DNA of 64,000 nucleotides. Origin: Lachnospiraceae bacterium. GTDB lineage: Bacteria; Bacillota; Clostridia; Lachnospirales; Lachnospiraceae. The notes under the pieces were generated by a model. The model was not told the origin of the DNA and searched no databases. It worked only from the letters and a program-made list of their open reading frames with translations. Of this stretch, positions 1-64,000 are shown in pieces. The stretch spans positions 1 through 64,000 of the forward strand of contig JAILMH010000068.1 in assembly GCA_024692715.1 (NCBI GenBank). Direction: 5' to 3'. Made by a program: the position numbers and the translations under genes. Each line of letters starts with the position of its first letter. The first letter of the stretch is position 1.

Positions 1-2
1 AT

Positions 3-689
3 TTATTTTGAAGTTACTATATAACTACTGAGCGCCGCTGCAACATTCGATGCAGGCATAGACTGAAGCCATACCTTACCTGGTCCTGTTACGACTGTAT
101 TAAAGATACCTTCGCCGCCAAAGAGTACATTCTTTACCCCCTTTACCGACTGAATGTCCATCTGACAGCTTCCTGACATTCCGGCGAGATGTCCTGTATC
201 TATCACTATCTGCTCTCCTGCAGAAAGCTCATACTCGACCACATGTCCATCAAATTCAGCAAAACAGAGTCCATTTCCCGAAACCCTCTGCATGATGAAT
301 CCTTCACCTCCAAAGAATCCTGTTCCGATCTTTTTACGAAATTCAACTGCAAGCTCTACGCCCTTTGAGCTTGCAAGAAAGGCCGTCTTCTGAAGAATGA
401 TCGGCGTGCCCGGTGTTATTTCAAAAGCTTTGATAGATCCCGGAAACTTTGATGCACATGCTATCATTCCCGGTGCGCCTTCAGCAGTGTAAATATTCTG
501 AAACATTGACTCACCGGAAAAAGCTCTCCCTATCATTTTTCCGACTCCGCCGTTGGAAGTGGTCTCCATCTTAAGATTCGGCGACATCCACGCCATTCCA
601 CCGCCTTCAGTAACAACACTTTCGCCTGCGTCCAGATTAATGGTAACTACAGGCAGATTTCCTCCGGTAATTTCATAATTCATAAACAT
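3..689 (-). CDS. TIGR00266/AIM24 family protein
   Basis: ORF with Gly-rich AIM24-like pattern (NLPVVTINLDAGESVVTEGGGMAWMSPNLKMET, FFGGEGFIMQRVSGNGLCFAEFDG). Confidence 0.8.
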   Translation of the reverse strand: MFMNYEITGGNLPVVTINLDAGESVVTEGGGMAWMSPNLKMETTSNGGVGKMIGRAFSGESMFQNIYTAEGAPGMIACASKFPGSIKAFEITPGTPIILQKTAFLASSKGVELAVEFRKKIGTGFFGGEGFIMQRVSGNGLCFAEFDGHVVEYELSAGEQIVIDTGHLAGMSGSCQMDIQSVKGVKNVLFGGEGIFNTVVTGPGKVWLQSMPASNVAAALSSYIVTSK

Positions 690-725
690 ATCCCCCTTTA
701 TATACCCAACAAATTCATTATAATT

Positions 726-2087
726 TTAATCCTTTTTCTCAGTTTTCTCAATTCTTTTTTTCACGTCTTTCAAACACCAGAAAAATGCTGCCGTCGAGAA
801 TATCCCCGCTGTAAGCCATGCAGCCGGATCGCAGGCAACTGCAAGAAAATAGCTCTTTACCTGCATTGAAATAAATGCCACACCACACCTTGCCACAAAT
901 TCAACAATACCGCAGCCCAGTACTACAAGAGCATATCCACAGCCCTCAATGCTGCTTCTGAATATAAAGATAAGGCTCAAAGGTATATAAAATGTAAGGC
1001 TCACATATGCATATGTCCTGGCCCATGGCATAAGCTCTTCTATTGCTGTATTTCCTGAGAAAAACAGCGAAACCATATTCGGAAGAAGGACGATAAAAAG
1101 TCCTCCTGCTATCAGTGAATATATGACCTCGACCTGAACAGCTCTCTTTACGCCGATACGAAGTCTTTCAATATTGCCCTTTCCATAGTTCTGACCGCAG
1201 TAAGTAGCCATCGTCTGTCCCATGGATACCATTCCCTGTGTCAGAAGATTGGAAACCTTTGAGGCCGCTGTAAAAGCCGCTACAGCTGTAGATCCGAATA
1301 TATTTATAGCAGTCTGCATTATCATTGTTCCGGAAGCTGTTATCGCAAACTGAAGTGCCATTGGTATTCCCATCCGCATCTGGTTTAAGGCCACCGGTGC
1401 ATCGATCTTCCACTGATCCTTTTCCGGAACGAGTATTCTTACCTTTGCAAAAATATAGATAATACAAAGTACTGCCGATATCCCCTGGGACATGACTGTA
1501 GCGAGAGCTGCTCCGGCAACCCCCATTTTTACATTTATTATCAGGAAAAGATCCAATACAATATTAAGTATTGCCGAAAATACGAGGAAGAAAAGCGGTG
1601 CCTGGCTGTTTCCGACAGCTCTTAAATAAGCCGAGAACAGGTTATAAAATATACATGCCGCAATTCCATTACAGATCATTCCAAGATAGCTTCTCGCGTC
1701 TGCTGCAATGTCTGACGGGGTGTTCATCATCGTCAGAAGCTGATCTATCGCCATATTTGAGCCTATAGTTATCACCAACGCTATCAGTACAGTAAGTATA
1801 GTTCCTGTCGCTATGGTCTGCTTTACACCTTTTTCATCTCCGGCTCCAAAGCGCTGACTCGTAAGTATCGCAAATCCCGATGTTATGCCTATAGAAAATC
1901 CCATGAGCAAAAACATTACCGTACCCGTCGAACCAACTGCCGCAAGTGCTTTTTCGCCTACAAAGCGACCTACGATGACTGTATCCGCCATATTATAAAA
2001 CTGTTGGAACATATTTCCAATAAACAAAGGAATCGTAAATTTAAGGAGCTGTGAAAGCACAGGTCCTTTTGTCATATCTTGCTGCAT
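726..2087 (-). CDS. MATE family efflux transporter
   Basis: ~12 TM segments; MATE N-terminus TKGPVLSQLLKFTIPLFIGNMFQQFYNMADTVIVGRFVG. Confidence 0.92.
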   Translation of the reverse strand: MQQDMTKGPVLSQLLKFTIPLFIGNMFQQFYNMADTVIVGRFVGEKALAAVGSTGTVMFLLMGFSIGITSGFAILTSQRFGAGDEKGVKQTIATGTILTVLIALVITIGSNMAIDQLLTMMNTPSDIAADARSYLGMICNGIAACIFYNLFSAYLRAVGNSQAPLFFLVFSAILNIVLDLFLIINVKMGVAGAALATVMSQGISAVLCIIYIFAKVRILVPEKDQWKIDAPVALNQMRMGIPMALQFAITASGTMIMQTAINIFGSTAVAAFTAASKVSNLLTQGMVSMGQTMATYCGQNYGKGNIERLRIGVKRAVQVEVIYSLIAGGLFIVLLPNMVSLFFSGNTAIEELMPWARTYAYVSLTFYIPLSLIFIFRSSIEGCGYALVVLGCGIVEFVARCGVAFISMQVKSYFLAVACDPAAWLTAGIFSTAAFFWCLKDVKKRIEKTEKKD

Positions 2088-2113
2088 AACTCTCTCCTAT
2101 TTTTCTTAAACCC

Positions 2114-3502
2114 TTAAATTGATGCCGATCTTTCTGACTGCGTAAGGTCTTTCACCCATTTATATTTCCGAAAATGATGAATTACCCATGGTATCTTACC
2201 CACTTCATCAAGGCATGTACATGCATATACCAGAAGCGGAGACCAGTGAAAAACAAACGCTCCGCAGAAGGCAAGTGGAATAGCGATGCACCACATCATT
2301 ACCGCCAGTGAATACATATCAAATATCGTATCCCCTCCTGCACCGAAGATACCGTTTATTACTACAGTATTTACACATCTCCCGATCATATAGACCGCCA
2401 TTATCACCATCATTATGACAAGGTATTTCTTTGCCTTATCTGTCAATATCATGAACTTTACAACTGCCGGTGTGACCGCAAGTACCATAACAGTTGAAAG
2501 GATTCCTATCATAAATGACATCACCGCAAGTCTTTGGCCATAGTTCTTACCGCGCTCAAGATTTCCGGCTCCAAGCTCATTTCCAACTATTATGCCGCCT
2601 GCAGCAGCTATGCCGTTGCACATACAGCAGATCAGATCTCTTACAACAGCTGCAATTGAATTAGCCGCAGCCGCATCTCCACCCATATGCCCGATAATAG
2701 CCGTATATGACGTGAATCCAACGCCCCAAAAAAGGCTCGCTCCCAGAAGCGGCAGCGAACATTTTCTGAAATCCTTCGCCAAAATCTTATCACACTTTAT
2801 CAGTGAAGCAATGGACGGATGAATATATCCCTTTTCAAATGATGAGCCCATTGCCCAGACAAGCTCAACTATCCTCGCGATAAGCGTTGCCACAGCCGTA
2901 CCTCTCGCCCCCAGTGCAGGTGTGCCAAGAAGCCCGAAAATAAACACCGCATTGAGCACGATATTCAACACTACAGTTACAGCGCTGATCAGCGCTGTAC
3001 GACCGGCATGCTCTGTCACCTTCATAATAGCGAGATAGCATTGGGATACTCCCGTGAGCAGATATGATATACCCGCAATCCGCAAATATCCTGCACCTAT
3101 ATTTATCAAGTTTTCTTCATTCGTGAAAAGGCACATGAGTTCTGATGGGAAAAAACAGCATGCGATAAAGAAAATAAATGACACAAGACCACAAGCTCGT
3201 ATACTCATGCCAAATATATCCTTCACAGTCTTTTTATCGCCTTTTCCCCAATACTGTGCTCCAAGAATGGTAATTCCACCTGTGATCGAAGAAATCACCA
3301 TATTTTGTATGAACTGCACCTGCGCGGCAAGTGAAACCGCTGCCATAGAATCCTGTTCAACACGCCCCAGCATTACTGCATCTCCGGCAGCTACTGATGC
3401 GAGCATAAGACTCTGCAGCGCTATAGGCAGCGCAAGCTGCATGAGCTTTTTATTAAAAGCTCTGTCCCCGAATACACCTTTGACCATAAAATCCCTCTCC
3501 AA
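2114..3502 (-). CDS. MATE family efflux transporter
   Basis: MATE pattern LALPIALQSLMLASVAAGDAVMLGRVEQDSMAAVSLAAQVQF. Confidence 0.9.
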   Translation of the reverse strand: MERDFMVKGVFGDRAFNKKLMQLALPIALQSLMLASVAAGDAVMLGRVEQDSMAAVSLAAQVQFIQNMVISSITGGITILGAQYWGKGDKKTVKDIFGMSIRACGLVSFIFFIACCFFPSELMCLFTNEENLINIGAGYLRIAGISYLLTGVSQCYLAIMKVTEHAGRTALISAVTVVLNIVLNAVFIFGLLGTPALGARGTAVATLIARIVELVWAMGSSFEKGYIHPSIASLIKCDKILAKDFRKCSLPLLGASLFWGVGFTSYTAIIGHMGGDAAAANSIAAVVRDLICCMCNGIAAAGGIIVGNELGAGNLERGKNYGQRLAVMSFMIGILSTVMVLAVTPAVVKFMILTDKAKKYLVIMMVIMAVYMIGRCVNTVVINGIFGAGGDTIFDMYSLAVMMWCIAIPLAFCGAFVFHWSPLLVYACTCLDEVGKIPWVIHHFRKYKWVKDLTQSERSASI

Positions 3503-3532
3503 CTAAACAACATCAAGTTAATGCATAACAAA

Positions 3533-3560
3533 AAAGACCATTGTTAAAACAATAGTCTTT
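3533..3560 (-). terminator. Rho-independent terminator downstream of tRNA cluster
   Basis: Minus strand AAAGACTATTG-loop-CAATGGTCTTT followed by T-rich tract. Confidence 0.75.
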
Positions 3561-3566
3561 GAATCG

Positions 3567-3639
<73 letters not shown>

Positions 3640-3662
3640 ATTCAACTTTATTTAGCTGAAAC

Positions 3663-3744
3663 TGGGTGGTGATGGATTCGAACCATCGAAGCAAGTTGCA
3701 GCAGATTTACAGTCTGTCCCCTTTGGCCACTCGGGAAACCACCC
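3663..3744 (-). tRNA. tRNA-Tyr(GTA)
   Basis: 82-nt class II tRNA with long variable arm, anticodon loop CTGTAAA, acceptor GGGTGGT/ACCACCC. Confidence 0.97.
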
Positions 3745-3775
3745 GCAAAACTTTTCTATATATTTTATAGAAAAG

Positions 3776-3848
3776 AGCCGATGAACGGACTCGAACCGTT
3801 AACCTGCTGATTACAAATCAGCTGCTCTGCCAATTGAGCCACATCGGC
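3776..3848 (-). tRNA. tRNA-Thr(TGT)
   Basis: Cloverleaf, anticodon stem-loop CTGATTTGTAATCAG, acceptor GCCGATG/CATCGGC. Confidence 0.97.
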
Positions 3849-3861
3849 TTATTTAGTTAAG

Positions 3862-3934
3862 TGGGACCTACAGGGCTCGAACCTGTGACCCTCTGCTTGT
3901 AAGGCAGATGCTCTCCCAGCTGAGCTAAGATCCC
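3862..3934 (-). tRNA. tRNA-Val(TAC)
   Basis: Cloverleaf, TCTGCCTTACAAGCAGA anticodon arm. Confidence 0.97.
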
Positions 3935-3940
3935 ACAGAA

Positions 3941-4014
3941 CGACCCAGGACGGACTTGAACCGACGACCTCCGCCGTGACAGGGCGGCGCTCTAACCAAC
4001 TGAGCCACTGGGCC
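3941..4014 (-). tRNA. tRNA-Asp(GTC)
   Basis: Cloverleaf, CCGCCCTGTCACGGCGG anticodon arm. Confidence 0.97.
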
Positions 4015-4035
4015 TTATTTAGTTTTTACACTAAG

Positions 4036-4107
4036 CTCCCCGAGTAGGGCTCGAACCTACAACCCCTCGGTTAACAGCCGAGTGCTCTACCATTGAGCTA
4101 TCGAGGA
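4036..4107 (-). tRNA. tRNA-Asn(GTT)
   Basis: Cloverleaf, CTCGGCTGTTAACCGAG anticodon arm. Confidence 0.97.
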
Positions 4108-4325
4108 TTATCTTTTGTCGCTTGCGTGTTTCTCGCGGCGACAAAAAGAAATATACCACACCCAAATATTCCTGTCAACAAAAAATCAAAAAATTTGTCT
4201 CAAAATATATACATTTTAACATTTGAACAATTGATTCTTTATTTTATCTTTGTTTTTTGTACACATTTACCATGACTTTTTTCATGTTTTTTATTTTTAC
4301 AAAAGAAATTATTTATAATATTTTT

Positions 4326-5429
4326 TCATCTGCATTGTTTTGCCGCCATGATAGCCTCTACCTGATCTCTTTTTTCATATAAAACACAACCGCCCTGATG
4401 ATCATCTGCAAGTATATCTCCCGATCTGAGAGCTACAAAAAGATCAGAATTTATTGCCTCTTTAAGCGAATGTTCGCGGATATTAATATCTGAATACGGC
4501 GAAAACGGACACGGTTCTGCCCCACCGTGGGAATTAATATGGAAAAATCCTCTTCCGGCTGCTATGCATCCGCCAGAGCTCTTTTCATCCCCGGGGAATG
4601 AAACAAATACCATTTCAGGATGTTCTTCTCTAAGCCTGCTTATTTCATCTGATAAATACCCTCTTTCTTTTTCACCCGGTGCAAGGTATTTACCTTCTTC
4701 AGTTACCGGAACAAACTCAACATATATCACAGCTTTACAGCCTCTCTCTGAGAGACTTTTGATAAAGCTTTCAGAAGACACTTCCTTTACATTCTCAGTC
4801 GTTACCGTGACAGATGCACCAAAAATAAGGCCTCTTTTCTTAAATTCATCCATATTTTTAATAAGGATGTCATAGATTCCATTGCCTCTTCTGTTATCAG
4901 TCGCATTTCTTTCACCTTCAATACTCATGATCGGGATAAGATTACGTGACCTGTCAAAAAGCTCGAAATATTTGTCATCTATAAATGTACCATTTGTAAA
5001 TATCGGAAAAAGAATATCACTGTGTTTTCCGGCCGCCTCGATGACATCACGCCTTATCATAGGTTCACCGCCGGCAAGAAGTATAAAGCTCACACCAAGA
5101 TCCCCTGCTTCAGAAAAGAACCTGTTCCATTCATCTCCTGAAAGCTGCATCACAGGCTCGGAATCAACTGTCGCATGATTACATCTTGAATAGCAGCCTT
5201 CACAGTGAAGATTACACTTACTCGTTATACTGGCGATCAAAAACGGCGGTACATGGTCTCCTGCCTTCTTAAGCTCAGCTCTCTTTTTTGATGCTGCTTT
5301 ACTTGCCGCAGCAAATTTCAGCATAAATGCACTCTCTTTCGGGTTCTTAAGCGTTGCCTTGATCGCATCAGCCACAACTCTTTCAACACCACCTGTCATG
5401 TATTTCTGTATATCAAATTCCTTATCCAT
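4326..5429 (-). CDS. Radical SAM protein with Cys-rich C-terminal (SPASM-like) region
   Basis: CNLHCEGC (CX3CX2C) motif, GGEPMIRRD; C-terminal Cys residues (GGCIAAGRG, EPCPFSPY, GGCVLYE). Start placed at the internal ATG preceded by AGGAG; track ORF begins at 5513. Confidence 0.85.
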   Translation of the reverse strand: MDKEFDIQKYMTGGVERVVADAIKATLKNPKESAFMLKFAAASKAASKKRAELKKAGDHVPPFLIASITSKCNLHCEGCYSRCNHATVDSEPVMQLSGDEWNRFFSEAGDLGVSFILLAGGEPMIRRDVIEAAGKHSDILFPIFTNGTFIDDKYFELFDRSRNLIPIMSIEGERNATDNRRGNGIYDILIKNMDEFKKRGLIFGASVTVTTENVKEVSSESFIKSLSERGCKAVIYVEFVPVTEEGKYLAPGEKERGYLSDEISRLREEHPEMVFVSFPGDEKSSGGCIAAGRGFFHINSHGGAEPCPFSPYSDINIREHSLKEAINSDLFVALRSGDILADDHQGGCVLYEKRDQVEAIMAAKQCR

Positions 5430-5445
5430 AGGTCTCATTCTCCTG

Positions 5446-5856
5446 TTATTTACAAATATTTTTTGCGAATTTACATACCGCTGCCAGATCAGCCGCATTA
5501 GGGTGTCCTGCATGAAGCGCCGTAAAACTTCCCCTGCAGTGAAATTCTTTATCTGAGAGCTTTATCCCTAAATCTCCTGTCAGTTTTTTCATCTGTTCAT
5601 AGGTTGACTCTATCAGCGCGGCTGTACTTACATTTACAAGCTCACCTATTTTATCTGAATTTTCCCTAAGGAATTGCTTTACATGCTTGTCAACCCCTGC
5701 CCAATATACTGAATTAGCCAAAAACATGATATCAACGTTACCATTTACCGGCTCATCGATACTTTTCGACGTAACACCCAGTTCTTTTGCTATCGCATCC
5801 GCAAGTTTCTTACTGTTTCCTGTCTGTGTATAATATCTTACCTCTATATTGTTCAT
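5446..5856 (-). CDS. Flavodoxin-like protein
   Basis: MNNIEVRYYTQTGNSKKLADAIAKELG FMN-phosphate-loop-like start; track ORF begins upstream at 5928. Confidence 0.8.
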   Translation of the reverse strand: MNNIEVRYYTQTGNSKKLADAIAKELGVTSKSIDEPVNGNVDIMFLANSVYWAGVDKHVKQFLRENSDKIGELVNVSTAALIESTYEQMKKLTGDLGIKLSDKEFHCRGSFTALHAGHPNAADLAAVCKFAKNICK

Positions 5857-5901
5857 TCGCCGTCCTCCATATTTTTTCTGGTGGAAACATATCACACCAG
5901 T

Positions 5902-5919
5902 ATGACCTGAACATGACTT
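5902..5919 (-). promoter_or_regulatory. Candidate response-regulator site (copy 2) upstream of the flavodoxin gene
   Basis: Minus strand AAGTCATGTTCAGGTCAT, matches 17/18 bp to copy at 7707-7724; GTCAT units 11 bp apart. Confidence 0.6.
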
Positions 5920-6988
5920 ATTTTTCATAAACTTTAATTATCATTTTTGTGCCGCTGCTTCCATCGCTGACGCACTCAATTTCCCCGTTTATAAGCTCCA
6001 GTATCCTTTTAACTATAGAAAGCCCAAGGCCGTTTCCCTCGCCTTTATGGGACTCTTCGCACTGATAAAATGCATCAAATATATGCTTTTGTTTTTCCAA
6101 AGGGATTCCGATGCCCTCATCTTCCACAGCCACGAATATCCCCTTTTCAATGTTTTCTCCAAAAACATGGATTCTCTTCCCTGTTCCGGAATATTTCACT
6201 GCATTATCTATTATATTTATCCACACCTGGTTCAAAAGATCCGGGTCGGTTTTTATCTGCATTGGAGCAAGATCCACATCAAATTCGATCTCCCTTCCGC
6301 TATATTTCTCTGAAACCACTATTATTGATCTCCTGATCTGCTCATCAACCCGTACATCTTCATGTTTTGTGACCATCGCCTGATTTTCAAGCCTGGACAT
6401 CTTAAGCATATTCTCGCAAAGATTAGAGGCTCTCTTCGATTCATCATAGATCATCAAAAGGTACTCCTTCTCTTCCTCCTCAGAAAGATCATCTTCTAAA
6501 AGCATTTCTGCAAACCCCATCATTGAAGAAACCGGCGTTTTCATCTCATGGGATACATTACTCACAAAATCTTTCCGCATATGATCCATGCCGGACAATT
6601 CCTCCGCCATCAGATTAATATTCGCCTCAAGTTCATCAAGTTCGTGCATATATTCTGCGTTTTTCACTCTATTTGCTCCGCGGTCTACTCTTACATCAAA
6701 ATCCCCTTTTGATATTTTCTGCACAACCTTTCCCATTTCTTCCAAAGGTCTTACAAAATATACGCTTCCAAGGTACAACGCAGCTCCTCCTATTACCATG
6801 GTAAGGCTGCACACTGCCAGACATATCATTACCATAAGTTTCAGACTGATCTCGCCATGATAAAAGAGCACTGTAGGTATCAGTACGAGCGCAGAAGAAA
6901 CAAGGCACGAGAGACAAAGCGTTATGATAGCGCCTATAGAAAAATAAGTTCTAAGACTTATCATGTATTTCCCTTTAGTTTTTTCCAT
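5918..6988 (-). CDS. Sensor histidine kinase with HAMP domain
   Basis: Two TM segments, HAMP-like region, H-box SHEMKTPVSSMMGF, N-box NQVWINIIDNAVKYS, G-boxes. Confidence 0.95.
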   Translation of the reverse strand: MEKTKGKYMISLRTYFSIGAIITLCLSCLVSSALVLIPTVLFYHGEISLKLMVMICLAVCSLTMVIGGAALYLGSVYFVRPLEEMGKVVQKISKGDFDVRVDRGANRVKNAEYMHELDELEANINLMAEELSGMDHMRKDFVSNVSHEMKTPVSSMMGFAEMLLEDDLSEEEEKEYLLMIYDESKRASNLCENMLKMSRLENQAMVTKHEDVRVDEQIRRSIIVVSEKYSGREIEFDVDLAPMQIKTDPDLLNQVWINIIDNAVKYSGTGKRIHVFGENIEKGIFVAVEDEGIGIPLEKQKHIFDAFYQCEESHKGEGNGLGLSIVKRILELINGEIECVSDGSSGTKMIIKVYEK

Positions 6989-7670
6989 ATTCCTTCTCCG
7001 TTTTCAAAATCGCCTTATATCCCAGTCCCCGAACTGTCTCTATATCAAAGCTACTTACCGCACTTATCTTTTTTCTTATCTTCTTAATATGCGCATCCAC
7101 ATTTCTTTCATCTGATTCTGTATCAGCTCCCCATATTTCTTCCAGCAGCTCCGTCCTCGTAAAAATTTTTCCGGGATTATTCAAAAGCTTAAACAGCAAA
7201 TAGAATTCCTTAGGCGGTAGTTCATATGTTTCATTCTTAACAGTCATTGTAAGAGCCTTATAATCAAGCTCTGTATCACCTATAGTGATCTTTTTCTCAT
7301 TTTCAAGCTGTGCCCGCCTTAAAAGCGCTCGTATCCTGAGCACCATTTCTTTTAAGTTTATAGGCTTTATCATATAATCATCAGTTCCAACATAAAATGC
7401 CTTTTCCATATCCTCGATCTGATCCTTTGCAGTGATTATAAGGATCGGAAGGAAATAGCTCGTCGTCCTCAAAAGCTTTATAAGCTCATATCCGTTCATT
7501 TTAGGCATCATTATGTCTGTCACTATCAGATCTATATGCTCACGATCCATAACATCTATTGCTTCTTCGCCATCATACGCAGAAAATGTAATATACTCTT
7601 CACGTTTTAATTTCGAGCAAATCATTTTATTCAAGGATCTATCATCCTCAACCACAAGTATTCTAAACAT
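6975..7670 (-). CDS. OmpR-family response regulator
   Basis: Receiver (VVEDDRSLN, VTDIMMPKMNGYELI) plus winged-helix output (DAHIKKIRKKI, TVRGLGYKA). Confidence 0.95.
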   Translation of the reverse strand: MFRILVVEDDRSLNKMICSKLKREEYITFSAYDGEEAIDVMDREHIDLIVTDIMMPKMNGYELIKLLRTTSYFLPILIITAKDQIEDMEKAFYVGTDDYMIKPINLKEMVLRIRALLRRAQLENEKKITIGDTELDYKALTMTVKNETYELPPKEFYLLFKLLNNPGKIFTRTELLEEIWGADTESDERNVDAHIKKIRKKISAVSSFDIETVRGLGYKAILKTEKEYGKN

Positions 7671-7706
7671 GATCCACCTCCAGTGCAGCCAGCATATAAC
7701 ATCTTC

Positions 7707-7724
7707 ATGACCTGAATATGACTT
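7707..7724 (-). promoter_or_regulatory. Candidate response-regulator site (copy 1) upstream of the response-regulator gene
   Basis: Minus strand AAGTCATATTCAGGTCAT; GTCAT units 11 bp apart; located ~37-54 nt upstream of the start codon. Confidence 0.6.
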
Positions 7725-7763
7725 TTCACCACTATATATCTCGTCTATTTCAATAAAAACAAA

Positions 7764-7790
7764 AGACCCACGGCATTATTCCGCGAGTCT
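7764..7790 (-). terminator. Rho-independent terminator
   Basis: Minus AGACTCGCGG-AATAATG-CCGTGGGTCT then TTTGTTTTT. Confidence 0.65.
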
Positions 7791-7817
7791 GATAAAATTA
7801 TTTTATTGCAACAAAAA

Positions 7818-7849
7818 ACTGTGAAAATGAAATCATTCATTTTCACAGT
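7818..7849 (-). terminator. Rho-independent terminator downstream of tRNA-Leu
   Basis: Minus ACTGTGAAAATGA-loop-TCATTTTCACAGT then T tract. Confidence 0.75.
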
Positions 7850-7865
7850 CTTCTAAAATTTCGAA

Positions 7866-7949
7866 TGCAGGAAAAGGGACTTGAACCCTCATGAGATTGC
7901 TCCCACAGGCACCTGAAGCCTGCGCGTCTGCCAATTCCGCCATTCCTGC
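7866..7949 (-). tRNA. tRNA-Leu(CAG)
   Basis: 84-nt class II tRNA, CAGGC-TTCAGGT-GCCTG anticodon arm, long variable arm, acceptor GCAGGAA/TTCCTGC. Confidence 0.95.
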
Positions 7950-8044
7950 ATATTTAATTTCGCAACTAACGTCGCAACAAAATATATTATACTTATTTGC
8001 ACTACCAATGTCAATATATTTGTTTATATTTTTTTAAGAAAAAA

Positions 8045-8073
8045 AGAAGATCAGGAACATATCCTGACCTTCT
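8045..8073 (-). terminator. Terminator of infC-rpmI-rplT
   Basis: Minus AGAAGGTCAGGA-TATG-TTCCTGATCTTCT followed by T7. Confidence 0.85.
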
Positions 8074-8089
8074 CATTAAATTCTTATAT

Positions 8090-8440
8090 TCAAGCCTTCT
8101 TAGCAAGCTCTGCAAGAGTTGTGAATCCTGCAGCATCGTTAACTGCCATCTCAGCAAGCATCTTTCTGTTGATGTCGATACCTGCAACCTTAAGGCCGTG
8201 CATAAGCTGGCTGTATGTAAGACCGTTAGCACGTGCAGCTGCATTGATACGAACGATCCAAAGTGATCTGAAATCTCTCTTCTTCTGCTTACGTCCAGCG
8301 AAAGAAGATGTAAGAGCTCTCATAACAGACTGCTTAGCAACTCTGTACTGCTTAGATCTAGCTCCTCTATAGCCCTTAGCGAGCTTAAGTACTCTATTGT
8401 GCTTTTTCTTTGCGTTTAATCCGCCTTTAATTCTTGCCAT
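8090..8440 (-). CDS. rplT: 50S ribosomal protein L20
   Basis: [43 protein letters not shown]. Confidence 0.99.
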
Positions 8441-8467
8441 TGTCTAATCCTCCTTACACGCCGAAAA

Positions 8468-8665
8468 TTATAAATACGGCATAATCTTCTTCATTGTCTT
8501 TACGTTTGTTGAATCAACCATTGCTGCATGTCTAAGATTTCTCTTAGTCTTAGCTGACTTCTTTGTAAGGATATGACGCTTATAAGCCTTGAATCTCTTG
8601 AGCTTTCCTGTTCCTGTAACCTTAAAACGTTTTGCTGCGGACCTGTTGGTCTTCATTTTTGGCAT
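8468..8665 (-). CDS. rpmI: 50S ribosomal protein L35
   Basis: [36 protein letters not shown]; start moved inside the track ORF (8698). Confidence 0.98.
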
Positions 8666-8681
8666 GATAAAAATCCTCCTG

Positions 8682-9188
8682 TTATTTTTTCTCAGCAAGC
8701 TGTATCGTCATTGATCGGCCTTCAATCTTTGCAGGTTTCTCAACAACTGCTACATCAGCCAGATTGGCTGCGAAATCGTCCAGAATATGTTTGCTGGCAC
8801 TCATGTGGGCCATCTCACGTCCTCTGAAACGGAGTGTAATCTTTACTCTATTTCCCTTAGAAAGGAACTTTCTTGCTGCATTGGCTTTTGTGTTCAGATC
8901 ATTAGTATCGATGTTAGGTGAAAGTCTGATCTCCTTAACTTCGATAGTCTTCTGTTTTTTCTTTGCATCCTTCTCACGGCGAGCCTGCTCATATCTATAC
9001 TTACCGTAATCTACGATTTTACAAACCGGCGGCTTTGCGTTAGGTGCAATTTTTACAAGATCCAATCCAGCCTCTTTGGCGCGGTCAAGTGCATCCCTGA
9101 TTGGCATAACACCAAGCTGTTCTCCATCGTCTCCGATCAAACGTACTTCTCTGTCTCTGATCTGTTCATTGATATATAAGTCGCTAAT
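8682..9188 (-). CDS. infC: Translation initiation factor IF-3, probable ATT start
   Basis: [33 protein letters not shown]...; AGGAGG (9198-9203) 9 nt upstream of ATT at 9188-9186; the track ORF's ATG at 9284 has no IF-3-like sequence after it until this point. Confidence 0.93.
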
Positions 9189-9249
9189 TGCCTTATACCT
9201 CCTGCCTTTGCGGCAAATCCTAAATAAGTTAATTTCCCCATAACTAAAG

Positions 9250-9284
9250 ATGGACAGTACAAAACAAAGTTTTATACTGTCCAT
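9250..9284 (-). promoter_or_regulatory. Long perfect leader hairpin upstream of infC
   Basis: Minus ATGGACAGTATAAAAC-TTT-GTTTTGTACTGTCCAT, 16-bp stem with one G-U pair. Confidence 0.75.
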
Positions 9285-9369
9285 GAATAATCATAATCTT
9301 AGTATAAACACCTGATAGCCTCTTGCTTCAGGGTGAGAGCTTCGCTCTGCTTTGTTTTCGTACTTGAAT

Positions 9370-9398
9370 AGATTACCACTATTAAATCACCGAGTCAA
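9370..9398 (-). promoter_or_regulatory. Sigma-A promoter of infC operon
   Basis: TTGACT-17 nt-TAATCT on minus strand. Confidence 0.8.
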
Positions 9399-9406
9399 GT
9401 ACTTTT

Positions 9407-11335
9407 TTATTTTTCTGCTGGCTTTTCTTCACGTCTTACACGATCACGGATTTCAGCTGACACTGCTTCGATGAATTCATCTACCGTCTTAGAACCTTCA
9501 TCTCCTTCATATCTTGAACGAACTGAAACCATTTCGCTCTCCTGCTCCTTGGCACCTACTACGAGCATGTAAGGAACTCTCTGAAGTGTAGCCTCTCTGA
9601 TCTTAAAGCCGATCTTCTCAGCTCTTTCATCCATTTCTACACGGATTCCTGCAGCCTTGATCTTATCTGTAACCTTCTTTGCATAATCAGAGAACTTGTC
9701 AGAAATAGGAAGTACTCTGACCTGTACCGGTGAAAGCCATGTAGGGAATTTTCCTGCATAGTTCTCTGTAAGAATTCCGATGAAACGCTCAACTGATCCA
9801 AATACAACTCTGTGGATCATTACAGGCTGATGTTCTTCACCATCTGCTCCGATATACTTAAGATCAAAGTTATGAGGAAGCTGGAAATCAAGCTGAATAG
9901 TTCCGCACTGCCATGTTCTCTTAAGGCAGTCCTCAAGGTGGAAATCAATCTTAGGGCCATAGAATGCGCCGTCTCCTTCATTGATCTCATAAGGGATACC
10001 CATCTTTTCAAGAGCATTCTTAAGACCGTTTGTAGCATTTTCCCAATCCTCATCAGATCCCATGTGATCCTCAGGCATTGTTGAAAGCTCTACTGTATAC
10101 TTAAACTCAAACTTCTCATAGAACTTATTGATAAGTTTTACGATATGTTCGATCTCAGCTTCGATCTGATCAGGTGCAACAAATTCATGCGCATCATCCT
10201 GATGGAAGCAGCGTACTCTCATAAGTCCATGAAGAGCACCTGATGCCTCATGACGGTGAACAAGTCCAACCTCCGCAAGTCTCATAGGAAGCTCTTTATA
10301 AGAGTGAGGCTGCATCTTATATACAAGAATTGATCCCGGGCAGTTCATAGGCTTGATGCAGAACGGCTGGTCATCAATAGTTGTTGAGTACATATTATCT
10401 TTGTAATGATCCCAGTGACCTGAAGTGATCCAGAGATTACGATCAAGCATAACAGGTGTCTCGATCTCCTGATATCCATTTGCGTAATGAACCTCTCTCC
10501 AGTATTTCATGAGCTCATTACGAAGGATCATTCCATTCGGGAGGAAGAATGGGAAGCCCGGTCCTTCATCTGTGAACATGAAGAGTCCCATTTCTTTACC
10601 GATCTTTCTGTGATCTCTCTTTTTAGCTTCCTCTAAGATGTAAAGATACTCGTCAAGATCTGCCTTCTTGGCAAATGCAGTACCATAGATACGGGTAAGC
10701 ATCTTATTCTTAGAATCACCTCTCCAGTATGCGCCTGCAAGCTTCATGAGCTTGAATGCTTTAACACCCTTTGTTGAAACAAGATGAGGTCCTGCGCAAA
10801 GATCTGTAAACTCGCCCTGCTTATAAAGGCTGATGACAGCATCTTCCGGAAGGTCTTCGATAAGCTGAACCTTATAAGGCTCGTTCTTTTCCTTAAAGAA
10901 CTTGATTGCTTCTTCCCTTGAAAGTTCAAAGCGCTCAAGCTTAAGATCTTCCTTGATGATCTTCTTCATCTCAGCTTCGATCTTTTCAAAATCATCTGTT
11001 GTAAGTGGTGTCGCACTGTCGACGTCATAATAGAAACCATCATCAACAGAAGGTCCGATGGCTAACTGAATCTCAGGATAGAGACGTTTCAGCGCCTGAG
11101 CAAGAACATGTGACGCAGTGTGCCTGATGGTTGCTAAACCACCCTTGGTATCTGCAGTGAGGATGTTCAGTGTGCAGTCTTCAGAGATAGTAGTTCGAAG
11201 ATCTACTCTCTCCCCATTAACTTCGCCTGCACAGGTATTACGTGCAAGACCTGCACTAATATCCTCGGCAATCTCAATTACTGTCTTAGGTTCGCTGTAC
11301 TCACGTACAGAGCCATCTTTTAATGTGACTTTCAT
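9407..11335 (-). CDS. thrS: Threonine--tRNA ligase
   Basis: TGS domain (MKVTLKDGSVREYSEPKT), RHTASHVLAQALK, class II aaRS motifs (KPMNCPGSILVYK, MIHRVVFGSVERFIGILTE); start placed at internal ATG with upstream GGAG. Confidence 0.98.
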   Translation of the reverse strand: MKVTLKDGSVREYSEPKTVIEIAEDISAGLARNTCAGEVNGERVDLRTTISEDCTLNILTADTKGGLATIRHTASHVLAQALKRLYPEIQLAIGPSVDDGFYYDVDSATPLTTDDFEKIEAEMKKIIKEDLKLERFELSREEAIKFFKEKNEPYKVQLIEDLPEDAVISLYKQGEFTDLCAGPHLVSTKGVKAFKLMKLAGAYWRGDSKNKMLTRIYGTAFAKKADLDEYLYILEEAKKRDHRKIGKEMGLFMFTDEGPGFPFFLPNGMILRNELMKYWREVHYANGYQEIETPVMLDRNLWITSGHWDHYKDNMYSTTIDDQPFCIKPMNCPGSILVYKMQPHSYKELPMRLAEVGLVHRHEASGALHGLMRVRCFHQDDAHEFVAPDQIEAEIEHIVKLINKFYEKFEFKYTVELSTMPEDHMGSDEDWENATNGLKNALEKMGIPYEINEGDGAFYGPKIDFHLEDCLKRTWQCGTIQLDFQLPHNFDLKYIGADGEEHQPVMIHRVVFGSVERFIGILTENYAGKFPTWLSPVQVRVLPISDKFSDYAKKVTDKIKAAGIRVEMDERAEKIGFKIREATLQRVPYMLVVGAKEQESEMVSVRSRYEGDEGSKTVDEFIEAVSAEIRDRVRREEKPAEK

Positions 11336-11358
11336 TTTTTCTCCTTTCCCGGCCAATG

Positions 11359-11416
11359 AAAACGCAGCCAACAACTCAACAGCTCTGCCGTTAAAGTCTT
11401 GACCTAATTGCGTTTT
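11359..11416 (-). promoter_or_regulatory. Structured thrS leader
   Basis: Stem AAAACGCA/TGCGTTTT enclosing AACGGC-AGA-GCTGTT hairpin; begins at the predicted transcription start. Confidence 0.45.
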
Positions 11417-11419
11417 GGT

Positions 11420-11448
11420 ATTATACGCACTGCATACCACCGGTTTAA
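11420..11448 (-). promoter_or_regulatory. Sigma-A promoter of thrS
   Basis: TTAAAC-17 nt-TATAAT on minus strand. Confidence 0.75.
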
Positions 11449-11476
11449 GTTTTATTAAATTATATTTATCATAACA

Positions 11477-11503
11477 AAAGCTCAGGATACCTTCCTGAGC
11501 TTT
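11477..11503 (-). terminator. Terminator downstream of SEC-C gene
   Basis: AAAGCTCAGGA-AGGTA-TCCTGAGCTTT. Confidence 0.7.
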
Positions 11504-11536
11504 CGTTTGATATCTTTATTGATTCACAGATAAAAT

Positions 11537-12046
11537 TTATGCATTCTTGCCATGACAGAACTTATACTTCTTACCACTTCCGCAAGGACATGGATCATTT
11601 CTGCCGACCTTTTTCTCACCACGAACAAAAGTCTGTGAGCGCTTCTGCTCCTTATAGTACTGTTCTTTTTCTTCAGGTGTGAAGATGTTGTTCCACTCTT
11701 CAAGGCCAAAGAGCCAATCAGCCTTGGCTGCAACCATGTTCTTGTAAAGCTTTACCTTGTCGAAACCAAGAGAAACAACTGTATCCTCTTCCATATTCTC
11801 AATATCGTTCTCGATCTTGAGGGACTCCTGGATACCATCGAGGAAGCCTGTCATTGTCATAATGTCAACGCCATACTTCTCAGCAAGTTCTTTAACAGTT
11901 CCCTTAACCTCTTCATCAGGGTTCTTAAGAAGGATAGCGTAGATATCACGCTCTTTCATGAAATAATCCTTCCAAAGTCTCTGAAGATCACCTTTATTTG
12001 CCGTTGGAGAGTAAGCCATATCTCTCCACTGTTCTAACAGTGCCAT
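11537..12046 (-). CDS. SEC-C metal-binding domain protein
   Basis: C-terminal [25 protein letters not shown] motif. Confidence 0.9.
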
Positions 12047-12155
12047 AGTTTTATAAATCCTCCATATAAATATCGTTACATGATTATTTTTGCTTTTTCA
12101 GCGGTACATGGTATTATATAATAAATTTAAAAAAAATGAAAGTCAGGTTTTTATC

Positions 12156-12401
12156 ATGTTCAAGCGAATCTCTGCAATTATTGGAATCATTATTCTCGCA
12201 GCCCTTTATATTACAGCACTTGCAGCAGCCCTTACGGGAAGTCCCGCTGCCGGAAAAATATTTATCGCAAGTATCATGTGCACCGTTTTCATTCCTGTAA
12301 TGATCCATATGCTGCTGATGATGAATAATGCCCGCAAAGGTAAATCCTGGATGGATGAACCTTACTCATACCGTGAAAAGAAAGACAAAAACGATCACTG
12401 A
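12156..12401 (+). CDS. Small membrane protein of unknown function
   Basis: Two hydrophobic helices (ISAIIGIIILAALYITALAAAL; IFIASIMCTVFIPVMIHMLLMM); start at internal ATG of track ORF. Confidence 0.6.
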   Translation: MFKRISAIIGIIILAALYITALAAALTGSPAAGKIFIASIMCTVFIPVMIHMLLMMNNARKGKSWMDEPYSYREKKDKNDH

Positions 12402-14125
12402 TAATTCTTTATGATTATCTGTATATTCCTACTGCCGCGGAATTCATTGATATCCGGGCTGTAGGTTATAGAGATCACCGGATGGTCCAGGATATAATTT
12501 TCCAAGCCTTCCGCATCTCCAAAATACACCGCATCCATCTTTACACCGCTTCCGTCATCAGCTGTGCACTTATAGACATTTCTGTTCTTTCCAAGAACTC
12601 TTCCGCCGGTTATACTTACATTTTTCTCGGCAAAAAGCGCTCTCTCATTCGATGTCCCGCACGGTTCCAAAAGTTTTAATTCTTCCGCAAAACCTATTGT
12701 CGCATATTTAAGCGGCATTACCATGTCTATCTTTATCTTTGCCGCAAGCTCATCTTCTGTAAGTGTGCAGTTCTCATTGAGTCTTTTTCTGAATTCATCC
12801 ACCCTGTCAAGCTCAAGTGAAAGTCCCGCTGCCATGGCATGACCTCCAAATTTAATGAATATATCACTGACCTTTGTCATTTCTTCATACATATTATATT
12901 CATCTATCGAACGTCCTGAGCCTTTGGCGCAGGTCTCTCCTTCTGAAGTCTTACCCATTGTCAGTATAAATGTCGGTTTTCCTGTACGTTCTCTCACTTT
13001 ACCGGCTACTATCCCGGCTATCGACTCATGCGCATCAGGGAGAAGTATAACAAGTACACGGTCATTTTCTCTTTCCGGTGAACAGGCTTCATCCATCGCC
13101 GCTATTACACCCTGCTCCGTAAGATTCTTTCTGGACTCATTCATTTCTTTAAGCATCACTGCGTATGAATGCGCCGATGATTCGTCCTGTGCAAGAAGAA
13201 GCTGAAGTGCATTTTCTGCAGAATCAAGTCTTCCTGTGGCATTAAGACACGGTCCCAGAATAAATCCCACATGATAAGGTGAAAGCGTATTTTCTGTAAG
13301 CTCATTTATCCCGATCAATGCCTGCATCCCGATATTTGTCGTATTTTCAAGTCTTTTAAGACCGTTTTTCACAAGTGTTCTGTTCTCACCTGTAAGCGGC
13401 ATTACGTCACCGATAGTAGCGAACGCTGCTATCTCATAAAAATCATTATCTGCCGGAACCGGAATTCCCATCGTATCCAAAAGATCCAAAACCACTTTCC
13501 AGGCTACGACTGCTCCGCATATTTCTTTATACGGTGTCTCATCTCCGGCTCTGTGAGGGTCTACTATGGCTTCTGCTCTTACAAGCTTTTCTATTTTTTC
13601 ACCATTTTCCTCATAAAAAGGGACCTGATGATGATCCGTGACCAGCACCGTCATTCCCAATTCAACTGCAAGCTCTATCTCATTTATTGCAGCTATTCCA
13701 TTATCACAGGTGATTATCGTATCAATTCCGGCGTCTTTAGCATCTCTTATCAGCTTGTCATTCAATCCGTAGCCGTCTTTAACACGATGCGGTATGACAT
13801 GGTCAACTGTTCCGCCGGCCATTCGTATGCCCTTCATCAAAATGTATGTTGAGCATACACCGTCAATGTCATAATCTCCTATAACACGTATTTTAACTCC
13901 ACTTTTTATCTTTCCTGCAAGTATCTCAACAAGCTTTTCACAGTCTTTCATGACTATTCCGTCTGTCAGCTGGGCTTTCTCCGAATGCAGAAAAGCCGCG
14001 GCATCAACATCACTGTCGATTCCGCGGTTACGCATTATACGGGCGATCATTGGAGACACGCCCCAGCGTGCTCCAAGTTCCCTGTAATCACCTGATTTAG
14101 TTGTTACAAACCATTTTTCTTTCAT
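12395..14125 (-). CDS. recJ: Single-stranded-DNA-specific exonuclease RecJ
   Basis: DHH motifs (RVIGDYDIDGVCSTYIL, VTDHHQVP, VDPHR), DHHA1 region (FGGHAMAAGLSL). Confidence 0.95.
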   Translation of the reverse strand: MKEKWFVTTKSGDYRELGARWGVSPMIARIMRNRGIDSDVDAAAFLHSEKAQLTDGIVMKDCEKLVEILAGKIKSGVKIRVIGDYDIDGVCSTYILMKGIRMAGGTVDHVIPHRVKDGYGLNDKLIRDAKDAGIDTIITCDNGIAAINEIELAVELGMTVLVTDHHQVPFYEENGEKIEKLVRAEAIVDPHRAGDETPYKEICGAVVAWKVVLDLLDTMGIPVPADNDFYEIAAFATIGDVMPLTGENRTLVKNGLKRLENTTNIGMQALIGINELTENTLSPYHVGFILGPCLNATGRLDSAENALQLLLAQDESSAHSYAVMLKEMNESRKNLTEQGVIAAMDEACSPERENDRVLVILLPDAHESIAGIVAGKVRERTGKPTFILTMGKTSEGETCAKGSGRSIDEYNMYEEMTKVSDIFIKFGGHAMAAGLSLELDRVDEFRKRLNENCTLTEDELAAKIKIDMVMPLKYATIGFAEELKLLEPCGTSNERALFAEKNVSITGGRVLGKNRNVYKCTADDGSGVKMDAVYFGDAEGLENYILDHPVISITYSPDINEFRGSRNIQIIIKNYQ

Positions 14126-15534
14126 GCGCCTTCTTCTGTAGCTTCTTTTTCCTGTTCTTCTGCGTCAGCAAGTGCTGCCTTGATCATGATCGCGCACTCA
14201 ATTCTCTTTCTCTGAAGATCGCAGCCAAGTTTATAGTTACCTGTAAGACTTCCTGTTGAATGCCATGAATTAGCTGCACATCCACCTGAGCAATAGAACT
14301 TGGCAAAGCAGTTTCTGCATTCCGGCTTAGCATATACATTACATCTTCCGAACTCTTCACCGATCTCAGGATTCTTAATGCCTTCGAATACATTACCCAT
14401 AAGGAATTTCTCCTCGCCGACAAACTGGTGACAAGGATAAATATCTCCCCAAGGTGTTACCGCAATATATTCTCCGCCTGAACCACAGCCTGAAAGTCTC
14501 TTTGCGATACATGGACCGCCTTCGAGGTCGATCATGAAGTGGAAGAAATTGATAAATCTTCCTGCTTTACGTCTCTTTATGATCTCCTTTGCAAGAATAT
14601 CATACTGCTCAAGAAGTGTAGGTACATCCTCTTCTCTAAGTGCATAATCTTCCTTAGGATCACAAACTACAGGCTCAACAGAGATCTGCTCGAATCCAAG
14701 GTCGTGAAGATGAAGAACGTCCTGAGCGAAATCAAGATTATTATGTGTATATGTTCCACGCACATAATAATTTGTCTGATTTCGGCTCTCAGCAGCCTTC
14801 TGGAACTTAGGCACGATAAGATCATAAGATGATACGTTCTTATTTGCTGTAGGTCTCATAAGATCATGGATCTTCTTACGGCCATCGATAGAGAGAACGA
14901 GATTTCCCATCTCTTTGTTTGCAAATTCAAGAATTTCATCGTTTAAGAGTACACCGTTTGTTGTAAGTGTGAAACGGAACTTTTTATTTCTGATCTTTTC
15001 CTGTGAACGTCCATATGCAACGAGCTTTTTAACAACATCAAAGTTCATTGTCGGCTCGCCGCCAAAGAAGTCAACCTCAAGGTTTACGCGGTTGCCTGAG
15101 TGATCCATAAGATAATCAAGCGCCTGCTTACCTACCTCATAGCTCATCATAGCACGACGTCCATGATATTCTCCTTCTTCAGCAAAACAATATTTACAGC
15201 GAAGGTTACAATCGTGAGCTATATGGAGGCACATAGCCTTTACGATGTGATCCTTTACTTTTCGTTCTGTGAATTTATCAACGTAGTCCTCATAGATATC
15301 CTTTGTATAGAGGGAGCCGGCCTCAGCAAGTTCTCTGATCTCTTCTGCAACTTCTTTGATATCTGCATCAGAATACTTGCCGGATGTCTTCTCTCTAAGC
15401 TCTTCTACTGTAGCATCAAGATTGTCTTCCATCAGAGGAATAAGATCGTAAACAATCTCATCAACCACATGTACTGCTCCGGAGTTAACGTCCATTACAA
15501 TGTTATATCCATTATTTTTATATTCGTGAATCAT
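14122..15534 (-). CDS. scfB: SCIFF peptide maturase, radical SAM/SPASM thioether-forming
   Basis: CNLRCKYCFAEEGEYHGRRAMMSYEVGKQALDYLMDHSG, SPASM Cys cluster (CRNCFAKFYCSGGCAANSW); adjacent SCIFF precursor. Confidence 0.93.
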   Translation of the reverse strand: MIHEYKNNGYNIVMDVNSGAVHVVDEIVYDLIPLMEDNLDATVEELREKTSGKYSDADIKEVAEEIRELAEAGSLYTKDIYEDYVDKFTERKVKDHIVKAMCLHIAHDCNLRCKYCFAEEGEYHGRRAMMSYEVGKQALDYLMDHSGNRVNLEVDFFGGEPTMNFDVVKKLVAYGRSQEKIRNKKFRFTLTTNGVLLNDEILEFANKEMGNLVLSIDGRKKIHDLMRPTANKNVSSYDLIVPKFQKAAESRNQTNYYVRGTYTHNNLDFAQDVLHLHDLGFEQISVEPVVCDPKEDYALREEDVPTLLEQYDILAKEIIKRRKAGRFINFFHFMIDLEGGPCIAKRLSGCGSGGEYIAVTPWGDIYPCHQFVGEEKFLMGNVFEGIKNPEIGEEFGRCNVYAKPECRNCFAKFYCSGGCAANSWHSTGSLTGNYKLGCDLQRKRIECAIMIKAALADAEEQEKEATEEGA

Positions 15535-15577
15535 ACTAACCTTTCATTACAACTAATACTTAGATGTCATACATAAA

Positions 15578-15609
15578 GGCGCGAATGATTATGATTAATC
15601 TTTCGCGCC
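15578..15609 (-). terminator. Hairpin between scfA and scfB, possible partial terminator or processing site
   Basis: Minus GGCGCGAA-N16-TTCGCGCC followed by TTTATG; no long U tract. Confidence 0.5.
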
Positions 15610-15635
15610 CCTGTCTGCATATTGAACAGAATCTA

Positions 15636-15782
15636 TTATCTATTCTTGTTTTCGCAGGACTGGTTTCCTACTGTGCAGCTTGTCTTGCATGCTGACTGGC
15701 AAGAAGTCTGGCACTCGCCGCATCCGCCTGTTGTCATGCTCTTCTTATAATCTCTTGTGTTTAAAGTCTTTACATGCTTCAT
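15636..15782 (-). CDS. scfA: SCIFF ranthipeptide precursor (six cysteines), 48 aa
   Basis: Manual translation MKHVKTLNTRDYKKSMTTGGCGECQTSCQSACKTSCTVGNQSCENKNR; GGAGG RBS upstream; shorter than the ORF-track cutoff. Confidence 0.95.
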   Translation of the reverse strand: MKHVKTLNTRDYKKSMTTGGCGECQTSCQSACKTSCTVGNQSCENKNR

Positions 15783-15870
15783 ATTAAATTCCTCCTTAAA
15801 ACATTGATAAACACACTTTAAAAAATTATATCACAACACATGTTTGCTGAAAAGGTATGAATTTTCACCG

Positions 15871-16986
15871 TTATACCAGCTTTGTGTGCTGCGTGCCTTT
15901 TATTTTGTATGCTATAACTTTATCAAGGTCCACATTTTCAACTGCTCTAAAGATATTTTCCTCTACATCCGGATTCTCTTTTGTCAGTCTTGCAATAAGC
16001 TTTTTAGTTTCAATACGCTTTGAGATATTTTCCTCTGTACCGCACTCCGCACATGCCTCTGTGAACTTACATGCGCACTGAAGAAAATAAAGTTTATTGG
16101 AATCTCTCCAGGCTTTAATATCCTCTTCTCTTACAAGATACAATGGCCTTATGAGCTCCATTCCGGGATGATTGGTACTTCTAAGCTTAGGCATCATTGT
16201 CTGGATCTGGCCGCCATAAAGCATACTCATGAGTATCGTCTCTATGACGTCATCATAATGGTGGCCAAGCGCTATCTTATTGCAGCCAAGATCTCTGGCA
16301 TAATTATATAGATAACCTCGTCTCATACGTGCACAAAGATAACACGGAGACTTCTCGATAGTGAAAACAGAATTAAATATATCCGTTTCAAAAATCTGTG
16401 CCGGAATTTTAAGCTTTCCGGCATTTTCCTCAAGAACTCTCCTGTTCGCAGAGCTGTATCCCGGATCCATGGCAATATATTTAACCTCAAAGTTTATTTC
16501 GGATCTTTCTTTGTATATCTGAAATAATTTTGACAAAAGCATACTGTCTTTTCCGCCGGAAATACATACTGCAATACAATCTCCCGGGCTTATTAGCTCG
16601 TATTTCTCTATCGCCTCTGCAAATTTGTCATAAATAACTTCTTTATAATCCGTATCAAGACTGCAGGCTACTTCAGCCGCAACATCGTCAGCGCTTCTTT
16701 TTCTCATGCTTTCCAGAAGCCACTCTACGAATCCTCCCTTTATGCTATAGGCTTTTCTGCCCTTAGCTTCAAGTTTCTCTGCAACTGTTTTGCTGAATTT
16801 ACCGTTTCCGCAGTAGACGATCAGTTTTTTCCCGCTGCACTCCGGCACTTCTTCTAAAAGCTCTGCCGCCTTCACAGCCTCGGCACCGGGGATCACACCT
16901 CTTTCAACTTCGTCGTCATCTCTGACGTCAATAAGCCTGTAGCTGCCATCTTCAAGAGCATTTACTTCTTTTACTGTAATTTCCAT
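15871..16986 (-). CDS. Rhodanese domain fused to TtcA-like PP-loop ATPase
   Basis: N-terminal rhodanese (RLIDVRDDDEVERGVIPGA, IVYCGNGKFSKT) then PP-loop CISGGKDSMLLSKL and SPCYLCARMRRGYLYNYARDLGCNKIALGHHYDD. Confidence 0.88.
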   Translation of the reverse strand: MEITVKEVNALEDGSYRLIDVRDDDEVERGVIPGAEAVKAAELLEEVPECSGKKLIVYCGNGKFSKTVAEKLEAKGRKAYSIKGGFVEWLLESMRKRSADDVAAEVACSLDTDYKEVIYDKFAEAIEKYELISPGDCIAVCISGGKDSMLLSKLFQIYKERSEINFEVKYIAMDPGYSSANRRVLEENAGKLKIPAQIFETDIFNSVFTIEKSPCYLCARMRRGYLYNYARDLGCNKIALGHHYDDVIETILMSMLYGGQIQTMMPKLRSTNHPGMELIRPLYLVREEDIKAWRDSNKLYFLQCACKFTEACAECGTEENISKRIETKKLIARLTKENPDVEENIFRAVENVDLDKVIAYKIKGTQHTKLV

Positions 16987-17005
16987 AAAACTTTAGATCT
17001 CACTT

Positions 17006-17740
17006 TTAATGAACTGACGCAAGGTCCTTAATAACTTCTCCGCCTATTATCAAACCGACAACCGAAGGTACAAATGCAATACTTCCGGGAATGCTTTTTC
17101 TCACGCTTCCGCTTTCCTCCGAACTTTCGCCTTCTTTATACAGACTTACAGGCTGTTCTTCAGAATATACCACTTTTAGCTTTTCAATTCCGCGCTTTTT
17201 TAACTCTCTGCGCATAACTTTTGCCAAAGGGCACACCTTCGTCTTATAAATATCTGCCACTTTGAACGCAGTAGGATCAAGCTTATTTCCTGCTCCCATG
17301 CTGCTTATCACAGGTGTTCCTGCTTTATCAGACTGCATGATTATCTCGATCTTCGCCGTAACAGTATCTACTGCATCAACCACATAATCATAATCTCTAA
17401 AGTCAAACTCTCCCGCGGTTTCCGGAAGGAAAAAGCAATTGTGCGCAGTCACTCTGCATTCCGGGTTGATATCATGAATCCTCTCTTTCATAACTTCTGT
17501 CTTATATCTTCCGACTGTTTTCTGCGTGGCAATTATCTGCCTGTTAAGATTAGAGAGATCAACAGTATCTTTATCTATAATATCTATTGCGCCGACACCA
17601 CTTCTTGCAAGTGCTTCGCAGACATAACCTCCGACTCCGCCGACTCCAAATACTGCAACCCTTGAATTACTCAGCTTTTCCATAGCTTTACTGCCTAAAA
17701 CAAGCTGTGTCCTAGAAAACTGTTTCCACATTTGCCTCAA
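17006..17740 (-). CDS. tcdA: ThiF/MoeB/HesA-family E1-like protein, TcdA-type
   Basis: VAVFGVGGVGGYVCEALARSGVGAIDIIDKDTVDLSNLNRQ. Confidence 0.9.
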   Translation of the reverse strand: MRQMWKQFSRTQLVLGSKAMEKLSNSRVAVFGVGGVGGYVCEALARSGVGAIDIIDKDTVDLSNLNRQIIATQKTVGRYKTEVMKERIHDINPECRVTAHNCFFLPETAGEFDFRDYDYVVDAVDTVTAKIEIIMQSDKAGTPVISSMGAGNKLDPTAFKVADIYKTKVCPLAKVMRRELKKRGIEKLKVVYSEEQPVSLYKEGESSEESGSVRKSIPGSIAFVPSVVGLIIGGEVIKDLASVH

Positions 17741-18999
17741 TCATCCTTACCTTTATCTGTTTTTTCAGGCAGTTTTATAAATATACGTCCCACACGATTC
17801 TTGGACGCCGTAAGCACTTCCATTGAAATACCATCCTCTGTGCTGGCTTTATCTCCCGGCACAGGAAGATGATCCAAAAGTTCTATCACATAACCGCCTA
17901 TAGAATCATAGTCTTCTGATTCTATCTTAGTTCCGAGTGCATCATTGAGGTCATCGAGCTTTACACTTCCATCGACATCATATTCTGATTCGCCAATTTT
18001 ATGGATCAGATCGATCTCATCCTGATCATACTCATCACGGATCTCACCAACAATTTCCTCAATAAGATCTTCAATAGTGACGATTCCAACCGTTGCCCCA
18101 TACTCATTTAGTACGATCGCCATTGTCACCGACGACTTTCTCATATCCAGGAGAAGATCCGATGTTCTCTTGAGCTCATAGGTAAAGTAGCCTTCACGCA
18201 TGTAGTCTCTTACCTTAAAGCCCTCTCTTTCCGCAACAAAAACATCCTTCATGTTGAGAACACCGACTACATTGTCTGTATCCTCTGCATATACCGGAAG
18301 TCGTGTAAAACGGTCTCTGACAAAAAGCTCAGCAACTTCGTCGAAGCCTGCCGTGATCTCTACTTCAGTCACATCTATACGAGGTGTCATGATGTCTCTT
18401 ACGCGGCTGTCTCCAAAATCAACCACGTTGTTGATCATTGCTCTTTCGTCAGATTCGATAACGCCGTCCTCATGGCTCACGTCCACAACAGTTCTGAGCT
18501 CCTGCTCTGACATAGTACTTTCAGCCTTTGACAGATCGATTCTCAGAAGGAAGATCACCAGTGATGAAATTTTATTTATAACAAATACGATCGGTGTAAA
18601 GATCACCATAAGACCGTATATGATATATACAACAAAAAGAGAAAGCTTTTCGTTATAAGCCGTAGCTATATTCTTAGGAGTGATCTCACCAAAGATCAAT
18701 ACGAACAATGTCATCGCAGCTGTCATAAGCCCTACCGGGATACTGACCTGCATGGCGATTATCGTCGCCAGTGAAGAAGCCCCGATGTTTACGATATTGT
18801 TTCCAACAAGTATCGTCGAAAGCATTTTGCTCCACTGCTCCTGCATTTTCATCAAAAGCCTTGCTCTGCGGCTTCCGCCCTCAGCCAGTGAGCGGATCTT
18901 GATTTTATTTACTGTTGTAAGGGCCGTTTCCGCAGCCGAAAAGAAGGCTGACAGAAACAGCAGTATCATCAAAATTATCCATTGGACCGCGTTATCCAT
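17737..18999 (-). CDS. CNNM/hemolysin-family protein with CBS domains and CorC/HlyC domain
   Basis: DUF21-type TM region, IMTPRIDVTEVEI, CBS pair, C-terminal YDVDGSVKLDDLNDALG. Confidence 0.93.
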   Translation of the reverse strand: MDNAVQWIILMILLFLSAFFSAAETALTTVNKIKIRSLAEGGSRRARLLMKMQEQWSKMLSTILVGNNIVNIGASSLATIIAMQVSIPVGLMTAAMTLFVLIFGEITPKNIATAYNEKLSLFVVYIIYGLMVIFTPIVFVINKISSLVIFLLRIDLSKAESTMSEQELRTVVDVSHEDGVIESDERAMINNVVDFGDSRVRDIMTPRIDVTEVEITAGFDEVAELFVRDRFTRLPVYAEDTDNVVGVLNMKDVFVAEREGFKVRDYMREGYFTYELKRTSDLLLDMRKSSVTMAIVLNEYGATVGIVTIEDLIEEIVGEIRDEYDQDEIDLIHKIGESEYDVDGSVKLDDLNDALGTKIESEDYDSIGGYVIELLDHLPVPGDKASTEDGISMEVLTASKNRVGRIFIKLPEKTDKGKDD

Positions 19000-19002
19000 A
19001 TA

Positions 19003-19782
19003 TTATCGTTCCTCTATCTTTGCTTCTGACTTAAGCTCAGATGCCGGCAAAATGCTCAGGTTATCAATGACACCTGCAGCGAAAGATGCTGTGCCGATTC
19101 CGGCATTTCTCATCTCAGCTTTCTGACCGGCAACATCAAATGCTGCCACTGCAGTAACAACTGAATCAAATATATTTTCGATACCGCCCTCAGCAAGGAA
19201 TGCTGCAATAACTGCAGTAAGCGCTGCACCTGTACCGGCTACTCTCTTCATGTATGGAACATTATTACTGATACGTGCCTGGCTTGCACGATATACAACA
19301 AGATCTTCCTGTCCTGTCATTACTACACATACATTATATCTATCGGCTATCTGCTGAAGATCATCCAATGAAAGGGTTGCATTTTCCTCGAGTTCCCATC
19401 CATTTAATGCTGCAAGATCAGCCGCTGTTCCACGGATACATGTAACATAAACACTGTTAAGTATCTCATTTACAATTTCAAGGCGGAAGCTTGACTCCCC
19501 TGCTCCATCCGGATCAAGCACTACCGGAACACCCATTTCATTTGCACGGCGTCCTGCCTCGATCATTGAATTAGCAAGTGACTCTGTCGGTGCGCCTACG
19601 TTAAGCATAAGTGCCTGACTTCTGCCAGCAATTTCAGCAGCTTCTTCCGGTGCATCTGTTCCAACTGCACGGGCTCCGAGTCCAAGAAGCATGTTCATAA
19701 CGTAATTAACTGTAACCTGATTTGTAATACAATGTACAAGCGGTCTATTTGAGCGAATTTGCTCAATAAGTTCTTCCTGCAT
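19003..19782 (-). CDS. thiM: Hydroxyethylthiazole kinase
   Basis: RPLVHCITNQVTVNYVMNMLLGLGARAVGTDAPEEAAEI; VVLDPDGAGESSFR. Confidence 0.93.
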   Translation of the reverse strand: MQEELIEQIRSNRPLVHCITNQVTVNYVMNMLLGLGARAVGTDAPEEAAEIAGRSQALMLNVGAPTESLANSMIEAGRRANEMGVPVVLDPDGAGESSFRLEIVNEILNSVYVTCIRGTAADLAALNGWELEENATLSLDDLQQIADRYNVCVVMTGQEDLVVYRASQARISNNVPYMKRVAGTGAALTAVIAAFLAEGGIENIFDSVVTAVAAFDVAGQKAEMRNAGIGTASFAAGVIDNLSILPASELKSEAKIEER

Positions 19783-19882
19783 TTATTTCCTCCAACTTCC
19801 TTACTAAAAATTAGTCAGCGAATATTATAACTTAAAATAATAGGATGGTCAAAATTAAACGTTATAAAATTTTAAACAACAA

Positions 19883-19904
19883 AAGAGAACCCGCAGGTTC
19901 TCTT
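19883..19904 (-). terminator. Terminator downstream of galT
   Basis: AAGAGAACC-TGC-GGGTTCTCTT then TTGTTGTTT. Confidence 0.8.
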
Positions 19905-19931
19905 CTGTCTATGTGTATTTAGGAGCGTAAT

Positions 19932-21437
19932 TTAGATACTGTCTGTAAATCGTTTAAGTGCTTCCTGACTTTCCGGTGTCTGCTTATAAACTCCGGCATC
20001 TTCGAGCACACGGCAGAATACCTTTCCGATCTCATTCTGAAGGATCTCATCAATATTTGCCTCTGTAATCTCACCGTAATTTTTTGAAAATCCATCTACC
20101 CAGTCCGCATGCTTTGCGATCGAATCGATCGAGCGGATATCCTTTCCATCAAGGATAGCTTTCTTTAACTCATCCATTTCACCACGAAGTCTTGAAGGAA
20201 GAACTGCAAGTCCCATAACTTCTATAAGACCTATATTTTCCTTTTTGATGTGATGAAGCTCATTATGCGGATGATAAAGTCCTAAAGGACATTCCGGTGT
20301 TGTTATATTATTACGAAGAGTAAGGTCAATCTCATATTTACCATCTCTCATTCGTACTATTGGTGTGATCGTGTTATGCGGTTCTCCGTCGGTTTCAGCA
20401 AAGATATAGGCACTTTCATCTGTATAAACCCTCCACTTTGTGAGGATCCTTTCTGAAAGTGTGATAACCCTCTCCGGATCTGTTCCACGAAGCCTTATAA
20501 CACTCAGCGGCCATTTTATGACACCGGCTTCGATATCTTCAAAACCTTCAACCGTAAAGGTTCTTGTATATTCTGCACGAGCCATCGGAAATTCATAATG
20601 TCCGCCCTGAAAATGATCATGTGACAGAATAGAGCCGCCAACGATCGGAAGATCCGCATTTGAGCCGATCGTATAATGAGGAAAAAGTCTGATAAAATCA
20701 AACAGTTTTTCAAATGCTGAACGATCGATCTTCATCGGAGTATGCTGCTTATTAAATACGATGCAATGCTCATTATAATAAACATATGGTGAGTACTGCA
20801 TGTAAAATTCCTGATTTGCGATAGTTATCGGAATTATCCTGTGATTCTCACGTGCAGGATGATTCAGCCTTCCTGCATACCCTTCGTTTTCTGCACAAAG
20901 CTGACACTTGGGATAGGCTGTCTGCGGTGCATTTTTAGCTGCTGCTATTGCTTTAGGATCTTTTTCCGGCTTACTCAGATTTATTGTAATATCCAACGGA
21001 CCATATTCTGTATCCGTTTTCCACTTAAGATCTTTCTTTATACGGTATCTCCTAATATAATCCGTATCCTGACTGAATTTATAAAACCAGTCAGTTGCCT
21101 TTCCCGGGTCCTCCGCATATAATTTCCTGAATTTCGCTCTAACCTCTGACGGTCTTGGAACCAGGCAGTTCATCACCCTTGTATCAAAAAGATCACGACT
21201 TACCGGACCGTTATCGTCCATGAGCTTATTTTCCCATGCATAATCCAAAATTTCCTTAAGGATTTCTTCGAGATCTGTGCAGGTAACTCCCTCCGGTGCC
21301 TCATAGCTGTCCCGCTTAAGGCAATCCAGAATAAGATTCACTGTATATACTTCGTCATCATCTGTGATCAGACCTGTATTTAGGCCATAACCAACAAGAT
21401 TCTTTATCGTCTGATCAATATTAACTGCCATTTCCAC
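19932..21437 (-). CDS. galT: UDP-glucose--hexose-1-phosphate uridylyltransferase, Firmicutes GalT type
   Basis: YPKCQLCAENEGYAGRLNHPARENHRIIPI; SHDHFQGGHYEFPM. Confidence 0.95.
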   Translation of the reverse strand: MEMAVNIDQTIKNLVGYGLNTGLITDDDEVYTVNLILDCLKRDSYEAPEGVTCTDLEEILKEILDYAWENKLMDDNGPVSRDLFDTRVMNCLVPRPSEVRAKFRKLYAEDPGKATDWFYKFSQDTDYIRRYRIKKDLKWKTDTEYGPLDITINLSKPEKDPKAIAAAKNAPQTAYPKCQLCAENEGYAGRLNHPARENHRIIPITIANQEFYMQYSPYVYYNEHCIVFNKQHTPMKIDRSAFEKLFDFIRLFPHYTIGSNADLPIVGGSILSHDHFQGGHYEFPMARAEYTRTFTVEGFEDIEAGVIKWPLSVIRLRGTDPERVITLSERILTKWRVYTDESAYIFAETDGEPHNTITPIVRMRDGKYEIDLTLRNNITTPECPLGLYHPHNELHHIKKENIGLIEVMGLAVLPSRLRGEMDELKKAILDGKDIRSIDSIAKHADWVDGFSKNYGEITEANIDEILQNEIGKVFCRVLEDAGVYKQTPESQEALKRFTDSI

Positions 21438-21449
21438 TACCTCATACTA

Positions 21450-22619
21450 TCAGTCTGTAAGTCTTCTTGCTCCATCACTTGCATCTGCAATATAGAATTC
21501 GCAATCAAGACCGGTTCTTTCTTTATAGACTTTGCTTATCTGCTTCTGGAATTCTTCTACTGCATCATTCTTTACAATGCTGACTGTGCATCCTCCGAAA
21601 CCGCCGCCTGTCATACGAGAGCCTACAACTCCCTCAATTTTCCACGCTTCTTCAGCAAGCACATCAAGCTCAGGGCATGAAACTTCATAGTCATCACGAA
21701 GTGATACATGTGACTCATTCATAAGCTTTCCGAATGCTTCAAGATCACCCTTTTTAAGTGCTTCAACTGCATGAATAGTTCTCTGATTTTCATAAACTGC
21801 ATGCTTTGCACGTTTTTTGCAAATCTCATCTTTGATTGCATCTTTATTGGCCTCAAAGCCCTTTTCATCAAGATCTCCAAGTGTTTTAATATCTACTGCC
21901 TTCTGAAGATCAGCAAGTGCTGTTTCACTTTCACGACGACGGTCATTATAAGCACTTCCGGCCAGCTTATGTTTTACTTTACTATTAGTGATAACGATCT
22001 TTTCATTCTTAAGATTAAGCGGAACATAATCAAATTTAAGTGTTGCAGTATCAAGGAAGATAGCGCAGTCTTTCTTACCCATTGCAGAGGCAAACTGATC
22101 CATGATTCCACAGTTCATGCCATTATATTTATTTTCTGAGTACTGTCCAAGCTTGGCGCACTCAACCATATCTATAGGAAGATCAAAGAGATCCCTGCAT
22201 ATTACAGCCGGAATTTCTTCGATAGAAGCTGAAGCTGAAAGTCCACTTCCGGCAGGCATATCTGAAAGCATTACCATGTCATAACCTGAAGGAATTTCAC
22301 GACCATTTTCCTTCAGCGCCCAGATAACACCGGCCTGATAATCATACCAGATACCGTTATTGTTAGGTGCAAATGTATCAATGTCAAGTTCTTTGACACC
22401 ATCATTCGGATAAGTCATGTTATACCAGCGAACCTTACGATCCTCTCTCTTTCTTGCAACTGCGTAGTTACCCATTGAAAGAGCGCACGGGAATACATGT
22501 CCGCCATTATAATCTGTGTGTTCTCCAATCAAATTAACTCGTCCCGGCGCAAAATAACATCTGATGTCGCCATCAGCCCCAAATTTTTTCTTAAATTCTT
22601 CTAATACCTTCTCTATCAT
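21450..22619 (-). CDS. galK: Galactokinase
   Basis: APGRVNLIGEHTDYNGGHVFPCAL; MTGGGFGGCTVSIV; SAYNDRRRE. Confidence 0.97.
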   Translation of the reverse strand: MIEKVLEEFKKKFGADGDIRCYFAPGRVNLIGEHTDYNGGHVFPCALSMGNYAVARKREDRKVRWYNMTYPNDGVKELDIDTFAPNNNGIWYDYQAGVIWALKENGREIPSGYDMVMLSDMPAGSGLSASASIEEIPAVICRDLFDLPIDMVECAKLGQYSENKYNGMNCGIMDQFASAMGKKDCAIFLDTATLKFDYVPLNLKNEKIVITNSKVKHKLAGSAYNDRRRESETALADLQKAVDIKTLGDLDEKGFEANKDAIKDEICKKRAKHAVYENQRTIHAVEALKKGDLEAFGKLMNESHVSLRDDYEVSCPELDVLAEEAWKIEGVVGSRMTGGGFGGCTVSIVKNDAVEEFQKQISKVYKERTGLDCEFYIADASDGARRLTD

Positions 22620-22662
22620 ATCAAATATTCCCTTTCGTAATTTATCGTTGATCGATACCTAT

Positions 22663-22691
22663 ATGATAGTATTTATGCCGGTTTTGTACAA
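22663..22691 (-). promoter_or_regulatory. Candidate galK promoter
   Basis: TTGTAC-17 nt-TATCAT on minus strand. Confidence 0.5.
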
Positions 22692-22718
22692 TATGTTATA
22701 GTTTCGGTAATATGTCAT
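22690..22718. promoter_or_regulatory. Candidate AraC-type operator (direct repeats AATATGTYAT)
   Basis: AATATGTTAT at 22690 and AATATGTCAT at 22709, proximal copy overlapping galK -35. Confidence 0.4.
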
Positions 22719-22758
22719 TTTGTTGCATTATTCAGAATAATAGTATAATATATCAGCT

Positions 22759-23592
22759 ATGAATAAATCATTTAAGACTAATTTTATTACTAAGGAAACA
22801 GATATGGTCTCTCTGTCTGTCAACAATGTCGGGTTTCAGCGCTGCGAACCGCTGCACACATGGGGTCCCGGTGTAAGAGATCACTTTCTTATTCACCATA
22901 TCGTAAAAGGTACCGGTCACTATGAAGTTGACGGAAAAACATATACTCTTCATGCTGGAGATTCATTTTTGGTTTATCCAAATGTACTGGTAAAATACTA
23001 TGCAGATAAGGATGATCCCTGGGAATACTATTGGGTTGGCTTTACAGGCTCTGATGGTCCAAGTCTTATGCTTGCCACTGATTTCTCCAAGGAGTTCCCA
23101 ATAATACACCATAATCCCGATGAAAGCGGACTTGTCAGAAGAAAAATACTTGATATATATGAATCCCGCGGCAACTCCTTTGCAAACCAGATTGCAATGA
23201 CCGGAGCGCTGTACACGGCACTATCCTATTTTATAAAAATTTCCAAAAACAAATCCGACCGCGATGATACATATCTGACATATGTTAAGGCCGCCAAAAA
23301 TTATATTGCTGCAAACTATTCCTACGAAATATCCGTCGACGAGATCGCATATTATGTCGGGATAAGCCGAAGCCATTTATTTAGAGCATTCAGAATGCAT
23401 GTCGGAGAATCTCCAAAAGAATATCTGACCAACTACCGGATCAATATCGCATGTGCACTACTTCGTGAAACCGATCTTTCAATTACTTCGATTGCAAAAT
23501 CAGTAGGTTTTGAAAATAATCTCTATTTTTCAAAAACCTTCCATAAAGTAAAAGGCATGGCACCGTCAATATATTCAAAGAGTCATAAATAA
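22759..23592 (+). CDS. AraC-family transcriptional regulator, probable gal regulator
   Basis: N-terminal cupin, C-terminal double HTH (SVDEIAYYVGISRSHLFRAFRMHVGESPKEYLTNYRIN; TSIAKSVGFENNLYFSKTFHKVKGMAPSIY). Confidence 0.93.
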   Translation: MNKSFKTNFITKETDMVSLSVNNVGFQRCEPLHTWGPGVRDHFLIHHIVKGTGHYEVDGKTYTLHAGDSFLVYPNVLVKYYADKDDPWEYYWVGFTGSDGPSLMLATDFSKEFPIIHHNPDESGLVRRKILDIYESRGNSFANQIAMTGALYTALSYFIKISKNKSDRDDTYLTYVKAAKNYIAANYSYEISVDEIAYYVGISRSHLFRAFRMHVGESPKEYLTNYRINIACALLRETDLSITSIAKSVGFENNLYFSKTFHKVKGMAPSIYSKSHK

Positions 23593-23599
23593 GGATAAA

Positions 23600-23633
23600 A
23601 AAAGAGATGTGGATCAATTTCCACATCTCTTTT
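23600..23633. terminator. Bidirectional terminator between araC-type gene and rny
   Basis: AAAAGAGATGTGG-N8-CCACATCTCTTTT. Confidence 0.85.
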
Positions 23634-23635
23634 GC

Positions 23636-25189
23636 TTACTTAGCGTAATCAGTAACTCTGCTCTCACGAATGATATTAACTTTGATCTGTCCCGGATATT
23701 CCATCTCGTTCTCGATCTTCTTAGCAATATCTCGTGCCATCAGAACCATCTCAGTATCATTTACCTGATCAGGAACTACCATAACACGTACTTCACGTCC
23801 TGCCTGAATAGCAAAGGATTTCTCAACTCCCTTAAAGGAATTTGTTATATCTTCTAATTGTTTAAGTCGATTTGTATACGCATCAAGGGTTTCACGTCTT
23901 GCACCCGGACGAGCTGCAGAAATTGTATCTGCCGCCTGTACCAGACAAGCAATAAGTGATGTCGGCTCAACATCACCGTGATGTGCCTCAACTGCATTTA
24001 TAACTATAGGTGACTCTTTATACTTACGGCAGAGATCTGCACCAAGCTGTATGTGAGAGCCTTCCATTTCATGATCAACAGATTTACCTATATCATGAAG
24101 AAGTCCTGCACGTTTTGCAAGACGTACATCCAATCCCAGTTCTGAAGCGAAGAGGCCTGTAAGAATTGCAACCTCTACTGAATGCTTTAATGCATTCTGA
24201 CCATAACTTGTACGATACTTCATCCTACCAAGAAGTCGTATGAGCTCTGGGTGAAGATTTGGAACTCCTGATTCAAGAGCTGCTGCCTCACCTTCTTCTC
24301 TAATGGTAGTCTCAACTTCTTTCTTAGCTTTCTCTACCATTTCCTCAATCTTAGCCGGATGGATTCGTCCATCTACGATCAGCTTTTCAAGGGCGATTCT
24401 GGCAACTTCTCTTCTTATAGGATCAAATCCCGAAAGAATAACTGCCTCTGGCGTATCGTCAATAATAAGATCTACACCCGTAAGAGTCTCGAGCGTACGG
24501 ATATTTCTACCTTCACGTCCGATAATTCTTCCCTTCATTTCATCATTAGGAAGCTGCACAACCGAAATAGTCGTTTCTGCAACATGATCTGCTGCGCATC
24601 TCTGAATTGCATTAACAACCAGCTCCTTAGCCTTTTTGTCCGCTTCTTCTTTAGCACGTGACTCATATTCTTTAATCATCAGTGCGGACTCGTGCTTTAC
24701 ATCGTCTTCAACAATTTTTAAAAGATATTCCTTTGCCTGTTCAGAGGTAAGACCTGAAATTCTCTCCAGTTCCTGTACTCGTTCTTCGTTAAGCTTCGCA
24801 ATCTTTTCTTTCTGCCTGTTCAGCTCATTTTCTTTAGCAATGCAGCTTGCTTCACGTTTCTCAAGCAGCTCGGATTTCTTGTCAACAGACTCTTCCTTCT
24901 GTTGAGCACGTCGTTCCATCCTTTGCAGTTCAGATCTTCTCTCCTTATTTTCCCTCTCAAGTTCATTCTTCTGTCTGATCGACTCTTCCTTAACCTCAAG
25001 AAGCTTTTCGCGTTTCAGATCTTCAGCAGCTTTCTCCGCTTTTTCGGTGATTTCCTTCGCCTTAGTATCTGCATCTCCAATGATTCTCTTAATTTTCTGC
25101 TCATGAAGATTTGTTGCAATTACTGCAGCAACAGGAACTGCTATTACCAGAGTAACGAGCACGGCAATAACGATAGCCATACCGCCCAT
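23636..25189 (-). CDS. rny: Ribonuclease Y
   Basis: N-terminal TM, coiled coil, KH ([31 protein letters not shown]), HD domain ([12 protein letters not shown]). Confidence 0.97.
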
Positions 25190-25311
25190 CTGTGCAGGAG
25201 CACCTCCTTATGTAATTTTAATTGTACTATGATAAACTTCAACAGCAGGCAAGCTATTAAAGTTCATAAAAAATCCATATACAACGTATTAATTTTATCC
25301 TATCTAATATT

Positions 25312-25920
25312 TTATGTCAAGCGCTCTAACACCGTGCGAATGTCGTAAATATCAAATCCTTTGCCTGATAGATAGCGCATTAATTTCTGTGTTCCTGCAT
25401 AATCCAACTCTGAAATATCATGACATTTTTTCTTGATTAATTTTTCGATGAGTATGATGTCTGAGTCTTCTCCTTCATCCTGGTCTTCCATCGCTGTCAC
25501 GATAATATCCTTTGCTATACCTTTTGCCTTAAGCTCCTCTTCGATAACCCTTCTCGACTTGACTCTGGACTTTTCTCTAATGTATATACGAGCATATCTC
25601 TCATCATCCAGATAATGTCCTCTTTTAGCAGCTTCAACTGCTTCATCTATGGCTTCAGGCGGATACATATTTTCTTTTAGCTTAAAACGAAGCTGCTTCT
25701 CTGTCCTATCCTGCTTATCCAACAGGTGAAGTGTTCTTGTCTTGGCTCTCTTAAAAAGTACCTCTGTCAAAATCCTTTTATAGAGATCCTCTTCAAATTC
25801 CATTCCCTCTGTAAGCTGATACTGTTTTACATCTGAAATGTACAAAACAAAGGAGGGCTCATCATTCAAATAGATGAGCACCTTTCCTTTACGATATGGT
25901 TCTATGGCTGTGATATTCAT
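25312..25920 (-). CDS. recX: RecX regulatory protein
   Basis: RTLHLLDKQDRTEKQLRFKLKENMYPPEAIDEAVEAAKRGHYLDDERYARIYI; adjacent to recA. Confidence 0.92.
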   Translation of the reverse strand: MNITAIEPYRKGKVLIYLNDEPSFVLYISDVKQYQLTEGMEFEEDLYKRILTEVLFKRAKTRTLHLLDKQDRTEKQLRFKLKENMYPPEAIDEAVEAAKRGHYLDDERYARIYIREKSRVKSRRVIEEELKAKGIAKDIIVTAMEDQDEGEDSDIILIEKLIKKKCHDISELDYAGTQKLMRYLSGKGFDIYDIRTVLERLT

Positions 25921-26996
25921 TATTTCTTAGCTTCCGCAGCTGCTTTCGCTTCTTTATTTTCTTCTGGCTTAGAGTCCGCTTTACCAGCCTTTGCAGGTTC
26001 TTCTTTAATAAGTCCATAGTGGACACGAACAGCATGATCTACCTCTTCGAGTATCTCTTTATGCTCTTCAAGATATTGTTTTGTGTTCTCACGACCCTGT
26101 CCGATCTTGTCTCCTTTATAAGAGTACCATGCACCGGCCTTATTGATGATATTAAGGTTTGCTGCAAGATCAAGTACATCACCTGTAACTGAAATTCCCT
26201 TACCAAACATAATATCAAATTCAGCTTCCTTGAATGGCGGAGCGATCTTATTCTTAACGATCTTTACACGCGTTCTGTTACCGATAACTTCACCACCCTG
26301 AGTAATCTTATCAATCTTTCTGACATCAAGACGCACTGATGAATAAAACTTAAGAGCACGTCCGCCTGTTGTCGTCTCAGGATTACCGAACATGATACCA
26401 ACCTTCTCACGGAGCTGGTTGATAAAGATTACGATACAATTAGACTTACTGATGACTGCAGTGAGCTTTCTAAGTGCCTGAGACATAAGTCTTGCCTGAA
26501 GGCCCACATGAGAATCACCCATTTCACCATCAATTTCAGCCTTCGGCACAAGAGCTGCAACAGAGTCGACTACAACAATATCTACAGCTCCTGAACGAAC
26601 CATTGTCTCTGTGATCTCAAGCGCCTGTTCACCTGAATCCGGCTGTGATATATAGAGATTATCGATATCTACACCGATATTTTTAGCATATACCGGGTCA
26701 AGAGCATGTTCAGCATCAATAAATCCGGCTACTCCGCCTCTTTTCTGTACTTCAGCGATCATATGAAGTGTAACCGTTGTTTTACCTGAAGATTCAGGTC
26801 CATAGATCTCAACTACTCTTCCTCTTGGGATACCGCCAAGTCCAAGTGCGATATCAAGACTAAGTGAACCTGTAGGTACTGTCTCAATGTTCATGTTCTG
26901 CTGACTGTCTCCAAGCTTCATGACAGCGCCTTTACCAAACTGTTTCTCGATCTGGGCAAGAGCAACGTCTAATGCCTTTTTCTTATCCTCGTTCAT
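25920..26996 (-). CDS. recA: Recombinase RecA
   Basis: Walker [32 protein letters not shown]. Confidence 0.99.
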
Positions 26997-27058
26997 TATG
27001 AATTCCTTTCATTTATAAAAAAATGTTCTGCTACATGTAAATTCTAATACTTATGTTC

Positions 27059-27072
27059 CGAACAGTCGTTCG
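27059..27072. promoter_or_regulatory. LexA/SOS box upstream of recA
   Basis: CGAACGACTGTTCG (GAAC-N4-GTTC), just downstream of the -10. Confidence 0.85.
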
Positions 27073-27078
27073 TAAATA

Positions 27079-27107
27079 ATAGTATCTCAAATAAAACTCT
27101 GTGTCAA
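27079..27107 (-). promoter_or_regulatory. recA promoter
   Basis: TTGACA-17 nt-TACTAT on minus strand. Confidence 0.8.
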
Positions 27108-27201
27108 CCTCCTTTCTAAATTTCTAAGATCCATTGTAAGGTCAAACTGATGTTATTCACTCATTAAATAGGGATTTTGCAGAGATTCCTGCATTGAAAA
27201 A

Positions 27202-27224
27202 CGTATCCGCCAGAAACGGATACG
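27202..27224 (-). terminator. Terminator downstream of yigZ-like gene
   Basis: CGTATCCG-TTTCTGG-CGGATACG followed by T5. Confidence 0.8.
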
Positions 27225-27253
27225 CACTATATTATACTATATTTAATTTTTTA

Positions 27254-27913
27254 TCAAGTACCCTCTTCAATTACCGGTATTCCTAAAAATTCTACTGATC
27301 CTCTTTCAAAAAGCACATCACCATTCAAAAGATTTGTAAGTTCTTCTTCGAAACCGTCTGCTGATTCCGGCTCGAGAAGAACCGGAAAAGTCACATCTGC
27401 CCCGTAAACGGGTTCTTTAAAATTAAGTCCGTGATCACTGAGATACCTGCGCACCTTAGGTTCTCCGGCATAGCTGAAAGTAACATCTATCGTGAGCATT
27501 GGTTTCATTTCAACGATCTCAGTTCCGCTCAATGCTTCGACAGCAGCTCCACTGTACGCCCTTACAAGACCTCCCGTACCAAGAAGTGTTCCGCCAAAAT
27601 ATCTTGTAACAACAACACAGATATTTTTTAATCCCCTTCCTGTAATGCAGTCAAGGATCGGACGCCCCGCCGTTCCGGAGGGTTCTCCATCATCAGACGA
27701 ATGAACTATATCCGGCGCGCCGTTTTCTCCAACGATCACCCATGCACTGCAATGATGTTTGGCATCATAATATTTTTTCTTTTCAGACGCAAGAAAAGCC
27801 GCAGCTTCAGACTCCGTATCCGTATGTTTAACGGCTGCGATGAAGCGCGACTTTTTCTCAACTAATTCTCCTCCGAAAATTCCATTATCCGCAGGTGTTC
27901 TATAAGGTTTCAT
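27254..27913 (-). CDS. YigZ/IMPACT family protein
   Basis: KKSRFIAAVKHTDTESEAAAFLASEKKKYYDAKHHCSAWVIG-type region; DDGEPSGTAGRPIL. Confidence 0.93.
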   Translation of the reverse strand: MKPYRTPADNGIFGGELVEKKSRFIAAVKHTDTESEAAAFLASEKKKYYDAKHHCSAWVIVGENGAPDIVHSSDDGEPSGTAGRPILDCITGRGLKNICVVVTRYFGGTLLGTGGLVRAYSGAAVEALSGTEIVEMKPMLTIDVTFSYAGEPKVRRYLSDHGLNFKEPVYGADVTFPVLLEPESADGFEEELTNLLNGDVLFERGSVEFLGIPVIEEGT

Positions 27914-28203
27914 GAATCTTTCTCCCTGTTAGTTTTTTCCTTGACAAGTCTCCAGTATTCATCCATCTCCTTCGGCGTCCCGTAAAGAATGGCATTTTCC
28001 GGACATACTGTTGCACAGGCTGCGCATAGAAGGCATGGCTTAAACCATTCCGGCTTTCCATCGACCATCTTAATATGTCCTGTCGGGCATCTACGCTCAC
28101 ACTCTCCACATCCGTCACAATTGGCGGATGCGAAGAATCTGGCGTTCATTCCCGGAAGAGCTTTTGATTCTTTTCCAAAAATTTTACTGAACAAATTATT
28201 CAA
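27910..28203 (-). CDS. 4Fe-4S dicluster ferredoxin-like protein
   Basis: CDGCGECERRCPTGHI and CLLCAACATVCPENAI. Confidence 0.88.
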   Translation of the reverse strand: MNNLFSKIFGKESKALPGMNARFFASANCDGCGECERRCPTGHIKMVDGKPEWFKPCLLCAACATVCPENAILYGTPKEMDEYWRLVKEKTNREKDS

Positions 28204-29320
28204 ATTCGATATTGTCCCACTCTTTTTCCGGAATCAATGCAACGTATGTCTTACCTACATTGATTTCGATCTGATTTCCATTTTCATCATAGTAACGTGT
28301 TGCATCGAGGTCATTTGCCTTGCTCCATGTTACCTTTATAGCCTTACCGTCTGTGATGAAGTAGCCTTCGCGATTTGACTCTGAAGGATAGTACATCATA
28401 TATCCGTGCTCATCGAGCTGCTCAAGTCTTGCATTCTGAAGAAGAAGGTTCTTGAAAGCAACCTGCTTATTGCCGTTACCTGCATCAGACTCTGCCTGAT
28501 TGTACTGGAAATACTTGTAAACACCCTCAGACTCATCATACTCAAGCCATGGGTTGTTGTGATGGAACGGAAGAGTAACCTTTGTAGCTGTTTCAGCACT
28601 TGAATACTGAGAAAGGTCATTATCCTGTGTATGTGAAGCAAAAAGATAATGAGGCTGTCCTGAATAATACTGGTTATATGTCTTAGAATATCCTGTATTC
28701 TTGAAGTTCTTGTCTATATCACCAGAAAGGATATACTCTGTAAACTCTCTTGACTTACCATTGTCAACTCGTGAGAATGTACCGCTGAAACGCTCAACGA
28801 AATCATTCTTGTAGAAGTTATCATTCCAGAATGGGCCACCATCATGACAAAGTACTGCATTCCACTCAGGGAAGATCTGAAGGTTTGTAGGTCTTGTGCT
28901 TCGGATAGAACCGATCTGTTTAACACTGTTGTAATCCTTGAACATAGCCATGAAACGTGTTACGCCCTGGTTTGCTGTACTGTTTACCATCTCATAGATG
29001 ATATCAGCCTGGGAAACACCATAGTGTGGAAGGGCTGTCTTCTCATCATCGATCATAACTGCGATAGGTCTCTGATCCTTAAGGGATTCATCGATCCACT
29101 CACCTGTAAGCTCACTGGCATACATTCCATCAGGTGCAACTTCTGTCGCTTCCTCTTCTGCAGCTGCTTCTGTTGAAGCTGCAGCAGACTCTTCAGAGCC
29201 AATAACAATTGAAGTATCCTCTGTTGATGCTGAACTTGCAGCTTCTTTTTTGCTTCCGCAAGCTGTAAGCATCATTACTCCTGTAAGTGCAAGGAGTGCT
29301 ACAACACTTAATTTCTTCAT
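28196..29320 (-). CDS. DUF3048 (YerB-like) lipoprotein
   Basis: Lipobox LTACGS; RPIAVMIDDEKTALPHYGVSQADIIYEMV, IRSTRPTNLQIFPEWNAVLCHDGG. Confidence 0.88.
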   Translation of the reverse strand: MKKLSVVALLALTGVMMLTACGSKKEAASSASTEDTSIVIGSEESAAASTEAAAEEEATEVAPDGMYASELTGEWIDESLKDQRPIAVMIDDEKTALPHYGVSQADIIYEMVNSTANQGVTRFMAMFKDYNSVKQIGSIRSTRPTNLQIFPEWNAVLCHDGGPFWNDNFYKNDFVERFSGTFSRVDNGKSREFTEYILSGDIDKNFKNTGYSKTYNQYYSGQPHYLFASHTQDNDLSQYSSAETATKVTLPFHHNNPWLEYDESEGVYKYFQYNQAESDAGNGNKQVAFKNLLLQNARLEQLDEHGYMMYYPSESNREGYFITDGKAIKVTWSKANDLDATRYYDENGNQIEINVGKTYVALIPEKEWDNIEFE

Positions 29321-29454
29321 TAACTTTAATTCCTCTCAATACTTATACAATGTTTACTGCTACTTGCATGAATGCCGGCACAGGACATCCACGCTATATA
29401 TGAACGTGCCGGATCCTCCCGCTGCTTAGCAGCCTCCCTCATCGATACGTTCTT

Positions 29455-30750
29455 TTATTTCTTAAGCGGACTCTCGCGATAAATAATGTCCTCACGAGCC
29501 GGTCCGTTAGAAACCATAGTGATTGGATAGCCAAGATGCTTCTCGACAAATTCAATGTATTTACGGCAATTTTCAGGAAGTTCTTCAAACTTTCTGATAC
29601 CGCGGATATCGCACTTCCATCCCGGAAGTACTTCATATACAGGCTTGCACTTTGCAAGCTCATGATATACAGGGAACTCGGTGATCTGCTTGCCCTCATA
29701 CTCATAAGCTACACAGACCGGAATCTCATCGAGATATCCAAGATCATCCACTACTGTAAATGCTACGTCTGTAGCACCCTGCATACGTACACCATATTTA
29801 GAAGCTACACAGTCATACCAGCCTACACGTCTCGGTCTTCCTGTTGTAGCGCCGTACTCTCCGCCATCTCCGCCGTGATTTCTGAGCGTTACGGCTTCAT
29901 CGCCAAATACCTCTGAAACGAAATCTCCGCCGCCAACAGCTGAAGAATAGGCCTTACTTACTGCGATTATCTGCTTGATCTCATAAGGCGGGATGCCTGC
30001 ACCGATTGCTCCATATGCAGCAAGAGGTGAAGAAGAAGTAACCATCGGATAAATTCCGAAATCCGGATCCTTCATTGTTCCAAGCTGTCCCTCGAGAAGA
30101 ACTGTCTTATTCTCTTTGATCGCATCCTGAAGATAAAGTGCAACATTTCCAAGATAAGGTTTGATCTCTTCTCTCCAACGAATGATATCATTAAAGAGTG
30201 CCTCCCTGTCAAGAGGTTTCTCTTTATAAAGATTTATCAGCATGCAGTCTTTGATATCACAAACGCGATCGATCTTCTCACGAATAACATCATCATCCTG
30301 ATAAAACTCATTTATCTGCCAACCGATCTTGGCATATTTATCTGAGTAAAAAGGTGCAATTCCGGATTTAGTAGATCCAAATGCTTTTCCTGCAAGTCTT
30401 GCCTCTTCAAGTCCATCAAAAAGCTTATGATACGGCATAAGAACCTGAACCCTGTCTGAGATCATGATCTGAGGCTTCGGAACGCCCTGATCTGTAAGAG
30501 ACTTAAGCTCTGCAAGGAACTTATCAATATCAAATGCCATACCGTTTCCGCAGATATTCATGATATTCTCATGAAAAACACCTGACGGAAGAGTGTGCAG
30601 GGCAAATTTGCCATACTTATTTACGATGGTGTGACCTGCATTTGATCCACCCTGAAAGCGGATAACAACATCCGCATTCTCTGCAAGGGTATCAACAACC
30701 TTTCCCTTACCTTCGTCACCCCAGTTGGCACCAACCACTGCTTTAACCAT
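29455..30750 (-). CDS. purA: Adenylosuccinate synthetase
   Basis: GANWGDEGKGKVVDTLA; QGGSNAGHTIV; GRPRRVGWYD. Confidence 0.98.
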   Translation of the reverse strand: MVKAVVGANWGDEGKGKVVDTLAENADVVIRFQGGSNAGHTIVNKYGKFALHTLPSGVFHENIMNICGNGMAFDIDKFLAELKSLTDQGVPKPQIMISDRVQVLMPYHKLFDGLEEARLAGKAFGSTKSGIAPFYSDKYAKIGWQINEFYQDDDVIREKIDRVCDIKDCMLINLYKEKPLDREALFNDIIRWREEIKPYLGNVALYLQDAIKENKTVLLEGQLGTMKDPDFGIYPMVTSSSPLAAYGAIGAGIPPYEIKQIIAVSKAYSSAVGGGDFVSEVFGDEAVTLRNHGGDGGEYGATTGRPRRVGWYDCVASKYGVRMQGATDVAFTVVDDLGYLDEIPVCVAYEYEGKQITEFPVYHELAKCKPVYEVLPGWKCDIRGIRKFEELPENCRKYIEFVEKHLGYPITMVSNGPAREDIIYRESPLKK

Positions 30751-30774
30751 TTTACTTCCTCCTGTAATCCCGCT

Positions 30775-32211
30775 TTACACGTTGATCTCTGCTTTTAATC
30801 CAAGCAGTTCTTTATTATTATCCAAAATAGGCTGTACTACATTTTTAAGGAATGAGTTTACCTGAACCTCTGATCTGCCTGTATACTTAGACGGATCAAG
30901 GTTGGCCTTAAGCTCATCAAGTGTAACTCCAAACATCGGGTCTGAAGCAATAAGTTCAAGAAGATCGTTATCCTTTCCTTCTTTCTTAACATGCTCACCC
31001 GCCTGCATTGAGAGTCTGCGGATCTCTTCGTGAAGCTCCTGGCGATTTCCGCCTTTCTTCACGCAGTCCATCATTATATTTTCTGTAGCCATAAACGGAA
31101 GCTCGGCCATCATGTGTTTCTCAATTACCTTAGGGTAAACAACGAGGCCATCGACTACATTAAGGTCCAGATCAAGGATTCCATCAATTGCAAGGAAGCC
31201 TTCCGGAACAGAAAGTCTCTTATTTGCGGAATCATCAAGAGTTCTTTCAAACCACTGTACGGCAGAAGTAATCGCCGGATTAAGTGCATCTATCATGACA
31301 TATCTTGAAAGAGAAGCAATTCGCTCTGAACGCATCGGATTTCTCTTATATGCCATTGCTGATGAACCGATCTGAGTCTTCTCAAACGGTTCCTCGACTT
31401 CTTTAAGATGCTGAAGAAGTCTTATATCGTTTGACATCTTATGTGATGTTGCGGCAATGCCTGCGAGTACATTAAGTACACGAGTATCTACCTTTCTCGA
31501 ATATGTCTGGCCTGATACAGCATAGCATGCCTTAAATCCCATCTTCTCAGCGATCATAGGATCGATCTTATCGATAGTCTCCTGATCACCGTTGAAAAGC
31601 TCAAGGAAGCTTGCCTGTGTTCCTGTTGTTCCCTTTGAGCCAAGGAGCTTAAGTGTAGACTGAACATACTCAAGATCTTCAAGATCCATTGTGAATTCCT
31701 GAAGCCAGAGTGTGGCTCTCTTACCTACTGTTGTAGGCTGAGCCGGCTGAAAATGTGTGAAAGCCAATGTAGGCTGTGCTTTATATTTATCAGCAAACTT
31801 TGCAAGCTCTGCGATCACGTTTACAAGCTTTTTCTTAACAAGCGAAAGAGCTTCATTCATAAGAATGATGTCTGTATTATCTCCAACATAGCAGCTTGTA
31901 GCTCCGAGATGAATGATTCCTGCTGCCTTAGGACACTGCTGGCCATAGGCATAAACATGACTCATTACATCATGACGTACTACCTTTTCACGAGCTCTGG
32001 CAACATCATAATTGATGTTATCTTTATTTGCCTTAAGCTCCTCAATCTGCTCGTCTGTGATATCCAGCCCCAGTTCTTTTTCTGTCTCTGCAAGTGCGAT
32101 CCAGAGGCGTCTCCATGTCCTGAATTTCTTATCCTCTGAAAAAATATACTGCATTTCCTTACTAGCGTAACGTTCTGATAATGGGCTGATGTAGCGATCT
32201 GTTTCCTGCAT
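30775..32211 (-). CDS. purB: Adenylosuccinate lyase
   Basis: TSCYVGDNTDIIL; signature SSAMAYKRNPMRSERI. Confidence 0.98.
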   Translation of the reverse strand: MQETDRYISPLSERYASKEMQYIFSEDKKFRTWRRLWIALAETEKELGLDITDEQIEELKANKDNINYDVARAREKVVRHDVMSHVYAYGQQCPKAAGIIHLGATSCYVGDNTDIILMNEALSLVKKKLVNVIAELAKFADKYKAQPTLAFTHFQPAQPTTVGKRATLWLQEFTMDLEDLEYVQSTLKLLGSKGTTGTQASFLELFNGDQETIDKIDPMIAEKMGFKACYAVSGQTYSRKVDTRVLNVLAGIAATSHKMSNDIRLLQHLKEVEEPFEKTQIGSSAMAYKRNPMRSERIASLSRYVMIDALNPAITSAVQWFERTLDDSANKRLSVPEGFLAIDGILDLDLNVVDGLVVYPKVIEKHMMAELPFMATENIMMDCVKKGGNRQELHEEIRRLSMQAGEHVKKEGKDNDLLELIASDPMFGVTLDELKANLDPSKYTGRSEVQVNSFLKNVVQPILDNNKELLGLKAEINV

Positions 32212-32255
32212 TTCAAGTTCTCCTATCTTTGTAGTTCACTTTTCGTTTACTGTGA

Positions 32256-33680
32256 TTATGGTTCGTACTTTCCGCGAATGTCCTCTGTAGGTGCGCTTAT
32301 AGGCCAATTACCCGTAAAGCATCCCTGGCAGATATCTGTACCGCCTGCTATTTCCTTAAGACGTTCAACCTTAAGATAATTGAGTGAGTCTGCTCCAATG
32401 ATCTTGCATATCTCATCAACAGAATGATTATACGCAATGAGCTGCTTACTCTCAGGCACATCTGTTCCAAAATAGCACGGATAGAGGAACGGCGGTGAAC
32501 TTACCATCATGTGTACTTCTGTTGCACCGGCCTCTCTGAGCATTCTTACGATCTGATCACTCGTCGTACCTCTTACAATTGAGTCATCTACCATAATGAT
32601 ACGTTTTCCTCGAACCGCATCTTTGATAGGATTAAGTTTTACCTCTACAGAAGTTTCTCTTGACTTCTGCTTCGGTTTAATAAATGTACGTCCAACGTAG
32701 CTATTCTTATAGAATCCGATTCCATATGGAATTCCCGACTCCAAAGAATAACCCATTGCCGCACAGTTTCCCGACTCAGGAACACCGATAACAAGGTCTG
32801 CATCAATAGGTGAATCCTGTGCAAGGAATCTGCCCGCCTTGATCCTTGCATCATAAACGCTGATTCCGTCTATAATCGAATCCGGACGTGCAAAGTAAAT
32901 ATATTCGAAGACGCATCTTCCGCGTCTGCCTTTGTCCATCATAAGTGACTTGTCGGATTTAATACCTTCTGCTGAGATGGAAACAATTTCTCCCGGCTCA
33001 ACATCTCGTACAAACTCGGCACCGATCGTATCAAGTGCACATGACTCCGATGTAATGATCCATGCATTACCCCTGCGTCCTATGCAAAGTGGTCGAAATC
33101 CCCACGGATCTCGTGCTCCAAGCAGTTTTCTCGGGCTGCTCACAACAAGTGAAAATGCGCCCTTCAGCTTTGCACATGCACGACGTAAGGCTTCTTCAAC
33201 ATTTTCTGAAAGAAGTCTCTCTCTTGCAATATGATATGCAATAACCTCAGAATCGATGGTGGTTTGAAAAATTGCGCCGGTATACTCCAACTCACGCCTG
33301 AGCTCAGGGAAATTAACAAGATTTCCGTTATGAGCCATGGCAAGAATACCTTTGACATAATTCAGTACCAGGGGCTGTGCATTCTCTCTTACGGATCCTC
33401 CCGCAGTAGAATATCTGACATGGCCTACGCCAATGTTACCCTTAAGTGAATCGAGCTGATCTTCTTTGAAGTTCTCGCTGACAAGACCCATTTCCTTGAT
33501 AGCAGAAAAGTTTCTGTCAGGCCCTTCAGTATCACTCACAGCTATACCGCAGCTTTCCTGTCCGCGATGCTGAAGTGCATAAAGACCATAGTAAATAGTC
33601 GATGCAACGTCATTGTGGTCGAAATCATAGATTCCGAAAACGCCGCATTCCTCTCCAAGCTTGTCCGAATTGAATGGCAT
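32256..33680 (-). CDS. purF: Amidophosphoribosyltransferase
   Basis: N-terminal Ntn amidotransferase (EECGVFGIYD, LQHRGQESCGIA) and PRTase motif IIMVDDSIVRGTT. Confidence 0.98.
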   Translation of the reverse strand: MPFNSDKLGEECGVFGIYDFDHNDVASTIYYGLYALQHRGQESCGIAVSDTEGPDRNFSAIKEMGLVSENFKEDQLDSLKGNIGVGHVRYSTAGGSVRENAQPLVLNYVKGILAMAHNGNLVNFPELRRELEYTGAIFQTTIDSEVIAYHIARERLLSENVEEALRRACAKLKGAFSLVVSSPRKLLGARDPWGFRPLCIGRRGNAWIITSESCALDTIGAEFVRDVEPGEIVSISAEGIKSDKSLMMDKGRRGRCVFEYIYFARPDSIIDGISVYDARIKAGRFLAQDSPIDADLVIGVPESGNCAAMGYSLESGIPYGIGFYKNSYVGRTFIKPKQKSRETSVEVKLNPIKDAVRGKRIIMVDDSIVRGTTSDQIVRMLREAGATEVHMMVSSPPFLYPCYFGTDVPESKQLIAYNHSVDEICKIIGADSLNYLKVERLKEIAGGTDICQGCFTGNWPISAPTEDIRGKYEP

Positions 33681-33757
33681 TCTTTTCTCCGATTTCTCTT
33701 ATGCGATTTACTTTTTGTTCTATGTATGTAAAACAAGCCATTTCACACACAATTTCG

Positions 33758-33786
33758 ATTATATATCAGAAGTACATCTTTCGCAA
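33758..33786 (-). promoter_or_regulatory. purF promoter
   Basis: TTGCGA-17 nt-TATAAT on minus strand. Confidence 0.7.
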
Positions 33787-33813
33787 GAAAAGGTTTGCTT
33801 AAGCTTAACATAA

Positions 33814-35013
33814 TTATACGTTATTGTAGGATGCCACAATTCCAAGAACCTCCTGGCCGTATTCAGGGTAATTTTTCACAATATCATTGATTTCTTCTCT
33901 TGAAGCATCCCTGTTTTCTGTGTTGTACTGAATACGCTTTCTAAGTGACTGACGCCTTGTATTTAAGTCATGACGTATCTCTACCATTTCTTTAGGATTA
34001 TACAAAGCTTCACACTGTCTTGCCCATATTACAGGGTCTTTGAGATGCAGATCTCTCATCAGCTGCACAAGCCGGGATTTTTCCAGTGCCAGTTCAGAAT
34101 TTGCCCTAAGTATAAATTCCCTTGCCTTTTTCTCTTCCTGATAGGCACTCCAGTATTCCTCAAGCTCTACCGATGCATTGATGTGATATTTTCTGTACTC
34201 ATACTCGATCAGATTTGTCACGTTTACGTAGCGGATCTTAACGGTATTCTGCTTATTTATCAGCAACGCAATATAGGCATCTGCATATTTAAGCTTCCTG
34301 ACAGCGTCTGAATATGCCACATACTCACCTGTAAGCGCAAGTGCTGCAACTGCTCCCATCAAAATAAGCCCGATCCGTATATCAAGACCTCCGGCAGCAT
34401 AAAAAACTAAAAGTACTGCTGTTGCCGCAGATGCCGCTGCTATTGTAACCAGCAGGAAATTTTTAATATTTTTCATGGATGCTCTGAGTTCCGATTTCTG
34501 ATAGTTGTACACTGCTTTTTCACTTTCAAGTCTCTGCAGATCTCCGCGCACAAGCTCTCTGAAATCTTCATTTTTTTTAATAGTCTCAAGATCTCCGCTT
34601 ACTTCTGTTTCGTATCTCGCCAGCAGATTATATTCTTCTTCGCCTATCCTGCCCAGAGATTTACGATTTAGTGAGCTTTCATGATCGAGCTTAGTGATCC
34701 TTTCGGCTATCTTATTGATCCTCGCCCTGTATTCACCCGGAGCAGCCTCTATCTCTTCAATATCCTTAAGATAGTCCGTAACGAGTCTGTACTCCATTGA
34801 AGCCTTATCTATCTCAACGATAGACTCCTGCATCTGTTCGCAGCAGTTTTTTATATACCTATCCCTCTGTTCCTGATCTCTTACGTTAAGTGTGCTTCTT
34901 TTTATCGGCTCCACTTCGCGTATGATATCATCTTCATCGAGTTCCGGCACTGCCTCCTGCGAATCGATCTTTGTCTTCATGAAATTACTCTTTAACCACT
35001 TTATAACCCCCAT
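33814..35013 (-). CDS. Membrane-anchored coiled-coil protein of unknown function
   Basis: Long charged helical regions flanking two hydrophobic helices (FLLVTIAAASAATAVLLVFYAAG; IGLILMGAVAALALTGEYVAY). Confidence 0.75.
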   Translation of the reverse strand: MGVIKWLKSNFMKTKIDSQEAVPELDEDDIIREVEPIKRSTLNVRDQEQRDRYIKNCCEQMQESIVEIDKASMEYRLVTDYLKDIEEIEAAPGEYRARINKIAERITKLDHESSLNRKSLGRIGEEEYNLLARYETEVSGDLETIKKNEDFRELVRGDLQRLESEKAVYNYQKSELRASMKNIKNFLLVTIAAASAATAVLLVFYAAGGLDIRIGLILMGAVAALALTGEYVAYSDAVRKLKYADAYIALLINKQNTVKIRYVNVTNLIEYEYRKYHINASVELEEYWSAYQEEKKAREFILRANSELALEKSRLVQLMRDLHLKDPVIWARQCEALYNPKEMVEIRHDLNTRRQSLRKRIQYNTENRDASREEINDIVKNYPEYGQEVLGIVASYNNV

Positions 35014-35036
35014 ATTTACACCCCTCTCCGACTTAA

Positions 35037-35792
35037 TTAAACAGATTTTCTGTATGAATTCTCCATATCATTCAAAAGCTCTGTAAGTATGACCTGACTT
35101 CCCTCAACATCGCCATCCTCAACCTTTCGAAGATACCTTCTATATCTTCTCTCCATGACACTGTCCCCTGAAGCAGCGCTCTCCGGTATATTTCCCTCCG
35201 CCAGAGATCTGGCATCTGAAAATGCCTCTTTTGAGCTCTGGGAAGTGGGATTCAACTCAAATGCAAGTCTGAAACACTCAGCGGCTTCTGCAAAATAAAA
35301 AAGATCTGCATAGGCAACACCCTTATTGTGATAGATTCTTGCCGCTTCATTCGGCTTCTGTGTCTGATCGATTTCCTCAAGTGCCATATTGTACTCATTT
35401 ACAGCTTCGGAATACCTTCCGCCCTTCACCAGAAAGTCTCCCTTCATCCTGTGTTTTTCTGATTTACTCAGAGTACCTCTTGCTGCCAGCTGGCGCTTCA
35501 TATTCTCGATCTCTTCCTTACCCGCAAGGTTCGTCTCTGACATAAGTGCTTCCACAAAGTCTGTAAGACTTCCTCCGCTCATCACGCATTCCCTGAGCGT
35601 ATCTGCAAGTTCCGGGAGCATAAGTTCCTTTTCTATGAATTTGCAAAGGCTTTCATCGAGTATTGACGCATCCAGCATCATTATATTTTCTTTCACATAA
35701 TACGCGAGCTCTTCGGCAGAATATAGACCAATTCCTGCCGTATCGATGTAATATGGTATCGACGCCCGTCTTCCTACACAAAGATAAACCAT
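35037..35792 (-). CDS. TPR repeat protein
   Basis: GDFLVKGGRYSEAVNEYNMALEEI, ARIYHNKGVAYADLFYFAEAAECFRLAFELNP. Confidence 0.8.
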   Translation of the reverse strand: MVYLCVGRRASIPYYIDTAGIGLYSAEELAYYVKENIMMLDASILDESLCKFIEKELMLPELADTLRECVMSGGSLTDFVEALMSETNLAGKEEIENMKRQLAARGTLSKSEKHRMKGDFLVKGGRYSEAVNEYNMALEEIDQTQKPNEAARIYHNKGVAYADLFYFAEAAECFRLAFELNPTSQSSKEAFSDARSLAEGNIPESAASGDSVMERRYRRYLRKVEDGDVEGSQVILTELLNDMENSYRKSV

Positions 35793-35802
35793 ATTCTCTC
35801 CA

Positions 35803-37074
35803 TCAAAGCAATTCTATTATCTCTTCCCTTGACAATCCCGCTGACGGGAAGATTTCTCCAAAGCCAAGGTCCGTTACCTTACAATTCAGCCTGTTATTTT
35901 TAGGGCAGGTTATATCAAGTCTTATCCTCGTGGTCCGTTCAGGCCTTTCAGGGATCCAGTCGCAGCGTATCACCGCTTCTCTCTCGTTTTCATCCCCGCT
36001 GCCTCTTATCACAAGGCTTATCCGCCTGTCTGTTCCAAGCATGAATTCTGCAGATGCATTTATGTCATACCAGCTTATTCCGGGACTTATGAGCGGAATA
36101 ACATCCTCTCTCACCCCATCTGAAGCACGTATACCGATAAACGTATTTATCCTTGTCTCATCCATAAAGATGTATCTGCTTCCAAGCCTCGTCCAGCCCA
36201 CCAGATCAGCTGCCGCATAACATGCACCTTTTGTATACAAATTCTGACCAACAAATACTCTGGCTCTTGAACAGAGGAATCTAAAGGTCTTGTCCGCCCA
36301 TCTTCCTCCAAACGAGCTTCCCGTAAGATAAACAGCCGAGAGTCTCTTATTCATCATTTCATTCTCAGAGATCTCACGGAAGATATTGTCATATAGCTGG
36401 GCATTTTCCTCCACGAAAGGGACCATGTCCTCATAGCTTTTTTCTTCCGTCATAACTATCGCAGGTCTTGCAGATGAATCTATCACAAGGCTGCTCATCT
36501 TAAAATGTGCACGGTTATAGTCAAAGAGCATAACCCCGTCACGCCAGAGCTCTATCGGCTGATTGAGTGCGTAATAGAAAAAGCTTTCAGCATGACTTAT
36601 ATACCTGATCTCACTTATGTCCGAGCGGATATTTGTAAGTATCTTTTCAAATATCGCCGGAAGTGCAGGATCTATGCTCTCTGTCGTTATCACAAGAGAA
36701 GCTATTCCCTGGGGATTTATCTCTGATGGATAAAGCAGTACATATGTTACGAACATTCCAAGAAGCCTTACCGGATCAGCCTTTTCATTCTGATCGATGT
36801 AGATTGGCTTTCCTATTATCGCCCTATGCACGAGGCTGTCGATAAGCTCTACCCCATATTCCTGTGATGCACTTATTGCCTCTTCTCCGAAGCACCATCC
36901 CCCTTCCTCTCCGGGCATTTTACACGCAAGCGTTGGAATCTCGAATTTCTCCTCATCATCACCTGTACGATATGTGACTACATTCATATCACTTCTGTCA
37001 ATATAGGAAATTTCAGAAAAATCATCGCTCAGATCGATTCCCACCGCCATGTTTTTTTCAACTGTATTATTCAT
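35803..37074 (-). CDS. Actin/Hsp70-fold ATPase-like protein (DUF5716-like)
   Basis: N-terminal AVGIDLSDDFSEISYID (phosphate-1-like); AVYLTGSSFGGRWADKTFRFLCSRARVFVGQNLYTKGACYAA (adenosine-motif-like). Confidence 0.7.
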   Translation of the reverse strand: MNNTVEKNMAVGIDLSDDFSEISYIDRSDMNVVTYRTGDDEEKFEIPTLACKMPGEEGGWCFGEEAISASQEYGVELIDSLVHRAIIGKPIYIDQNEKADPVRLLGMFVTYVLLYPSEINPQGIASLVITTESIDPALPAIFEKILTNIRSDISEIRYISHAESFFYYALNQPIELWRDGVMLFDYNRAHFKMSSLVIDSSARPAIVMTEEKSYEDMVPFVEENAQLYDNIFREISENEMMNKRLSAVYLTGSSFGGRWADKTFRFLCSRARVFVGQNLYTKGACYAAADLVGWTRLGSRYIFMDETRINTFIGIRASDGVREDVIPLISPGISWYDINASAEFMLGTDRRISLVIRGSGDENEREAVIRCDWIPERPERTTRIRLDITCPKNNRLNCKVTDLGFGEIFPSAGLSREEIIELL

Positions 37075-37086
37075 ATTTTCTTCTTC

Positions 37087-40000
37087 CTAGATCAGCTCAA
37101 ATTTTTGATCAACTGCTCTCGATTTTAATATATAAAGCTTAAGAAGATCGTCCATACTCCGGCTATCGCCCATTGTCCGGCTCACAAGAATACTGTTCAG
37201 AATATCAAATCTCGTATCGCTGTTCCTGATCCTTTCATCATCGGAATCAAGGGTACGGCTGGTCGTAAGAGTTGAATTACTGCCATCTTCCTCTGTTATG
37301 TAATACTGAAGCTGCTCCCCATAGAAAAGTGTGAAGTTCTTTACATAGACTCCACCGACGATATTCTTCATAGCTTCAGTGTAGAAGCCTCCTTCATTAC
37401 CGTTTTCCTTGGTTATCATATAATGGATCACAGCTGTTTTATCCGGATTTGTCCTGTATTCTATAAATGTCCTGTCGTCATAAAGCATCATTTCCGGCAC
37501 AAAGCTTCTGAAACGTCTGAAAAATTCAAACACGATTCCCCTCTGAAGATAATGACGGACTGCCCTTGCAATGCCGCTTCTAAATACAGGATTTACCTCT
37601 TTTTTCTCAGAAAAATATCTAAGCATCGCAAGACTTACAACATCAATGAACTTTTCACCATGCTCAAGATGTGAGTATATTCTTTCAAAAATGTACTCCT
37701 TCGTAATACGATTCTTGACAAAATAATCATAGGCAGCATAAGTAAGCCATGCCTTTACAAGATCATCACTATTATCCGGCTTTGCATATAAAACAAAGAC
37801 GTCATCAGCTTCACCAACAAAGGAATGCGCAAAAAGCATCTGTGAGATCATCCTGCGCTCTATATGAACTGCTGAAATATTAAAGTTCTGAGCTGCCTTC
37901 CAGATATCTCTCAGGTGTCGTATCGAGCCGTTGTAGTTTTCCTCAAGAAACTCCAATATGACCTCATCATACTTACCATGACGGAATGCACTTATACAGA
38001 TATCCATAAGGAATTTATCTGAAGTATACTGATCATCTCTTATTATCCTGCTGGCAAGTCGTACTATCACCTTGCTGTCAAGTCTTGATGCCCCGTATTT
38101 TTTCAAAATGTCATAGGCACGCTGCTGCATTCCGCGGATCACAAGGTAATTTACATATTCAGCTCTCATCACTTCATTGAGTTTTCCCGGCTCTACGCTC
38201 AGCAGCGCTTCATCAAGCTCATCAAATCTGTCATTTTCGTAATAGAAGCTGATAAGATTGCGGCGCATCTCATTTCTCTCACTGTCCAATATTTCATCTG
38301 ACTGCGTAAGAGCCTTGACTGCATCTTTATTCTCCTCATTAACAGAAAGAAATCTGCGCCCTGTTCCGCATATATAGAAGGCAAATCCGACATTTGCAGT
38401 CTGATTGGCCCTTATAAATCTTTCAAACATGATAGGCTGCAGCATCTTCCTATCAACTATTCCTGTTCTGTCCGCTGTACGATTTCCATAAGAATCTTCA
38501 AAGAAAAGCTCATAGTTATTGCTGTATATATCGATGTAGGCCTCTCCGCCTATCATCATTCTGCGTCTTTCTTTTTTGAATCCAAATTCGATCACACTGA
38601 CCGAAACAATAGATTTGTTTTCAGTTGTGATATGATGCGTGAAACAGAGCATCGAAAGAGCATTCATAAGTTCAACGTGCCTGTCAAAGCCACGGATTGA
38701 AACAGCATACTCATATATACATGCGAGTTCCTCACTCATCTTTCCGGCAATTGCTTTTCTCAGCGCAAATTCAGCTATCTGCGGGTTGTAAGTCATTAAA
38801 TACTCTCCGGCAGTATTTCTGTGCTGGATAAGATTTAAGTAAAGCTGCGCGGTAAGATCATCCGGAATATCCGTACCCATCTTAAAGTACATGAGCACTG
38901 ACCTGTCGATCAAAGCTCTTGAATCTGTCGGGAACGAATACATATAGTACTCATATAATCTGGTTATCTTAAGCTGTCTTTCTACTGCAATACGGAACCA
39001 CTTAAAATGAATCGGGGATGCCGCATGATTTTGGATCAGGTGAGTACAGATCGCACTTAAGATCTCTTCGGAGCGATATTTTCCGTAATAGGCACCTGCA
39101 AGGCGCACGTAAGTACGCACATAACGACGAAGTCTGCTTCCATTGAAAGCTATTCGTGTCATGAGCTTTTCGTTGAAAATACCATGCTTTGCAGCCCACC
39201 ACAGTGCATTTACCTCAAACTCCGTCATTCCCTTCATTAACGAAGGGTCAGCAGATATAAGAAGCATAGCCTCTGAATATAAAAGCGGAGTTCTTCTTCC
39301 AGCCTCATATATCTTACGCATCATGGCCATTTTACGCTGAGGATCATTTTCCATTTCCTCATCCATATACATCAAAAGCCACAAAAGACGCGCAGAATTA
39401 TCCTTGGATTTATAAAATTCTTTAATCTTTTCCGCATTTTCTTTTACAAGGAATTCATCTCTTTTGAGCATAGACTCGAGATAGAGCAGGTATGCACGAT
39501 ATTCCGGCTTACGCTTTTCAATATCGAATTCGCTTTTAATGTGCCCGAGCACGGACTCTGCTTCCTGCATTCGAGACTGCAGTATCAGTACATGCACCAT
39601 ATACAGTCTTGAAGCGAGATCATGCGGATAAACAGAATTTATCTTTTCAATAAGTATCATTGATGATCTGCACCATGCATCAAGTCTGATCTCATGCATT
39701 CTGAACTTAAGAAATTCATTCATCAGTGATACTTCAAGCTTCTGACGGGCAAGTATCCTGTCAGGTCGTTCTCCCTGAACGTGGCAGACGATCCGTATCT
39801 TTTCGTAATAATGATTACCTGAAATAGTAACCGTTCCGACATTGGTTCCGCCATGCATTGCCCCTTCGATCAGCAATATCTTGAGATAGCATACATCTCC
39901 GTCAAAATTTTCCTCTGTGATAAAAGTTTTTCCGACAACTGCAAAATCAGCATCAGAGCTCACTCTGAGACTGACATCTCCCCAGCCGCTCTTTTTAAGT

Positions 40001-40641
40001 ATCAGAGAAATGCATTCATCTTCATCTCCAATTTCCTCTTCTACTTCTGTGCGGTCTACGGTATACATCACAGGAGCTTTCTTTCTCACAGAAACCAGAA
40101 ACTCCTCCAGATTCTCTCTCGAGCCCGGAAGCGTACTGAAAGCGCGGTAAAAATTCTTATACTGCTCGTCAGCTCCTCTGAAAACAGTATTAAACTCAGG
40201 ACTGTAAAAAATCTTTACAGCCTCATCAAAATCTGCCCGTGCCAAATTTGTAAAATGGAATAAATTCTTGATCTTTCCCTGTGAGGAAAGCGCGAAATGT
40301 TTCTGAATATTAAAAACAAAGGGAAGATGATACTCTCCGGCATCACTTACCACGTCGATCTCTCCCTTTATAATGTCGCCCTCTTCAAGTCCTGTTGTAT
40401 CAAAGGTATAATGAACTTCAACTTCTGATGCCGAAAAGCTGGCTCTGTCAAGCTCAAGACGTGGCTCGCTTGTATAGAGAGTTCCGTTGCATCTTCGCTG
40501 TACAGATGATAATATGCGGAATTTTCCGCTTATCTTCTGTCCCTCCTCAGCTTCACGTTCAATACGCTTTTCCGGAAATGTAAGCGTTCCCACATCGTAT
40601 TCGAATCTCCCATTGAGTATATCGGCGATATGGTTTTCCAT
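37087..40641 (-). CDS. Giant helical-solenoid protein with N-terminal beta-rich domains (DUF5717-like)
   Basis: ~1184 aa; beta-rich N-terminus, TPR-like helical repeats; start placed at MENHIADIL because GGGAGGA lies upstream of it inside the longer track ORF. Confidence 0.7.
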   Translation of the reverse strand: MENHIADILNGRFEYDVGTLTFPEKRIEREAEEGQKISGKFRILSSVQRRCNGTLYTSEPRLELDRASFSASEVEVHYTFDTTGLEEGDIIKGEIDVVSDAGEYHLPFVFNIQKHFALSSQGKIKNLFHFTNLARADFDEAVKIFYSPEFNTVFRGADEQYKNFYRAFSTLPGSRENLEEFLVSVRKKAPVMYTVDRTEVEEEIGDEDECISLILKKSGWGDVSLRVSSDADFAVVGKTFITEENFDGDVCYLKILLIEGAMHGGTNVGTVTISGNHYYEKIRIVCHVQGERPDRILARQKLEVSLMNEFLKFRMHEIRLDAWCRSSMILIEKINSVYPHDLASRLYMVHVLILQSRMQEAESVLGHIKSEFDIEKRKPEYRAYLLYLESMLKRDEFLVKENAEKIKEFYKSKDNSARLLWLLMYMDEEMENDPQRKMAMMRKIYEAGRRTPLLYSEAMLLISADPSLMKGMTEFEVNALWWAAKHGIFNEKLMTRIAFNGSRLRRYVRTYVRLAGAYYGKYRSEEILSAICTHLIQNHAASPIHFKWFRIAVERQLKITRLYEYYMYSFPTDSRALIDRSVLMYFKMGTDIPDDLTAQLYLNLIQHRNTAGEYLMTYNPQIAEFALRKAIAGKMSEELACIYEYAVSIRGFDRHVELMNALSMLCFTHHITTENKSIVSVSVIEFGFKKERRRMMIGGEAYIDIYSNNYELFFEDSYGNRTADRTGIVDRKMLQPIMFERFIRANQTANVGFAFYICGTGRRFLSVNEENKDAVKALTQSDEILDSERNEMRRNLISFYYENDRFDELDEALLSVEPGKLNEVMRAEYVNYLVIRGMQQRAYDILKKYGASRLDSKVIVRLASRIIRDDQYTSDKFLMDICISAFRHGKYDEVILEFLEENYNGSIRHLRDIWKAAQNFNISAVHIERRMISQMLFAHSFVGEADDVFVLYAKPDNSDDLVKAWLTYAAYDYFVKNRITKEYIFERIYSHLEHGEKFIDVVSLAMLRYFSEKKEVNPVFRSGIARAVRHYLQRGIVFEFFRRFRSFVPEMMLYDDRTFIEYRTNPDKTAVIHYMITKENGNEGGFYTEAMKNIVGGVYVKNFTLFYGEQLQYYITEEDGSNSTLTTSRTLDSDDERIRNSDTRFDILNSILVSRTMGDSRSMDDLLKLYILKSRAVDQKFELI

Positions 40642-40759
40642 CCTTTTTCTGTCCTCCCTGAACATAATTGCATTTTTAATTTTAATGCACTATCATAAAT
40701 GATTATATCACCGGCTATGCGCTTATAGCAATGCAAACGCAACAGGAAAGGGGCTTTTA

Positions 40760-41869
40760 ATGGCTATTGAACACAAAGAACACTTTCACGGAAGTGACCT
40801 TGAAAAGATTGAAAAAATATATGGTATCAAAAAAGATGAGATAATTTCCTTTTCAGCAAATGTAAATCCCCTTGGAATTTCAGAAAAGCTTCGCTCAACC
40901 CTTGCAGAAAGGCTGGATGTCATCACATCTTACCCGGATCGTGAATATACAAAATTAAGAAAGGTACTGGCTGATTACTGTAAAACAGTTCCTGAGAACA
41001 TCACTGTTGGAAATGGGTCCACCGAGCTGATCTCCATTGTTATAGAATTCCGTTCTCCCAAAAAGGCAATGATACTCTCCCCTTCCTACTCAGAATACGA
41101 GCGTGAAGTGAAGCTTGTCGGCGGAGAGATCGTATATTTTCCACTTAAAGAAGCTGAGAATTTTAAGCTGGACACAGCCGCTTTGGAAACGGCCCTTGAT
41201 GATGGGATCGACATGCTGATAATCTGTAATCCAAACAATCCTACCTCTTCATGTTTAAGTCAGAGTGAGCTTCGCACCATATTAAAAAAAGCTTCACAAA
41301 ACAATATTCTCGTCATGATCGACGAAACCTATATAGAATTTGCTGATGACCAGAGTAAATTAGAAGCCATTCCACTGACTTCTGAATTTGACAATTTATT
41401 TATCATAAGAGGTATATCAAAATTTTTTGCTTCCCCAGGGCTTCGCCTTGGCTATGCCATCACAGGCAATCGTAAACTGCTCAAAGAAATAAATGAAAAG
41501 AAAAACCCGTGGTCGATAAATTCACTTGCAGAAGTTGCGGGAGAATTAATATTCTCAGATGAAGAATATATTAATAAGACAAAAGCTCTCATTTCCGCTG
41601 AAAGAAAGCGTATCTGCAGTGTCCTTGACAGTCTGAGTGCCTATGGTCTTAAATACTATGAACCATATGCAAATTTCATTCTCTGTAAGATCGAATCCAC
41701 TACAGTTAATGCCGACACTCTTTTCGAAGCCTGCATCAAAAAGAAGCTCATGATCCGAAACTGCAGTACTTTCATGTATCTTGATGAACGTTTTTTCAGA
41801 TTCTGCATCATGATGCCAAAAGACAACGACGCTCTACTTGAAGTGATAAAAACTGAACTCAGTAAATAA
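40760..41869 (+). CDS. PLP-dependent class I/II aminotransferase, HisC/CobD-like
   Basis: FSANVNPLGISEKLR, CNPNNPTSS, DETYIEFAD, RGISKFFASPGLRLGYAI. Confidence 0.9.
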   Translation: MAIEHKEHFHGSDLEKIEKIYGIKKDEIISFSANVNPLGISEKLRSTLAERLDVITSYPDREYTKLRKVLADYCKTVPENITVGNGSTELISIVIEFRSPKKAMILSPSYSEYEREVKLVGGEIVYFPLKEAENFKLDTAALETALDDGIDMLIICNPNNPTSSCLSQSELRTILKKASQNNILVMIDETYIEFADDQSKLEAIPLTSEFDNLFIIRGISKFFASPGLRLGYAITGNRKLLKEINEKKNPWSINSLAEVAGELIFSDEEYINKTKALISAERKRICSVLDSLSAYGLKYYEPYANFILCKIESTTVNADTLFEACIKKKLMIRNCSTFMYLDERFFRFCIMMPKDNDALLEVIKTELSK

Positions 41870-41870
41870 T

Positions 41871-41905
41871 AAACAGGCACTGACCATTACGATCAGTGCC
41901 TGTTT
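41871..41905. terminator. Bidirectional terminator
   Basis: AAACAGGCACTGA-N9-TCAGTGCCTGTTT. Confidence 0.85.
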
Positions 41906-41906
41906 T

Positions 41907-43817
41907 TCACTCTATAACACTTATTTCATTTGTCGAAACAGATTCTGTTTCCGCTCCTGCACTTGTTGTATTCTCAACAACCAGCTCAGAAACATCATTT
42001 GATGATTCAGATGAACTGCTGCCTGACGGAACTGCAGCTGCATCCTCGATCGGTATGACGTCATCATCATATATGATATCCGAGCTTACCGACACAGCTT
42101 TCTTTCCATCTTCTTCATCCTGTTCATCATACTCTATGTCATATTTCTCACTCTTCTTGATCTTAAGATCTGATACAAGCAGTCCTTCATAAGAGGTACC
42201 AGTCTCATCGATCAGGAAGTTAATGGTATACTTATATACTTTTGCATCCCACTCGTCTTCATCATCCTTCTTACCGTATACAAAAGTACCCTTGACCTTG
42301 AGCTTTCTTCCCTTCTGCTCAATATCCGTAACTGATTCCTTAGCTATGAATATATCATTTTCAGAAAGTGATTCCTGTGTTATCTCTTTAAGATACAACG
42401 ATGTTCCATACAGATAAGCCGTATCAAGCGTCTCATTGCTGATATCTCCACTGAACTTTTCAGCGTTCACAAACGGAAGTACAGCAGCTGCTGCTTTCGA
42501 TATCTTTTCTGCATTTGAAGAACTCATTTCGTATGCAGGAACAACCTCTTCACTTACGGTCTTCTTCTTTTTCTTCTTTTTCTTTTTTTCAGATTCCTTG
42601 ACTGTTGTATCAGCCTTTACATTTTCTTTGGCATTTGCCGAAGCATGTTCTGTAGTATTGTTTTCTGATGAAGATGCCTTATCTACCGATACTGTAACTT
42701 CATTATCTGATATCTCCACCACAGTATTGTCAGAGATAACATAGTCATTTACAGACTGAAGTCCTGTATTATCAGAAATATTCAGACTTACAGAGCCCGG
42801 AACTGCTTCATTGCTCATATTATTATGAACCGCTGTACCAACTCCGACACCTGTTCCTGCTACAGCCACCGCTACAGCTACTGCTACGGATTTTGCGGCA
42901 CCTCCTGCCACTAATCCTCCGGCTGCGATCGAACTGCCTGCTGCCCCTGCAGCTGCTGTCGTCGCCGCTCCTGCCGCTGCTGTCGTTACAGCTGTTGTCG
43001 CTGCTGTTCCTGCAGAAACACTGGCTGCTGTTCCTGAACCGCCGGTAGCTGCTGCCGCTGTTCCGGCTGCTGTTCCGGCTGCTGTTCCGGCTGCTATCGC
43101 CGAACCTGCTGCTATTCCAAGCTTACCGCATATTGCCGCATATGATGCCGCTGCCACAGGCGCTGCCATAACTGTCTCATCTGACATCACACTTATGGCA
43201 CCGATTATCAGCGGAGCAGTGATCATTACTGCTCCAGCCTTGCCGCCGCTCACACCTGATGTTTCTTCGAGCCTCTTTTTCAAAAACTTTCTGGCATAGT
43301 TCAGACGACTTTTAACTGTTCCAACCGAACATTCCATAACATCTGCAATGTCCTCTATTGAAATACCGTCATAATAATGTGCCACAAGAGTCGTTCTCTG
43401 AGCCTCCGGAAGCTCTTCTATAAGCTTCTTGAGCTCAGCAGCCCGCTCCTTATCCTCAGCCGAAAGATCCGGCTGGGCACTTTTATCCGTACTAACCATG
43501 TTTCCGAAAACAGCATCGCTTTTTTCATCATCAAGGAGTATTTCATTTTTCTTTCGGAAAATTTTCATTCCTTGTCTATAGGTAATCGCTCCGAGCCACG
43601 CAAATATATTTTCAGGCTTATCAAGTGAATCTATCGATTTATACGCCTCTATGTACACAGTCTGAAGCAAGTCCATAGCATCGTCCTCATCCTTCATGAT
43701 CTGACGCGCTCTGAACAGCACATAACTGTAAGTACCGTTATAGACGAGATTAAAACCCTCTTCCTCGCCATTTTTCATGCGTACGACTGCCTGAATCAAA
43801 TCTTTGTCAGCTGCCAT
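41907..43817 (-). CDS. ECF-type sigma-70 factor with Ala/Gly-rich hydrophobic segment and long C-terminal extension
   Basis: Sigma2 (FNLVYNGTYSYVLFRARQIMKDEDDAMDLLQTVYIEAYKSIDSL) and sigma4 (LPEAQRTTLVAHYYDGISIEDIADVMECSVGTVKSRLNYARKFLKKRL), then ~450 aa C-terminal. Confidence 0.9.
   Translation of the reverse strand: MAADKDLIQAVVRMKNGEEEGFNLVYNGTYSYVLFRARQIMKDEDDAMDLLQTVYIEAYKSIDSLDKPENIFAWLGAITYRQGMKIFRKKNEILLDDEKSDAVFGNMVSTDKSAQPDLSAEDKERAAELKKLIEELPEAQRTTLVAHYYDGISIEDIADVMECSVGTVKSRLNYARKFLKKRLEETSGVSGGKAGAVMITAPLIIGAISVMSDETVMAAPVAAASYAAICGKLGIAAGSAIAAGTAAGTAAGTAAAATGGSGTAASVSAGTAATTAVTTAAAGAATTAAAGAAGSSIAAGGLVAGGAAKSVAVAVAVAVAGTGVGVGTAVHNNMSNEAVPGSVSLNISDNTGLQSVNDYVISDNTVVEISDNEVTVSVDKASSSENNTTEHASANAKENVKADTTVKESEKKKKKKKKKTVSEEVVPAYEMSSSNAEKISKAAAAVLPFVNAEKFSGDISNETLDTAYLYGTSLYLKEITQESLSENDIFIAKESVTDIEQKGRKLKVKGTFVYGKKDDEDEWDAKVYKYTINFLIDETGTSYEGLLVSDLKIKKSEKYDIEYDEQDEEDGKKAVSVSSDIIYDDDVIPIEDAAAVPSGSSSSESSNDVSELVVENTTSAGAETESVSTNEISVIE
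43053..43098. repeat. 12-bp tandem repeat within sigma-factor gene
   Basis: CTGTTCCGGCTG unit repeated three times in frame (AGTAAGTAAGTA). Confidence 0.8.
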
Positions 43818-43945
43818 TCACATGTCTCCTTATTTACTCTTGCGCGGTTACCGTTCCTCCTTTCGCGATACTTTTTAAGGAAATCTTAATATAATCTTCA
43901 TACTTCCATTAAATAGTACCTGAAAACTGTAAAACGGTTTTAAAT

Positions 43946-45871
43946 CTACTGCGCAATTTTATTTCCGGTATATAGCTGATAATACCGACCTTTTTGAGCA
44001 ATAAGATCATCATGAGAACCCCTCTCAATGATCCTCCCCTGCTCTAATACCATAATACAATCACTATTGCGAATTGTCGATAGACGATGTGCGATCACAA
44101 ACGTAGTTCTTCCCTTCATCAGCTGATCCATACCATTTTGAACAATTTTTTCAGTTCTGGTATCAATTGAGCTGGTAGCCTCGTCAAGTATAAGCGCCGG
44201 CGGATCAGCAACTGCCGCTCTGGCAATTGAAAGCAGCTGACGCTGTCCCTGTGAAAGACTCGCTCCATCACCTGTGATCATCGTATCATATCCATTCGGA
44301 AGTCTTCTTATGAATCCATCCGCATTTACAAGCTTCGCTGCTGCGATCACTTCTTCATCAGTCGCATCAAGTCTTCCATATCTGATGTTATCTTTGATCG
44401 TACCGGTGAAAAGATGAACATCCTGAAGTACCATACCAAGTGACCTTCTAAGATCTCCCTTGCATATCTTATTTATATTTATATCGTCATATCTTATCTT
44501 TCCGTCCTGTATATCATAAAAACGATTTATAAGATTTGTGATAGTTGTCTTACCTGCACCGGTGGAACCTACAAATGCGATCTTCTGACCCGGCTCAGCA
44601 AACATCTTTATATCATGGAGCACGATCTTTTTTTCATCATATCCAAAATCAACCCCCAGGAAATCTACTCGTCCCTGCTGCTTTGTATAAGTGATGGTAT
44701 TATCTGCCTTATGATAATGTTTCCACGCCCAGATATCTGTCTTTTTTTCTGTCTCAATGATATTTCCGTCTTTATCGATCTCAGCATTTACAAGCTTTAC
44801 ATAGCCATCATCAGTTTCAGGTGTCTCATCAAGTAAAGAAAAGATTCTCTCTGCACCTGCAAGAGCCATGATAACCGAGTTGAACTGCATTGATACCTGG
44901 CTTATAGGCATATTCAGACTCTTGTTGAATGTAAGGAACGATGCAAGCTTTCCAAGTGTAAGTGTGCCGATATTATTAAGAGCCAGAATACCTCCGACTA
45001 TCGCGCAGATAACATAGCTCAGATTTCCGAGCTGGGCATTTACCGGCCCCATGAAATTTGCAAAGGTATTGGCATTGTAGGCACTTCTGTAAAGAGCCTC
45101 ATTCCTTTTATCGAATTCTTCTATCGCAGCATCCTCATGGCAAAAGACCTTTACAACCTTCTGTCCATTCATCATCTCTTCGATGTAGCCGTTCAATGAA
45201 CCCAGTGAAGCCTGCTGATCGTGGAAGAATTTTCCTGAACGTTTACCCAGCTGTCCTGAAGTAAAAAGCATTACACCGACCATCAAAAGTGTCACTATCG
45301 TAAGCGGCACATCCAGGATGATCATACTAGCGATCACGCTTACGACCATTATCACACTGTTTAAGAACTGAGGCATAGCCTGGGATATCATCTGCCTCAA
45401 TGTATCGATATCATTTGTATAAATTGACATTATATCGCCATGTGCATGGGTATCGAAATACTTTATCGGCAGACTTTCCATATGCACAAACAGGTCATTT
45501 CTAAGTCTTAAAAGTGTGCCCTGTCCCACATAGATCATTATTTTCTGATATGTGAATGAAGCTATGACACCGACCGCATAAAATCCGGCAACCTTTGTCA
45601 TCGCTGCTGCCAACGGTCCGAAATCGCTGCTTTTATTCTGCAGCATTGGAAGTATATAGCTGTCGATTAGCTGCTGCATAAAAAGTGTACCCTGTACATT
45701 CGCAAGGACGCCTATAAATATACATACGATAACAACTATCATCTGCAGCGTATAGCGGCTCAGCACATAACCCATTACTCTGGCGAAAAGCTTTCCGGGA
45801 TTCTTGACCTTAGGCCTCTGACCTCTGCCTCTTCTCATTCCGCCTATTTCTTTTACTTTCTCTCCGGCCAT
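43946..45871 (-). CDS. ABC exporter, fused permease/ATPase
   Basis: Walker A GSTGAGKTT, signature LSQGQRQLLSIARA. Confidence 0.95.
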   Translation of the reverse strand: MAGEKVKEIGGMRRGRGQRPKVKNPGKLFARVMGYVLSRYTLQMIVVIVCIFIGVLANVQGTLFMQQLIDSYILPMLQNKSSDFGPLAAAMTKVAGFYAVGVIASFTYQKIMIYVGQGTLLRLRNDLFVHMESLPIKYFDTHAHGDIMSIYTNDIDTLRQMISQAMPQFLNSVIMVVSVIASMIILDVPLTIVTLLMVGVMLFTSGQLGKRSGKFFHDQQASLGSLNGYIEEMMNGQKVVKVFCHEDAAIEEFDKRNEALYRSAYNANTFANFMGPVNAQLGNLSYVICAIVGGILALNNIGTLTLGKLASFLTFNKSLNMPISQVSMQFNSVIMALAGAERIFSLLDETPETDDGYVKLVNAEIDKDGNIIETEKKTDIWAWKHYHKADNTITYTKQQGRVDFLGVDFGYDEKKIVLHDIKMFAEPGQKIAFVGSTGAGKTTITNLINRFYDIQDGKIRYDDININKICKGDLRRSLGMVLQDVHLFTGTIKDNIRYGRLDATDEEVIAAAKLVNADGFIRRLPNGYDTMITGDGASLSQGQRQLLSIARAAVADPPALILDEATSSIDTRTEKIVQNGMDQLMKGRTTFVIAHRLSTIRNSDCIMVLEQGRIIERGSHDDLIAQKGRYYQLYTGNKIAQ

Positions 45872-45874
45872 TGA

Positions 45875-47659
45875 TCACTCGCCTCCCTTCTCATCAAAAT
45901 CACCGCTTCCGCCATTCTGTGACTCAAAAACATCACGATAAATAACGTTATTTTTAAGAAGGTTCTCATGTGTATCAAATCCATCAATACGGCCATTATC
46001 CATAACAATGATCTTATCTGCACTCTGTACCGAAGAAATTCTCTGGGCGATTATGATCTTTGTCATATCCGGAAGCTCATCTGAAAAACCTTTTCTGATC
46101 TTAGCATCTGTTGCAGTATCCACCGCTGAGGTAGAATCATCAAGGATCAGTATCTTTGGCTTCTTAAGCAATGCTCTTGCTATACAGAGTCTCTGTTTCT
46201 GTCCTCCGGAAACATTATTTCCACCCTGCTCGATATGTGTATAATAGCCATCCGGCATACGTTCGATAAATTCATCTGCACAGGCTATCTCACATGCTCT
46301 CCTGCACTGCTCTTCCGTAGCATTTTCATTTCCCCATCTGAGGTTTTCAAGTATGGTTCCGCTGAAGAGCTCATTTTTCTGAAGAACCACTGCAACAGAA
46401 TCTCTAAGCTTGTGTATATCGTAATCTCTTACATCAATACCACCTACAGAAACCGAGCCTTTTGTAACGTCATAAAGCCTGCTTATAAGATTTACGAGCG
46501 ATGACTTGGAACTTCCCGTTCCTCCGATGATTCCGATTGTTTCACCGGACTTTACAGAAAAGTCTATATCCTTTAATACAGGATCTCCTGACTGCCCTGC
46601 ATACGAAAATTCCACATGATCAAAAGTTATACTTCCATCGGCAACTGTACCGATAGGATCGCTCTTCTGTCTGAGAACCGGTTCTTCATCAAGAACTTCT
46701 GTGATACGCTTTGCAGAAGCCTCCGACATCCCGACCATTACAACGACCATTGCGACCATCATAAGACTCATGAGAATATTCATACAGTACGCAAGAAGGC
46801 TCATCAGCTGTCCTGTTGTAAGCTCATCCACAACTATCATATGCGCACCGAGCCAGCTTATAAGCAGGATACAGGTGTAAACCGCTGCCATCATGACCGG
46901 CATGTTCAATACAACTGTACCTTCCGCCTTTACGAACATCCTATATATGTTTTCTGTAGCCTTTTTAAATTTATCGTTTTCATAATCTTCACGTACAAAA
47001 GCCTTTACAACGCGAATTGCGCTGACATTCTCCTGTACACTTTCATTAAGGGCATCATACTTTTCAAATGTTGCCGTAAAATATTTTGTCGCCCTGCTCA
47101 TGATAAATCCCATAAAAACGGCGAGTACTATAACTGCAAAAAGATAGATACTGGCAAGCCTCGGACTTATCATAAATGCCATAAACATTGCAACTATGAT
47201 AGACGACGGGGCACGCATGAACATTCGAAGGAGCATCATATACGCATTCTGAACATTTGTAACATCTGTTGTCAGTCTTGTTACAAGTCCGGCTGTTGAG
47301 TATTTATCTATGTTTTCAAAGCTGTAAAGCTGAATGCGTCTGAACATAGAAGCCCTAAGATTTTTAGCAAGTCCTGCAGAAGCGCTTGCTCCGTATTTTC
47401 CTCCAAGCATACCTGCTGTAAGTCCGCACAGAGCAGTGATTATCATCAAAAAGCCTGTCCTGTATATCGCATTCAGGTCACCGGCTGTAACACCCTTATC
47501 AATGATCACTGACATCAGAAAAGGGATTATCATTTCACATACGACCTCGAGTATCATAAATACCGGAGTCAGTATTGAATCCTTCTTGAATTCTTTGACC
47601 TCGCCAAGGATCCTTAACGCTGCTGCTTTCAGCGAGATCTTATCGTACGATTTTTCCAT
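45875..47659 (-). CDS. ABC exporter, fused permease/ATPase, likely heterodimer partner
   Basis: Walker A GGTGSSKSS, signature VSGGQKQRLCIARA. Confidence 0.95.
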   Translation of the reverse strand: MEKSYDKISLKAAALRILGEVKEFKKDSILTPVFMILEVVCEMIIPFLMSVIIDKGVTAGDLNAIYRTGFLMIITALCGLTAGMLGGKYGASASAGLAKNLRASMFRRIQLYSFENIDKYSTAGLVTRLTTDVTNVQNAYMMLLRMFMRAPSSIIVAMFMAFMISPRLASIYLFAVIVLAVFMGFIMSRATKYFTATFEKYDALNESVQENVSAIRVVKAFVREDYENDKFKKATENIYRMFVKAEGTVVLNMPVMMAAVYTCILLISWLGAHMIVVDELTTGQLMSLLAYCMNILMSLMMVAMVVVMVGMSEASAKRITEVLDEEPVLRQKSDPIGTVADGSITFDHVEFSYAGQSGDPVLKDIDFSVKSGETIGIIGGTGSSKSSLVNLISRLYDVTKGSVSVGGIDVRDYDIHKLRDSVAVVLQKNELFSGTILENLRWGNENATEEQCRRACEIACADEFIERMPDGYYTHIEQGGNNVSGGQKQRLCIARALLKKPKILILDDSTSAVDTATDAKIRKGFSDELPDMTKIIIAQRISSVQSADKIIVMDNGRIDGFDTHENLLKNNVIYRDVFESQNGGSGDFDEKGGE

Positions 47660-47673
47660 TCTGCCAATTTACC

Positions 47674-48165
47674 TCAGTTCTTTTTTGTATAAGTGCAGAA
47701 ATAATAAATCAGATCAAAATAGGTCTGTTCTTCGGATTCCTGCGTCATTTCCCAGTTTTCATCCTCGTCAAGATTCGGGAAATAAGTATCCGCCTCATAT
47801 ACTTTGTCGATCTTAGTTACGATCGCTGTATCACACATACCTATGAGCTGCTTATAGATAGATGCACCTCCGATAAGGTAAACATCATCCTTATTGTAGG
47901 CTTCTATAACCTTATTAAGCTCTTCAATATCGTGAACGACGGTTACTCCCTCAGGAGCATAATCTTTATTTCTTGTGAGTACTATGTTCACTCTGTTCGG
48001 CAGCGGCTTCTTTCCAGGGAAACTCTCCAGAGTTTTTCTTCCCATAACAACAACCTTACCTGTGGTCTTCTCTCTGAAAAACTTCTGATCTGAAGGTATT
48101 CTCACAAGAAGATCATTTTTCAAGCCGATTCCCCAATTTTTGTCTGCTGCTACGATTGCTATCAT
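47674..48165 (-). CDS. folA: Dihydrofolate reductase
   Basis: IAIVAADKNWGIGLKNDLLVRIPSDQKFFREKTTGKVVVMGRKTLESFP. Confidence 0.97.
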   Translation of the reverse strand: MIAIVAADKNWGIGLKNDLLVRIPSDQKFFREKTTGKVVVMGRKTLESFPGKKPLPNRVNIVLTRNKDYAPEGVTVVHDIEELNKVIEAYNKDDVYLIGGASIYKQLIGMCDTAIVTKIDKVYEADTYFPNLDEDENWEMTQESEEQTYFDLIYYFCTYTKKN

Positions 48166-48184
48166 TTTTCATTTCTCCTATTAT

Positions 48185-49801
48185 TTATTTTTCCCATTTA
48201 TCACAAAGTGATGATATCTGGTCTGCAAATCTGGCAATATCTTTATTTGCCCAGTGTTCTGCCCTATGTATAAGTGCCATGAGACGTTCTCCTGCCGCAA
48301 GAAGCCTGCCAAATACAGTACTGACTGTCTTCTGAGCTTTCTTCTTTCTGACCGCAGGAACACCCTTAGCCTCATATTCAAAGATTCCCCTCAAAAGATC
48401 ATAGCGGGTTCCGCTGAACGGAGCATACGCTTTTACTCCAAACTCCTTTTCAAGAGTTTCCGCAAAGGTCTCTGTAACTTTATCATCCCCATGCACCACA
48501 AAAACCTGCGAAGGCATCCGCTTAAAGCCTCTCATCCAATTCAGCAGACCGTTTTTATCTGCATGTCCTGAAAGCCCTGTCATCTGCCTGATCTCAGCCC
48601 TTACCCCTATCTCTTCTCCAAAAAGCTTGACTTCATCTGCGCCTTCTATAAGAGCACGTCCAAGAGTTCCGACTGCCTGATATCCGACAAAAAGTATAGT
48701 GCACTCATCTCTCCACAGATTATGCTTAAGATGGTGGCGTATACGACCTGCATCACACATTCCCGATGCAGAAATTATTACTTTAGGTGTTTCGTCAAAG
48801 TTGATCGCCCTTGACTCTTCTGATGTGATAGAAAGCTTAAGTCCATGAAAAGAGATCGGATTTATGCCCTTTCGTATAAGAGCTACTGCTTCCTCATCAA
48901 AACAGTTTAATGAATTTTTATTAAAAATCTGTGTAGCTTCAACAGCCAGAGGTGAATCCACATAGACAGGAAAATTACCGTGCCCTGTCACAAGCTCCTT
49001 TGCCTTTATCTCTCTTATGAAGTAAAGAAGCTCCTGAGTTCTGCCAACGGCAAATGAGGGTATGACAACGTTTCCGCCCCTGTCAAAGGTTTTTTGGATA
49101 ACATTTGTAAGCTCACTTACATAATCATATTTCTGCACCGGATGAAGCCTGTCCCCGTACGTAGACTCGATCACGCAGTAATCTGCTTCATCTATCACTG
49201 CCGGGTTCTTTAATATAGGCTGATTCAGGTTTCCGACATCTCCTGAAAATACGATCTTTTTAGTCATTCCATCTTCCGTGAACCATATCTCTACAGCTGC
49301 CGAACCAAGTAAATGACCTACATCTGTAAATCGCACGATTATATCATCGGTTACCGTGACCTTTGCATTATATTCCATAGGAACCAGCAGCTTTGCAGCC
49401 GCATCCGCATCTTCCATGGTATATAAAGGCACAAATTCAGGTGTTTCTTTCTGACGTCGTCCTTTACGGTTTCGCCACTCGGCTTCGAACATCTGGATAT
49501 GTGCGCTGTCACGGAGCATTATATCAACCAGCTCTGCTGTTGCTTCAGTTGCAAAGATCTGCCCTCTGAAACCTTTCTGCGCAAGAAGCGGCAGCAGTCC
49601 TGAATGATCGATATGTGCATGTGTAAGAAATACATAGTCTATTTCAGCAGCTGCAACAGGAAGTTCTGCATTTTCATAGAGATTCTGCCCCTGCTCCATA
49701 CCATAGTCAACGAGCATATGCTTTCCGCACGCTTCAATATAATGGCAGCTGCCTGTTACTTCATGATCGGCTCCGATAAAAGTAAGCTTCATAGTCTCCA
49801 C
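48185..49801 (-). CDS. MBL-fold beta-CASP hydrolase (CPSF/RNase J-like family)
   Basis: THAHIDHSGLLPLL, FSGDVG, ESTYGDRLH, HGDDKVTETFAETL. Confidence 0.92.
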   Translation of the reverse strand: METMKLTFIGADHEVTGSCHYIEACGKHMLVDYGMEQGQNLYENAELPVAAAEIDYVFLTHAHIDHSGLLPLLAQKGFRGQIFATEATAELVDIMLRDSAHIQMFEAEWRNRKGRRQKETPEFVPLYTMEDADAAAKLLVPMEYNAKVTVTDDIIVRFTDVGHLLGSAAVEIWFTEDGMTKKIVFSGDVGNLNQPILKNPAVIDEADYCVIESTYGDRLHPVQKYDYVSELTNVIQKTFDRGGNVVIPSFAVGRTQELLYFIREIKAKELVTGHGNFPVYVDSPLAVEATQIFNKNSLNCFDEEAVALIRKGINPISFHGLKLSITSEESRAINFDETPKVIISASGMCDAGRIRHHLKHNLWRDECTILFVGYQAVGTLGRALIEGADEVKLFGEEIGVRAEIRQMTGLSGHADKNGLLNWMRGFKRMPSQVFVVHGDDKVTETFAETLEKEFGVKAYAPFSGTRYDLLRGIFEYEAKGVPAVRKKKAQKTVSTVFGRLLAAGERLMALIHRAEHWANKDIARFADQISSLCDKWEK

Positions 49802-49934
49802 CCCTTTTTATCACACTAATCTAAATTTTTCAGTAACTATTGTATTATTCGGCACTACGGTTATTACTGACCGCAACACCATATTTTCCCTAATTTAATT
49901 TTATCATTTACACATGTCACATATGGAACAAAAT

Positions 49935-51317
49935 TTAATACAGACTTCTAAGGCCCTTCGGATAATGATTTTTTATAAGTCTGCCATCACTCTTTCCCCA
50001 TCCTATCGCATAACCATCGCAAAGGATAAGTGTCCAGCCCTTAGGTGCCTCTATGCTTAATGTCTGCCCATTAAGGAACTGTCGGATCTCATCCGAGTCC
50101 GAATCAAAATTAATGCTTCTTTCAACCTCATCAGCCGTAAGGACCAGTGCAAGTGCATGTGAAGGCTCAAACCTGTTTTTCTTTACAGTTCCAAGATGCA
50201 GCCCTGCTCTAAGCACCTTGAGATGGTCAAGCCCCGGCATTCCTTCAGGCATTCTATAAAGCTGATCTCCGAATCCATAAAATCTGTTATTTATATCTAT
50301 CTTCAGATTCTCTTTTGCAAATTCCTTAAAGCTTTCAGACATTTTCTTCGGAGCTTCTGCAGCAAGTCCATTTCTTGAGATCCTTACCACATTTGATTCT
50401 CTGTCACCATCTCTGTCGAGAACTGCCAGATAATGTCCCTCCCCCTTAAGTTTATGAGGCCAGAGTCGTATAGTTGTCTCTATTCCCTCTGCAGGATCAT
50501 CTGTCCAGTCTGCCCTTCCACCGGCCATTCCTTCGTATTTTTCTGCCGGTGTCACATGAAAATCCTCATGTCGCTTTACAAATCGGCTGACACTCCCCTC
50601 GTCCTCTGCCGGTGCAAAAGTACATGTAGAGTATACGATCCTTCCTCCGGGAACCAGCATGCGCGCAGCACAATCCAATATCTCGTCCTGTCGTTCAGCG
50701 CACATCTCAACATTTTCAAGGCTCCACTCCTCCAATGCCTCAGGATTCTTCCTGAACATGCCCTCACCTGAGCAAGGCGCATCCACAAGTATTTTGTCAA
50801 AATAGCCCTCAAAAATATCCGCTAATTTCTGCGGAGTTTCAGAAGTCACAAGGCAATTTTTAACACCCATTCTCTCGATATTCAACGAAAGGATCTTGGC
50901 TCTTCCGGGATTTATTTCGTTTGCCACTAAAAAGCCCTCACCATTCATCATTCCTGCGATCTGTGTTGTTTTTCCTCCGGGAGCAGCACATAGATCAAGA
51001 ATCTTTTCTCCCGGCTTCACGTCCAGATATACGACCGGCGCCATTGCACTCGGCTCCTGAATATAGTAGACTCCGGCTTCATGATATGGATGCTTTCCCG
51101 GAAGATCTGAATCTCCATAATAGAATCCATTCGAACACCATGGAACCGGTGTCAGATGGAAAAGTGAATCCTCAGGAAATACTCCTCCACGCTTAAGCGG
51201 ATTGACTCTGAGGGCCTGAAAGCGTTCAAAATCATAACTTTTTTCAAATTCATCGTAAGCATCTCCAAGCATTGATTTCATGCGGTTTTGGAAGCTTTCG
51301 GGTAACGATATGGGCAT
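49935..51317 (-). CDS. RsmB/NOP-family SAM-dependent RNA methyltransferase, RsmF-like C-terminus
   Basis: CAAPGGKTTQIAGMM, VDAPCSGEGMFRKNPEA, STCTFAPAEDEGSV. Confidence 0.93.
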   Translation of the reverse strand: MPISLPESFQNRMKSMLGDAYDEFEKSYDFERFQALRVNPLKRGGVFPEDSLFHLTPVPWCSNGFYYGDSDLPGKHPYHEAGVYYIQEPSAMAPVVYLDVKPGEKILDLCAAPGGKTTQIAGMMNGEGFLVANEINPGRAKILSLNIERMGVKNCLVTSETPQKLADIFEGYFDKILVDAPCSGEGMFRKNPEALEEWSLENVEMCAERQDEILDCAARMLVPGGRIVYSTCTFAPAEDEGSVSRFVKRHEDFHVTPAEKYEGMAGGRADWTDDPAEGIETTIRLWPHKLKGEGHYLAVLDRDGDRESNVVRISRNGLAAEAPKKMSESFKEFAKENLKIDINNRFYGFGDQLYRMPEGMPGLDHLKVLRAGLHLGTVKKNRFEPSHALALVLTADEVERSINFDSDSDEIRQFLNGQTLSIEAPKGWTLILCDGYAIGWGKSDGRLIKNHYPKGLRSLY

Positions 51318-51359
51318 TTTTACCTCCTAAGTTGTATAGACAATTAGTTATTTTTGCTC

Positions 51360-51388
51360 TTACATATATACAATTTTTATGTTATAAT
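51360..51388 (+). promoter_or_regulatory. carD-like gene promoter
   Basis: TTACAT-17 nt-TATAAT. Confidence 0.6.
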
Positions 51389-51398
51389 TATGCTAGCG

Positions 51399-51474
51399 TG
51401 CGGAGTTGTCCGCAGTTAGTTGACTTTGGTACTTTGCCATTTCCCCTCGCAAAGTACAGCGCCTGAAAGCAGGC
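51399..51474 (+). promoter_or_regulatory. Three consecutive hairpins in the 5' leader of the carD-like gene
   Basis: TGCGGA-GTTG-TCCGCA; GTACTTTGC-N11-GCAAAGTAC; GCCTG-AAAG-CAGGC, the last ending just upstream of the RBS. Confidence 0.65.
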
Positions 51475-51486
51475 AGAAAGGATAAG

Positions 51487-51990
51487 ATGTTTAAAACCGG
51501 TGATTATGTTGTTCACAAAAACGATGGACTTTGTGTCATAACAGATATATCAACTCTTGATATACCGGACTGTGACCAGACAAAAGAATACTATTTCCTG
51601 ACCCCTAAGGACAGTCCATCAAGCAGAATTTATGTTGCTGTCGGAAGCGGTGATTCTTCACTCAGAACTCCGATAAGTGAAAGCGATGCCCTCGCTCTCA
51701 TCGACTCAATCCCCGAACTCGATGAAATTACTGTTGAGAACGAGAAACAGCGTCAAAATGTATATTCTAAAGCACTTGTGCAAAACAATTGTGTTGAACT
51801 CTTTAGATTGATCAAAACAACCTACGAACGGAAACAGGAGCGTGTCCGCAAGGGACGCAGTGCTACCTCCGTAGACGAGCATTTCTTAAAGTCAGCCCGT
51901 CAGGCTTTATATAGCGAACTTTCTTATGCACTTGGTGTCGACGAGGATAATATGACTGAGTTTATCGATGCCAGAATCCACTTAGACTAA
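51487..51990 (+). CDS. CarD-family transcriptional regulator
   Basis: FKTGDYVVHKNDGLCVITDISTLDIP, C-terminal helical region. Confidence 0.88.
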   Translation: MFKTGDYVVHKNDGLCVITDISTLDIPDCDQTKEYYFLTPKDSPSSRIYVAVGSGDSSLRTPISESDALALIDSIPELDEITVENEKQRQNVYSKALVQNNCVELFRLIKTTYERKQERVRKGRSATSVDEHFLKSARQALYSELSYALGVDEDNMTEFIDARIHLD

Positions 51991-52007
51991 TTTATTTAAA
52001 ATTTACA

Positions 52008-52036
52008 ACAGGCGGCATGTAAAAAATGCCGCCTGT
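52008..52036. terminator. Bidirectional terminator carD-like/minE
   Basis: ACAGGCGGCAT-N7-ATGCCGCCTGT followed by T7. Confidence 0.88.
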
Positions 52037-52043
52037 TTTTTTA

Positions 52044-52319
52044 TCAATCTGTATGTCGCATAGAACGAATCGGAATATTTGCATAGAGAGCCGGTCCTGT
52101 CTCGTTGGCATCTCCTTCCGCTTCCATCTGCGTAATTTTTATGTCCAAACCTGACTGGTCGATCTCAACATACTTCTGCAATACATTGATAATGTCATTC
52201 TTGATCTTCTCCATTACTTCCGGAGAGCAACTGGCACGATCGGAAACCAGCACAAGCTTGAGTCTGTCTTTTGCTATATCACTTGATGTCTTCTTCTTAA
52301 AAAAATCAACTAATCTCAT
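52044..52319 (-). CDS. minE: Cell division topological specificity factor MinE
   Basis: SSDIAKDRLKLVLVSDRASCSPEVMEKIKNDIINVLQKYVEID. Confidence 0.95.
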   Translation of the reverse strand: MRLVDFFKKKTSSDIAKDRLKLVLVSDRASCSPEVMEKIKNDIINVLQKYVEIDQSGLDIKITQMEAEGDANETGPALYANIPIRSMRHTD

Positions 52320-52334
52320 GACTGTCCCCTTTAA

Positions 52335-53126
52335 TTATTGTTTGCCGAACAGGCTTCCAATTTTTGAAAGAATTCCTTTCTTTGAATCAAGATCAAGATA
52401 AGGAACTTCCTCCCCTAAGATCCTGCTGCATATATTCATATAAGATGTTCCAACAATAGAGCCGTCACCTGCAAGCGGTGAACCGGTATTTGTTGCAACG
52501 ACGATCTTTTCATCATATGGTACAACACCGATAAGATCGATCGAAAGGACCTCAACAACGTCCTCTGCAGTCATCATATTTCCGTGTTTTACCATTTCCA
52601 CATTAAGGCGGTTAACAATAAGGCGGTTATTCTTAATTCCATGTGCCTCAAGAAGACCAATGATACGGTCAGCATCTCTTACTGCTGAAACCTCAGGAGT
52701 TGTGACTACAAGTGCTCTGTCTGCAGCTGCAATGGCATTCATAAATCCCTGCTCGATTCCTGCAGGACAATCCAGAATGATATAATCAAAATCCTTACGA
52801 AGCTCATTTACAAGAGCTTTCATTTCCTCAGGTGTAACTGCTGACTTATCTCTTGTCTGTGCAGCAGGGAGAAGATAGAGGCCATCAGATTTCTTATCTT
52901 TGATCATAGCCTGCTCCGGCTTACAGTTTCCTTCAATAACATCCACCAGATTATAAACTATCCTATTCTCCAAACCGAGAACTACATCGAGATTTCTAAG
53001 GCCGATATCTGTGTCTACCAAAACTACTTTTTTATTGAGCTTTGCAAGACCTGTACCAATATTGGCTGTTGTTGTTGTCTTGCCGACACCGCCCTTTCCC
53101 GATGTAACAACTATTACTTCACTCAT
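52335..53126 (-). CDS. minD: Septum site-determining ATPase MinD
   Basis: MSEVIVVTSGKGGVGKTTTTANIGTGLA deviant Walker A; start inside track ORF. Confidence 0.98.
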   Translation of the reverse strand: MSEVIVVTSGKGGVGKTTTTANIGTGLAKLNKKVVLVDTDIGLRNLDVVLGLENRIVYNLVDVIEGNCKPEQAMIKDKKSDGLYLLPAAQTRDKSAVTPEEMKALVNELRKDFDYIILDCPAGIEQGFMNAIAAADRALVVTTPEVSAVRDADRIIGLLEAHGIKNNRLIVNRLNVEMVKHGNMMTAEDVVEVLSIDLIGVVPYDEKIVVATNTGSPLAGDGSIVGTSYMNICSRILGEEVPYLDLDSKKGILSKIGSLFGKQ

Positions 53127-53943
53127 TTTCCCTTTCCTCCGTTCCGGCAAATTTCAGGAACTCTGCACTCCCCAAAAATGCTCTGTCATATTTTTTTATG
53201 ACGATATGTCCATTTGATATAATAGCAACCTCAGGCCCATTTTCCTCTCCTGTATTTCTATTGAAAATTGAGCGCTTTTTGGATCTAAGATCCTGATCCT
53301 CGGAAATTGCCAGTGAATCTGATATTCTAACCTGAAGCGGATCTAAATGCAATGCCATCACAAAGGCTCTGTCATCGCCCATCGCACCTGCATTTGCGTT
53401 TCCCAGAAGACTTCCCAGAACAAAGATACTTCCTCCAGATGTAACCTCTGCTCCTCGTTTCACATCACCCATTATGATAAGTGATGTCTTTGCCTCATAT
53501 TTGGTTCCACTTCTAAGATTTCCAATATATATCTCTGCTGTATTACTGCCGAGCATGCCCCCTTGCTCTAATGCGGCCGTAAGTGCAGCATTTTCCTTTT
53601 TTAAGCGAACGATCTGCTTCTCAGCATCCGCGGCATTTACTGCCTCTGCTCCATTCTTGATCATCGCTTCTGAGAACTTCTTTTCAAGAAGCTCATCATT
53701 TACAAATACAGCTCCGATCTTAAGAGAAGTATTTGCTTCAATAGTTTCAACAATTCTTGCTGCTTCTGCTTCATTTACCTTACGTCCCTCTATGGAAAGC
53801 GCCATTCCGGCATTTCCAAAGAAAGAAGCTGCGGCACTGAACTTTTCCCTTATCAAGGGCAGAAGCTCGTTAAAATCCATACTGCTGTCAAGTTTTAAGA
53901 CGATTCCTGACTTAACACCTTTAATAGCTACAGGCTGGCTCAT
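53119..53943 (-). CDS. minC: Septum site-determining protein MinC
   Basis: MSQPVAIKGVKSGIVLKLD; GDVKRGAEVTSGGSIFVLGSLLGNANAG; start inside track ORF. Confidence 0.93.
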   Translation of the reverse strand: MSQPVAIKGVKSGIVLKLDSSMDFNELLPLIREKFSAAASFFGNAGMALSIEGRKVNEAEAARIVETIEANTSLKIGAVFVNDELLEKKFSEAMIKNGAEAVNAADAEKQIVRLKKENAALTAALEQGGMLGSNTAEIYIGNLRSGTKYEAKTSLIIMGDVKRGAEVTSGGSIFVLGSLLGNANAGAMGDDRAFVMALHLDPLQVRISDSLAISEDQDLRSKKRSIFNRNTGEENGPEVAIISNGHIVIKKYDRAFLGSAEFLKFAGTEERENE

Positions 53944-54037
53944 ACTTCCTTTGTCTATCCCCCGTTTCTCCTTATATTTGCACTTATAATAATACATCAT
54001 AACATGGATTTTTGAAAGAGTGAATGAAAAAAACAAA

Positions 54038-54066
54038 TGACCCGAGAAGTTTGTACTTCTCAGGCC
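54038..54066 (-). terminator. Terminator downstream of ABC operon
   Basis: GCCTGAGAAG-TACAAA-CTTCTCGGGT followed by CATTTGTTTTTTT; coordinates approximate. Confidence 0.65.
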
Positions 54067-54101
54067 AAAATCACTTGATCACTTTGCACACAATATTCTT
54101 T

Positions 54102-54896
54102 TTATCCAAGCAAAGCCTTGTCCGAAGCAAATTCTTCTCCCGAAACTACCGCAAACTGATGCAGCAAGTCTTCTACTGTAAGATTTTTCTTTTTTGCACC
54201 CTTGATATCAAGCACTATACGTCCTTCATTCATCATGATAAGTCTGTTTCCATGGGCGATCGCATCTCTCATGTTATGGGTTATCATCAATGTCGTAAGA
54301 TGATTCTGATTTACTACTCTGTCAGTGGCTTCGAGAACTTTTTCGGCAGTCTTTGGATCAAGCGCTGCCGTGTGCTCATCAAGCAGGAGTACTTTGGGTT
54401 TTACCAAAGTTGCCATCAAAAGCGTAAGTGCCTGTCTCTGGCCTCCTGAAAGGAGTCCGACCTTTGCTGTCATCCTGTCCTCAAGCCCGAGCTTCAATTC
54501 AGAAAGTTTCTCCTTGTAAAGCTTCTTCTCAACCCTTGTAACTCCCCAGCCAAGGCCTCTTTTTCTGCCTCTTCTATACGCAAGAGCAAGATTTTCTTCA
54601 ATCTCCATTGTAGCCGCACTTCCGAGCATAGGATCCTGAAATACGCGTCCGATCATGTCAGCTCTCTTAAAATCAGGAAGTCCTGTTACATCTGTGCCAT
54701 CAATGAAAATACGTCCTTCATCCACAGGCCATACGCCTGCCACAGCATTGAGCATGGTTGATTTTCCGGCGCCATTTCCCCCTATGACTGTTACAAAATC
54801 ACCATTTTCAAGCTTAAGATTCACACCGTCCAGTGCAGTTTTTTCATTGATAGTACCCGGATTAAAGGTCTTATGTATATTCACCAGTTCAAGCAT
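54102..54896 (-). CDS. ABC transporter ATP-binding protein
   Basis: GGNGAGKSTMLNAVAG, LSGGQRQALTLLMA; start inside track ORF. Confidence 0.93.
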   Translation of the reverse strand: MLELVNIHKTFNPGTINEKTALDGVNLKLENGDFVTVIGGNGAGKSTMLNAVAGVWPVDEGRIFIDGTDVTGLPDFKRADMIGRVFQDPMLGSAATMEIEENLALAYRRGRKRGLGWGVTRVEKKLYKEKLSELKLGLEDRMTAKVGLLSGGQRQALTLLMATLVKPKVLLLDEHTAALDPKTAEKVLEATDRVVNQNHLTTLMITHNMRDAIAHGNRLIMMNEGRIVLDIKGAKKKNLTVEDLLHQFAVVSGEEFASDKALLG

Positions 54897-55827
54897 TTGC
54901 TCTTCCTCTCTTTCCGGCTCTTCTAAATGAGCTCTTAGCCTGTGAGCGGAGATATGGAACTGCAAGGAATACTGCAACTATCACCGCTGTCATGAGCTTT
55001 AAGAAATTTGAATTGAGCTTAAGCCAAAGTGCGATCACTACAACTATATAATAAACAACCCCTCCAAATACCACACAGGTAAGTCTCGCTGCAAAATTAG
55101 TCTTTTTTAATGCCTCAGCAACCACTTCCCCAATGATGATCGCTGCAAGTCCGATAACGATAGAACCACGTCCCATATTTATGTCTGCAAAGCCCTGAAA
55201 CTGTGCCATCAATCCTCCGGCGATGGCCACCAATCCATTTGAAAGCGCAAGTCCCAGAATTTTCATGTTGCTGATATTAATTCCCTGCGCTTTACTCATT
55301 TCAGCATTACATCCTGTCGCACGTAATGCCGAGCCCTGCTCTGTTCCAAAGTACCAGTAAAGTATCCCGATTATGACAGCTGCGATGATAAGGCCCACAA
55401 ATAATGCCCTTGTAACAGTTCTTGAAGATACCGCAAGTGCAAACTTATCAACGCTTACAGCCTGATTTGCCTTCATACCCATTATCGCAAGATTGATCGA
55501 ATAAAGTGCAAACTGCGTAAGGATACCTGAGAGAATAGCAGGAATTCCAAGCTTTGTATGAAGAACTCCTGTCACAGCTCCGGCAGCTATTCCCGCAAAC
55601 ATTGCCGCCAGAACTGCAGCCCAGGGATTTAAGCCTCCAAGTATCAGCATGACAGTGACCGCGCCTCCGGTTGTGAAGGTGCCGTCGACCGTCATATCTG
55701 CCACGTTCAGAATTCTAAATGTAAGGTATACTCCAAGGGCTACTATTCCCCATATAAGCCCCTGTGCAATTCCTCCCGGCATACTGTTAAAAAGTGCAGT
55801 CGGATTAAGTGATGCAAAATACGTCAT
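54889..55827 (-). CDS. ABC transporter permease, BPD_transp_2-type
   Basis: Multi-TM, VALGVYLTFRILNVADMTVDGTFTTGGAV, EQGSALRATGCNAEMSKAQGIN. Confidence 0.9.
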   Translation of the reverse strand: MTYFASLNPTALFNSMPGGIAQGLIWGIVALGVYLTFRILNVADMTVDGTFTTGGAVTVMLILGGLNPWAAVLAAMFAGIAAGAVTGVLHTKLGIPAILSGILTQFALYSINLAIMGMKANQAVSVDKFALAVSSRTVTRALFVGLIIAAVIIGILYWYFGTEQGSALRATGCNAEMSKAQGINISNMKILGLALSNGLVAIAGGLMAQFQGFADINMGRGSIVIGLAAIIIGEVVAEALKKTNFAARLTCVVFGGVVYYIVVVIALWLKLNSNFLKLMTAVIVAVFLAVPYLRSQAKSSFRRAGKRGRANA

Positions 55828-55832
55828 AATTA

Positions 55833-56882
55833 TTATTCCTCGATTGCTTCATATTCATCCGGTACTGTAATGCCAAGTGCATCACAGATCGTCTTATTGT
55901 ACTTCTTTACAGGATCAGCATAGTACTCGATAGGCATCTCTTTAACATCTGCCTCACCGTTCAGAATCTTAACTGCCATCTCTCCTGTGGTTCTTCCAAG
56001 CTCATAGTAAGAGATTGAAAGTGTTGCAATACCACATCCCTTTGTGATTCCCTCTTCACCAGTGATGATCGGAACACCTGCAGGCTGTGCCACATTATTG
56101 ATAGCTTCTGTGCAGGATGCTGCAGTATTATCGGTCGGGATGTAAAGAGCATCATTCTCTCCGCATGCTGTCTGAGTTACCTGTGCTACATCATTTGAAT
56201 CAGCAAAGGTATAAACTGTAACTGTGTGGCCTGAAGCTTCAAGTGCCTCCTTTACCTTATCTCCCTGATATACTGAGTTAGGCTCTGCCGAGCAATATAC
56301 GATACCGATCTTCTTGGCATCAGGAAGAAGTTCATCAAACATGGCAGCCTGCTGATCAAGCGGTGCAAGGTCTGAAGTTCCTGAAATATTGCTTCCTACT
56401 GTTCCGCTGAAATCTTCGATTCCAAGAGCCACTCCATACTCTGTAACTGCTGTTCCAAGGATTGGAATATCTGAAGTTGCTGAAGCTGCCGCCTGAAGTG
56501 AAGCAGTCGCATTTGCAAGGATCAGATCAACTCCGTTTGCTGCAAATGTATTTGTGATAGTTGAACATGTAGCTGAATCACCTGAGGCATTCTGCTCATC
56601 AAAAGTAACTCTGTCCCCATAGGTTTCTGTAAGTACATCCTTGAATCCCTGTGTGGCTGCATCAAGTGCTTCATGCTGTACGAGCTGACAGATACCTATC
56701 GTAAATGTCTTTTCAGAATCTGCTGAAGAGGCTTCCCCTGTACTCTCCGCAGAAGCTGCTGAAGCAGCCCCCTCTGATGGAGCTGTCGATACAGCTGATG
56801 AAGCTGCGCTTCCGCATGCTGTAAGGCTCATTGCCATAACTGCCGCCATTGCCGCCGATAAAACCTTTCCTATCTTTCTCAT
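55833..56882 (-). CDS. ABC transporter substrate-binding lipoprotein
   Basis: Lipobox LTACGS; FTIGICQLVQHEALDAATQGFKDVLTETYG. Confidence 0.9.
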   Translation of the reverse strand: MRKIGKVLSAAMAAVMAMSLTACGSAASSAVSTAPSEGAASAASAESTGEASSADSEKTFTIGICQLVQHEALDAATQGFKDVLTETYGDRVTFDEQNASGDSATCSTITNTFAANGVDLILANATASLQAAASATSDIPILGTAVTEYGVALGIEDFSGTVGSNISGTSDLAPLDQQAAMFDELLPDAKKIGIVYCSAEPNSVYQGDKVKEALEASGHTVTVYTFADSNDVAQVTQTACGENDALYIPTDNTAASCTEAINNVAQPAGVPIITGEEGITKGCGIATLSISYYELGRTTGEMAVKILNGEADVKEMPIEYYADPVKKYNKTICDALGITVPDEYEAIEE

Positions 56883-56962
56883 AGACTACCCTCCGTTTAT
56901 ATTTGCTTAACTTCTTTATCGGTTTAACGCTTTTATGCGTCAAAGTATAAAAGTATAAGTGA

Positions 56963-56991
56963 ATAATATAACAGCGTTCAAAAAAAGTCAA
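56963..56991 (-). promoter_or_regulatory. Promoter of ABC operon, overlapping a terminator
   Basis: TTGACT-17 nt-TATTAT; -35 lies in the 3' arm of hairpin 56984-57013. Confidence 0.75.
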
Positions 56992-57013
56992 GACCGCATG
57001 CAGTCTTGACTTT
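56984..57013 (-). terminator. Terminator downstream of PH-domain gene
   Basis: AAAGTCAAGAC-TGCATGCG-GTCTTGACTTT followed by T tract. Confidence 0.85.
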
Positions 57014-57027
57014 CACTAAGTACAATG

Positions 57028-57411
57028 TTAAATTTCATGGTCGAAATCATCATCAGGATCCTCGTCCTGAAGCATCTCACGATTTGCCACACGATTAAGC
57101 TGTCTCTGCTTTTCAACTGTTTCTGAAAGCAGCTCCTTAACATCCCTTGAATTCTTTATATTCTTGATCTCGAAATCCCCAAGTGTTTTATCGGCAGACT
57201 TTATATAGATCGTTCCAAGTCCGAATATCTTCTGACCAAGTGTACGGACAAGCTGCACATCAAGTATCCTGTATAATCTGACCTCGTCCTCTCTTGAAGT
57301 AAAAAGTCCTGTCTCAATGAAAAGCCTGTCTTCTTTCAGTGTATATCTTGTAAAACTGATCGGTAGTCCAAAAAGTGTTCTCTTCTTGTCTGTCCAAAGT
57401 GTCTCTGTCAT
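57028..57411 (-). CDS. bPH2/YdbS-like PH domain protein
   Basis: GLPISFTRYTLKEDRLFIETGLFTSREDEVRLYRILDVQLVRTLGQKIFGLGTIYI. Confidence 0.8.
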   Translation of the reverse strand: MTETLWTDKKRTLFGLPISFTRYTLKEDRLFIETGLFTSREDEVRLYRILDVQLVRTLGQKIFGLGTIYIKSADKTLGDFEIKNIKNSRDVKELLSETVEKQRQLNRVANREMLQDEDPDDDFDHEI

Positions 57412-57429
57412 ATTCGATCCTTTCTATGC

Positions 57430-58392
57430 TCAATCATTTACTATGTGTGTTGGTGCTCCGGCCGCCCAGGCTTCGATATTTTTTTTGACTTCTCTTATAC
57501 AGCGGATTCTTGCCTCTGTACTTCCCCAGGCCATATGCGGTGTGATGATGAGTTTGTCACTGTCCTGAAGCTTTAAGAGCTTTGAATCTGCCGGAAGCGG
57601 CTCTTTCGCAAGCACATCAAGCCCCGCTGCAGCGATCTCTCCACTGTTCAGTGCCTCGCAAAGATCATCCTCATTTACCACCGGACCTCTCGCCACATTT
57701 ATTAGAATAGCCGAATCTTTCATCTTTTCAAATGCGCTCTTGCCAAAAAGATTTCTTGTTTTATCACTCAACGGACAATGTATCGATATGATGTCTGATC
57801 GTGAAAGAAGTTCATCAAAGTTGACTTGCTCAAACTCAGTACAGTCGCTGTGTCCACTTGAAGCGTAGAATATCACCTTTGCCCCAAAACTTTCAGCGAT
57901 TTTCGCAGTCCTCCTGCCGATATTTCCCATTCCGACGATACCCCAGGTCATCTCTGAAAGTTCTCTGAATGGCCTGTCCAGGCAGCAGAAATGCTCCTGC
58001 GATGAATATTCCCCGCTCTTTACGAACCTGTCATAGTGCTCAAGATGTTCCAAAAGATAAAAGGCAAGGGCAAAGGTATGCTGTACAACCGAGTCCGTGG
58101 AATAATTGACAACATTGGCGACCTTCACACCACGAGCACTGCAGGCTTTCAGATCAACATTGTCGTATCCTGTTGCAAATTCACATATCAGCTTAAGTTC
58201 AGGTGCTTTTTCAAGGATAGACTCCGTGATACGGCTCTTGTTTATAAGAAGGACCTCAGCTCCTTTAAGGCGCTTTTCTGCGTTCTCATCGGTTATTTTA
58301 TCGTCATAATAATCGACTTCACCAAGATCATCATAGATTCTCGGGTCAATATCATTTCCCACGCTGTCGATGTCTGCCGCAACAATTTTCAT
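57430..58392 (-). CDS. D-2-hydroxyacid dehydrogenase
   Basis: GIVGMGNIGRRTAKIAESFGAKVIFY; HCPLSDKTRNLFG; NVARGPVVNEDDL. Confidence 0.93.
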   Translation of the reverse strand: MKIVAADIDSVGNDIDPRIYDDLGEVDYYDDKITDENAEKRLKGAEVLLINKSRITESILEKAPELKLICEFATGYDNVDLKACSARGVKVANVVNYSTDSVVQHTFALAFYLLEHLEHYDRFVKSGEYSSQEHFCCLDRPFRELSEMTWGIVGMGNIGRRTAKIAESFGAKVIFYASSGHSDCTEFEQVNFDELLSRSDIISIHCPLSDKTRNLFGKSAFEKMKDSAILINVARGPVVNEDDLCEALNSGEIAAAGLDVLAKEPLPADSKLLKLQDSDKLIITPHMAWGSTEARIRCIREVKKNIEAWAAGAPTHIVND

Positions 58393-58415
58393 GCTCTTTC
58401 CTCCATCACTGTCTC

Positions 58416-59759
58416 TTATTTATTATAAACCTTTTTTGTGACTATAAAATACGCAATTATCGTAGCTGTACCTGTGACTATCCACGTAAAAGGGTACACT
58501 CCTGCAACCTGTGCAAAATGAGTCCACTTTCCAAAAGTAAAATAAATATACACAAGCCTTACCCCACAGCATCCTATCATAGTTGTGATCGCCGGAAGCA
58601 TAGAATATCCGATTCCTCTGAGGGAGGCGCCTGTGATCTCATAGGTCGCCGTAAGCGGTTCCAACAGAGCTATGCAGAAAGTTCGGATAACGCCATATCT
58701 TATAACCTCTTCATCAGAGGTAAAAAGATGAAGAAGCTGCTCTCTGAATATCGTAAAGGTCCCTGCAACTATCGCACAGAATCCAAAGGCAGAAATAAAC
58801 GCTATTCTGTTTATTTTTCTGCATCTGTCAAATTTTCCCGCTGCATAGTTCTGGCTGACAAAGGTCATGCAGCTCTGTGCAAAAGCATTTACGACAAAGT
58901 AGCTTATATACTCAAAATTAAGGGCTGCTGAATTTCCCGCAATGCACGCTGCCCCGAAATAATTTATAGCTGCCTGTATCACTGTATTTGAAAACGAAAA
59001 GATAGTTCCCTGAAGTCCCGCCGGGCCTCCGATCCTTACTGTCCTCTCTATGCACTGCCTGTCAAGCTTTAACTTCCTAAGGTCAAGATGAAGCATTCCC
59101 TGCTCTTTCATAAGTATCATGATTATCATGACCGCACCAAACCCATTTGAAATAGTTGTAGCAAGTCCAACTCCGCCGGCACTCATATCGCAGACTATTA
59201 CAAAAAACAGATTTAAGAATATATTTATTACACCTGAAACCGCCAGACAATACAGCGGACGTTTTGAATCTCCAACTGAACGAAGTACCGCACTTCCAAA
59301 GTTATATATCATAAGGAAAGGCATTCCCAGAAAATAAAGTCTTAAATATTCAACTGCAAGCTCAAGAACATCTGAAGGTGTACTCAGAGCTTCCAGTATA
59401 GGCCTTGCAGTTGCAATTCCAAGAAACAGCACAATAACTCCGCTTATGAGCGAAAGCATTATACTTGTATGAACTGCATCCGACACCCTGTCTCTCCTAT
59501 CTTTACCGATAAGATCTGCAATTACAACATTCGCTCCCACAGAAAGTCCTGTGAACAACGATACTATGATATTTATTACCGGTGCATTACTTCCAACCGC
59601 TGCCATAGCTGCACTGGTCGAGAATTTTCCAACCACCGCAACATCAGCCGCATTAAAAAGCTGCTGAAGAATACTGCTTAGAGCAAGTGGTATAGCAACC
59701 ATGCACAATTTGTCAAAAATGCTGCCCTCCAGCATATTTATTTCTGAATTTTTACTCAT
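58416..59759 (-). CDS. MATE family efflux transporter
   Basis: MATE N-terminus MVAIPLALSSILQQLFNAADVAVVGKFSTSAAMAAVGSNAPV. Confidence 0.93.
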   Translation of the reverse strand: MSKNSEINMLEGSIFDKLCMVAIPLALSSILQQLFNAADVAVVGKFSTSAAMAAVGSNAPVINIIVSLFTGLSVGANVVIADLIGKDRRDRVSDAVHTSIMLSLISGVIVLFLGIATARPILEALSTPSDVLELAVEYLRLYFLGMPFLMIYNFGSAVLRSVGDSKRPLYCLAVSGVINIFLNLFFVIVCDMSAGGVGLATTISNGFGAVMIIMILMKEQGMLHLDLRKLKLDRQCIERTVRIGGPAGLQGTIFSFSNTVIQAAINYFGAACIAGNSAALNFEYISYFVVNAFAQSCMTFVSQNYAAGKFDRCRKINRIAFISAFGFCAIVAGTFTIFREQLLHLFTSDEEVIRYGVIRTFCIALLEPLTATYEITGASLRGIGYSMLPAITTMIGCCGVRLVYIYFTFGKWTHFAQVAGVYPFTWIVTGTATIIAYFIVTKKVYNK

Positions 59760-61113
59760 TACAACTCATTCCTAACTGCTGCTTTTTCAATGAATGCCAA
59801 AAATAGAATGCTTCTGCATTTCCAGTAACTGCCCAACTGAAAATATACAAAAGGTACAACGACGTGATCGTTCCAAAAAATGCAAATACTGTAAAGATCC
59901 ACAGACTTCTGAATACACAAGAGCCAAGGATGACTATCACAGTCGGAACAAATCCCTCTCCGATACCTCTGGAAGCCGAGATACTTTCGTCCATAAATGC
60001 AGAAAAGCCATAAGAGAATCCCATAACTTTGAGCCTATAAAGTCCCTCCTTTATGACTACAGCATCCTTTGTAAAGAGTGATAAAAACATCTTTCCGGAT
60101 AAAACAAGTGAGACACCTATAAATGTTCCAAATGTAAACGCGTAAAACATACTTATCCAGTATATCTGCTTTACTCTATGCATATTTCCTGCACCGTAAT
60201 TCTGGCCAATATAGCTTCCGCTTGCAGTATAAAATGCCGCCATAACATCATAAACAAGGGCATCTGCATTCTGTGCCGCAGCATTCCCCGCAACAACTGT
60301 AGCATTAAAAGTATTCACACCATACTGAACAAACAGATTCGATATCTGGAATATCGCTCCCTGCATACCAGCCGGGAGTCCGATTGCAAGTATCTGCTTC
60401 GCAGGCTTTGCATGAATTCTCACTTTTTTTATTGACAGTCTGTGAGCTCCATCCACTTTCATCAACGCTGTCAGGATACAAAAAGCTGAAACATACTGCG
60501 AAATAGCGCTTGCCATTGCAACTCCGGCAACATCCAGCTTAAAGAGAATTACAAATACAAGGTTCAAAACTACATTAAGCGCACCTGAAACCGAAAGATA
60601 CATGAGCGGCTTTTTCGTATCACCCGCTGCGCTGAAAACTGCACTTCCGAAGTTATAAATAGCAAGAGCCGGAAGTCCCATAAAATAAATATGCAGATAA
60701 AGCTCCGCTCCGCTGAACAACTCTTTCTTCGTACCAAGCAGCTCAAGTATCCACGCAGCTCCCGACTGTCCAAAGACCAAAAGCATGATTCCCGTCATCA
60801 GACTGATGATACATGCTGTGTGGACCGTAGTGCTTATCTCTTTCTGATCCTTTTTGCCAAAAGCATGGGCAGTTACAACATTTACTCCACTTCCAAAACC
60901 AATGATAAAATTGGTAAAAACTGTCACAAGTGTTGTTGTAGAGCCAACTGCTCCAAGAGCGATCGTTCCGCCAAAGCGTCCGACTACAGCGACATCTGAC
61001 ATATTGAAGAGAATCTGTAAAAGGTTGGAAAATATAAGGGGGATACTAAAAAGCAGTATCCCTTTCCAAAGTGACCCCTTTGTCATATCCTTTACACTAT
61101 TTGAGGTTTTCAT
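59752..61113 (-). CDS. MATE family efflux transporter
   Basis: LFSIPLIFSNLLQILFNMSDVAVVGRFGGTIALGAVGSTTTL. Confidence 0.93.
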   Translation of the reverse strand: MKTSNSVKDMTKGSLWKGILLFSIPLIFSNLLQILFNMSDVAVVGRFGGTIALGAVGSTTTLVTVFTNFIIGFGSGVNVVTAHAFGKKDQKEISTTVHTACIISLMTGIMLLVFGQSGAAWILELLGTKKELFSGAELYLHIYFMGLPALAIYNFGSAVFSAAGDTKKPLMYLSVSGALNVVLNLVFVILFKLDVAGVAMASAISQYVSAFCILTALMKVDGAHRLSIKKVRIHAKPAKQILAIGLPAGMQGAIFQISNLFVQYGVNTFNATVVAGNAAAQNADALVYDVMAAFYTASGSYIGQNYGAGNMHRVKQIYWISMFYAFTFGTFIGVSLVLSGKMFLSLFTKDAVVIKEGLYRLKVMGFSYGFSAFMDESISASRGIGEGFVPTVIVILGSCVFRSLWIFTVFAFFGTITSLYLLYIFSWAVTGNAEAFYFWHSLKKQQLGMSCNE

Positions 61114-61130
61114 TTCTATTACAACTTAGA

Positions 61131-62000
61131 TCAATCTACTGTGATTGAATATTCCTTTTCAAAAATCTTTCCGGCATCTACACTCTGTTCAAAATCTCTG
61201 TCTTTAAGCTCGCCGTCGAAGCCCTTAACATCTGCTCTTCCAAACCACGGTTCGATGCAGACAAACGGTGCATTTTTCTTTACCGGAGACCATACTCCAA
61301 AGAGAGGCGCATCAAATTTAAGTGTCACAAAAGGCTTTTTATCCTTTCCTGCAAGTGAAACTTCATGTGCCTGATCATTTTCGACAATAAATACTCCATT
61401 GTCAAAAGAATGCTCATCAAGCGCGATGTATCCATCCTTATCCGGCTGCATATAGTGCATCTCATCAAGTGCCACCGGGTCCTCGAATTTTCTCATTTCA
61501 AGTTCTTTAGATGTATCGAACTTAACAAATGTACCATTCTGTGTTCCATTCTCATCGAGTGTGATATTAAAAGCAGGATGAGCTCCGATAGCGAATGGCA
61601 TTGTCTCATTGCCCGTATTGATAACCTTCCAGTTTACCTTTATAGATGAACCCTCAAGCTTATATGCGATTCTGAGTTCAAATTCATAAGGATATTCAGC
61701 AAGTGTTTCTTCATTACTTTTAAAAACAAATGTTATCTCATCTGACTTCTGTTCAAGAAGTTCAAATTCATTATCTCTTGCAAAGCCATGCTGGCCCATT
61801 TTATATTCTTTGCCCTTAGTACGGTAAACTCCATTATTAAGAGCACCTACAAACGGAAAGAGAACCGGTGATGTTCTGTTCCAGAATTTCGGATCAGCAC
61901 ACCACATATATTCACGATCTCCCTTTTTAAGGGATTTAAGCTCTGCACCAAAGCTTTCAATCTCAGCTTTTATGCTTTCATTCGAAATTGTATATCTCAT
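61131..62000 (-). CDS. Aldose 1-epimerase family protein
   Basis: ISNESIKAEIESFGAELKSLKKGDREYMWCADPKFWNRTSPVLFPFVGAL; start inside track ORF. Confidence 0.9.
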   Translation of the reverse strand: MRYTISNESIKAEIESFGAELKSLKKGDREYMWCADPKFWNRTSPVLFPFVGALNNGVYRTKGKEYKMGQHGFARDNEFELLEQKSDEITFVFKSNEETLAEYPYEFELRIAYKLEGSSIKVNWKVINTGNETMPFAIGAHPAFNITLDENGTQNGTFVKFDTSKELEMRKFEDPVALDEMHYMQPDKDGYIALDEHSFDNGVFIVENDQAHEVSLAGKDKKPFVTLKFDAPLFGVWSPVKKNAPFVCIEPWFGRADVKGFDGELKDRDFEQSVDAGKIFEKEYSITVD

Positions 62001-62162
62001 TCTATTTTCCTCCATAAATAACAATAATCTTGATTGTATCAGGAATCAACCAAAATTTGTCAGTTTTTTCAAATATCGTTTTTATTGTGTTGCACGTGCA
62101 ACAGCAAATATGCGATTTTTCCCTTACAATAAACTCAGCAAACATCAAATAAGGAGAAATAA

Positions 62163-62753
62163 ATGAGCGAAATTTTAGGACCTATTCATCACTGGCTTTT
62201 TAACAAAATTCAGCTTCAGGAGGAGCTCATTAAAGACATCGCAGCTTCATCAGATATCAAATGTGATGTTGATAGAGAAGCTTTTGTAAATAAAGAGCTC
62301 CGCCCTTTAGAAGAGCTTATAGATACCGATAATATTCATGGATGGCTTCAGAATGCGATCCACGACGCCGAAGGAAGATACGCAAAGCTTGTAACTGCTA
62401 TCCTCTCTTCTGACTCTTCAGCAATTGATCCGCTTAAAGAAATTGCTTTTAAGTCAGGTGCGAAACACCCTGCAGGAAAAAACGAATTTCCAACAGAGAC
62501 CTACAAACATTTTCAGGATTTCTTCGTGAATGGCATGCCCTGCGACATGGTAAATTCTGTCGTTGATCAGAATAATGAACACGTTGTATGGGAAGAGCTT
62601 CAGGATCTTCACAGCTCTTACTGGAAAGACTGCGGCGGCGATCCTGCAAATTACTACATTCTCCGCGCTGAGATCATGAAGGGTATGCTCGCAGAAACCG
62701 ATAAAGAATTCCGCGAGATCGAGCCTCAGCGTTTTGAAATTGTCCGCAGATAA
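62163..62753 (+). CDS. Conserved-looking protein of unknown function, His/Cys containing
   Basis: 196-aa ORF with upstream AAGGAG; MSEILGPIHHWLFNKIQLQEELIKDI; precedes hemerythrin gene on the same strand. Confidence 0.8.
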   Translation: MSEILGPIHHWLFNKIQLQEELIKDIAASSDIKCDVDREAFVNKELRPLEELIDTDNIHGWLQNAIHDAEGRYAKLVTAILSSDSSAIDPLKEIAFKSGAKHPAGKNEFPTETYKHFQDFFVNGMPCDMVNSVVDQNNEHVVWEELQDLHSSYWKDCGGDPANYYILRAEIMKGMLAETDKEFREIEPQRFEIVRR

Positions 62754-62786
62754 CATCTGTAACTTTGTTTTTAGAAAGGTAAAAAT

Positions 62787-63353
62787 ATGAACTACTGCAT
62801 CGAAATAATGGAAGAAGAACACGCTAATATTCAACGTATGATAGCCGTTATCAGACAGATCTGCTGCAATATCCTTGAAGGCGGAGAAGTACCGGTTGAT
62901 GATCTAAGAAGTATCACTGATTTCATCAAAAACTACGCAGATCATCACCACCACGGCAAAGAAGAAGCTTTCCTTTTCCCGGAAATGGTTGCACGCCTTG
63001 GAAAAATGGCTGATAATCTCGTTACTCACGGCATGCTTGTAGAGCACAACCTCGGCAGAAATTACAACATGGGACTTTCTATGTCACTTGACGCCTACGA
63101 AGCTTCTCCTTCAACACAGCTTAAGCTCGACATCGTAGGCAATGCCTTTGGATATTCCTATGTTCTTTCCGAGCATGTTTTGAAAGAAAATAATGTAGTT
63201 TATACCTTTGCTGAAAAAAATCTCCCTCAGGAAGTTTTTGACAAGGTAAATGAAGATTCAAGAAAATTTGAAGAAGAAAATATGATAAAAGGTACACAGA
63301 AACACTACCTTGATATGCTTGAAGGCTTCGAGAAAAAATACCTTAATAAATAA
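62787..63353 (+). CDS. Hemerythrin domain protein
   Basis: EEEHANI, ADHHHHGKEEAFLFPEM, HGMLVEHNLGR, SEHVLKENNVVY. Confidence 0.93.
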   Translation: MNYCIEIMEEEHANIQRMIAVIRQICCNILEGGEVPVDDLRSITDFIKNYADHHHHGKEEAFLFPEMVARLGKMADNLVTHGMLVEHNLGRNYNMGLSMSLDAYEASPSTQLKLDIVGNAFGYSYVLSEHVLKENNVVYTFAEKNLPQEVFDKVNEDSRKFEEENMIKGTQKHYLDMLEGFEKKYLNK

Positions 63354-63384
63354 TCCCTTAACAAACAGATAAATCCCCTTTTTA

Positions 63385-63416
63385 AAAGATATTCCCATTT
63401 CCCCGGGAATATCTTT
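63385..63416 (+). terminator. Terminator downstream of hemerythrin gene
   Basis: AAAGATATTCCC-N8-GGGAATATCTTT followed by T tract. Confidence 0.85.
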
Positions 63417-63465
63417 TTTTATGTTATACTTTTAGTCAAATATCATTTTAGAAGGAGATCACACT

Positions 63466-64000
63466 ATGGAAAAATTAGGTTTCATCGGTATGGGAAATAT
63501 GGCTCAGGCACTTGCGATAGGCTTTATTAAATCCGGTAAGATTTCAAAAGAAAATGTCTATGCTTTTGCTCCGAGTCAGGATAAACTCAAAGCAAACGCT
63601 GAAAGGATCGGTTTTATCCCTATGACATCCGCTGCCGGGCTTGTCAAAGCAGTTGATACCGTGATCATGGCCTGTAAGCCATATCAGATAGAATCTGTGC
63701 TGAAGACTGTCGGTGAAGGATTAAGAGGTAAAGCACTCATTTCAATCGCTGCCGGATGGAACTACGAAAAATACTTCAACTACTTAAACAGCGATGTGCG
63801 TTTTCAGTTTGTAATGCCGAACACCCCTGCCATGGTAGGTGAAGGTGTTCTTCTTTTTGAAAGCACAAATTCCCTTGAAGAAGGCGAACGAGCAGAAATC
63901 ATGGACCTTTTCGCCTCTACAGGCTATGTTCAGGAAATAGACTCTTCCTTAATGGGGATTGCCGGAACAGTGACAGGCTGCGGCCCGGCCTTTGTGGACT
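63466..64000 (+). CDS. proC: Pyrroline-5-carboxylate reductase, truncated by window end
   Basis: Manual translation MEKLGFIGMGNMAQALAIGFIKSG...FVMPNTPAMVGEG...GTVTGCGPAFVD; GGAG RBS; not in the ORF track. Confidence 0.93.
   Translation, partial: MEKLGFIGMGNMAQALAIGFIKSGKISKENVYAFAPSQDKLKANAERIGFIPMTSAAGLVKAVDTVIMACKPYQIESVLKTVGEGLRGKALISIAAGWNYEKYFNYLNSDVRFQFVMPNTPAMVGEGVLLFESTNSLEEGERAEIMDLFASTGYVQEIDSSLMGIAGTVTGCGPAFVD

Follow-up and report, generated by a model that had tools for sequence, protein, structure and literature searches.

What does a bacterium of the family Lachnospiraceae gain from a closely spaced set of four genes that includes an apparent relative of the Hsp70 ATPases? The initial annotation of the 64,000-nucleotide stretch analyzed here (the window) proposed an Hsp70/actin-like machine with a TPR cofactor and a membrane anchor, possibly for surface assembly, envelope remodeling, or proteostasis. 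Our preferred reading, to which we assign a probability of about one-half on the basis of sequences, structural models, and analogy, is that the cassette would be a non-catalytic remnant of a dedicated multi-Hsp70 operon, acting as an ATP-independent scaffold or holdase.

The four genes and their products

The four minus-strand ORFs, separated by gaps of 12, 10, and 23 bp, were all confirmed at the coordinates given in Table 1. The promoter-like site proposed upstream of gene A is also present and ranks first among the sites upstream of A; similar sites are not scarce in the region (26 found versus 18.7 ± 4.7 in shuffles). The true start of A is probably M9 (position 40641), as suggested by an AGGGAGG-type site upstream and by agreement with the N termini of homologues.

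Table 1. Positions of the cassette genes and of sequence features within them
Feature	Position in window	Strand	Basis
Gene A, DUF5717 protein, 1192 aa	37087..40665	(-)	PF18984 + PF18983
Gene B, DUF5716 protein, 423 aa	35803..37074	(-)	PF18980
Gene C, TPR protein, 251 aa	35037..35792	(-)	TPR_2
Gene D, two-TM coiled-coil protein, 399 aa	33814..35013	(-)	Hydropathy; hhalign
Promoter-like TTGCTA-18-TATAAT with extended -10 TG, upstream of A	40702..40731	(-)	Consensus match only
Degenerate phosphate-1 loop GIDLSDDF (DnaK GIDLGTTN), B residues 12-19	37018..37041	(-)	Alignment columns
Degenerate phosphate-2 loop DYNRAHFK (DnaK DLGGGTFD), B residues 185-192	36499..36522	(-)	Alignment columns
Adenosine-motif position GSSFGGRW, B residues 252-259	36298..36321	(-)	Family consensus GxGFExxW, conserved
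SBD-beta-like beta sandwich, B residues 300-421	35812..36177	(-)	Conserved PxRPxxTTRL and DxGFGExFP

A and B had been noted to resemble DUF5717 and DUF5716, and both assignments were correct. Protein A matches PF18984 (DUF5717_N; residues 9-880; 806.5 bits; E = 3e-242) and PF18983 (DUF5717; residues 883-1189; 327.3 bits; E = 1e-97), each above the Pfam threshold of 25 bits, and B matches DUF5716_C, PF18980, with 297.9 bits (E = 8.1e-89; gathering threshold 34.7 bits). Pfam gives no function for these families, as had been stated, and we found no paper on them among 5.4 million open papers, where one text match looks unrelated.

The AlphaFold model of A (pLDDT 86, pTM 0.57) predicts tandem N-terminal Ig-like beta domains followed by a superhelix of TPR type into which two further beta domains are inserted, in line with the beta-rich N terminus and TPR-like helices described initially. 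Foldseek related the Ig-type domains to those of the ciliary central apparatus and titin and the superhelix to the TPR scaffolds Ski3, Naa15, and Ctr9. Protein C combines a conserved N-terminal domain of ~100 aa with the anticipated TPR repeats. In protein D, two hydrophobic segments within residues 183-234 form the expected two-TM hairpin between coiled coils, and no Pfam family was matched. Hydropathy analysis revealed no TM segments in A, B, or C. An anti-phage defense system was rejected because A-D match no PADLOC model at E ≤ 0.001.

Protein B and the Hsp70 family

Protein B had been described as an actin/Hsp70-fold ATPase. The fold was borne out: AlphaFold predicts an Hsp70 fold for B at pLDDT 93.5, and the top PDB match of this model in Foldseek is the lid-less DnaK 5obv (E = 2.9e-19), with Ssz1 6sr6 also among the matches. 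An actin-like NBD and an SBD-beta were recovered by AlphaFold, Foldseek, and hhalign, B being collinear with DnaK/Hsp70 over residues 6-410 and sharing NBD lobes IA, IB, and IIA as well as SBD-beta. According to model and alignment, the NBD lacks subdomain IIB, and the chain stops after SBD-beta, without the SBD-alpha lid. A B profile matched DnaK in the PDB at E = 9e-15 (1.3e-3 for the family-only profile), and the family-only profile matched the operon Hsp70s described below at E = 2.8e-19 in hhalign. A direct phmmer search of B against the PDB gave zero matches, and PF00012 was unmatched by the window B up to E = 1; the kinship with PDB Hsp70s is visible only through profiles and fold comparison.

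The ATPase part of the description was mistaken or at least too strong. Alignment of the window B and 44 family B proteins revealed that the equivalents of K70, E171, T199, and D201 are gone, and across the 44 proteins the positions of the P1 threonines, K70, E171, the P2 GGGT, and D201 are occupied by varying residues. The same four residues (K70, E171, T199, and D201) are kept in 100% of Hsp70-1, -3, and -4 and DnaK. As for the two nucleotide-binding motifs claimed for B, the adenosine position is conserved and phosphate-1 is degenerate. Because phosphate-1, K70, E171, and phosphate-2 are all lost, a canonical ATPase cycle is not expected for B. The spacing from phosphate-2 to the adenosine motif is 71 residues (60-78) in 44/44 B proteins, compared with 144 in Hsp70-2 and 143 in DnaK; the ~72 missing residues indicate that IIB was lost. 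On the adenine side, the pocket is conserved among the 44 B proteins (G6, G341, and the GA motif 100%; D8 88%), so that B may have kept the ability to bind nucleotide and could use an unconventional chemistry.

Distribution of the cassette and its orthologous operon

We surveyed 200 genomes of the window's family, inferred to be Lachnospiraceae. A occurs in 195/200, B in 195/200, and both in 194/200 (Fisher p = 4e-7); within the family the distribution is near-universal and single-copy. Among good genomes, 162/165 carry the cassette and three do not; where A and B are missing from well-assembled genomes, C is not clearly present either. A and B are adjacent on the same strand at 53/53 loci and B and C at 52/52, with one further locus found without C. 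D is patchy, being present in 8/25 Lachnospiraceae genomes and missing from the other 17, complete genomes included, most of which retain A-B-C. A-B-C are contiguous and inherited together, and D is not a constant member. Pairwise identity between genera is low (about 25-30%); the frames are intact in all listed matches, and the G/W/DxGFG positions are invariant.

In other families of Lachnospirales, the corresponding locus reads A - Hsp70-1 - long GrpE - Hsp70-2 - Hsp70-3 - Hsp70-4 (VWA-fused) - C - D, as in Defluviitalea phaphyphila Alg1 (L115) and Petrocella sp. FN5 (L161). A divergent aminotransferase neighbor shared by both forms indicates that the loci are orthologous. The Lachnospiraceae form lacks Hsp70-1, the long GrpE, Hsp70-3, and Hsp70-4-VWA, and the orthologues of A, B, C, and D stand in unchanged order. 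C is the orthologue of the 380-390-aa TPR protein that follows Hsp70-4 (hhalign 99.8%, E = 1.7e-30), and D is that of the last gene (100%, E = 8.8e-46); an origin of C or D in the N-terminal region of the long GrpE was rejected (hhalign probability 0.1% each). Among the 5.4 million open papers, we found none that brings together the terms describing an operon of this kind, and papers on essentiality in the family yielded no usable information.

The counterpart of B is Hsp70-2, which is already inactive by sequence and, like B, does not retain K70 and D201. An intermediate Hsp70-2, that of L089, scores 93.5 bits against PF18980 and 63.6 bits against HSP70. In the tree, the B proteins group in a single clade (SH-aLRT 100), in which an Hsp70-2 from a genome with the complete operon branches off first, and B plus Hsp70-2 are separated from Hsp70-1/-3/-4/DnaK with a support of 100. 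Together, alignment, tree, and structural model indicate that B is a degenerate Hsp70 of the Hsp70-2 lineage and not a generic actin-like ATPase.

Lachnospiraceae genomes contain one GrpE copy (an extra match in G180 is sub-threshold), and 15/15 operon carriers contain two. Relocation of the missing Hsp70s and GrpE within Lachnospiraceae genomes was rejected, given the single GrpE and the different lengths of the extra Hsp70s present in some genomes; three of the latter that we placed in the tree group with DnaK/other Hsp70s and not with Hsp70-1/3/4. A class-wide profile search did not detect the long GrpE outside the order, giving only short, low-scoring matches to the C-terminal GrpE end, and scans of A, C, and D and of proteins from the ancestral operon revealed no DnaJ domain. 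Subdomain IIB of Hsp70 is the GrpE-facing one. Since the tree shows only one loss of IIB and one of GrpE, a link between them is suggestive only. Judged by gene content and sequence, the Lachnospiraceae cassette seems to be a non-catalytic remnant of the multi-Hsp70 operon, with every catalytic part and GrpE lost.

Possible roles and comparison with known systems

In the mechanism that we propose, A, B, and C would form one complex in which the TPR/Ig scaffolds of A and C would hold B. B would work without an ATP/nucleotide-exchange cycle; its permanently open SBD-beta would be a fixed site at which a partner or a client peptide docks, in the manner of Ssz1 with Zuo1. Where D is present, the complex would be tethered to the membrane. 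As an ATP-independent holdase or adaptor, it would pass its clients either to DnaK/GrpE, the housekeeping system, or to a site of assembly at the membrane. Proteostasis had rightly been listed among the options, and the linkage of an Hsp70/actin-fold protein with a solenoid, a TPR protein, and a membrane coiled-coil protein was correctly described, with D in 8/25 genomes; the term "machine" was mistaken or too strong.

A more specific version of this proposal, which we consider unlikely, is a complex associated with ribosomes or nascent chains, the bacterial equivalent of RAC, where B would correspond to Ssz1 and A or C to the stabilizing partner. It would fit the reduced architecture, Ssz1 having no lid and no hydrolysis (PMC7083937), the presence of Ssz1/RAC among the PDB matches of B, a near-universal single-copy distribution suited to a housekeeping role, and the resemblance of the A superhelix to large TPR scaffolds including the ribosome-bound Naa15. 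However, neither a J-domain nor a ribosome-binding motif was found, Ssz1 is just one among many Hsp70 matches, and D is a membrane protein. That B is instead a working ATPase with rearranged chemistry, making the cassette an ATP-driven Hsp70/actin-like machine, would agree with the high-confidence fold and the largely conserved adenine-side glycines and D8, but loss of the P1 threonines, K70, E171, the P2 GGGT, and D201, together with IIB and the dedicated GrpE, makes this improbable.

An envelope or surface-assembly apparatus, with D as the working end and A-B-C delivering or holding secreted or membrane proteins, would fit the conserved hairpin of D and the orthology of D to the gene that closes the ancestral operon. 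Yet most of the 17 genomes without D keep A-B-C, these three proteins lack TM segments, and no envelope genes lie near the cassette; having found nothing in support of the roles in surface assembly or envelope remodeling suggested initially, we regard this explanation as quite improbable. A cytoskeletal function as a system of actin-like filaments is hardly credible: the superfold is shared with MreB/ParM, and operon Hsp70s give weak MreB_Mbl matches, but SBD-beta and the Hsp70 descent are clear, and loss of the phosphate loops and IIB argues against nucleotide-driven polymerization. The low identity between genera and the loss from three good genomes might suggest a relic decaying under weak selection, an equally far-fetched reading in view of the retention in nearly all good genomes, the intact frames in the listed matches, the constant order at 53/53 loci, and the invariant G/W/DxGFG residues.

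From this analysis, three Pfam families without a function gain an identity and an evolutionary origin, DUF5716 as an Hsp70 derivative and DUF5717 as a multi-Hsp70 operon partner. Within the Lachnospiraceae, one of the dominant bacterial groups of the gut, they belong to the most constant family-restricted genes. The locus would represent a natural experiment in which an Hsp70 system sheds its ATPases, its exchange factor, and the subdomain that docks this factor, and is still conserved; the hypothesis is testable with genes of culturable relatives that keep the complete operon.

Compared with DnaK/Hsp70 (PF00012), B lacks the catalytic residues, subdomain IIB, the SBD-alpha lid, and a dedicated nucleotide exchange factor. 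The Lachnospirales operon is orthologous to the window locus but still has a full, apparently working Hsp70 set. Tentatively, at somewhat less than even odds, we propose that the whole family exchanged this ATP-driven multi-Hsp70/GrpE machine for a catalytically dead subunit together with the scaffolds, on which it would now depend. The product would be a pseudo-chaperone complex serving a core cellular process and resembling Ssz1/RAC by convergence; in it, B, without IIB and lid, would be the permanent module for docking substrates or partners. Ssz1 binds ATP without hydrolyzing it, has no lid, and is partner-dependent (PMC7083937); B, too, is a lid-less Hsp70 derivative with an SBD-beta and, by sequence and model, would be non-hydrolyzing. 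In contrast to B, which lacks IIB and lies beside TPR/Ig scaffolds with no J-protein seen, Ssz1 binds ATP and has the J-protein Zuo1 as its partner. We infer that B and Ssz1 are of independent origin.

A conserved three-gene unit

The four minus-strand ORFs and their intergenic gaps match the description in the initial annotation exactly, and the family names it gave proved right: Pfam assigns A to PF18984 and PF18983 (DUF5717) and B to PF18980 (DUF5716_C). C matches TPR models, as proposed. For D no Pfam family was matched; hydropathy agrees with the suggested hairpin, placing two adjoining hydrophobic segments at about 183–234, and the long flanks are coiled coil as predicted by eye. No segments of this kind were seen in A, B, or C, and NCBIfam added no confident assignment for the cassette proteins. 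The promoter-like site is present as described, as a consensus match only. Translation of A probably starts at M9 (coordinate 40641), judging from an AGGGAGG stretch upstream and the point at which homologues begin.

Features of the window and of the full operon in other families of the order
Feature	Location	Strand	Size	Description
A	window 37087-40665	-		DUF5717 protein
Probable A start	window 40641-40665			8 codons downstream of longest-ORF start
B	window 35803-37074	-		DUF5716 pseudo-Hsp70
C	window 35037-35792	-		TPR protein
D	window 33814-35013	-		two-TM coiled-coil protein
Sigma factor	window 41907-43817	-	636 aa	ECF-type; long C-terminal extension, Ala/Gly-rich then Ser/Glu/Lys-rich
A_N, A_C, or fused A	operon start
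Hsp70-1	after A		560 aa	intact Hsp70
Long GrpE	after Hsp70-1		560-645 aa	GrpE domain at C-terminal end
Long GrpE, example	L089:3873-5804			with orthologues: operon-specific; long N-terminal extension; full-length matches seen in the order only
Hsp70-2	after long GrpE		~520 aa	Hsp70-like
Hsp70-3	after Hsp70-2		545 aa	intact Hsp70
Hsp70-4	after Hsp70-3		690 aa	intact Hsp70 with C-terminal VWA domain
Hsp70-4, example	L106:12501-14573			unusual Hsp70 fusion, also in L113, L115, L161; VWA domain tested in L106
TPR protein	after Hsp70-4		380-390 aa
Two-TM coiled-coil protein	after TPR protein			in several cases

Across 200 Lachnospiraceae genomes from 199 genera, DUF5716 and DUF5717 were each found in 195, nearly always in single copy, and each in 162 of the 165 genomes that were at least 90% complete. 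Both genes occurred in 194 genomes and neither in four; one genome had A only and one B only, these two being 67–68% complete. Three good genomes lacked A and B (G029, G091, and G098); C was also absent from G091 and G098, and G029 gave only a weak generic TPR match. When 299 genomes were sampled across the phylum, DUF5716 turned up in only four, all members of Lachnospiraceae, and the DUF5717 model behaved likewise; 14 control genomes, the sole sampling of other phyla, gave no match.

A and B were adjoining and co-directional in 53/53 fetched loci, and B and C in 52/52. D stood beside C in the fetched loci of its carriers, which were 8 of 25 genomes. The conserved unit therefore consists of A, B, and C, D being optional. 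One A-B-C locus of the Lachnospiraceae type, nested within that family in the tree, came from a genome classified under a different family of that order (L105, G653), reflecting either MAG contamination or horizontal transfer.

Descent of B from a multi-Hsp70/GrpE operon

DUF5717_N extends beyond Lachnospiraceae, occurring in 94 of 196 genomes sampled in the same order, about a quarter of them in that family. Outside it, the protein is often split into N-terminal and C-terminal ORFs (A_N and A_C) and opens the full operon (see table). Many loci of both the short and the full form share an aminotransferase gene divergent from A, indicating that they are orthologous. Named genomes were also scanned and gave 53 loci with a long GrpE, among them those of Defluviitalea phaphyphila Alg1 and Petrocella sp. 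FN5, cultured members of the NCBI order Lachnospirales. Some MAG operons carry additional short ORFs between the Hsp70 genes (L130, L132, L136, and L140).

Our results show that B is the Hsp70-2 of this operon. The Hsp70-2 of L089 scored 93.5 bits on DUF5716_C and 63.6 bits on HSP70. In a quick tree of 104 proteins, with some long branches, all B proteins formed a single clade (SH-aLRT 100) whose first branch was the Hsp70-2 of G499, a genome that kept the whole operon; B and Hsp70-2 together were split from Hsp70-1, -3, -4, and DnaK at 100. A family-only B profile was collinear with the operon Hsp70 alignment over residues 6–410 (hhalign E 2.8e-19). Against the PDB, that profile matched DnaK at 1e-3 and a wider B profile at 9e-15; a single-sequence phmmer search missed the kinship. 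The actin/Hsp70 fold claimed for B was borne out by AlphaFold (pLDDT 93.5, pTM 0.90), the best solved-structure matches being lid-deleted DnaK.

The G499 operon (L086/L108/L164) is intermediate, with a short 279-aa GrpE protein and the Hsp70-2 closest to DUF5716; its Hsp70-4 and C are two ORFs each, by frameshift or true split. The most divergent Hsp70-2 proteins, of 412–472 aa (L098, L099, L100, and L161–L163; f142/Vallitaleaceae), suggest that degeneration went further in a second family, independently.

By profile comparison, C is orthologous to the TPR protein of the operon (E 1.7e-30, across the N-terminal domain and first TPRs) and D to its last protein (E 8.8e-46); the same approach ruled out an origin of either from the long GrpE. 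Of the operon, Lachnospiraceae retained A, B, and C, in some genomes also D; its GrpE and three apparently intact Hsp70s were lost. Besides DnaK, some genomes of the family encode Hsp70s of different length; three such proteins were in the tree, and none grouped with Hsp70-1, -3, or -4.

Loss of catalytic residues and subdomain IIB

The DnaK residues T11, K70, E171, D194, G196–G198, T199, and D201 are invariant (100%) across Hsp70-1, -3, -4, and DnaK. Hsp70-2 has mostly I/L/V/A at K70, mostly E/G/Q/A at T199, and R at D201 in 94%, so inactivation is older than Lachnospiraceae. In B, varying residues occupy the catalytic positions (mostly L/Y/F/V at K70 and H/Y/R at E171); 63% still have D194, 88% have D8, and all have the adenine-side glycines (100%). 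The window's B reads GIDLSDDF at phosphate-1 and FDYNRAHF at phosphate-2. By sequence, B is predicted to be inactive, and the "ATPase" label goes too far, as its catalytic residues are replaced by varying ones.

In DnaK the stretch from phosphate-2 to the adenosine motif contains subdomain IIB, which contributes to the GrpE-binding face. This stretch spans 60–78 residues in B, whereas the median is 144 for Hsp70-2 and 143 for DnaK. Lachnospiraceae genomes have one GrpE-domain gene each (G180 showed a second match, below threshold), compared with two in 15/15 operon carriers tested. Loss of the dedicated exchange factor thus accompanies that of its docking subdomain, although a single event pair makes the link only suggestive. 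Computation shows, alongside descent and co-inheritance, the loss of catalytic residues, IIB, and the lid (SBD-alpha) from B and the retention of the substrate-binding beta domain (SBD-beta).

Scaffold, novelty, and the Ssz1 parallel

The beta-rich N terminus and TPR-like helices ascribed to A correspond in its AlphaFold model to two Ig-like domains and a TPR-type superhelix broken up by two beta domains (pLDDT 86; pTM 0.57, the domain arrangement being uncertain). Foldseek matched arrays of Ig-type domains from the ciliary central apparatus, as well as TPR scaffolds such as Ski3, Naa15, and Ctr9; TM-scores were low, and the likeness is one of fold class, not of homologues.

The Hsp70 fold was already known, but neither the pseudo-Hsp70/scaffold unit nor its parent operon appears to have been described. 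In the open-access literature we found no paper on DUF5716/DUF5717 (the lone text match was an apparently unrelated cancer paper) and none that matched terms for the operon, although such absence is weak evidence. A text search of a recent DnaK duplication survey (PMC11019930) found no mention of Lachnospiraceae or Clostridia.

We propose that A, B, and C may form one complex in which B would act by constitutive binding via SBD-beta, the whole serving as a holdase or adaptor for the housekeeping DnaK system or a membrane site. Among parallels, Ssz1 has been studied best: this Hsp70 derivative of yeast RAC binds ATP but is unable to hydrolyze it, has no lid, and is stabilized by its partner (PMC7083937). 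Because no J-domain partner was found, A-B-C is not a RAC member but is alike in architecture.
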